From: a virus
DNA: 31,471 nucleotides
Virus record (IMG/VR): IMGVR_UViG_3300044530_000222
Location: 1 to 31,471 of that record
Reading direction: 5' to 3' (one strand)
The notes under the pieces were generated by a model. That model was not told where the DNA came from. It saw only the letters and a list, made by a program, of their open reading frames with translations, and made no database searches. The position numbers and the translations under genes are program-made. Shown here piece after piece: positions 1 through 31,471 of the stretch; the stretch's first letter is position 1, and each line of letters opens with the position of its first letter.

Positions 1-209
1 CATATCAGGGCCAGTACGGGGTGATCGAACGCTACCCCGAGAAGGTGCCGCCCAAGATCGACGACCCGGTGAAGCTCGTCACGGCCTTCATCAAGTGGGT
101 GGCCGAGAACCGCAATGACTGCGCGACTGACTCGCACATCCAGAACATCATCGACGAGATCGTGGCGCTCGCCAATCGTACCCGGTACAAACTGGTCAAC
201 CTCAAATGA
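1..209 (+). CDS. 3' end of an unknown gene (5' end outside the window)
   Basis: The reading frame is open from base 3 to the TGA at 207-209 and continues out of the left edge, so this is most likely the last 68 or so residues of a longer protein. A GTG at 21 could be a start but has no clear ribosome-binding site before it. The visible part is a mixed-charge, probably helical tail (VKLVTAFIKWVAENR, then IIDEIVALANRTRYKL). The next gene begins 7 bases later with its own GAGGGAG site, so the two are co-transcribed. I do not recognise the family. It precedes the packaging genes, but that alone does not assign a role. Confidence 0.6.
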   Translation, partial: YQGQYGVIERYPEKVPPKIDDPVKLVTAFIKWVAENRNDCATDSHIQNIIDEIVALANRTRYKLVNLK

Positions 210-216
210 GGGAGCC

Positions 217-654
217 ATGAACGCGATTTCGACAGAGCTTAAAAGCTTCCTGCCAGTGAACCCGGACAATCCGGCAGAGCTGGGTTACCCGGTCACGCTC
301 CCCATCGAAGTCGCCCTGCGCACGGCCCCCATCAAGACCATCTGTGAAGCGTACGGCCTCTCCCGCGAGGAGTGGGAGGTGCTGCGCAACCATCCGCAGT
401 TCGTCAAGGACGTGGCGGTGGCGCATGACGAGCTGAAGAAGGAAGGCATGTCGTTCCGCATGAAGGCACGGCTGCAGTCAGAAGAACTCCTCAAGACATC
501 GTGGCGGCTGATCCATGCGTCCAACGACGACGTTCCTCCGAGCGTGAAGGCCGACCTCATCAAGTTCACCATTCGCGCGGCGGGGCTTGAGGCCGACAAG
601 GGCGCGACCGGTGGACCGGCGAACAATCTGCAGATCAACATCAACTTGGGCTGA
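217..654 (+). CDS. Putative terminase small subunit (DNA-recognition protein)
   Basis: A 145-residue protein. Start chosen at ATG 217, preceded by GAGGGAG; the same frame is open from 115, but the extra residues would overlap the upstream gene and are low-complexity Ser/Arg/Thr. Residues about 38-57 (IKTICEAYGLSREEWEVL) look like a helix-turn-helix, followed by a charged helical segment around 62-110. Small terminases bind the packaging site and load the large subunit, and they are usually encoded just upstream of it. Here the large terminase gene starts about 500 bases downstream. The assignment rests on position, size and the HTH-like segment. I recall similar proteins upstream of terL in phages with N4-gp56 capsids, but this is from memory. 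A general DNA-binding protein is the alternative. Confidence 0.5.
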   Translation: MNAISTELKSFLPVNPDNPAELGYPVTLPIEVALRTAPIKTICEAYGLSREEWEVLRNHPQFVKDVAVAHDELKKEGMSFRMKARLQSEELLKTSWRLIHASNDDVPPSVKADLIKFTIRAAGLEADKGATGGPANNLQININLG

Positions 655-667
655 CAAGGAGATCATC

Positions 668-979
668 ATGGCCGGAATGCCCAAGAGCCCAGCGTGGCAG
701 CGCAAGGAAGGCAAGAACCCCAAGGGCGGGCTCAACGCCAAGGGTCGCGCCAGCGCCAAGGCGGAGGGCATGAACTTGAAGGCCCCGGTCAAGTCCGGCG
801 ACAACCCGCGTCGCGCAAGCTTCCTCGCGCGCATGGGCGGCATGCCCGGACCCGAGAAAAAGAACGGCGAACCGACACGACTGCTGCTCTCCCTGCAAGC
901 GTGGGGAGCCAGCTCCAAGGCCGACGCCAAGAAGAAATCTGCTGCGATCAGCGCCAGACTCAAAGCGAGGGAGAAGTGA
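668..979 (+). CDS. DUF6321 domain protein
   Basis: A 103-residue, strongly basic protein with start ATG 668 after AAGGAGATC. The N-terminal motif SPAWQRKEGKNPKGGLNAKG, the central NPRRASFLARMGGMPG and the Lys/Ala-rich tail match the pattern I know as DUF6321, a small domain common in aquatic phages, where the typical form begins with a TPAWQRKEGK-like sequence and has a SFCARM-G-M core. Its function is not established. The high charge (many Lys and Arg) fits nucleic-acid or virion DNA contact, which is inference. It sits between the candidate small and large terminases, so it is expressed with packaging genes. The stop at 977-979 is followed one base later by the next start. Confidence 0.75.
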   Translation: MAGMPKSPAWQRKEGKNPKGGLNAKGRASAKAEGMNLKAPVKSGDNPRRASFLARMGGMPGPEKKNGEPTRLLLSLQAWGASSKADAKKKSAAISARLKAREK

Positions 980-980
980 C

Positions 981-1151
981 ATGGACCACATTGGCTATCT
1001 TGCGATCTTGTCGGAAACGGTCCTGAGCCTGTTCGCTTGGCTCTGTGTCGTGATCTTCATGGCCGGACTGTTGGTGCTCAACCGCATCGACACCTTGGTC
1101 CATGTGGCGCATGAGGACTGCACTGCGCGCGAGGATGAGCGCCGCAAGTGA
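981..1151 (+). CDS. Small single-span membrane protein in the terminase operon
   Basis: A 56-residue ORF beginning ATG 981 and ending TGA 1149-1151. Upstream GAGGGAGAAG (968-977) gives a ribosome-binding site. Residues about 5-34 are a long hydrophobic stretch (LAILSETVLSLF then CVVIFMAGLLVL), followed by a charged C-terminus ending EDERRK: one probable transmembrane helix with a cytoplasmic tail. Its end overlaps the GTG start of the large terminase by four bases (GTGA, 1148-1151), so the two are translationally coupled. I do not recognise the family. Possible roles include a membrane factor made late in infection, such as a holin-like or inhibitor protein, but nothing in the sequence decides this. 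Confidence 0.65.
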   Translation: MDHIGYLAILSETVLSLFAWLCVVIFMAGLLVLNRIDTLVHVAHEDCTAREDERRK

Positions 1152-2569
1152 CAGTCATCAGCTACACACCGCCGCGTGTCCTGAAGGAGTTCATCAAGGA
1201 CTACCGGCAGGGGGAGCTGTTCTACGACTGGGTGGTGGGGCCGGTGGGTTCGGGCAAGACCACCGGCATCTTCTTCAAGCTGATCCGCATGGCTTCGCTG
1301 CAGAAGCCGGGGCCGGACGGCATCAGGCGCACGCGTGCGGTGATCGTCCGTAACACGCTCCCGCAGCTGCGCGACACGACCATCAGCTCGTGGAACTATT
1401 GGTTCAAGGAAGGTCAGGCCGGTACGTGGAAGCTGACCGAGTGGAAATTCACGCTGCGCTTCGGCGATGTGGAGTGCGAGGTGCTGTTCCGGCCTCTCGA
1501 CACCGCCGAGGACGTGGCTCGCGTGCTTTCTCTTGAAGTGACATTCGCCATCCTCGACGAGTTCGTGCAGATACCGCGCGAGATCGTGGATGCCCTGTCG
1601 GCGCGTCTTGGACGCTATCCCTCCGCCAAGGACGGCGGGGCGACCAACTGGGGCATGTGGGGGTCATCGAACCCCGACACCGAGGACAACTGGTGGTACG
1701 AGTACCTTCACAAGGGACTGCCCGAAAATGCCCGATACTTTGTCCAGCCGTCTGGGTTCTCAGCAGCTGCGGAGAACGTCGAGAATTTGCCCGGTGGACA
1801 GGCGTATTACACAAATCAGGCAAAAGGCAAAAGCGAAGCTTGGATCAAGCAGTTCATCGAGTCTGAGTGGGGCTTCTCCATCGCCGGTAAACCAGTGGTG
1901 TCTACATTCCGGTCGGACCTCCACATTGCCCGGCGTCCTGTTCAGTTCAATCGCCACCTCCCCCTTGTTGTTGGATTTGATCCGGGTCTTGCAGGCTCAG
2001 CCCTCATCTTCGGACAGGAGGACGCAGCCGGGCGACTTTGCGTACTGGGGGAGCTGATCCAGTCAGGCTATGGCGCGCAGCGATTGATCAGTGAACGGAT
2101 CAAACCATACATCCGCGAGCATTTCCCCGACGCGCAGGTCATCATTGCCCCGGACCCGGCTGCCGCCAACCGCTCACAGTCGGACGAGAAGTCCGTGGTG
2201 GACGAGTTCAAGCGGCATTTCACCGTCAAGGTCGAGTCCAACAACCGCCTGCCGATCCGGCTGGAAGCCATCGAGTTCTTCACCACCCGGCTGGTGGAGG
2301 GCGGGGCCGCCCTGCTGATCGACCCCACGACCTGCCCGACGCTGACCCGCGCCCTCAAGGGCGGCTGGCGCTACGTGATGGACACCAAGCGGGATGTGAT
2401 CAAGTCACCTGAGCCCGAGAAGAACGCCTACAGCCATCCGGGGGATGCCTTCGGTTACCTGTGCAGGTTCTTCCAACGGCAGGCGCTGCGTGATATGAAG
2501 TACACAGGTGTTAATACGAAATCGTTCACACAGCAGCGCAGCTACGGCGCGGCGTACCACATCAGGTAG
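1148..2569 (+). CDS. terL: Terminase large subunit (packaging ATPase/nuclease)
   Basis: A 473-residue protein that pumps DNA into the prohead through the portal and cuts the concatemer. The N-terminal ATPase has Walker A GPVGSGKT (31-38), Walker B AILDE with D137 and E138, and a coupling-motif-like WGSSNPD (171-177). The C-terminal RNase H-like nuclease shows the acidic residues expected of the family: D278 in VVGFDPG, D336 in IIAPDPAAANRS and D433 in HPGDAFGYL. The length is normal for a T7/P22-type terminase. The start is GTG 1148, overlapping the upstream stop as GTGA; no in-frame upstream start is needed to include the full ATPase. The portal gene follows after 10 bases. No defects are seen. 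Confidence 0.95.
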   Translation: MTVISYTPPRVLKEFIKDYRQGELFYDWVVGPVGSGKTTGIFFKLIRMASLQKPGPDGIRRTRAVIVRNTLPQLRDTTISSWNYWFKEGQAGTWKLTEWKFTLRFGDVECEVLFRPLDTAEDVARVLSLEVTFAILDEFVQIPREIVDALSARLGRYPSAKDGGATNWGMWGSSNPDTEDNWWYEYLHKGLPENARYFVQPSGFSAAAENVENLPGGQAYYTNQAKGKSEAWIKQFIESEWGFSIAGKPVVSTFRSDLHIARRPVQFNRHLPLVVGFDPGLAGSALIFGQEDAAGRLCVLGELIQSGYGAQRLISERIKPYIREHFPDAQVIIAPDPAAANRSQSDEKSVVDEFKRHFTVKVESNNRLPIRLEAIEFFTTRLVEGGAALLIDPTTCPTLTRALKGGWRYVMDTKRDVIKSPEPEKNAYSHPGDAFGYLCRFFQRQALRDMKYTGVNTKSFTQQRSYGAAYHIR

Positions 2570-2574
2570 GAGCT
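2567..2574 (+). promoter_or_regulatory. Extended ribosome-binding site of the portal gene (TAGGAGCT)
   Basis: TAGGAGCT, with AGGAG 7 bases before ATG 2580. Its TAG is also the stop codon of the large terminase, so termination and re-initiation are adjacent. The same octamer precedes the capsid gene (5774) and the 105-residue protein (6875). Confidence 0.6.
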
Positions 2575-2579
2575 GACTT

Positions 2580-4688
2580 ATGGCACAAGACGACGAGATG
2601 ATGGCTCCTTCCGTGCCGGTCCCTTCGACGGACGGCAACGCGCCTGTGCGCAAGCTCAAGTCCGAGGAGCTGGGCAGGCTCGGCGAGTCGCTGCATCGCC
2701 TGTTCGACCAGTACGTGTCGGACCGCCGCGTCGCGGAGCTGCGCTGGCTGCGCAACCTGCGCCAGTACATGGGCATCTACGACCCGGACATCGAGAAGGA
2801 GCTGGCACCCAACCGCTCGCGCGCCTATCCGCGCGTGACGCGCGTCAAGTGCATCTCGGTGCTCAGCCGGATTATGAACCTGATGTTCCCCGGCAACGAG
2901 CGCAACTGGGAACTCCGGGCCTCGCCGTCACCGGACATGAACCCTGCTGACGTGATGGAGGCGATCCAGCGCGAGCAACAGAAGCAGCAGCAGGAGGGTG
3001 TGCAGGTCCAGATCACGCCTGAGCTGGTGGAGCTGGCGACGACCCGTCTAGCCAGTGACCGTGCAGAGAAGCTGTCGGTGGTGATCGACGACCAGCTGCA
3101 GGAGATCGGCGGCGACCAGACGCAGGACTACATCTCGCTGAATCGCAAGGTGTGCAGCTCGGGCATCATGTTCGGCCTTGGCCTGCTGCGCGGTCCGTTC
3201 GCGCGTGAGTACACCACGACGAGCTGGGAGATGGACCAGCAGACCGGCCAGCCCACGCCGACGCAGAAGGTGCGCTACAAGCCGATGTTCGAGTTCCTGC
3301 CGGTGTGGGATTTCTACCCCGACATGTCGGCCAAGACACTGCAGAACATGGATGGTTATTTCACGCGCGTCGTGATGTCCCGCTCGCAGCTGCGAGCACT
3401 GGCCAACCGCCCGGACTTTTTCGGTGATGTGATTAAGGGCTATCTGCGCAACACGCAGCAGGGTAATTACAAGGCTCAGAACTTTGAGTCCGAGCTGCGC
3501 TCCATGGGCGTCAAGACGAACGTCAACGAGCAGAAGCCCGAGACGAACAAGTACGAGGTGATCGTGTGGTACGGCCCGGTGTCCGCGACGACACTGGTGG
3601 CTGCCGGTGTCAGCGTGCCCGAGAACAAGATGGCCGACGACATTGAGGCCGAGGTCTGGATGATTGACCGCTATGTGATCAAGGCCGACATGAACCCGTG
3701 GCGCAAGATGGGCGTCAACGTCAAGACGATCCATCCGTTCCTGTTCGACGAAGACGACACGTCGCCGGTCGGCAACGGCCTGCCCTACGTGGTGCGCGAC
3801 AGCCAGATGTCCATCGCGGCCTCGACGCGCATGCTGCTCGACAACGCCAGTTCGGTGTGCGGCCCCAACTTGGAGGTCAACACCGACCTCATGCGCGCCG
3901 ATCAGGACATCACCTCGGTGCACAGCTACAAGATTTGGTACCGCGAAGGTACCGGGCAGGAAGCATCCATGCCTGCGATCCGCAACGTGCAGATTGACAG
4001 CCACATGGACGAGCTGCTGAAAAGCATCGACCTGTTCATGAAGTTCGCGGACATGGAGACATTCGTGGGTCCGGCGACGGGCGGCGACATGTCGCGTGGA
4101 CCCTCGGAGCCTTTGCGCACGGCAGCCGGTGCATCCATGCTGCGCGGCGACGCGGCACTGCCCTTCAAGGACATTGTGCGCAACTTTGACTCCTTCACGC
4201 AGTCGGTGATTTACTCGCTCGTCGAGTTCAACCGCAAATTCAACCCGGACCTCGCGCCGACCGGCGACTATAACGTCGTGGCACGCGGTGCAACGAGTCT
4301 GATCGCGAAGGAAATTCGCGGCATTCAGATCGACACACTTGCATCGACCCTGACCCCCGAGGAGCGCATGCATGTGGACGAGCGCAAGTTGGTTGAGGCG
4401 AGGTTTGCAGTCCGCGACCTCACCAACTTGTTGCTCCCCATGGACGACGTGATGCGTCGTCAGGCGGCGCAGTCGCAGAGGCAGAAGGAGATGGAGGAGC
4501 AGCAGAGGGAGCTGTCCGAGGCCAACGTCCGCAAGCTGCTGTCCGACGCGTTCAAGAACATCGCACAAGGCCAGAAAAACAGCGCAAACGCCGACGCGGT
4601 GACCGCCAAGTCCGCGCTCGACATCATGGAAAAAGGGCTGACGGAAGATGATGGATCAGAAGAAGGCGAAAATGGAGATGCTGGCTAG
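2580..4688 (+). CDS. Portal protein (head-tail connector)
   Basis: A 702-residue protein, in the size range of the large podovirus portals (P22 gp1-like). It should form the dodecameric ring at one vertex, through which DNA is packaged and ejected. Recognisable segments are RSRAYPRVTRVKCISVLSRI near residue 90, followed by LMFPGNERNWELR; FEFLPVWDFYPD near 240; and TSPVGNGLPYVVRDSQ near 395. These are typical of the clip/stem/wing body of this family. The last 100 residues are Gln/Glu-rich and helical (QRQKEMEEQQRELSEANVRKLL), consistent with a barrel or coiled coil, and end in an acidic tail. ATG 2580 has a TAGGAGCT site. The 3' end overlaps the next ORF by up to 41 bases. Context between terL and the scaffold supports the call. 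Confidence 0.9.
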   Translation: MAQDDEMMAPSVPVPSTDGNAPVRKLKSEELGRLGESLHRLFDQYVSDRRVAELRWLRNLRQYMGIYDPDIEKELAPNRSRAYPRVTRVKCISVLSRIMNLMFPGNERNWELRASPSPDMNPADVMEAIQREQQKQQQEGVQVQITPELVELATTRLASDRAEKLSVVIDDQLQEIGGDQTQDYISLNRKVCSSGIMFGLGLLRGPFAREYTTTSWEMDQQTGQPTPTQKVRYKPMFEFLPVWDFYPDMSAKTLQNMDGYFTRVVMSRSQLRALANRPDFFGDVIKGYLRNTQQGNYKAQNFESELRSMGVKTNVNEQKPETNKYEVIVWYGPVSATTLVAAGVSVPENKMADDIEAEVWMIDRYVIKADMNPWRKMGVNVKTIHPFLFDEDDTSPVGNGLPYVVRDSQMSIAASTRMLLDNASSVCGPNLEVNTDLMRADQDITSVHSYKIWYREGTGQEASMPAIRNVQIDSHMDELLKSIDLFMKFADMETFVGPATGGDMSRGPSEPLRTAAGASMLRGDAALPFKDIVRNFDSFTQSVIYSLVEFNRKFNPDLAPTGDYNVVARGATSLIAKEIRGIQIDTLASTLTPEERMHVDERKLVEARFAVRDLTNLLLPMDDVMRRQAAQSQRQKEMEEQQRELSEANVRKLLSDAFKNIAQGQKNSANADAVTAKSALDIMEKGLTEDDGSEEGENGDAG

Positions 4689-4890
4689 GACCCTGCACGA
4701 GCGTCGGGGCACTCACGAGGTGCATACTGCGCTCGAACTCCTTGATGGCCTCCTTGAAGGGGTCAAAAATAACCTGTTAACATGTGACTCAAATGCGTTT
4801 AATCGGTTGCAAGGTGAGGCACAGGCGTACGATAAGCTAATACGTCTTATTACACGCCCCAGCATCAACCTGCAGAAAGCTAAGGAGTAG
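4648..4890 (+). CDS. Small helical protein of unknown function between portal and scaffold
   Basis: Up to 80 residues. Three in-frame ATGs lie close together: 4648, 4651 and 4672. The third has the best spaced AAGG (about 4662-4665) and would give 72 residues with less overlap of the portal gene, so the start is uncertain. The protein is mostly helical and amphipathic (ALELLDGLLEGVKNNL, then FNRLQGEAQAYDKLIRLI). It ends TAG at 4888-4890 inside the AAGGAGTAG site that serves the scaffold gene. Base composition is visibly more AT-rich than its neighbours. Small genes in this position sometimes encode assembly or scaffold cofactors; I cannot name the family. Confidence 0.7.
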   Translation: MMDQKKAKMEMLARTLHERRGTHEVHTALELLDGLLEGVKNNLLTCDSNAFNRLQGEAQAYDKLIRLITRPSINLQKAKE

Positions 4891-4893
4891 TTT

Positions 4894-5766
4894 ATGGCTG
4901 ACGTGGCACAGAAGGTCGAGGAAACCCCGGCTGAGATCAATTTCGAGGACGCTTTTGCACGACTTGCGGAGCTGGAGGAGGGCAAGCAGCCGGATTTGAC
5001 TGAGCCGCAGCCCGCACAGGACGAAAAACCTAGTGTCGACGAGCCTCAACCTGCTGAAACTGCTGAGGAAACGGAGTCTGAGGCGGAAAAGCCCTCGGAA
5101 CCGGCACCAGAGCCCGCCCCGGCAGCCGCCAAGCCCAACGAAGACGAGGTTTTGCGCCGTTTGGCGCGTCTGGTGGAGGAAAAGCAGCCGGAACAGCCTG
5201 CGCCGCAGCCTGCGCAGCAGCAGCCGCAGATTTACTCGGCTGACGAGCAGGAATTCCTTGCGTCCTACGAGAAAGAGTGGCCGGACGTGTCGCGCGCGGA
5301 GTCCCTGCGCCGTCGCGCCGAGTACCGCGAGCTGGTGGGTTATGTGCTGACCGAGTTTGCCAAAGAGCTGCGCCCGCTTGCTGAAACCGTGCAGGTTTTG
5401 TCGCAGCGCACACACCTGTCGGACCTCAAGTCCACAGTGGAAGATTACGACACGGTCCGCGACAATGTGATTTCGTGGGTTGAACAGCAGCCGACGTATT
5501 TACAGGTTGCCTATAAACATGTAATAGAAAACGGAACGGTCGATGAGGTTGCAGACCTCGTGGGTCGGTACAAGCGGGAAACAGGTGCTTCGGCCACCCC
5601 GGCCTCGGCCCCTGCGGCTCGCAGAGCGGATACTGAGCTGCCTTCAGCGACCAAACAAGCGGCTGCTGCATTGGCCCCAGTCAGTTCCAAGCGTTCGGCG
5701 GTTGTGCAAGCGTCTGACCCGGATGATTTCGAGTCTGCCTTTGCATCCTTCGCCAGCAAAATGTGA
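4894..5766 (+). CDS. Putative capsid scaffolding/assembly protein
   Basis: A 290-residue protein with no enzymatic motif. Residues 1-112 are acidic and Pro/Glu/Ala/Gln-rich (disordered). Residues about 113-190 are charged and helical (EFLASYEKEWPDVSRAESLR). The tail is Ala-rich and ends DDFESAFASFASKM. Position between portal and major capsid genes, acidic low-complexity composition and predicted helices fit a scaffold that shapes the prohead and is later lost. Two internal echoes are visible: RLAELEEGKQP (23-33) versus RLARLVEEKQP (89-99), and FEDAFA (17-22) versus FESAFA (279-284). ATG 4894 follows AAGGAG by 7 bases. The role is inferred mainly from context. Confidence 0.7.
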   Translation: MADVAQKVEETPAEINFEDAFARLAELEEGKQPDLTEPQPAQDEKPSVDEPQPAETAEETESEAEKPSEPAPEPAPAAAKPNEDEVLRRLARLVEEKQPEQPAPQPAQQQPQIYSADEQEFLASYEKEWPDVSRAESLRRRAEYRELVGYVLTEFAKELRPLAETVQVLSQRTHLSDLKSTVEDYDTVRDNVISWVEQQPTYLQVAYKHVIENGTVDEVADLVGRYKRETGASATPASAPAARRADTELPSATKQAAAALAPVSSKRSAVVQASDPDDFESAFASFASKM

Positions 5767-5773
5767 ACTCAGC

Positions 5774-5781
5774 TAGGAGCT
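5774..5781 (+). promoter_or_regulatory. Extended ribosome-binding site of the major capsid gene
   Basis: TAGGAGCT identical to the site before the portal gene, with AGGAG exactly 7 bases before ATG 5787. It sits inside the near-palindrome AGCTAGGAGCT (5771-5781), which could pair on itself and modulate translation; this last point is inference. Confidence 0.55.
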
Positions 5782-5786
5782 AAACA

Positions 5787-6824
5787 ATGGCACAGGTTAC
5801 AAGCTACGGCGACATCTCCCCGGCAGTCGCTGCCTATTCCGTGGTGCGCATGCTTAAGCGTGCGATGCCCTACCTCCACCTCGAAAAGTTCGGTCAGGTC
5901 TACCCCCTGCCGACCAACTCGACCCAGACCGCCAAGTTCCGTCGCTACTTCCTCAGCGGCACGACCGGCTCGGCTGGCTCGGGCTCGGGCAACTTCTACA
6001 TCCCGGTGGCCACCACGCCGCTGGTTGAAGGTGTGACCCCCTCGGGCAGCAAGCTGGCCAACGTGGACTACACCGTGACGCTCGGCCAGTACGGCGACTA
6101 CGTGACCATCACCGACGTGATCATGGACACGCACACCGACTCGATCCTGCAGCAGACCACCGACATCCTCGGTGAATCGGCTGCCATGACCGTCGAGACG
6201 CTGCGCTTCAACGTCCTGAAGGCTGGCACCAACGTGTTCTACGGTAACGCCGTGGCCGGTCGTTCCTCGGTTGTGACCGCCATCGCACTGGCCGACCAGC
6301 GCCGTGTGACCACGGCCCTCAACCGCCAGAACGCGAAGAAGATCACGCAGGTCGTGGCCTCCAACGCCGACTTCAACACCAAGTCGGTGGAAGCGTCCTA
6401 CATGGCTGTGTGCCACCCGGACCTCGAAACCGACATTCGTACCATGAGCGGCTTCAAGCCGGTGGCTGACTACGGTCCGCACACCACGCCGTTCGAGGGC
6501 GAAATCGGCTCGGTCGAGCAGGTTCGCTACCTGACATCGACGGTCATCGCCCCGTGGGCGGATGCCGGTGGTGCCAAGGGTGCCATGCGCTCGACATCGG
6601 GCACCAGCGCCGACGTGTACCCGGTCCTCGTGTTCGGTCGCGATGCCTTCGGTATCGTCCCGCTGAAGGGCAAGTCGTCCATGACCCCCATGGTCGTCAA
6701 CCCCAAGCCCGCTCCCGGCGACCCGCTCGCCCAGCGCGGCACGGTCGGCTGGAAGCTCTGGACCGCCACGGTGATCCTGCAGGAAGCCTTCATGGCTCGC
6801 CTTGAAGTGGCCGCCACCGCCTGA
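5787..6824 (+). CDS. Major capsid protein, N4-gp56 family
   Basis: A 345-residue HK97-fold coat protein forming the icosahedral shell. The sequence follows the N4-gp56 family closely: TSYGDISPAVAAYSVVRMLK at the start, LEKFGQVYPLP then AKFRRYFL (about 32-55), PLVEGVTPSGSKL (about 79-91), LGQYGDYVTITDVIMDTHTD (about 99-118), ETLRFNVLKAGTNVFYGN (about 137-154), CHPDLETDIR, GEIGSVEQVRYL, and the C-terminal MTPMVVNPKPAPGDPLAQRG and MARLEVA. Length is normal for the family. It is immediately followed by a strong hairpin, which would protect or end the head-gene transcript and favour high capsid expression. Upstream lies the scaffold-like gene. Confidence is high because motifs match along the whole length. 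Confidence 0.96.
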   Translation: MAQVTSYGDISPAVAAYSVVRMLKRAMPYLHLEKFGQVYPLPTNSTQTAKFRRYFLSGTTGSAGSGSGNFYIPVATTPLVEGVTPSGSKLANVDYTVTLGQYGDYVTITDVIMDTHTDSILQQTTDILGESAAMTVETLRFNVLKAGTNVFYGNAVAGRSSVVTAIALADQRRVTTALNRQNAKKITQVVASNADFNTKSVEASYMAVCHPDLETDIRTMSGFKPVADYGPHTTPFEGEIGSVEQVRYLTSTVIAPWADAGGAKGAMRSTSGTSADVYPVLVFGRDAFGIVPLKGKSSMTPMVVNPKPAPGDPLAQRGTVGWKLWTATVILQEAFMARLEVAATA

Positions 6825-6830
6825 TGACTG

Positions 6831-6858
6831 AAGGGGGTGCATAAGCTGCACCCCCTTT
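6831..6858 (+). terminator. Hairpin terminator after the capsid gene
   Basis: An 11-bp perfect stem AAGGGGGTGCA / TGCACCCCCTT (6831-6841 with 6847-6857), loop TAAGC, then TTTCATC if the last T of the stem is counted. The T-run is short. It lies 7 bases after the capsid stop. Confidence 0.85.
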
Positions 6859-6874
6859 CATCAACTCAATCCTC

Positions 6875-6882
6875 TAGGAGCT
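6875..6882 (+). promoter_or_regulatory. Extended ribosome-binding site of the 105-residue virion protein
   Basis: Third copy of TAGGAGCT, here with AGGAG 10 bases before ATG 6891. It supports strong translation of the gene behind the capsid terminator. Confidence 0.5.
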
Positions 6883-6890
6883 GAAACACA

Positions 6891-7208
6891 ATGGCTACAG
6901 TAGCTGCAACTTCTCAGGCGATGGGCGTCGATAATTTCGCGTCCGGGTCCTTCACATCTGACAACACCGCGACCATCGTCAACGTTGGCTTCAAGCCGCG
7001 TTGGGTAAAGGTCGTCAACACCACCGACGTGATCGTGTGGGAGAAGATCGAAGGTATGGCTGCCGCCAACTCGGTGAAGACCGTGACGGCTGGCACCACG
7101 ACCATCGACACTGGCTCCGCCATCGTCATCAACACCGATGGCACCTTCACATTGTCGGCCACAGCGGTCGGCAACGCCAAGGCGATCTCGTGGGTTGCAA
7201 TGGCCTGA
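6891..7208 (+). CDS. Small beta-rich protein, possible capsid decoration protein
   Basis: A 105-residue protein, rich in Thr, Val and Ala with alternating hydrophobic residues (ATIVNVGFKPRWVKVVN, AGTTTIDTGSAIVINTDGTF), so a compact beta-sandwich is likely. It has no signal peptide, membrane span or catalytic motif. The gene lies between two strong hairpins, directly after the major capsid gene, and has the same TAGGAGCT ribosome-binding octamer as portal and capsid, which suggests abundant synthesis. Abundance, size and position fit a decoration or minor virion protein, but this is inference; a head-completion protein is an alternative. I do not recognise a named family. Confidence 0.75.
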   Translation: MATVAATSQAMGVDNFASGSFTSDNTATIVNVGFKPRWVKVVNTTDVIVWEKIEGMAAANSVKTVTAGTTTIDTGSAIVINTDGTFTLSATAVGNAKAISWVAMA

Positions 7209-7214
7209 TCTACC

Positions 7215-7234
7215 GGGGGAGCTTCGGCTCCCCC
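7215..7234 (+). terminator. UUCG-loop hairpin terminator
   Basis: An 8-bp perfect stem GGGGGAGC / GCTCCCCC closed by the extra-stable TTCG tetraloop. It is followed by AACCTTTAT, so there is no true T-run. It lies 6 bases after the stop of the 105-residue gene and may stabilise that mRNA as well as end it. Confidence 0.8.
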
Positions 7235-7256
7235 AACCTTTATCTGGAGGTTCGCG

Positions 7257-7517
7257 ATGGGCGAGTGTGTCATCAAGATTGAACGACTGAACAATGGCTG
7301 GGAGGTCGAGATGACCGACCCCGAGATCGTCAAGCAGAACCAGAAGCCCAGCAAGGGCAACAGCTATACCCCCTACAAAGACCCCAAGGTCGCCTACGCC
7401 TTCAAGAAGAAGGAGGAGGTTGTGAAATTCATCTCGGCCAACCTTGAGAAGGCCATGCCGATGGATGAGTACGAGAGCAGCTTCGATGAAGCCGCCGCAA
7501 CAAAAGAAGAGGACTGA
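7257..7517 (+). CDS. Small acidic/basic protein of unknown function
   Basis: An 86-residue protein. ATG 7257 is preceded by CTGGAGG. It begins with a short beta-like segment (CVIKIERLNNGWEVEMTD), followed by a Lys-rich stretch (KPSKGNSYTPYKDPKVAYAFKKKEEVVKFI) and an acidic tail (DEAAATKEED). The segment AYAFKKKEEVVKFISANLE is a likely helix. Such small proteins are common in this position in phages with N4-gp56 capsids, as I recall, but have no assigned role. The stop TGA (7515-7517) lies two bases before the next start, so the genes are coupled. Confidence 0.7.
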   Translation: MGECVIKIERLNNGWEVEMTDPEIVKQNQKPSKGNSYTPYKDPKVAYAFKKKEEVVKFISANLEKAMPMDEYESSFDEAAATKEED

Positions 7518-7518
7518 A

Positions 7519-7845
7519 ATGAGCGAATTTGATGATGTCGAGCCGAACCTTGCCCCGACGAAGGCGGCCTCGGCCAAGGTCCGTACCCCCAAGACGGTGA
7601 AGGACACAGACCGCGTCCGCATCATCCTTGAGGAGAACGATGAGATTCCGCCGACCGGCCTGTTTCTCGGCCTGAACGGCAAGGGCTTTCTGATCCGCCC
7701 CGGCGAGGAAGTGGATGTCCCGATGGGCGTCAAGGAAATCCTCGACCATGCGGTTATGTCCGCACCCCAGATGGACCCTGCTACGAAACAAATCGTTGGT
7801 TATCGCGAGCGGATGCGCTATCCATATCGTCTGGTGAACTCTTAA
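7519..7845 (+). CDS. Conserved small phage structural-block protein
   Basis: A 108-residue protein. Start chosen at ATG 7519, one base after the upstream stop; the frame is open from 7444, but those residues are Arg-rich and overlap the previous gene. AAGAAGAGG lies just upstream as a ribosome-binding site. The core RVRIILEENDEIPPTGLFLG then GFLIRPGEEVDVPMGVKEIL and the end GYRERMRYPYRLV is a pattern I recognise as recurrent in podovirus head blocks, where it is usually annotated as hypothetical. It looks like a small beta/alpha domain with a disordered N-terminus. A head-completion or connector role is plausible from context only. Confidence 0.75.
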   Translation: MSEFDDVEPNLAPTKAASAKVRTPKTVKDTDRVRIILEENDEIPPTGLFLGLNGKGFLIRPGEEVDVPMGVKEILDHAVMSAPQMDPATKQIVGYRERMRYPYRLVNS

Positions 7846-7859
7846 TATGAGATGGTCCG

Positions 7860-8621
7860 ATGAAACTTGGCGAGTTGCTGGACGAGCTTCGGGTTAATAT
7901 CCTGAACGACCGCTCCGACCGCACAGGCGGGTCATCGGACTATTTATGGACTGACGCGACGCTGACTCGCTACATTAACGAGGCTCAGCGTCGCTTCGCC
8001 CGTAAGGGCCTTGTGATCCGTGACAGCCGGACCGCAGACTGCTGCGAGGTCACGCTGGTGACCGGCCAGAACCAATACACACTCCATGCTTCAGTGCTGG
8101 CGGTCATCTCGGCTCGGCTCGACGGTGACCCGGCTGATTTGGTGCGCGGCGGGCATGCGGCCTTCGACACCTATCACCAGCCGGATGCTTACTACTTTGA
8201 CCCGTCCCAGCTTTCGACAATCCCGCCCGGTAAGCCGTTGGCCTACAGCACCGACGAGACGCTGGCTGCAGATGACAACGGCTCGGTCGGTGCCATGTCG
8301 CTGCGAATTTACCCGCCGCCCACCGCTACCTACGCAGGGCAAAAGATCAAGCTGCGCGTTGCGCGCTTGCCGCTTGAGGTACTGAAGGGCGCGTCTGCGG
8401 TGCCGGAAATCCCCGAAGATCATCACATCGAGATGCTTGATTGGGCCGCGTATTTGGCGCTGCGCATTGTCGATCACGATGCGGGCAACGTGGCGCGGGC
8501 CAACGAGTTTCGTGCTTCGTTCGAGGATCATGTGCGCAATGCACGTAACACCGCCATGCGGAAGCTGTTTGCCCCGACGCAGTGGGGCTTCGGTCGCAAT
8601 GGCTTCAGCTGGGAGCGATAA
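7860..8621 (+). CDS. Probable head-tail adaptor protein (DUF6682-like)
   Basis: A 253-residue protein. The N-terminus (MKLGELLDELRVNILND, then YLWTDATLTRYINEAQRRFARKGLVI, about 1-52) has the helical pattern of phage adaptor proteins that dock under the portal; I associate it with the DUF6682 adaptor group. A beta-rich middle (EVTLVTGQNQYTL; MSLRIYPPPTATYAGQKIKL) is followed by a C-terminal helical region (IEMLDWAAYLALRIVDHDAGNVARANEFRASFEDHV). The order helices, beta insert, helices fits adaptor proteins of podoviruses. It follows the capsid block and precedes the internal virion proteins, which is the usual place. The ribosome-binding site is weak (GAGATGG). The family name is from memory and not verified. 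Confidence 0.65.
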   Translation: MKLGELLDELRVNILNDRSDRTGGSSDYLWTDATLTRYINEAQRRFARKGLVIRDSRTADCCEVTLVTGQNQYTLHASVLAVISARLDGDPADLVRGGHAAFDTYHQPDAYYFDPSQLSTIPPGKPLAYSTDETLAADDNGSVGAMSLRIYPPPTATYAGQKIKLRVARLPLEVLKGASAVPEIPEDHHIEMLDWAAYLALRIVDHDAGNVARANEFRASFEDHVRNARNTAMRKLFAPTQWGFGRNGFSWER

Positions 8622-8623
8622 AC

Positions 8624-9376
8624 ATGGCTGACCCCAAACTCACAACGCCCGGACCTTGGGAAACTGCCATCTTTCAGGCCGGTAATGGCGCGCTGCTTGG
8701 CTATCTCCCCGAGGTAGTCGAGTATCTTGGTGGCAAGGAGGGTGACGCTGAGCGTCTTCGGCAGGGCATGGCTCTGGGCGATGCCGCGAACCCCCGTGCT
8801 TCGACACTCGGCTTCGCTGGTGGTCTGGCTCTCCCCGGAGGCGTAGCCGCCAAGACCATGAAGTATGCCAAGCCCGCAGTCACGGCTGCTCTTGGATTGG
8901 CCAGCAATGCCGGTAAGTCCGCAGTCGCCAAAGGGCTGGGTAAGACCGCGCTCTCGCTGCTCGGTGCGTCCGGCCTCGGTGGTCTTGGCTACGGGTTGTT
9001 CGGCGGGCAATCGGCACCGCCCCCGGCAGCTGAGCAGACAGCTGAAGCCGCAGCACCTGCTGCACCGCAGCGCAAAGAGCCTGACTGGTACGACAACATG
9101 GCAGCAATTGCTGGTGTGGATCGTGGGACTATCAAAGAGATGGTGCGGCAAGACGGCGGTGTGCGCCTCGGTACGCTGCAGACCCTCAACGGCATGAAGT
9201 CTCGCGCCCCATCGTACCGCGACATCGCCATGTCGTACGTGATGGATTCGTTCGAGGGTCAGGCCGCGCAGGCACGCGGTAACCCTGAAGCTGAGGCTGA
9301 GGTTTATAGCCGTATGCAACGTACGCTTTCTGATATTCTTGGGGCCGACCCGATCCCCCTCCCTGTGAACGAGTAG
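8624..9376 (+). CDS. Probable internal/ejection virion protein
   Basis: A 250-residue protein. Start chosen at ATG 8624 after GGGAGCGA; an in-frame start at 8582 would overlap the adaptor gene. The middle (about residues 55-130) is Gly/Ala-rich and hydrophobic (FAGGLALPGGVAAK; AVTAALGLASNAGK; TALSLLGASGLGGLGYGLFGG), resembling the membrane-active, glycine-zipper segments of phage ejection proteins. A Pro/Ala linker follows (about 131-152), then a helical C-terminal domain with LGTLQTLNGMKSRAPSYRDIA and YSRMQRTLSDILG. It sits directly before the giant internal protein, and the pair is likely co-packaged and ejected to carry DNA across the envelope. No named family recognised; the role is inferred from composition and neighbours. 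Confidence 0.6.
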   Translation: MADPKLTTPGPWETAIFQAGNGALLGYLPEVVEYLGGKEGDAERLRQGMALGDAANPRASTLGFAGGLALPGGVAAKTMKYAKPAVTAALGLASNAGKSAVAKGLGKTALSLLGASGLGGLGYGLFGGQSAPPPAAEQTAEAAAPAAPQRKEPDWYDNMAAIAGVDRGTIKEMVRQDGGVRLGTLQTLNGMKSRAPSYRDIAMSYVMDSFEGQAAQARGNPEAEAEVYSRMQRTLSDILGADPIPLPVNE

Positions 9377-9402
9377 TGCACCCCTAGATAGGGAGACGAT
9401 TT

Positions 9403-12400
9403 GTGGCTTCGACTGACCAATACCCCGCCCTTGCTGACCTGATGGCTCGTGCCCCGTTGCGCCAACCCGCGACGAACAAGAGCGGTATCCTTGGCCCCGG
9501 TTTGAGCGCGGCTGTCGATCAGTTTCAGGCGAACACCGGTGTCGGTATTCGAGCTGTGGGCGACTTTATCGGCTCACAGACTGTTTCGGACATCGGTGCA
9601 GGTATTGCCGAACGTAATTTTGCGGAGATGGCGCGCGGTGGGCGCGCTGATCTGGAGTCATTTCCATCTGACGATCTGACTAAAGCCCCTGCATGGTTGG
9701 GCTATCAGCTTGCAAAGCAGGTACCCAATCTGGCGCTGACCGCGCTGGCTTACCGCTTTGGTGGCCCGCTTGCCGCGAGGTATATGCCTGCTGCTGCGGC
9801 TCAGGCAGGTGCTGCCGCCCCCCGCTGGATTGGTGGCGGTGGTCTGCGTGCCGGTATGACTGCAGCTGAGACTGCAGCTGCGAATGCGCGAGGCGCTGGC
9901 CTTGCAGCTGGTGTGCTGGCGCAGGCCCCGATCAACTACCCGCAAGCTGTAGGTAGTCTGTACAACGAGGCGATTGAGAGCGGCAACGCAGGCCCCGGTA
10001 AGGCGCTGTTGTCTCTTGCAGGCGGTGTCCCGTATTCGCTCGCTGAAGGCTTTGAGCCTGCTACTCTCGGTAAGGCGCTCGCGCGCACCGCAGAGAAGGG
10101 CTTCTTCAAGAGTGTGGCGGCAGGCGCGGTCACCAACGCGGCGCAGGAAACCCTTACGGAAGGCGCGCAGACGGCCATGGAGCAGGCATTCCGGCCTGAC
10201 CTGTCTGTTCGTGAGCGACTGGCCAACGTGGTCTCTGGTGCGGTTACAGGCGGTGTTCTCGGTGGTGTGTTCGGCGGTGTCTCGGGTGGCATCGGCGGCA
10301 TGCGCCAGCTCAAGACATCTGATCCGGCTACCATCGACAACCCGACAATTGCTGAAACGGTTGATCGCGTGCTCGCGCCTGTCAGCGGCGCGTCTCTCCC
10401 GCTGGAGGTTGACGAGCAGCAGGCCAACATGGGTGTGGGGCAGGAGGTTTTCGACGCCCGCACGCGTGAGCTGCGTCCGTTTGCAGGTCCCGAGACGGCA
10501 GAACTGGAGCAGCGCCTTGCAGAGGTAGAGCAGCGCGGGCTCCTGACGCGCGAAATGCAGACCGAGATTCCCGGTATGGCTCCGCCTGCCGCGAGTAGGC
10601 AGGACATGGTGCTTGCTCAGCTGCTCCGTCAAGAGCTGGGGCGTCGCGCTGCTGAGCAGCCGGTAGTTACACCGAATGCCGCCGCTGATCCCAGCACACA
10701 GCCAATGTTGAACGATTTGCAGCAGTCGCAGCAGGTCGAGATGTTCCCTGAGCAGCGCGGTACGCCTGCGCCCGAAGACATGGTAGTTGCCGCGCAGCGC
10801 CGCGCAGCGCAGGCCAAGGCCGCGCAGTACGGTCAGTCGCTGCTGGGCTCGTCCAAGGCACAAGGTGCGGCAGAGCTGCTGGCGCGTCCAGTGCGCGACG
10901 AACTCGACGTGGCCGCTAATATCGTTGAGGCCATCAATACGCGCGACGGCAGCGAGAACAGTACCGGCACACTCCCTATCTACCTCAAGAAAGCTGCGGT
11001 GCAGCTCGGGGTGATGGATACCGAGGGTCGGCTTCGCAGTGTCGAGAGCGTGCAGACAGAGCTTGCAGAAGCGCAAGCCGTCGCGGAAGACCGCTGGCAG
11101 CGCGCCAAGACCATGAACGTCGGTCAGGGTGAGGCGCAGGCCGCCCAGCGCAAAGTTGCCAAGCTGAAGGATACGCTTGCACAGGTGAGCGCCATTCAGA
11201 CCCGTCTTGCTGAGCGCGCCAGCCAGAACCCGCCTGTCGCCCCTCTGAGCGAGAGCCAGCGCCTTTCGACGCCGGAAGAAACCGTCGCCACGCTGGCGAC
11301 AGCCCCCGTGGTACCAATTCCGCCGACCATGCGGCAGATGTTCGATGTTCGCAGCTCTGGTGCACCGCTGCCGGTCGATGTGGTTGAGCCCCCCGCGCCT
11401 GTGCGAGATGCCTCTGGCATGCAGTACCAGTCGCTGGCAGAGCGGTTCCGCAGTCCTGTGGCACCTACACTGCAGCCCATATCGACTGCCCCTGTGGCTC
11501 CTTCCAGCCCCCTTGCGCAGGGTTCTCGCTTCTCGCCCGCAGGCGTTGCCACCAACCCCGAGCTGCCGACCAAGATCGTCACGGCAGAAAGCGTGGCCAA
11601 GGCTAGGGCCGAGGCTCGCGCTGCAGCCAAGGCTGCAGGCAAGGGCTCTCGTAAGCGGTCGCCCGCAGGCATCATCCTGCCGCCGACATACTCGCAGATG
11701 GCGGGCACCAGCTTTGCCTCGGCGGCTCCGGTGCCCCCGCGCCCCGCAACCGACATTCAGCCGGGCACCATGCGTGGTCAGGCGGTCAGTGATTTGGTCC
11801 GCGCCAAGTTGGAGCGGGTTGCCAACACCGACGAGGTGGGCCGCCCGATGCGGCAGGCCGCCTCTGAAGCTCTGGCCGCACTGGATGGCTTCCAGCCGGG
11901 AGCCGACACAACTGCTGCCCGCGTCTTGGCCGAGTATGCTGCGCTGACAGGTGACATTGTGTTCAGCCAGAAGAACGCTGGCCAGCGCACTCCGCCGATG
12001 ACAGACGAGGCGTTCGAGCAGGCGCTGAAGCGCGCGGCAGCCAGTCTGCCGCCCGTCGCCCGGTCGTCGATCTACGTGGTCAACAACGCAAGCGAGCTTC
12101 CTGATGTGGTGATTCAGGCGGCAGCCATGCAGGGTATGCATCCGACCGATATTCGCGGTGTTCTTTACGACGGCAGCGTCTATGTCGTGCAAGACCAGAT
12201 CGGCTCAGAGGCTGAGCTGCAGGAGGTCATCGACCACGAGGTGTTTGGTCACGGCGGTGCGCGAGCCCTGCTCGGTGACAAGCGTGGTCCGATCATGCAG
12301 ACCGTGTGGCGCATGATGGGCGGCATGCCCGGCCTGACAGCGATGGCGCGCAAGTTCGGTGTCGAGAAGGCGCTGGCCGAGTACATCCCCGGCGTCGACC

Positions 12401-15400
12401 CCAAGACCGGTGTGCCGACCCGCGACCTCACACCTGCTGAGCAGGTGCGCCTCGTAGATGAGCTGCTGGCGCAGGTGCAGGGCAGCAAGGGCAAGCTTGG
12501 ACTTATGCTCCGCGCATGGGTCAGCAGGTTCAAGTCGTTCCTGATCAACACGCTGCGCGACCTCAAGCTCGATACGCTGGCTGATCGCCTTGATACGTTT
12601 GATGCCAACGATCTGGCCGAGATGCTGACCCGTATGCGTCAGGCTGTCGAGTCCGGCGCGTCAATGAAGGGCGAGGGCGTGGAGTTCCTGCGGTTGACCC
12701 CGCAAGGCATGAACGAGAGCCTGCAGAACGCGTCCAAGACCGCCGACAACGTCTGGAACTGGGTGAGTAACGCCTCTCAGTCTGAGACGCGGCTCAAGCT
12801 CAACGAGTTCCATCTCTACACTAGCACGATCAGCCACATCGTCAGCTCATTCGGCAGAATGTTCGAGACGAAGGTTGGCAACCCGCTGCGCAAGTTCTGG
12901 GATGCGCACGTGATGCGTGGCGTGGCCGAGCAGCGCATGGCTCACGCGGTCGCCAAGAGCTACAACGATTTCGAGTCCTTGCTCAGCTCGAACCCCAAGG
13001 CTGCTGAGCAGATGAACAGCCTCATGCGCTACACATTTGACATGATCGACCCGCGCAAGCCGTGGTCTGACCATACATGGTTGCGCGACACCAAAAACCC
13101 GGCCAACGAGGCTCGCTCCAAGGCCAAGGTTGCAGAGGCAAACAAGCTTTACCGGGCGCTCAACGAGCGTAACAACCCGGAGGGTAATCGCGTTCTCACG
13201 TCTTACCAGAACTTCATCGACACTAACGAAGGCATGCACTTTGCGCAGCAGGCCATGTCACTGTTCAACCTGATGACCTCCGACAAGGAGATCGCGCAGG
13301 CGATGAAGGATGATCTGGAGGCAAATTACAAGAACCCGATGGACCGGTTCCTCCAGAAGACCGATACCTACGACAACACCAAAGCCACCCGTGATTTCTG
13401 GGAGACTGAGACGAAGGCGCTTGTCGAGAAGGCCGAGGCGTACCTAGCGTCGCAGAACGCTTTGGCGAACACGGTGGACAAGACCAGTGCAGCCAAGATC
13501 GAGAAGAACACATCGGCCCTCAAGGCCCGCCTGCGCACGATCAACTCCGAACAGCAGTCGATGAAGCAGGCTCCGTATTTCCACCTTGGCCGCTTCGGTG
13601 ACTGGGTGCTGGGCTTCCACATCCCGGTAAAGAATGGCGCGGCTGATCCTGCAGCGATGGAGGCTATTGCAGCAAGGTTCCAGAAGGCCGGGATTGAAGG
13701 GATCGAAATCCCGAAGGACGCTACCCGCGCAAATGCTTTCATTCGGTTCGAGAGCATGGCCGAGCGCGAGGCTGCGAAACAGGTTGCGCTGGAGCTGGCC
13801 AAGGATGGTTTTGTACTGAATACCGCTGACAAGCCGGTCACCGCGTTTAAGCGGTCCGATGATACAGCCATGCAGGCATTCGACATCAGCAAGATGCCCC
13901 AGTGGGCTCAGGGCCTGATGGACAAAATCCGCGCCAAGGAGTTCGGCAAGATCGAAGGGCTGAGCGAGGACGAGAAGCGATTGGTCAGCCGACTGAACAG
14001 CGAGTTTGAACGGCATGTCTCGCAGTACTTCTTGGACCTTCTGCCGGATACGTCAATCACCAAGGTGATGGTGCAGCGCAACAACGTGCCGGGCTTCTCC
14101 ACCGACATGATGCGATCTCAGTTGTTCCGGGCGCAGATTGCCGGGCGCGCGCTGGCAAACCTCTACGCTGCAGGCAAGATGGCTGAGGCTCGTGCAGGCA
14201 TGCTGGAGCAGGCCATGGACGCCCGTGGCGATCTTGACTCTGTGCGTGCGCAGATGAAGCAGAATGTGGTGTCGGAGCTGTTCCTGCGTGATGCGCAGCG
14301 CCCGCACATTGAGAAGAACACGTTCGTCGATGCGGCTCGCGCCATCAACCACGCATACTTCCTTGGAATGACGCCTGCCTACCCGGTCGTCAACCTGACG
14401 CAGATCGGTGTGCTGCTGTGGCCCGAGCTGTCGAAGCGGTTCGGCTTTGTCAACTCAGCCAAGGCTATTGGCAGGGTGACGCCCACGGCGCTCAAGGTGC
14501 TGGGTGCAGTATGGAGCGAAGCCCGCAAGAGCGGCTGGAAGAACCTGCCAGATGCGTCGATCAACACGCAGGTGCTCAAGGCTGCCGGGCTCAGCGGTTC
14601 GCAGGCCGATTTCATCATGCGTGTCGTCAACTCGGGCATTCTCGACATCGGTTCGCAGTCGCGTGAAATCGGGCGTGTTGTCGAGGGCCAGCAGTACTCC
14701 AAGCTGGACAACGCCCTGCGCTGGGCGTCCTCGTTCGGCTACTACTCGGAAATGCTGTCCCGCCTCGTCGCGGCGCTCTCGGCCCGTGAGCTGCATGGCG
14801 GCTACGACGAGAAGATGTACCAGTACGTTGACGACACGGTGCGCCAGTCCATGCTCTCCTACGAGACATGGAACCAAGCGCGTGCGACCGGCAAGCTGGG
14901 CCTACTCGGGCAGTACACGCCGATTATGACCAGCCTCATGCAGTACACCTTCCAGCTGACTGAGAAGCTGTATCGCGAGTTCCACACCGGCTTCATGGAC
15001 AGCACCATGAGCAAGGAGGAAAAGGCCGCTGCCCGTACCTTCCTCGGCACGCATCTCGCAGCCATTGTGGCGCTAACCGGCACGCTGGGCATGCCTATGG
15101 CCTCGGTGTTCGCCGGGGTGTTCGACGCACTGGCCAACACGCTCTGGAAAGATGATGACGATGAGCCGATGAACATCCGCGTGGCTTACCGCAATTGGCT
15201 GACAGATGTGTTCGGCGACACTGTGGGCGACATGCTGGCTCGCGGTGTTCCCCGCATCGCTGGCGTAGACATCTCGGCTCGCGCAGGCGAGCAGGACCTG
15301 CTGCCCTACGCGCACATCTTCAGCAAGCTGCTCACCGACAAGCGCGAGTGGAAGGACAAGGTTGCCGAGGACACGTTCCGGTCGCTGGGCGCACCGATCA

Positions 15401-15924
15401 GCATGGCCAACAGTATCATCTCGGGCGGCGACCAGTTCCTAAACGGCAACTACATGGATGGTCTCATTGAAATGATGCCCCCGGCCATCAAGGGACCGCT
15501 GAAGGCGGCCAAGCTCAGCGCGGATGGCTATACCGACCAGAAGGGCAACAAGATTCCGACGATGACGCCGGGCACCGTGGATGTGCTCTGGCAGGCGCTG
15601 GGCTTCAACCCGGCGAACAACGCCGAGTATCAGGAGTCCAAGAACGACCAGCGCATCCTGCGCGGTGCTATGATCAGCAAGGCGTCGCAGCTTCGTGAGA
15701 ACTTGGCTAAGGCCATCGAGAGCGGAGACATGGAAGCAGCCCGCGACTACATGCGTGAGGCAGAGGCGTTCGATGCCAAGAACCCGCAGTTCCAAGTGCT
15801 CAAGTCGATCAGGCAGGTGCTGCGCTCACGGGCGCGTGAGCGCGAAATATCTAGTCAATCCGGTGCTCCGCTGGGGGTCAAGCCTGAGTTGGCAGACCGC
15901 ACGCGCTACGGGATCGCCAATTGA
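9403..15924 (+). CDS. Giant polyvalent internal virion protein with zincin-like motif and PLxRFG-type module
   Basis: A 2173-residue protein beginning GTG 9403 behind AGGGAG. Visible layout: a hydrophobic Gly-rich region near 240-300 (NAAQETLTEGAQTAMEQAF, then a GGVLGGVFGG run); a coiled or disordered Gln/Glu/Ala/Pro linker about 350-860; a zincin-like metallopeptidase motif HEVFGHGG (H945, E946, H950) with a possible third ligand E1020; a helical region; a PLxRFG-family signature in variant form, PYFHLGRFGDW (1391-1401), and the family-like RNNVPGFSTDMMRS near 1560; and a C-terminal hydrophobic segment about 1878-1910 followed by KDDDDEP. Polyvalent proteins of this kind (Iyer, Aravind and colleagues) are thought to be packaged and injected. 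No RNA polymerase motif was found. It is the likely main ejection protein; the catalytic activity is unproven. Confidence 0.85.
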   Translation: MASTDQYPALADLMARAPLRQPATNKSGILGPGLSAAVDQFQANTGVGIRAVGDFIGSQTVSDIGAGIAERNFAEMARGGRADLESFPSDDLTKAPAWLGYQLAKQVPNLALTALAYRFGGPLAARYMPAAAAQAGAAAPRWIGGGGLRAGMTAAETAAANARGAGLAAGVLAQAPINYPQAVGSLYNEAIESGNAGPGKALLSLAGGVPYSLAEGFEPATLGKALARTAEKGFFKSVAAGAVTNAAQETLTEGAQTAMEQAFRPDLSVRERLANVVSGAVTGGVLGGVFGGVSGGIGGMRQLKTSDPATIDNPTIAETVDRVLAPVSGASLPLEVDEQQANMGVGQEVFDARTRELRPFAGPETAELEQRLAEVEQRGLLTREMQTEIPGMAPPAASRQDMVLAQLLRQELGRRAAEQPVVTPNAAADPSTQPMLNDLQQSQQVEMFPEQRGTPAPEDMVVAAQRRAAQAKAAQYGQSLLGSSKAQGAAELLARPVRDELDVAANIVEAINTRDGSENSTGTLPIYLKKAAVQLGVMDTEGRLRSVESVQTELAEAQAVAEDRWQRAKTMNVGQGEAQAAQRKVAKLKDTLAQVSAIQTRLAERASQNPPVAPLSESQRLSTPEETVATLATAPVVPIPPTMRQMFDVRSSGAPLPVDVVEPPAPVRDASGMQYQSLAERFRSPVAPTLQPISTAPVAPSSPLAQGSRFSPAGVATNPELPTKIVTAESVAKARAEARAAAKAAGKGSRKRSPAGIILPPTYSQMAGTSFASAAPVPPRPATDIQPGTMRGQAVSDLVRAKLERVANTDEVGRPMRQAASEALAALDGFQPGADTTAARVLAEYAALTGDIVFSQKNAGQRTPPMTDEAFEQALKRAAASLPPVARSSIYVVNNASELPDVVIQAAAMQGMHPTDIRGVLYDGSVYVVQDQIGSEAELQEVIDHEVFGHGGARALLGDKRGPIMQTVWRMMGGMPGLTAMARKFGVEKALAEYIPGVDPKTGVPTRDLTPAEQVRLVDELLAQVQGSKGKLGLMLRAWVSRFKSFLINTLRDLKLDTLADRLDTFDANDLAEMLTRMRQAVESGASMKGEGVEFLRLTPQGMNESLQNASKTADNVWNWVSNASQSETRLKLNEFHLYTSTISHIVSSFGRMFETKVGNPLRKFWDAHVMRGVAEQRMAHAVAKSYNDFESLLSSNPKAAEQMNSLMRYTFDMIDPRKPWSDHTWLRDTKNPANEARSKAKVAEANKLYRALNERNNPEGNRVLTSYQNFIDTNEGMHFAQQAMSLFNLMTSDKEIAQAMKDDLEANYKNPMDRFLQKTDTYDNTKATRDFWETETKALVEKAEAYLASQNALANTVDKTSAAKIEKNTSALKARLRTINSEQQSMKQAPYFHLGRFGDWVLGFHIPVKNGAADPAAMEAIAARFQKAGIEGIEIPKDATRANAFIRFESMAEREAAKQVALELAKDGFVLNTADKPVTAFKRSDDTAMQAFDISKMPQWAQGLMDKIRAKEFGKIEGLSEDEKRLVSRLNSEFERHVSQYFLDLLPDTSITKVMVQRNNVPGFSTDMMRSQLFRAQIAGRALANLYAAGKMAEARAGMLEQAMDARGDLDSVRAQMKQNVVSELFLRDAQRPHIEKNTFVDAARAINHAYFLGMTPAYPVVNLTQIGVLLWPELSKRFGFVNSAKAIGRVTPTALKVLGAVWSEARKSGWKNLPDASINTQVLKAAGLSGSQADFIMRVVNSGILDIGSQSREIGRVVEGQQYSKLDNALRWASSFGYYSEMLSRLVAALSARELHGGYDEKMYQYVDDTVRQSMLSYETWNQARATGKLGLLGQYTPIMTSLMQYTFQLTEKLYREFHTGFMDSTMSKEEKAAARTFLGTHLAAIVALTGTLGMPMASVFAGVFDALANTLWKDDDDEPMNIRVAYRNWLTDVFGDTVGDMLARGVPRIAGVDISARAGEQDLLPYAHIFSKLLTDKREWKDKVAEDTFRSLGAPISMANSIISGGDQFLNGNYMDGLIEMMPPAIKGPLKAAKLSADGYTDQKGNKIPTMTPGTVDVLWQALGFNPANNAEYQESKNDQRILRGAMISKASQLRENLAKAIESGDMEAARDYMREAEAFDAKNPQFQVLKSIRQVLRSRAREREISSQSGAPLGVKPELADRTRYGIAN

Positions 15925-15971
15925 TTTTCTAATAAGGTTCTAGTAGGTTCACACCACACGGGATTCCAACG

Positions 15972-16322
15972 ATGGCTGCATCCACATATGACATCCTCAT
16001 TGAGCAGGGCGCGACGTTCCAGCTGAACCTCGTGTGGAAGGATAGTCTTGGCGCACCTATTAATCTGACAGGTTATACTGCACGGATGCAAGTTCGGCAG
16101 AAGTACTCGGATACTACTCCGCTGCTAGATTTTACGACAGCAAACGGTGCGATCACGTTGGGCGGCACGCTGGGCACCATTCAGGTCATTGGCTTGGCGA
16201 CGCTTACGGACACGCTTACTGTCAAGTCCGGCGTCTATGACCTTGAGCTGGTGAGTGGCACTGGCACGGTAACGCGCCTCATTGAGGGGGCTGTCACGAT
16301 CACTCCACAGGTGACCCGATGA
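15972..16322 (+). CDS. Small beta-sandwich protein before the tail fibres
   Basis: A 116-residue protein with the pattern YDILIEQGATFQLNLVWKD, then GAPINLTGYTARMQVRQKYS and a C-terminal VYDLELVSGTGTVTRLIEGAV. This recurs in phages just upstream of tail-fibre genes and resembles the N-terminal domain of BppU-like upper baseplate proteins. It is likely an immunoglobulin-like or jelly-roll adaptor that joins fibres to the tail. The stop overlaps the next start (ATGA, 16319-16322), so both are made together. ATG 15972 has only a weak ACGGGA ribosome-binding site. The call rests on pattern memory and context; no enzymatic motif is present. Confidence 0.6.
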   Translation: MAASTYDILIEQGATFQLNLVWKDSLGAPINLTGYTARMQVRQKYSDTTPLLDFTTANGAITLGGTLGTIQVIGLATLTDTLTVKSGVYDLELVSGTGTVTRLIEGAVTITPQVTR

Positions 16323-16528
16323 GTCAGGTCGTCGTAATCGAAACAGGCACCCAGACGGTAGTACAGGTCACCCAGCTACCGGCCTATGTGCTGTCAGTAA
16401 CCGAAGCAACATCATCTGTTGAAGTTTTGACGGTTGGCGTGCAAGGTCCTCCCGGTCCTACGGGTCCGCAAGGGACTCCGGGGGATATAAGTCTTGGTGA
16501 CGCTTCGCTTGATGGCGGCAATTTTTAG
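16319..16528 (+). CDS. Collagen-like mini-protein ending in DGGNF
   Basis: A 69-residue protein with a beta-rich N-terminal part (SQVVVIETGTQTVVQVTQL), then four Gly-X-Y triplets (GPPGPTGPQGTPG, residues 43-55) and the tail DASLDGGNF. Short collagen-like stretches form trimeric stalks in phage fibres. The start overlaps the upstream stop (ATGA), and its own TAG is part of the TAGGAG site of the next fibre gene, giving tight coupling of three genes. The last five residues parallel the DGGTF end of the following 586-residue fibre. It is probably a small trimeric fibre or a fibre-tip component; I know no exact family. Confidence 0.7.
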   Translation: MSQVVVIETGTQTVVQVTQLPAYVLSVTEATSSVEVLTVGVQGPPGPTGPQGTPGDISLGDASLDGGNF

Positions 16529-16539
16529 GAGATTGACAA

Positions 16540-18300
16540 ATGGCAAACGTACTTAGAATTAAGCGTCGCCTCGCAGGTGGTTCTGCTGGCGCGCCTGCGT
16601 CTCTTGCGACAGGTGAACTTGCGTGGAACCAGCAGGACAATATCCTGTACGGCGGTTTCGGCGATACCGGCAGCGGTGTCGCAACCTCCATCAAGATACT
16701 TGGTGGTGAGGGCGCGTTTGCGGTGCTCAACTCCCCGACGTTCACGGGTACGCCTGCAGGTCCGACTGCATCGGTAGGCACCAACACCACGCAATTCGCC
16801 ACCACGGCGTTTGTCCTCGCGCAGGGCAACGCGACTGCTGGCACCATTGCCATGAACGGCACGCAGGCCGCAGGCTCCTCAAACCTGTATGCCCGCGCTG
16901 ACCACGTTCACCCGACTGACACCTCGCGTGCACCGCTGGCATCCCCGACATTCACCGGCAAGGTCACCACAGCGGCCTCCGCAACGGGCGGCGCTGGTTT
17001 CAACGCTCCGCACGGCGCGGCTCCCACAAGCCCGGCGAACGGCGATCTCTGGACTACCACGGCTGGCCTGTTCGCCTACATCAACGGCACGACCATTCAG
17101 GCGGCTCCGCTGGCATCTCCGAGCTTCAGTGGTACGCCGTCCCTTCCTACTGGTACGACTGGCGTTACCCAAACTGCTGATACAAACAACACGACACTCG
17201 CCACGACCGCCTTCGTGCTGGCTCAGGCGTCTGGGACTACACCTGCCGCGCTCGGCACGGCTGCGGTGGGTACGGCCACCCGCTTTGCCCGCGCGGACCA
17301 CGTTCACGCAATGCCCACGCTCTCTCAGGTTGGTGCCCCGACCGCAGATGTTCCGTGGGGCAGCTTCAAGATCACAGGTCTTGCAGACCCGACGAACGCG
17401 CAGGACGCCGCTACCAAAAACTACGTAGACCTTGCCGCTCAGGGCCTCGACGCCAAGCAGTCGGTCAGGGCCGGTACCACAGCCAACATCACAACGCTTG
17501 CTGGCGGTGCGCCGAATACGGTTGATGGTGTGACGCTCTCGGCCAACGACCGCGTCCTCGTCAAGAACCAGACGACGACATCGCAGAACGGCATCTACAC
17601 CGTCACCACGCTGGGTACAGGCGCGAACGGCACGTGGGCTCGTGCCGCTGACATGAATGTTTGGTCCGAGGTGCCCAACGCCTTTGTGTTCGTCGAGGAA
17701 GGCACCACGCTGGCAGACACCAGCTGGGTTGTTTCTTCCAACGCTGGCGGCACGATTGATTCGAGCGCCATCGTGTGGTTCCAGTTTGGCTCGGCGGCGT
17801 CCTACACCGCTGGCAACGGCCTGCAGCTTTCTGGCAATAGCTTCTCGGTGCTGGCGGATGGCTCGACCATCACGGTGTCGGGTACTGGCATCAAGGTCAG
17901 CAACACCTACCCCGGTAACAGCAGCCTTGTCACGCTCGGCACGGTGACCACGGGTACTTGGAACGCCACAACTATCGCACCCACAAGGGGCGGTACGGGC
18001 CTCACGGCCTACACCACGGGCGACCTGCTGTACGCCTCGGGGACCAATACGCTGGCGGCGCTGGCAGGCGTGGCAACAGGCAACGTGTTGATCTCTGGTG
18101 GTGTAACGACAGCCCCGAGCTGGGGCAAGGTCGGCCTTACCACACACGTCAGCGGCACGCTCGCGGTGGGCAACGGCGGTACAGGCGTGACAACACTCAC
18201 TGGCCTCGTCAAGGGTAGCGGCACTTCAGCGTTCACGGCTGCTGTCGCCGGAACTGACTACCACGACACCAACTCCACTATTGACGGCGGTACGTTCTAA
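16540..18300 (+). CDS. Tail fibre protein 1 (586 residues, DGGTF end)
   Basis: Repetitive Thr/Ala/Gly-rich fibre. The N-terminus (MANVLRIKRRLAG then LATGELAWN) is of the type that attaches fibres to the tail. Repeats are SPTFTG, SPTFTG and SPSFSG at 65-70, 135-140 and 193-198; ATTAFVLAQ at 87-95 and 221-229; and ARADHVH at 118-124 and 250-256. A distinct domain at about 285-430 carries YVDLAAQGLDAKQSVRAGTT and DRVLVKNQTTTSQNGIYTV. Glycine-rich GNGGTG elements precede the end, STIDGGTF. The role is adsorption to the host surface. ATG 16540 has TAGGAG 8 bases upstream. A second fibre with a related N-terminus follows, so the two may share the same attachment site or stack. Confidence 0.85.
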   Translation: MANVLRIKRRLAGGSAGAPASLATGELAWNQQDNILYGGFGDTGSGVATSIKILGGEGAFAVLNSPTFTGTPAGPTASVGTNTTQFATTAFVLAQGNATAGTIAMNGTQAAGSSNLYARADHVHPTDTSRAPLASPTFTGKVTTAASATGGAGFNAPHGAAPTSPANGDLWTTTAGLFAYINGTTIQAAPLASPSFSGTPSLPTGTTGVTQTADTNNTTLATTAFVLAQASGTTPAALGTAAVGTATRFARADHVHAMPTLSQVGAPTADVPWGSFKITGLADPTNAQDAATKNYVDLAAQGLDAKQSVRAGTTANITTLAGGAPNTVDGVTLSANDRVLVKNQTTTSQNGIYTVTTLGTGANGTWARAADMNVWSEVPNAFVFVEEGTTLADTSWVVSSNAGGTIDSSAIVWFQFGSAASYTAGNGLQLSGNSFSVLADGSTITVSGTGIKVSNTYPGNSSLVTLGTVTTGTWNATTIAPTRGGTGLTAYTTGDLLYASGTNTLAALAGVATGNVLISGGVTTAPSWGKVGLTTHVSGTLAVGNGGTGVTTLTGLVKGSGTSAFTAAVAGTDYHDTNSTIDGGTF

Positions 18301-18313
18301 ACACATTGTTCCC

Positions 18314-18325
18314 GGCTATATAGCC
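18314..18325. repeat. Perfect 12-bp palindrome between the two fibre genes
   Basis: GGCTATATAGCC lies in the 41-base gap between the fibre genes. It could be a small hairpin or a protein-binding or recombination site; no partner copy was noticed elsewhere in the window. Confidence 0.5.
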
Positions 18326-18341
18326 AACAGAGGGATGCCAC

Positions 18342-20252
18342 ATGGCAAACACGTTGAGACTCAAGCGTAGCTCGGTGGCGTCGAAAGTTGCGGCGACCAC
18401 CGACCTACAACTTGGCGAGCTGGCCATCAACACGAACGATGGGCGGATGTTCACCAAGCGCAACGCTGGCTCGGATGAAATCGTTGAATTCCTCAACACC
18501 AACAGTGCGTTCAAGACGGACGTAGTTGCGGCCACCACGGCCAACATCGCCCTGACAGGTGCTCAGACTATTGATGGCGTATCGGTTGTTGCGCTTGATC
18601 GCGTGCTGGTGAAAGACCAGTCGGCACCAGCAGACAATGGCATCTACATAGCGGCAGCAAGCGCGTGGGCGCGTGCAACCGACTGCGACACTGCGAGCGA
18701 TGCCGCAGGCGCTATAGTGACTGTGACTAACGGCACGGTTAACGGCGGGTTAACCTTCGCTACATCATTCAAGGCGTCTAACACCCTTGGAACGACCGCG
18801 ATGGTGTGGAATCAGCTTGATTTTCGGGGCGATAGCTATCTCGGCATCGTCTCCGCCGCTGGCACAACAACTTTGACAGCCTCAAGCCAGCGCTACATCG
18901 TTGTTACTGGCACACAGACGCAGACAATTGTCCTTCCCGCCGTCAGCACACTTCCGCTTGGCACAACATATCTCATCCACAACCTATCCACAGGTCAGCT
19001 GACCGTTCAGTCATCTGGTGCCAACACAATTACTTCTCCTGTGCAAAATCATGTGTACGAGTTTAGGTCGATTGCGACGACCGGAACTGGTGCCGCTGTA
19101 TGGAACTATCACGCTGCAGGTACGACTACAGTCACCGGCACCGGAAACATGATTGGTGGCTTTAGGCCAACGATTAGCCAGCTGCAGGTGACATCAAGCA
19201 CAACATTCACCGCTGGAACTAACGCGCAAGGACAGGGTGTTCTGTCTGAGAATTTCAATGTCATCACGACTGCTGCAGCAAACCCTTCTGGCGTGACACT
19301 CCCCAGTGCTGGTTTCGGCACTTCTGCTTCCCGCCTTATAACCATCGTCAACAAAGGCGCTAATCCGGTAAACATCTATCCGGTAAGTGGCGGTCAGATA
19401 GATGCGCTCGGCACCAACACGCCGATGTCTCTCGCTGTAAACGCAGCAGTGTCTTTGCACAGTGCATCAACGACGCAATGGTACTCATCCGTAACGGCAA
19501 GCTCCGGTGGTGCAGGCGTTAACTCAATCACATTTGGCACTACCGGTCTTACACCGAGCACAGCAACAACTGGGGCGGTTACAGTTGCTGGCACGCTCAA
19601 TGTCGCAAATGGTGGTACGGGAGCGACTGACGCAGCAACAGCTCGCACCAATCTCGGCGCGGCTCCTATTGCTTCCCCAGTCTTCACGACGAGCGCAACT
19701 GTTGGGGCTGGCACAGGTGCTCCAGAACTGATCGTCAACGGAGGTGCTGGCTCGCAGAGACTCCTGACGTTCGAGACGAACGGATCAAATCGTTTTGCTG
19801 TCGGATTGGATCAAGCAGCCGAGTCTGGCTCGAATGCTGGCTCAGGCTTCTTCATCGCTCGCTACTCTGATGCTGGCGGCTACATAGATGCGGTCATGGG
19901 GATCACGAGATCGACCGGCGTAGCATCTTTCAAGGAACTGGCACTCAACACAGACCTTGCAATCTTGCACGGCGGCACTGGCGCTTCTGATGCTGCCGGT
20001 GCACGAACCAATCTTGGTATTGTCATCGGCACCGACATCCAAGCGTACAGCGCACGACTTGCTGAAATCGCTGCGCTGTCTCCGACAGCTGACAATTTTA
20101 TTGTCGGCAACGGCACAAGTTGGACACTGGAAACTCCAGCGGCTGCTCGAACGTCGCTTGGCTTGAAGACCGGAGCTCAAGTTGCAATTAGCGTTGGAAC
20201 AACTGCTCCCGGTTCTCCTGCCACTGGTGATCTCTGGGTGGATACAAACTAA
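18342..20252 (+). CDS. Tail fibre protein 2 (636 residues)
   Basis: Fibre-like protein. Its start MANTLRLKRSSVASK then LQLGELAINTNDG parallels fibre 1 (MANVLRIKRR, LATGELAWN). It also carries the DGVSVVALDRVLVKDQSAPADNGIY domain (about 77-101), cognate to DGVTLSANDRVLVKNQ in fibre 1. Further on it has a beta-rich shaft and two copies of the widespread fibre motif GGTGA.DAA.ARTNLG (near 455 and 545), followed by AYSARLAEIAALSPTADNFI and a C-terminus ending TGDLWVDTN. Codon choice is visibly more AT-rich than in the head genes. ATG 18342 has GAGGGA. Its TAA overlaps the next ATG by one base. Likely receptor-binding; the exact receptor cannot be read from sequence. Confidence 0.85.
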   Translation: MANTLRLKRSSVASKVAATTDLQLGELAINTNDGRMFTKRNAGSDEIVEFLNTNSAFKTDVVAATTANIALTGAQTIDGVSVVALDRVLVKDQSAPADNGIYIAAASAWARATDCDTASDAAGAIVTVTNGTVNGGLTFATSFKASNTLGTTAMVWNQLDFRGDSYLGIVSAAGTTTLTASSQRYIVVTGTQTQTIVLPAVSTLPLGTTYLIHNLSTGQLTVQSSGANTITSPVQNHVYEFRSIATTGTGAAVWNYHAAGTTTVTGTGNMIGGFRPTISQLQVTSSTTFTAGTNAQGQGVLSENFNVITTAAANPSGVTLPSAGFGTSASRLITIVNKGANPVNIYPVSGGQIDALGTNTPMSLAVNAAVSLHSASTTQWYSSVTASSGGAGVNSITFGTTGLTPSTATTGAVTVAGTLNVANGGTGATDAATARTNLGAAPIASPVFTTSATVGAGTGAPELIVNGGAGSQRLLTFETNGSNRFAVGLDQAAESGSNAGSGFFIARYSDAGGYIDAVMGITRSTGVASFKELALNTDLAILHGGTGASDAAGARTNLGIVIGTDIQAYSARLAEIAALSPTADNFIVGNGTSWTLETPAAARTSLGLKTGAQVAISVGTTAPGSPATGDLWVDTN

Positions 20253-21058
20253 TGGCCATCACTTATGTTGCTGAGTGGCGTGTAGCTGTTGCTGGATCAA
20301 CAGCAACGAACACCACATTCACTCTATCATCATGGACAACACTTGCTCCGGGTGATCTGGTCGTCGTCTGCTATGGAGTAGCAAGCACCAGCGACCGTAC
20401 ACTGACTATCAGAAACCAAGCGGCAGTCGATTATACCCTTATCGGCACCGAGCTTTATTCAAACTCGACCCAAGACTCAAATCTTCGTGTGGCCTACAGG
20501 ATCATGCCTAACCCTGTAGACACTCAGATTGTTCTCGGCCCAACTGGTGCCACAGGGTTTGCTGGTGGTGTGATTGCATGGTTGTTCAAAGGTGTTGACA
20601 ACACTACGCCGCTTGATGTTGCCGCCGCGACCGCTACTGGCACCAACACAGGCGTCAACCCTCCTGCAAGAACACCCGTCACTGCTGGTGCCGTTTTCAT
20701 AGAAGCTGGCATGTGCGCGCACACTGACGGACTTGGCGGATTTGTTTCTTCAACGACCACACTTAGCAACGTCACAGGCAACAGCACCCAAGACGCAACT
20801 GTGTCGATGGGCAGATTGAACTGGACATCTGGAGCTGTTGATCCAGCCGTTTGGACAGCAGCCGCACCAGCGCCGGGCTCAGCTCGATCTTGGGCAGCAA
20901 TGTCGTTTGTGCTGCGGCCCGGGCCTACTGGGAAAATAAAGGCATGGAACGGATCATCATTCCTTGCCAAGCCAGTCAAATACTGGAACGGCAGCGCGTG
21001 GGTCACGAAACCACTCAAACGATGGAATGGGTCGGCTTGGGTTCAAACAAACTATTAA
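20252..21058 (+). CDS. Tail-associated protein with 13-residue WNG repeats
   Basis: A 268-residue protein. The N-terminal 225 residues are Thr/Ser/Val-rich and look like one or two beta-sandwich domains (AEWRVAVAGSTATNTTFTLS; GDLVVVCYGVASTSDRTLTI). The last 39 residues hold three copies of an exact 13-residue repeat beginning at W232, W245 and W258, consensus WNGSxWxxKPxKx. Aromatic-Asn-Gly repeats of this kind are frequent at the ends of phage tail proteins and fit sugar binding, though that is inference. The gene is coupled to fibre 2 through TAATG and is followed by a small protein, so it is probably part of the receptor-recognition complex or an adhesin tip. Confidence 0.7.
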   Translation: MAITYVAEWRVAVAGSTATNTTFTLSSWTTLAPGDLVVVCYGVASTSDRTLTIRNQAAVDYTLIGTELYSNSTQDSNLRVAYRIMPNPVDTQIVLGPTGATGFAGGVIAWLFKGVDNTTPLDVAAATATGTNTGVNPPARTPVTAGAVFIEAGMCAHTDGLGGFVSSTTTLSNVTGNSTQDATVSMGRLNWTSGAVDPAVWTAAAPAPGSARSWAAMSFVLRPGPTGKIKAWNGSSFLAKPVKYWNGSAWVTKPLKRWNGSAWVQTNY

Positions 21059-21068
21059 GGGGCGAGCA

Positions 21069-21368
21069 ATGGCTACAATCACACTGCAATTTGTAATTTC
21101 GGACACCGATCTTGAGCGCATTTATACAGCACTGCGCAAGCATTTCGGACCGATCACAGAAGAAACCACTGAAGATGTGACCGATCCAGTGACGCAAGAG
21201 GTTTCGCAAGTGACAACTGTCACGACCAGAGACATGACGCCGATGGAACTTATCGCTCACTTGCGGGAAAACTCGATCAACAACGTGAAATCTATCGTGG
21301 CGAGCGTCGAAGCTGAAGAAGCAGCTCTTGCTGCTCGCCTATCGGCGACCGCTGTCGTGATTGAGTAA
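21069..21368 (+). CDS. Small helical protein closing the fibre block
   Basis: A 99-residue protein. Start chosen at ATG 21069 behind AAGGGGCGA; the frame is open from 20964, but that part lies within the upstream gene in another frame. It is acidic, with a Thr-rich middle (ETTEDVTDPVTQEVSQVTTVTT) and helices on both sides (TDLERIYTALRKHF; MELIAHLRENSINNVKSIVASVEAEEAAL). There is no membrane span or catalytic motif. Its position at the end of the fibre genes suggests a fibre-assembly chaperone or minor tail protein, as phages often place such genes directly after the fibre, but no homology is visible to me. Confidence 0.65.
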   Translation: MATITLQFVISDTDLERIYTALRKHFGPITEETTEDVTDPVTQEVSQVTTVTTRDMTPMELIAHLRENSINNVKSIVASVEAEEAALAARLSATAVVIE

Positions 21369-21389
21369 AATCGAAAAACCTCCGACAAC

Positions 21390-21420
21390 TTGACATCGCG
21401 TCACTGGCGGGAAATTTAAT
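21390..21420 (+). promoter_or_regulatory. Possible sigma70-like promoter upstream of the lysis genes
   Basis: TTGACA (21390-21395) matches the -35 consensus exactly, and TTTAAT (21415-21420) matches 5 of 6 -10 bases, but the 19-base spacer is longer than the ideal 17. The 203-base gap 21369-21571 is the longest intergenic region in the window. It also holds an imperfect hairpin (GGGG 21471-21474 with CCCC 21485-21488) and a second poorly spaced pair (TTGACG 21511, TATAAA 21538). Confidence 0.35.
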
Positions 21421-21571
21421 AGCTCGATCATAGGGGCGGTGGCAACGGCGGTGACGGGCTCATAATCATCGGGGCATTCTGATACCCCCTCGTGAGGCAA
21501 TGACTCAAAATTGACGTGACTTCCCTTAGCGGCAAGCTATAAAACGTGCGTGCATTATTCGGGAGCGGGCG

Positions 21572-21883
21572 ATGGACGGCAAGGACCCCACGTCGTACAG
21601 TTTGATCACGTACATCTGGGTCACGGGCCTCGCAGTAGGTGGCGGCTTGGTGAGCTATATGCACAAGCTGCAGATCGGGGTTCGCAGCCCGTTCAGCCTC
21701 ATTGAATTCTTTGGAGAATTGATCACTGCCGGGTTTACCGGCCTGATCACTTTTTGGCTCTGCGAAAGCACCGGTATCTCGCCCCTGCTCACCGCCGTCT
21801 TTGTAGGTATTTCTGGCCACATGGGCAGCCGTGCGCTATATGTTATTGAGAAAATAATGGAATCACGCTTTAAGGGATTGTGA
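21572..21883 (+). CDS. Holin, LydA/superfamily III type
   Basis: A 103-residue membrane protein with three probable transmembrane helices: about 9-28 (SLITYIWVTGLAVGGGLVSY), 44-63 (IEFFGELITAGFTGLITFWL) and 68-85 (GISPLLTAVFVGISGHMG). The combination GELITAGFTGLITFWLCE then GISPLLTAVFVGISGHMGSR is characteristic of the LydA-like holin family. It should accumulate in the inner membrane and open it at lysis time so that the endolysin encoded next can reach the cell wall. ATG 21572 is preceded by CGGGAGCGGG. The stop is one base before the endolysin start, a standard holin-endolysin pair. Confidence 0.9.
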   Translation: MDGKDPTSYSLITYIWVTGLAVGGGLVSYMHKLQIGVRSPFSLIEFFGELITAGFTGLITFWLCESTGISPLLTAVFVGISGHMGSRALYVIEKIMESRFKGL

Positions 21884-21884
21884 C

Positions 21885-22298
21885 ATGGGCTTCGTGTTGT
21901 CGGCATCTGACGAGCGCCATATAGCCAATCTTCACCCCGATCTCGCCAAGGTGGTGCGACGCGCTGCCGCAGCATGGCCCTACAAGGATCAGGTATTCTT
22001 TATCACGTGTTCGTTGCGCACGCTGGCGGAGCAGAAGAAGCTGCTGGCAAATGGCGCATCCAAGACCATGCGTTCCCGTCATCTGCCCGGAGCCAAGACC
22101 GGCAAGGCGCACGCGGTGGACCTCGCAGTCAAGTTGAACGGCAAGATCAAGTGGGACTGGCCGCTCTATGTGCAGATGGCCAAGGTTCTCAAAGACGCCG
22201 CCGTGGCGGTAAAAGTGCCTGTCGAGTGGGGCGGCGACTGGCGAAATTTTCGCGACGGGCCTCATTATCAACTGCCGTGGGCCAAATACCCCGGCTAA
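21885..22298 (+). CDS. Endolysin, M15-family L-alanyl-D-glutamate peptidase
   Basis: A 137-residue single-domain enzyme that cleaves the peptide cross-link stem in peptidoglycan. Motifs match M15C peptidases: SRH (64-66), GKAHAVDL (73-80) with H76 and D79, the basic/aromatic KIKWDWPLY, and the C-terminal VEWGGDWRNFRDGPHYQL with E114 and H127. Probable zinc ligands are one of H66/H76, D79 and H127, with E114 as catalytic base. The stretch between H66 and D79 is longer than in the commonest SRHLTGHAVDL form. No signal peptide is present, so export depends on the holin. The start follows the holin stop directly; AAGGGA precedes it. Confidence 0.93.
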   Translation: MGFVLSASDERHIANLHPDLAKVVRRAAAAWPYKDQVFFITCSLRTLAEQKKLLANGASKTMRSRHLPGAKTGKAHAVDLAVKLNGKIKWDWPLYVQMAKVLKDAAVAVKVPVEWGGDWRNFRDGPHYQLPWAKYPG

Positions 22299-22312
22299 AC
22301 TGGAGAGTGACA

Positions 22313-22498
22313 ATGCCTGAGATGACAGCAGCCAAGGCGGTAGCCGCCTTCATCACCAGCCTCATTGCGCTGATCGGCCTCTTTGGTGTCTCGACCGGCT
22401 GGGTGACCCCCAGCATGATCGACGGCATCTCGGTTATCGGCGGAGCCCTGCTCACGGCAGCCGTGACTTATATGGTGCCGAACAAGCCCAAGGCGTGA
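22313..22498 (+). CDS. Small two-span membrane protein of the lysis cassette
   Basis: A 61-residue protein starting ATG 22313 after TGGAGAG, ending TGA 22496-22498. Two hydrophobic segments are seen, about 9-28 (AVAAFITSLIALIGLFGVST) and 38-55 (GISVIGGALLTAAVTYMV), with a short Pro/Lys tail. Size and topology fit a small class II holin, pinholin or holin regulator. It follows the endolysin and is coupled through GTGA to the next membrane protein. A second holin-like gene next to a LydA holin could tune lysis timing; this is inference. Confidence 0.7.
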   Translation: MPEMTAAKAVAAFITSLIALIGLFGVSTGWVTPSMIDGISVIGGALLTAAVTYMVPNKPKA

Positions 22499-22752
22499 GC
22501 CGGGTCGAAATCATAGCGTTGGTGGTCATGTTCGCGGGTATCTTCGTGGGCTTGGCTGCCGCCGCTGTGCTTGTCGGTCGGCGTCCGGCGTTCTGGGGCG
22601 GGATGGTTTTGTTTGTGGCCCAGCGTGCATGGCCGTACATCAAGGCGTACATCACGATGCGTGACCCGCCCGAGATCGAAGCCAAGAAGGTCGAGTGCGC
22701 CCGTCGTGGCGGTGAGTGGGACAACTTCAACAAACGTTGCAGGTATAAGTGA
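22495..22752 (+). CDS. Small membrane protein with a two-cysteine C-terminal tail
   Basis: An 85-residue protein starting GTG 22495, overlapping the upstream stop as GTGA. It has an N-terminal transmembrane helix (about 5-28, IIALVVMFAGIFVGLAAAAV), possibly a second hydrophobic segment (33-47), then a soluble tail with charged residues and two cysteines, C68 and C82 (VECARRGGEWDNFNKRC). No lipobox and no long coiled coil are seen, so it is not a clear Rz/Rz1 spanin, although position after holin and endolysin would suit a spanin or antiholin. The cysteines could form a loop if the tail is periplasmic. Function unknown. Confidence 0.7.
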   Translation: MSRVEIIALVVMFAGIFVGLAAAAVLVGRRPAFWGGMVLFVAQRAWPYIKAYITMRDPPEIEAKKVECARRGGEWDNFNKRCRYK

Positions 22753-22753
22753 C

Positions 22754-23794
22754 ATGGCCGACCAGCCCGCACCCTCCGACAACATCAGCTTCGGCCAGTT
22801 CACCGGGCTCAAGAACACCGTTGCGCGTGAGCGCCTGACCCCCACTGAGCTGGAGGTCGCCAAGAACGTGGACATCGACGACGTGGGCCAGTTGCGCCGC
22901 CGCAGGGGCTACGCGCTGGTTTCCGCCGCCAACTATCACAGCCTGTTTACCGCTGACGATGGCACTGTGTACGGGGTCAGGAACGGCAACCTCGGGGTGA
23001 TTCGCGAGAATTACACATTCCAGCAGGTCGTAGCAGGTGTCGGCGGAGGGCGTATTGCCTACGTACAGGTCGGCCCGACCGTGTACTTTTCCTCGTCTGA
23101 CACGAACGGCAAGATCGACCATGCGACCAAAGTCGCATCTCCGTGGGGCGCGGCAGACAGCCAGAACACATGGCTCTCCCCGGTCATCAACCCGGTGCCC
23201 GGCCTCCCCCCGGTCAAAGGTAAGCTCTTGGGCAAGCCGCCGCTGGCGACCTCGTTGGCCTATTACAACGGACGCATCTACATGGCGCAGGGGCGGGCAG
23301 TCTGGGCGACAGAGCTTTACCTGTACGATTTTGTTGATAAAACAAAGACTTACACGCTCTATGAGTCGGATGTGCAGGTCCTTGCCGCCATGACGGACGG
23401 CCTGTACGTGGGCACCGAAGACGCCATCTGGTTCCAGAGTGGTCCGTTCAACGAGATGCGCCGTGTCGCGTCAGTCAATTCTGGGGCCTTGCCGGGGTCT
23501 GTGGCCAGCATCCCCCCGCACCTGATCCCCGACCAGTTCATGGGGAATACCCGTAGCGCCATTATGGTGATGACTCACGGGGGGTTGTGTCTGGGTCTGG
23601 ACGGCGGGAACATGATGAACCTGACCCAAACCAAGGTCATCTTCCCAGAAGCTATAAGAGTAAATAGCTTGTTCCGTGAGCAGGATGGTGTTAATCAGTA
23701 CATCGGTGTTGCGGATTCCGGGGGCAGCCCGGCATCCAACGCAAGAATTGGCGATTATGTGGATGCCGAGATACGGCGCTTCCAAGGAGCATGA
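22754..23794 (+). CDS. Tail structural protein, probable beta-propeller (nozzle-like)
   Basis: A 346-residue protein. Start chosen at ATG 22754, two bases after the upstream stop; the frame is open from 22571, but that part overlaps the previous gene. The N-terminus FGQFTGLKNTVARERLTPTE then KNVDIDDVGQLRRRRGY is a pattern I recognise in short-tailed phages. After it come repeated beta strands: LFTADDGTVYGV, RIAYVQVGPTVYFSS, AYYNGRIYMAQG, AAMTDGLYVGTEDAIWF and VMTHGGLCLGLDGG. Their spacing suggests a beta-propeller, as in nozzle proteins that close the short tail (T7 gp12-like). The next start overlaps its stop as ATGA. The family name is not verified. Confidence 0.7.
   Translation: MADQPAPSDNISFGQFTGLKNTVARERLTPTELEVAKNVDIDDVGQLRRRRGYALVSAANYHSLFTADDGTVYGVRNGNLGVIRENYTFQQVVAGVGGGRIAYVQVGPTVYFSSSDTNGKIDHATKVASPWGAADSQNTWLSPVINPVPGLPPVKGKLLGKPPLATSLAYYNGRIYMAQGRAVWATELYLYDFVDKTKTYTLYESDVQVLAAMTDGLYVGTEDAIWFQSGPFNEMRRVASVNSGALPGSVASIPPHLIPDQFMGNTRSAIMVMTHGGLCLGLDGGNMMNLTQTKVIFPEAIRVNSLFREQDGVNQYIGVADSGGSPASNARIGDYVDAEIRRFQGA
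23783..23788 (+). promoter_or_regulatory. Ribosome-binding site that decides the 178-residue start
   Basis: AAGGAG lies 2 bases before ATG 23791 but 8 bases before the in-frame ATG 23797. The second spacing is the workable one, so translation probably begins at 23797 even though 23791 forms an ATGA overlap. Confidence 0.5.
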
Positions 23795-23796
23795 GC

Positions 23797-24333
23797 ATGG
23801 AACCCAACTTTGAACTCTCCAAGGGCGGCGTGCTGATGCCGCAGCCCATCGTTGTGGCTGGCAAGTATTCCGGCCAGATCATCCGCGCAGGCGAGGTGAT
23901 CGACCAGTTTGAAGACCACAATCTCGTGGTCAACGAAGGTCTGAACGCGCTGCTGAACATCATGTTCAACGGAAGCACACAGGTCACCACGTGGTACCTT
24001 GGTATTTTTGAGGGCAACTACACACCGGTCGCTGGCCTCACCGCCGCCACCGTGACATCGGCCTCGACCGAGACCACTGCCTATACGTCAGCTACGCGCC
24101 CCGAGTATGTCGAGGCTGCAGCCTCGTCGCAGTCGATCACCAACTCGGCCAACCGCGCCTCCTTCGTGTTCAACGCCACGAAGACCATCTACGGCGCGTT
24201 CCTCGTCTCCAACCCGGCCAAGTCGGCGACGACCGGCACGCTGTTCTCGGCGGCACGCTTCGCCACCTCCAAGGCCGTGGAATCGGGCGACGAGCTGCTG
24301 CTGACCTACACCTTCACTGCGTCCTCCGTTTAA
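23797..24333 (+). CDS. Conserved tail protein (178 residues)
   Basis: The start is probably ATG 23797 (178 residues, AAGGAG at 8 bases); ATG 23791 would add two residues. The sequence contains EDHNLVVNEGLNALLNIMFNG, then TTWYLGIFEGNYTPVAGLTAAT, ATRPEYVEAAASSQSITNSANRASF and the C-terminal IYGAFLVSN then GDELLLTYTFTA. I recognise this as a recurrent phage protein, generally annotated as hypothetical and found among tail genes. It looks entirely beta-structured, without membrane span or catalytic motif, and is likely a virion component. A strong hairpin terminator follows the stop by 11 bases, closing this transcription unit. Confidence 0.75.
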   Translation: MEPNFELSKGGVLMPQPIVVAGKYSGQIIRAGEVIDQFEDHNLVVNEGLNALLNIMFNGSTQVTTWYLGIFEGNYTPVAGLTAATVTSASTETTAYTSATRPEYVEAAASSQSITNSANRASFVFNATKTIYGAFLVSNPAKSATTGTLFSAARFATSKAVESGDELLLTYTFTASSV

Positions 24334-24344
24334 GGCGACACCCT

Positions 24345-24369
24345 GACCACCCCGGTTGCCGGGGTGGTC
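24345..24369 (+). terminator. Hairpin terminator after the 178-residue tail protein
   Basis: An 11-bp perfect stem GACCACCCCGG / CCGGGGTGGTC with loop TTG, followed by CCTTCATTTG. The tail resembles that of the hairpin at 30338. Confidence 0.85.
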
Positions 24370-24390
24370 CCTTCATTTGAGGTGTGACCT

Positions 24391-26376
24391 GTGGCCTACC
24401 CATCACTAGCTTATCGTGGTACGGCGGTATCGGCCACCGACACATCGACGTATACGTTTTCATCATTTGGTATCGGTAACGAGAGCCCGCTTCGCGCTGT
24501 AGTCGTCTTCGCGCAGTTCTCGACGCTGAGTGGCGCATCCCCCGTTACAGCGAATAACACAAGCTTGACCGTCAACGGTGTGTCCGCGACTTACCTGACA
24601 GGCTGTCAGGGCGCGTACAATATGTGCCAGACTGCTTGGGTGGCAGTCGTTCCGACAGGCACTTCTGTCGATATAGTTGCATCGTTCAACATCGTGATGA
24701 CTCGGTGCAGCATCGGTGTTTACACACTGAGGCCGTCGTCTCTCACACTGCTGGACACACTGGCCGTAGCGTCCGGCACTGCGACCGACGTTTCGCTCAC
24801 CGACATAAACATGACGACCAACGGCTGCGTGATTGTTGCGATGCTGCAGCAGGCCAGCTCCACCAACACGCTGAGCTACACAGGCACAGACTCTGTTGTG
24901 ACTGACTTGGCGCTTACCGTGCAGGATGCGTTTTACTGGGTCTCGTACGCGCGCATCGAGACAATGCAGACATTAGGCACCAACGACCTGATCTGGGCAT
25001 CAGCAACTGGCACGCGCCGATATTACATCGCACTATCGTTCAATGTGCAGGGGGCTTACACGGACATCATTGACGAGACGTTGGAACTTGAGGCGGTCGA
25101 GGAGTACAACACTATCAACCTTGGCGACCTCAACGACACGACGTTCTTTGCAACGACCGCGAGATACACACCTGAGATTACTATTAGCGAGACATTGGCC
25201 GAAATCCTCGGTGTCAGCGAGAGCCTGACAAGCCAGTGGCCGGTTGACATCGAAGATTGGATTGACTTTTTTGAGGACTTAACAGCGGGCGGCATTCTTA
25301 GTCTGACAGACAGCGTGGACTTCTTGGAAACGTTTAGCTACGGTGCCGGGGCAACCGCGACAGACGCCATCGGTGCCGGTGACGCAGCATCATATTACTA
25401 CATCCGTTGTCCGGTTCTGACCGATGGTGTCCGCGTAGGCGATGCGACCGCGCCGGGCATGGATTACATCGCGATAGTGACCGAGCGTATCGGTACTCGC
25501 AGCGTGGTCTTGGTTGGCGTGCCCGCTAATCTGTCCGAGACGGTGGCCATCAGCGAAGCCATGAGCACTGTGCGTGCTATGACAATCATTGACCAGCTTG
25601 GGCTGGCTGATGTGCTCGGTGTCAAGGCCACGTTTGGCAAGACAATAGCAGACAGCGTGCACGTCGCTGATGCTCTGCGTAAATTCTTTTCGGGCGATGT
25701 GGTCGATGGTGTTGCGTTCACAGACTTGCTTGAGCGGCAGCGTCAACTCAACCCGACTTTGACCGACACTGCAGGAATTGGTGAAACGCTTACTCGGCAA
25801 TTTATCCTGCGCGTGACCGCCGCCGAGACTCTGAGCCTGACGCACACTCAGGCGCTGAAGATGCTGTTCGACCCGGCGCTCGCGGACGCGGTGCAGCTGT
25901 CTGCGGCTTACGTGTCGCCCGGCAGCAGCGTGACAACGTGGGCGATCAACACCAAGAACATGGCCACCACCGAGTACACCAATTACGAGTTCAACAGCTT
26001 TGCCCGCATGGGTAACCACTACCTTGGTGCTACAAGTGCTGGACTCTACGAGCTGGACGGCGACACAGACGCAGGCACAGACATCATCGCCGACATCAAG
26101 TCCGGCCTCATGCAGCTGGGCGGCTCGCGGTTTACGTCGTTCAAGACCGCCTACATCGGTATGCGTGGCGAAGGTGACTTCGTCCTGAAAGTCGAGACAG
26201 GCGATGGCAAGACCTACAACTACGCGGTCGTCGGCAAGGACATGCAGACCTCGCGCGTGCATTTTGGCAAGGGTCTGCGCGCCCGGTACTTCTCGTTTGA
26301 GCTGATCAGCACCGGGCAGGATTTTGACCTCGACAGCATCGAGTTCATCCCGCTTGTGGTGCAACGCCGTGTCTAA
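24391..26376 (+). CDS. Tail protein with a tandem 18-20-residue repeat array
   Basis: A 661-residue protein with GTG 24391 behind GAGGTG. Three parts are visible. Residues 1-220 are beta-rich (TSTYTFSSFGIGNESPLRAV; VDIVASFNIVMTRCSIGVY), resembling a sandwich domain. Residues about 268-507 (bases 25192-25911) form at least 12 head-to-tail units of 18 or 20 residues with consensus x-[LIV]-x-[DE]-x-[VIL]-x-[VIL]-x-[DE]-x-[LMA]; copies at 380, 398, 418, 436 and 456 are clearest. Residues about 515-661 form a conserved tail module (NYEFNSFARMGNHYLGATS; GDFVLKVETGDGKTYNYAV; LRARYFSFELIS). The repeat is probably a stiff extended spacer between two domains. It is likely a virion tail protein; the family is not known to me. 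Confidence 0.75.
   Translation: MAYPSLAYRGTAVSATDTSTYTFSSFGIGNESPLRAVVVFAQFSTLSGASPVTANNTSLTVNGVSATYLTGCQGAYNMCQTAWVAVVPTGTSVDIVASFNIVMTRCSIGVYTLRPSSLTLLDTLAVASGTATDVSLTDINMTTNGCVIVAMLQQASSTNTLSYTGTDSVVTDLALTVQDAFYWVSYARIETMQTLGTNDLIWASATGTRRYYIALSFNVQGAYTDIIDETLELEAVEEYNTINLGDLNDTTFFATTARYTPEITISETLAEILGVSESLTSQWPVDIEDWIDFFEDLTAGGILSLTDSVDFLETFSYGAGATATDAIGAGDAASYYYIRCPVLTDGVRVGDATAPGMDYIAIVTERIGTRSVVLVGVPANLSETVAISEAMSTVRAMTIIDQLGLADVLGVKATFGKTIADSVHVADALRKFFSGDVVDGVAFTDLLERQRQLNPTLTDTAGIGETLTRQFILRVTAAETLSLTHTQALKMLFDPALADAVQLSAAYVSPGSSVTTWAINTKNMATTEYTNYEFNSFARMGNHYLGATSAGLYELDGDTDAGTDIIADIKSGLMQLGGSRFTSFKTAYIGMRGEGDFVLKVETGDGKTYNYAVVGKDMQTSRVHFGKGLRARYFSFELISTGQDFDLDSIEFIPLVVQRRV
25192..25911 (+). 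repeat. Protein-level tandem repeat array (18-20-residue units)
   Basis: Units begin at residues 268, 286, 304, 322, 342, 362, 380, 398, 418, 436, 456, 476 and 496 of the 661-residue protein. Hydrophobic residues fall at unit positions 2, 6, 8 and 12 and acidic ones at 4 and 10. The units have diverged at DNA level. Confidence 0.65.
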
Positions 26377-27259
26377 GCCCCCGTTCCTCATATCTAACCG
26401 CACAGGCCCCGAGCTGTGGCAAAAGACTACTCAGCTTCCGACCGTCACGACCATTGAGACAGAAGGTATCGGTAGTACGGACGAGGAGCGCGAGGCAGCG
26501 CATAAGTACGCGCGCAGGCTCATTGACGAGAATAGCGGACTCATCAAGCAGTACTTTTTGCGCATGCGCGGCTCCAGCGACCTTGGTGTGTCGAAGTATG
26601 TGCACCATAGCTCCAAGCTGGCTCCGGGCATCACGGCCACGTATGATCGCAACTTTGAGCGTGAGCGGCTGCAGGTTCGCGCATCTGCACGTGCGAGCAT
26701 ATCGGTAAGCGAAGGAACCAGCCCAACGGCACCGCTGCTAGTCACAAGTGGCTGGGTGGTCTTTCTGTCAGACGGTTGGATTAATCTCAACTCAAGGATC
26801 GACATCGCCGACCCAGATTTCTTGGAGGTGAGATTTGAAAATTCGGCAAACTGCGGCGGTCCCAACAACCTGATACAAAAGGTCTCTCTCAGTCAAAAAC
26901 TCACCGCCGTTCGCGGTAACTGGGAGATCGAGATCACGGATTACGAGGGCAGGTCCGAGCGGGAGAACGCGAACTTCGAAAGGTTTTACGTCCAGTACGT
27001 GGAGACGGACCCAGCCGAGATCGGCATAGAGATACCTTACACGCCCGTCTTGTTTGCGCAGTCAGTGGGAGAGGATTTGCAGTGCGAGATGGGGCCATCG
27101 GATTTTGTCGTGGGCGACGATCCGGTCTTCCGGCTTGATGAGGGCAAATCGGCCTACATTTGGGTTCATGCGACCACAGGCGACACGCTCTACCATGTAA
27201 ACGCGTACTACAGGATTACGTGGAAGAAGACCTACGTGGGCACCACGCCGAAAGCTTGA
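26369..27259 (+). CDS. Tail-block protein of unknown function (about 296 residues)
   Basis: The start is uncertain. GTG 26369 overlaps the upstream stop by eight bases and gives MSKPPFLISNRTGPELWQK, 296 residues, which I prefer; the frame is also open from TTG 26324. Neither has a strong ribosome-binding site, so translational coupling is likely. The N-terminal part is helical and charged (EEREAAHKYARRLIDENSGLIKQYF, split by short loops), then beta-rich (LLVTSGWVVFLSDGWINLNS; YIWVHATTGDTLYHVNAYYRITW). No catalytic motif is visible. It lies among tail genes, and an alpha/beta structural or fibre-attachment role is plausible, but nothing decides it. Confidence 0.65.
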   Translation: MSKPPFLISNRTGPELWQKTTQLPTVTTIETEGIGSTDEEREAAHKYARRLIDENSGLIKQYFLRMRGSSDLGVSKYVHHSSKLAPGITATYDRNFERERLQVRASARASISVSEGTSPTAPLLVTSGWVVFLSDGWINLNSRIDIADPDFLEVRFENSANCGGPNNLIQKVSLSQKLTAVRGNWEIEITDYEGRSERENANFERFYVQYVETDPAEIGIEIPYTPVLFAQSVGEDLQCEMGPSDFVVGDDPVFRLDEGKSAYIWVHATTGDTLYHVNAYYRITWKKTYVGTTPKA

Positions 27260-27266
27260 AGCCGTT

Positions 27267-27280
27267 TATCTTTTAAGATA
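27267..27280. repeat. Inverted repeat TATCTT-TT-AAGATA
   Basis: A 6-bp inverted repeat with a 2-base centre in the 46-base gap before the 615-residue gene. It is AT-rich in a GC-rich region, so it could be an operator or promoter part; no proof. Confidence 0.35.
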
Positions 27281-27305
27281 TGACTGGATGATCTAGGAGT
27301 ACCCT

Positions 27306-29153
27306 ATGGCGAAGCAGAAGTTCGACGGTCAGCCAAATTACTGGTACCAGATCGCCCTGCAAGAGGTCGCGGCGACGAACAGCTACCTTGTGGCTCTGGC
27401 GAACGCTACGGTGGGACTCAACCCTCCCGTGATTAACCCGGTGTTTCCGACTACCCCGACTGCCCCGCCCCTGATGACGGCCAACCCCCCGGTCTTGCAG
27501 GACGTGATCTGGGAGCTGCCCGCCATTCCGGGGCCGTTCACCGGCACGCTGGCCCTTGGTGACTATCTGCCTGCCCCGTTTGACCAGACCCCTCCGGTCC
27601 TGTCCTACGGCACGCCTCCTGCGGACTTTGCTGAGGCCCTTCCTGACGCGCCGGGCATCAACCTCGCCTTCGACACACCGACCCTGTCAGTGACGCTCCC
27701 TGCGCCGCCCAGCCTGCTCTCGCTGAACACCTACCAGTTCGGCGGCATCAACATGCCGACCATCGACACCAACCTGCCCACACTGAACGTGGCGGCTCCC
27801 TCGGTGGTCCAGTACGTGCCGGGCAGCATGTACACCTCGGCCCTGCTGGGCAGCGCCCAGAGCGTGCTGCAAGACTACATCGTCAATGGCGGCACTGGCC
27901 TGCCCCCGGACGTGGAAGAAGCCCTGTGGAACCGTGCACGTGACCGTGAGTACCGGGCGCAGGCTGACGCCATCGGTGATCTGGAGCGAATGGAGGCCCT
28001 TGGCTATGCCTTCCCTCCCGGCGTCTATGTGAACGCTCGCCTCAAGATCACCACCGAGATGGGCTACGTGGCCTCGACCCTGTCGCGCGAGATCGCCATT
28101 GAGCAGGCAAAGCTGGAACAGTCCAATATCCAGTGGGCCATGCAGAGCGCGGTGCAGCTGGAAGGCCAGCTCATCAACTACAACAACGCGGTCGAGCAGC
28201 GCCTGTTCGACGCCGTCAAGTATGCCACCGAAGCAGGCATCCAGATTTATAACGCGCAGGTGCAAGCCTATGCCGCGTACCTCGACGCGTACAAGACCAA
28301 GGTCGCGATCTACGACGCCATGATCAAGGGCGAGCTGGCCAAGGTCGAGGCGTACAAGGCCGAGATGGACGCTGAGAGCACCAAGGCCCAGATCAACAAC
28401 GCACTGGTGTCTCAGTACAAGACGCAGGTCGATGCGGCGCTGGCCAACGTGGAAATCTTCAAGGCCGAGATCGGCGCGATCCAGCTCAAGGCCGAGATCG
28501 AAAAGATGAAGATCGAAATCTTTGGCGAGCAGGTGAAAGCCTACGGGTCGAAGGTCAGCGCCTATACTGCAGGTGTTGAAGGTTTCCGCGCTAAGGTAGG
28601 CGCTGAAGCGTCCAAGCAGGAAGCATTCAAGTCGCAGGTGCAGGCGTACTCGGCTCAGGTCGAGGCCGGGACCAAGACGATCACCGCCAAGATCGACGAG
28701 TTCAAGGCGCGCATCGACGCCAAGAACTCCGAGTGGGAAGGCTACAAGGCGGCAGCGGCGGCGCAGTCGTCCAAGGCGCAGGCCATCTCGTCGATCAACA
28801 CATCCCTGTCTGACAGCTACCGGGCGCAGACATCGGCCATCACGTCTTACAACGAGGTGCTGACCAAGCAGTGGCAGGTGTCCATCGACCAAGCACAGCG
28901 CGTGGTGGAGATCGGCATCTCGGCAGCCAAGGCCAACGCTGAGCTTTACACAACCACTCGCTCTCTGGCATTGGAAGCAGCCAAGGTCGGTGCACAGGTG
29001 TCGGCGCAGATCGGTGCTGCGGCGCTCAACTCGGCCAACTGGAGCTGGAGCGAGAGCGAGTCCATCAGCGACAGCACAAGCACCAGCACAAGCAGCAGCA
29101 CGAGCCGCAGCACCAGCTCGTCGAACAACGTAAACTACAATTACAACGTATAA
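27306..29153 (+). CDS. Long helical virion/tail protein with Ser-rich end
   Basis: A 615-residue protein with ATG 27306 after CTAGGAGTACCCT. Residues about 40-185 are Pro-rich (NPPVINPVFPTTPTAPPLMT). From about 200 to 560 it is almost entirely helical, with repeated aromatic-centred units such as YNAQVQAYAAYLDAYKTKV, KVEAYKAEMDAES, VEIFKAEIGAI and VKAYGSKVSAYT, a pattern giving a long coiled coil or helical bundle. The tail is Ser/Thr-rich (SESESISDSTSTSTSSSTSR) and ends NNVNYNYNV. Such proteins may act as tail rods or as needle-like or ejected components; that is inference. It is co-transcribed with the next gene (11-base gap, AAGGAG). I recall similar hypothetical proteins in related phages but no named family. 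Confidence 0.75.
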   Translation: MAKQKFDGQPNYWYQIALQEVAATNSYLVALANATVGLNPPVINPVFPTTPTAPPLMTANPPVLQDVIWELPAIPGPFTGTLALGDYLPAPFDQTPPVLSYGTPPADFAEALPDAPGINLAFDTPTLSVTLPAPPSLLSLNTYQFGGINMPTIDTNLPTLNVAAPSVVQYVPGSMYTSALLGSAQSVLQDYIVNGGTGLPPDVEEALWNRARDREYRAQADAIGDLERMEALGYAFPPGVYVNARLKITTEMGYVASTLSREIAIEQAKLEQSNIQWAMQSAVQLEGQLINYNNAVEQRLFDAVKYATEAGIQIYNAQVQAYAAYLDAYKTKVAIYDAMIKGELAKVEAYKAEMDAESTKAQINNALVSQYKTQVDAALANVEIFKAEIGAIQLKAEIEKMKIEIFGEQVKAYGSKVSAYTAGVEGFRAKVGAEASKQEAFKSQVQAYSAQVEAGTKTITAKIDEFKARIDAKNSEWEGYKAAAAAQSSKAQAISSINTSLSDSYRAQTSAITSYNEVLTKQWQVSIDQAQRVVEIGISAAKANAELYTTTRSLALEAAKVGAQVSAQIGAAALNSANWSWSESESISDSTSTSTSSSTSRSTSSSNNVNYNYNV

Positions 29154-29164
29154 GGAGCGACACC

Positions 29165-30304
29165 ATGGCAATGAACCTTCGTCCGAGCGGTGGCGGTCGT
29201 ACCAGTTTCAACATGGGCATGTCGGGCGGCATGCCTGCTGGCTATCAGGAGCTTCTGGACAGGAAGTACGCGCAGCAGGGTCAGGAAGTTGCTGCTCGCG
29301 CCGCACAGGCGTACGCCGCCGCTCGCCTTCAGAGCGAGCAGGCCAAGACCATGGTGCCCGAGTCGCAGTCGCGCATCGGCCTGAACAACGCAAACGCGTT
29401 CAAGACTCGCGAAGAAGGCGGAATGGTCAAGCCGTTGGGCAGGGCCGAGATCAACCGCATTGATGCGTGGATCAGGGCTTCTGATCAAGGTGCGCGCAAC
29501 CAGACTGTCACCACCGACGCCAACGCCGGGTTTGTTCGGTCGCAGACCGCGACGGAAGACCTCAACCGGATGTATATCCCGCTGGAAAAACGTCAGGCGC
29601 TGGAAAAGGGTGAGATCGACAACAAGTATCTGCCCGGTAAATATGAGTCTGACATCCGTCAGGGCAACTCCGCTGCCAACGCCAACAATGCGCAGGGTCG
29701 GAACCTTGACGCGGATACCCGTGGACGAGATACCGTCATCCGGCCACCGGGCGATCAGAGTCTGCTGGCTCCGCAGCCGGGCATGCCTGCGGCCTTCGCG
29801 CCGAACCCGGCACTGGCGACGCTGTTCGGCAGCCGTGGACAAGCCGCTGCGATTCCCAATATCAGGCCGAACTACCCGACCCCGGCTGCGCCCGTGGGCT
29901 CTGCGATGACCACGATTATGATGCCGTCGCTTGCCTCGGCACCGGCAGTGGCCGAGATGTCAGCAATCCCCGGCATGGCTCCGGTGATTCGTCGTGAGGC
30001 CGCACCGTCTTTGCTTGATGAGGGCTATTCGTTCTTGCGTAAGCCCCAGCTGGCTTCTCTCGACGGTAGCTTCCTCGACAACCCGATGCGCCTGAAGCGC
30101 GGCACCGCCCGCGTGCCGGGCAAGGGCTCAGGCGACATCAAGCCCGCCCTGCTGGAGCCCGGTGAGGCTGTCCTGAACAAGCGTGCCGCTGGTATGATTG
30201 GTCGCGACAAGATCGCCAAGGCCAACGCCAAGGGCAACGAGATGCGCTCCAAGGAGAACCTGTCCAAGGTGATGCAGGCGATCAAAATGATGGGCATGGC
30301 GTAG
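29165..30304 (+). CDS. Virion protein with conserved GDIKPALLEPGEAVLN C-terminal motif
   Basis: A 379-residue protein beginning ATG 29165 behind AAGGAGCG. The N-terminus is Gly/Met-rich (GGGRTSFNMGMSGGMPAGY), followed by a helical segment rich in Ala/Gln (about 25-62), a Pro/Ala linker (about 200-280) and a C-terminal element: VPGKGSGDIKPALLEPGEAV then LNKRAAGMIGRDKIAKAN (about 318-355). That last motif (VPG.G.GD..PALLEPGE.VLN) is widespread at the end of phage tail and tape-measure-like proteins, where its role is not settled. As the last late gene before a strong terminator, it is likely a virion component. Type of protein is fairly sure; its job is not. Confidence 0.75.
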   Translation: MAMNLRPSGGGRTSFNMGMSGGMPAGYQELLDRKYAQQGQEVAARAAQAYAAARLQSEQAKTMVPESQSRIGLNNANAFKTREEGGMVKPLGRAEINRIDAWIRASDQGARNQTVTTDANAGFVRSQTATEDLNRMYIPLEKRQALEKGEIDNKYLPGKYESDIRQGNSAANANNAQGRNLDADTRGRDTVIRPPGDQSLLAPQPGMPAAFAPNPALATLFGSRGQAAAIPNIRPNYPTPAAPVGSAMTTIMMPSLASAPAVAEMSAIPGMAPVIRREAAPSLLDEGYSFLRKPQLASLDGSFLDNPMRLKRGTARVPGKGSGDIKPALLEPGEAVLNKRAAGMIGRDKIAKANAKGNEMRSKENLSKVMQAIKMMGMA

Positions 30305-30337
30305 GGATTTAACAGACTGCATCTGCCCTACGACGTG

Positions 30338-30361
30338 AGGGCCGGGAGTGATCCCGGCCCT
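30338..30361. terminator. Bidirectional hairpin terminator between late genes and minus-strand gene
   Basis: A 10-bp perfect stem AGGGCCGGGA / TCCCGGCCCT with GTGA loop (GNRA-like), followed on the plus strand by TCATTTATC. It lies 33 bases after the last plus-strand stop and 4 bases from the minus-strand stop, so it can serve both converging transcripts. Confidence 0.85.
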
Positions 30362-30365
30362 TCAT

Positions 30366-31471
30366 TTATCTCACGACCTTCAGGTTGGACTTGGTGTTCT
30401 CGACGACCGTCAGGTCCGGCAGCATCCCGCAGATGTCGGGGTGGCCCATATTGATCAGGAACACCCGTGACTGGGCCTTGGCGAGGTCGCTGTTGGCACC
30501 CAGCACTTTCTTGATGTTGCTGCTCACGATCACCCGCTGGCCGTCCTTGGCCACGCTCAGGTCCTCCATGACCTTGCGCTGGTTCAGGCCCTGACGCACA
30601 CACCAATCCTTGAAGCCCTTGAGCGACACCCACATCAGCTTGTCGTGCGGCTCGTAACGGGCCAGCAGCTCACCATGTGGCTGACGTGTGACCAGAAGAT
30701 CGCTGCCGTTGTAGCTGACAGACTTTTGCAGCACGACGATATTGTTGTTGATGTGTTCGAGATAATCGGCCAGAGCCGTGATCGGGGTAGTGTACTCGTC
30801 GGTCACGACGCCGCGCATCTCAGGCACCTGCCTGCCAGTGAACCACTGGCGGATGACTTCGATGTCGAAGGGCAGGAGCCCCAGCTTGACGGCGATCTCG
30901 CCGATGGCGAGGGCAGGACCGGCAGCTGCTGTCCAGAAGCGTTCGCTGGGCTGGATGTCACATGCAGCGTCGATGCGACGAATCTCCTCACGGATCGCAT
31001 GGAACACCGCCTTCAGCTGCGGCATGGCATGGGCCATCACCAGCTCACCGACGTGCCCGAAGTTCTCCTTCAGATCATGCAGGTAATCATCAGCCTGTGC
31101 CTTGGTGTGGACGTGGGTGCGCTTGAACTGAAGCTCTACCACGCGCATGGAGCCAGCCGTGCCAGCTGCGTTGTCGGTCGAGAGCATGCTGTGCAACGAA
31201 GCGTTCGCTGTGGTGAGCATGATCGTCGCCTTGTCTGAGTCCACGGCGCTGCGCTCCACGCCTTCAGAGGTCAGCCTGATGCGCGCACCGGGCTGGGAGA
31301 TCGACATGGCCAGATCAATCGCATCCTTGATCGGCATGTGTGTGATCTCGTCCACGCAGATCGGCAGGTTGGCCAGCGTGGTTACGCGCTCGTTCCGTCC
31401 ACGGACGGTTGCGCCGTTGTTGGTGCCATTGATCGGATAAAGTTCCGGCTGGCCCCAGAACGATGCGCCTG
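30366..31471 (-). CDS. DUF927-like AAA+ ATPase/helicase, C-terminal part (5' end outside the window)
   Basis: Minus-strand gene, stop TAA at 30366-30368, open to the right edge, so the N-terminus with Walker A is missing. The visible 368 residues start near ASFWGQPELYPINGTNNGAT, then LPICVDEITHMPIKDAI (Walker B with D-E), SQPGARIRLTSEGVERSA and ATIMLTTANASLHSML, whose Asn suits sensor 1. Order and wording match the DUF927 domain, found in phage and plasmid replication ATPases (helicase-like). A long C-terminal region follows, with AIREEIRRIDAACDIQPSER, then KGFKDWCVRQGLNQRKVMED and GANSDLAKAQSRVFL. In opposite orientation to the late genes, it probably marks the edge of the replication module. 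Exact activity (primase-helicase or translocase) cannot be read from this part. Confidence 0.75.
   Translation of the reverse strand, partial: GASFWGQPELYPINGTNNGATVRGRNERVTTLANLPICVDEITHMPIKDAIDLAMSISQPGARIRLTSEGVERSAVDSDKATIMLTTANASLHSMLSTDNAAGTAGSMRVVELQFKRTHVHTKAQADDYLHDLKENFGHVGELVMAHAMPQLKAVFHAIREEIRRIDAACDIQPSERFWTAAAGPALAIGEIAVKLGLLPFDIEVIRQWFTGRQVPEMRGVVTDEYTTPITALADYLEHINNNIVVLQKSVSYNGSDLLVTRQPHGELLARYEPHDKLMWVSLKGFKDWCVRQGLNQRKVMEDLSVAKDGQRVIVSSNIKKVLGANSDLAKAQSRVFLINMGHPDICGMLPDLTVVENTKSNLKVVR

Follow-up and report, generated by a model that had tools for sequence, protein, structure and literature searches.

An array of 18- and 20-residue repeats in a probable tail protein of an uncultivated virus

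What is the array of short, regularly spaced units that occupies the middle of a structural protein of an uncultivated virus, and what could it do in the virion? The window analyzed here, i.e., the whole stretch of DNA under study, is one 31,471-base record, IMGVR_UViG_3300044530_000222, in which genes for a terminase, a portal-type protein, a major head protein, an SU10-type adaptor, and tail proteins follow one another. The ORF in question (positions 24391–26376, plus strand) has a GTG start with an AGGTG ribosome-binding site just upstream and encodes a protein of 661 residues. How short-tailed phages reach cells and open them is determined by their tail fibers and nozzles.

The gene, its neighbors, and a solved homolog

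The C-terminal part of the 661-residue protein matched the profiles PHROG 26502 ("virion structural protein", E 2.7e-30) and PHROG 12240 (E 2.3e-23), and comparison of the protein with the KPP25-type virion chain 26gp_Q gave E 3.8e-14. No Pfam match was obtained at E 1, and a search of viral contigs with the single protein returned zero relatives. The relatives used below were gathered via the conserved C-terminal domain with narrow alignments, a broad first alignment being too diverse.

Upstream, on the same strand, lie the genes of an Hc3-type nozzle propeller protein (22754–23794, 346 residues from ATG; PHROG 8040, "head closure Hc3", E 2e-23) and of a 180-residue tail protein homologous to KPP25-type gp80 (23791–24333; 26la_U/44nx, E 8e-25). 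The latter protein matched the Pfam family Gp80 (phage GP4 fiber I, PF23140) with E 8e-5 and 23.4 bits, which is below the cut-off of 27. The gap preceding the repeat gene contains, at 24345–24369, a strong hairpin, GACCACCCCGG-TTG-CCGGGGTGGTC (fold z −2.9), which is probably a terminator.

The conserved C-terminal domain comprises about 148 residues (514–661; 25930–26373, plus strand) and was delimited by the family alignment, the match to 26gp_Q, and structure matches. According to the analysis in hmmsearch, its family profile has one match among solved chains, namely 26gp_Q (E 2e-53). This chain, also found in 26la and 44nx, has 620 residues and is identical to gp82 of phage R18 (KPP25-type Pseudomonas phage). 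The proteins gp80 and gp81 were deposited together with gp82 (PDB 26gp/26la/44nx), while 26fb holds the Hc3 protein and a further protein of 219 residues. Since a homolog is present in virion entries, and genes of the gp80 and Hc3 types lie upstream, it is very probable that the 661-residue protein is a part of the tail. No paper for 26gp was found in the literature.

Downstream, a conserved neighbor of the repeat gene (27306–29153) encodes an apparently coiled-coil protein of 615 residues with a Ser-rich tail (PHROG 10969, E 3e-102); no solved structure was found for its KPP25-type counterpart. Two mosaic proteins encoded at 16540–20252 match many unrelated head-decoration and tail-fiber PHROGs, and the adjoining gene at 15972–16322 encodes a 116-residue protein similar to an L-shaped tail fiber assembly factor. 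An ORF of 2173 residues amid the structural genes (9403–15924), which has no Pfam match, possibly encodes an ejection protein.

The repeat, its two lengths, and their order

An earlier note, made from the letters of the window, had proposed at least 12 tandem copies of a unit of exactly 18 or 20 residues between residues 268 and 507. The array was analyzed by autocorrelation, chain scoring, and a segmental motif model, the last trained on about 130 relatives, with the window left out and a flat prior on lengths of 14–28. The proposal was confirmed: the model places 13 units at residues 271–516 (25201–25938, plus strand). Their acidic anchors are residues 271, 289, 307, 325, 345, 365, 383, 401, 421, 439, 459, 479, and 499 (nucleotides 25201, 25255, 25309, 25363, 25423, 25483, 25537, 25591, 25651, 25705, 25765, 25825, and 25885). 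All 12 spacings, in the order 18, 18, 18, 20, 20, 18, 18, 20, 18, 20, 20, 20, have one of the two lengths under the flat prior, six spacings each. The proposed limits agree with the model as well, the first anchor minus three residues being 268 and the last plus eight being 507.

The window parse scored 83.0, compared with 18.5 ± 6.3 in 200 shuffled sequences (maximum, 36). BLOSUM autocorrelation of residues 268–507 revealed significant periodicity at lags 18 (z 5.3) and 20 (z 4.6), with z 3.9 at each of lags 24 and 38, the maximum z being below 3.3 in 95% of shuffles. The motif by which the units had been recognized, x-[LIV]-x-[DE]-x-[VIL]-x-[VIL]-x-[DE]-x-[LMA], was closely recovered: 62 of 78 positions agreed with it in the highest-scoring chain of 13 units spaced by 18 or 20 (30.0 ± 1.7 in 500 shuffles; maximum, 37), but it is degenerate, with a mean of 4.8 of 6 positions per unit, only four complete units among the 13, and three positions in each of the weakest units, 365 and 479. 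Two or three weaker units had been suspected ahead of the array, and the model places two, at residues 229 (20 long) and 249 (22 long), corresponding to 25075–25200 on the plus strand.

Pairwise identity among the window units is only about 16%, as might be expected if the pattern had arisen by chance in an acidic, hydrophobic stretch. Nevertheless, none of the 200 and 500 shuffles approached the observed scores, and the order of lengths is conserved across lineages; a chance origin was therefore rejected, and its probability is considered negligible. The low identity of the units, along with the lack of any DNA-level tandem repeat within the array, indicates that the array is old and was not recently expanded.

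Two lengths also prevail in the family as a whole. Under the flat prior, 301 units of 18 and 457 units of 20 residues were counted, the numbers for 17, 19, and 21 residues being 65, 76, and 94; the same model training on shuffled sequences gave no length peaks. In position profiles built from 172 18-residue and 261 20-residue units and numbered from the first acid (0), hydrophobic residues occupy positions −2, 2, 4, 8, 12, 14, and 16, a break lies at approximately 9–11, and acidic residues occur at 0 and often also at 6. Compared with the 18-residue form, the 20-residue form is longer by a pair of residues inserted between positions 12 and −2, ahead of [LIV]-x-[DE], in line with the earlier supposition that the lengths reflect a two-residue insertion. 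In the family alignment, some orthologous positions differ by exactly two residues gained or lost.

Pfam matches to the repeats of the relatives were insignificant, the repeats of the closest relatives had none, and a literature search found no description of an 18/20-residue repeat. The suggestion that the repeat is not a described family is thus upheld: the repeat is genuine and ancient and lacks a description in Pfam, and the tail protein that bears it is of a known general kind.

The order of the lengths was analyzed in 27 clusters less than 60% identical, with units numbered backwards from the C-terminal domain. In these parses, the prior favored lengths of 18 and 20 but no particular order, and the clusters, although widely divergent, are related to each other and do not represent independent trials. 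Units −1 to −3 contain 20 residues in 79 of 81 cases, unit −4 contains 18 residues in 25 of 27 clusters, and unit −5 contains 20 in 24 of 27; farther out, lengths of 18 at unit −7 (18/20 clusters) and 20 at unit −8 (16/17) prevail. The order 20-20-20-18-20, read backwards from the C-terminal domain, is common to most of the 27 divergent lineages, which include the archaeal Methanosarcina virus MetMV, the Shewanella phage Y11, and MW202615. This conserved order is a clear, testable constraint on the fold of the repeat. A super-period of three units was considered and dropped, as the order falls out of phase with it in MetMV, Y11, and the group of the window.

Units at the same position show an identity of 0.25–0.30 between near relatives versus 0.16 among units within the window, which argues that the array is inherited whole and is not being re-expanded. 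The search for homologs with differing copy number, which the earlier note had proposed, was carried out; unit number does vary among relatives, the per-member counts of the model being upper estimates because they include weak units.

In about 20 other family members (L105, L116, L130, L141, and others), the best lag before the C-terminal domain is 21, and the repeats of approximately 21 residues are of the type GxVxLTLPxLxLxAxGYTG. The presence of this second type on the same C-terminal domain suggests that different repeat shafts have been exchanged on one anchor.

Fold of the units and of the C-terminal domain

Since all hydrophobic positions and all unit lengths are even, a single inside/outside register is possible through the array, and at the level of sequence this pattern fits extended strands. 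The regular beta ladder envisaged in the earlier note was not borne out by modeling. The AlphaFold2 model of residues 216–661 had a mean pLDDT of 48; that of residues 365–529 (the last seven units, with a better alignment of 51 sequences) had a pLDDT of 67 and a pTM of 0.36 and contained a mixture of strands (470–477 and 501–508) and a helix (485–493), the latter in the last full unit. A fold search with the repeat model found nothing (best Z 4.3), and a BFVD search with it returned a single sequence homolog only.

A cation-binding rod had been named as the other option. A calcium-binding acidic rod, RTX-like in principle, would accord with the window, where 10 of 13 units (77%) have acids at both 0 and 6, and with the proteins of MetMV, Y11, and the F116 type, in which both acids are present in about 90% of units. 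However, group C relatives keep the same 18/20 lengths with both acids in just 6% of 105 units, and the second acid is rare in KPP25 and MW202615. The acids therefore do not set the unit, an obligatory cation-binding form is not supported, and obligatory calcium binding by the shaft is unlikely to judge by these sequences; the calcium rod as a whole seems very improbable. An RTX beta-roll was also rejected: the translated sequence contains no GGxGxDxUx nonapeptides and has no Pfam match, and the acids are not conserved.

Short repeats with alternating hydrophobic positions are typical of triple beta-spiral and triple beta-helix shafts, and AlphaFold monomer models, which failed here, often fail for intertwined trimers. 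A homotrimeric fiber shaft of this type would have its anchor at the N-terminus and the C-terminal domain at its tip, but the C-terminus is the conserved part of the protein and resembles a tail-body domain. Each entry contains a single copy of the homologous chain gp82 rather than three, although the number of deposited chains is in itself no measure of the copy number. The triple beta-spiral was rejected, as the autocorrelation peaks at 18 and 20 and shows no period of 15 residues. A homotrimeric shaft is consequently thought improbable.

The C-terminal domain was modeled with pLDDT mostly of 70–87 in the first AlphaFold model. Its best structural matches were with the tail proteins of Pa223 (Z 9.5), SU10 (8.6), and VP1 (8.2), a T7-type nozzle (7.3), and P22 gp10 (7.2), scores that exceed those of unrelated matches by only 1–2 units. 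The domain aligns over the N- and C-terminal ends of the nozzle chains, i.e., over the platform beta-sandwich (the naming of the platform domain follows PMC9509320). The modeled C-terminal domain thus resembles the platform beta-sandwich of short-tail nozzle proteins (Z 7.2–9.5). The solved homolog of the 26gp type was not among the matches of the fold search, the library of which extends up to April 2026.

The beta-propeller that such nozzles carry in the same chain is encoded in the window by the separate Hc3 ORF (22754–23794), and no C-terminal domain of the above type was found in the Hc3 protein. The Hc3 gene lies upstream of the gene for the C-terminal domain, as a separate ORF, in 78 loci; both parts occur in one polypeptide only in L132 (2981–4672), L091 (3783–5438), and L153 (3915–5477), with no repeats between the propeller and the C-terminal domain. 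The locus L142 has two separate C-domain ORFs adjoining an Hc3 ORF. Given the nozzle-like domain, the natural fusions, and the separate ORFs in 78 loci, the nozzle appears to be split in two, its C-terminal half bearing the repeats.

Proposed architecture and comparison with known systems

The N-terminal domain (residues 1–228; 24391–25074, plus strand) is variable across the family and is proposed to be a distal head. In the window, these 228 residues have no Pfam match and no tblastn match in phages or plasmids; tblastn with the repeats alone likewise found nothing in phages or plasmids. The N-terminal parts of relatives contain Laminin_G_3 domains (up to six), BNR, or DUF5122 propellers, or are unmatched. 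To judge by the conserved C-terminus and the interchangeable, lectin-like modules at the opposite end, the N-terminus may face the host.

Within a short phage tail, the 661-residue protein may accordingly be pictured as a structural element, namely a C-terminally anchored shaft displaying an N-terminal head, to which about an even chance is assigned. The C-terminal domain would be a nozzle-platform-like anchor, presumably docking near the upstream-encoded Hc3 propeller; the 18/20 units would form an elongated, strand-rich spacer shaft; and the outward head, facing the host or its glycans, would be the variable N-terminal domain. Elongation and receptor binding are suggested here by the repeats and by the LamG modules of relatives. 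With a C-terminal anchor and an outward N-terminal head, the polarity would be reversed in comparison with a usual tail fiber. The unit would be mainly extended chain, and since such a chain must preserve inside/outside alternation, strand steps would change by two residues at a time and unit lengths would stay even. Several points speak against the shaft with a distal head: a confident rod is absent from both AlphaFold models, a helix is predicted in the last full unit, the N-terminal domain of the window matches no family, the nozzle-like scores stand close to those of unrelated folds, and the repeats could belong to the nozzle itself.

The last point leads to the main rival, according to which the Hc3 protein and the 661-residue protein are the halves of one nozzle, and the repeats, inserted into this nozzle, line the DNA channel or make it longer and do not form a receptor-seeking fiber. 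The platform-like C-terminal domain, its apparent lack in the Hc3 protein of the window, and its union with Hc3 in L132, L091, and L153 agree with such an extension. There is also a precedent in the nozzle of SU10, whose domains straighten and prolong the tail (PMC9509320); by analogy with these Ig-like domains, the arm would perhaps straighten on infection. However, the N-terminal modules vary greatly and in many cases resemble lectins, which fits a host-facing head better than a channel wall, and unit number varies among relatives; a channel-prolonging insertion is considered possible but less likely than the shaft with a head. 

Returning to the shaft displaying a head, its broadest form is put forward tentatively: an even-length repeat, with an order fixed from the anchor outward, would build a previously undescribed reversed-polarity fiber of bacterial and archaeal viruses, having a C-terminal nozzle-platform anchor and an interchangeable N-terminal lectin or propeller head. 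If true, a split nozzle with a modular arm would show how receptor-binding heads could be exchanged N-terminally in evolution.

Among known systems, the triple beta-spiral shafts of the adenovirus fiber and reovirus sigma1 offer an analogy, as they also consist of short degenerate repeats with alternating hydrophobic residues. These spirals have a 15-residue unit and are homotrimers, whereas neither feature was seen for the window repeats. The nozzle proteins T7 gp12, P22 gp10, and SU10 gp17 and the tail proteins of Pa223 and VP1 share a platform beta-sandwich similar to the C-terminal domain; the window protein differs in that the propeller is encoded by a separate gene, and its chain carries the repeats and an extra N-terminal domain.

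The KPP25/R18-type gp82 (Kochitakasuvirus "structural protein", PHROG 26502) has a homologous C-terminal domain, the same gene neighborhood, and three units of the 18/20 type (20, 20, and the last one) just before the C-terminal domain, but its array is much shorter, its middle part is mostly of another type, and its N-terminal domain is unrelated. A homolog with three such units therefore already has solved coordinates, the repeats lying at gp82 residues 412–470 and the C-terminal domain at about 468–616. The hypothetical proteins of the F116-type phages (Hollowayvirus), Shewanella phage Y11, and Methanosarcina virus MetMV differ from the window protein in having little or no N-terminal head and a low unit identity, but they contain a purer form of the repeat with the lengths of 18 and 20, and those of Y11 and MetMV share with the window protein the C-terminal order 18-20-20-20.
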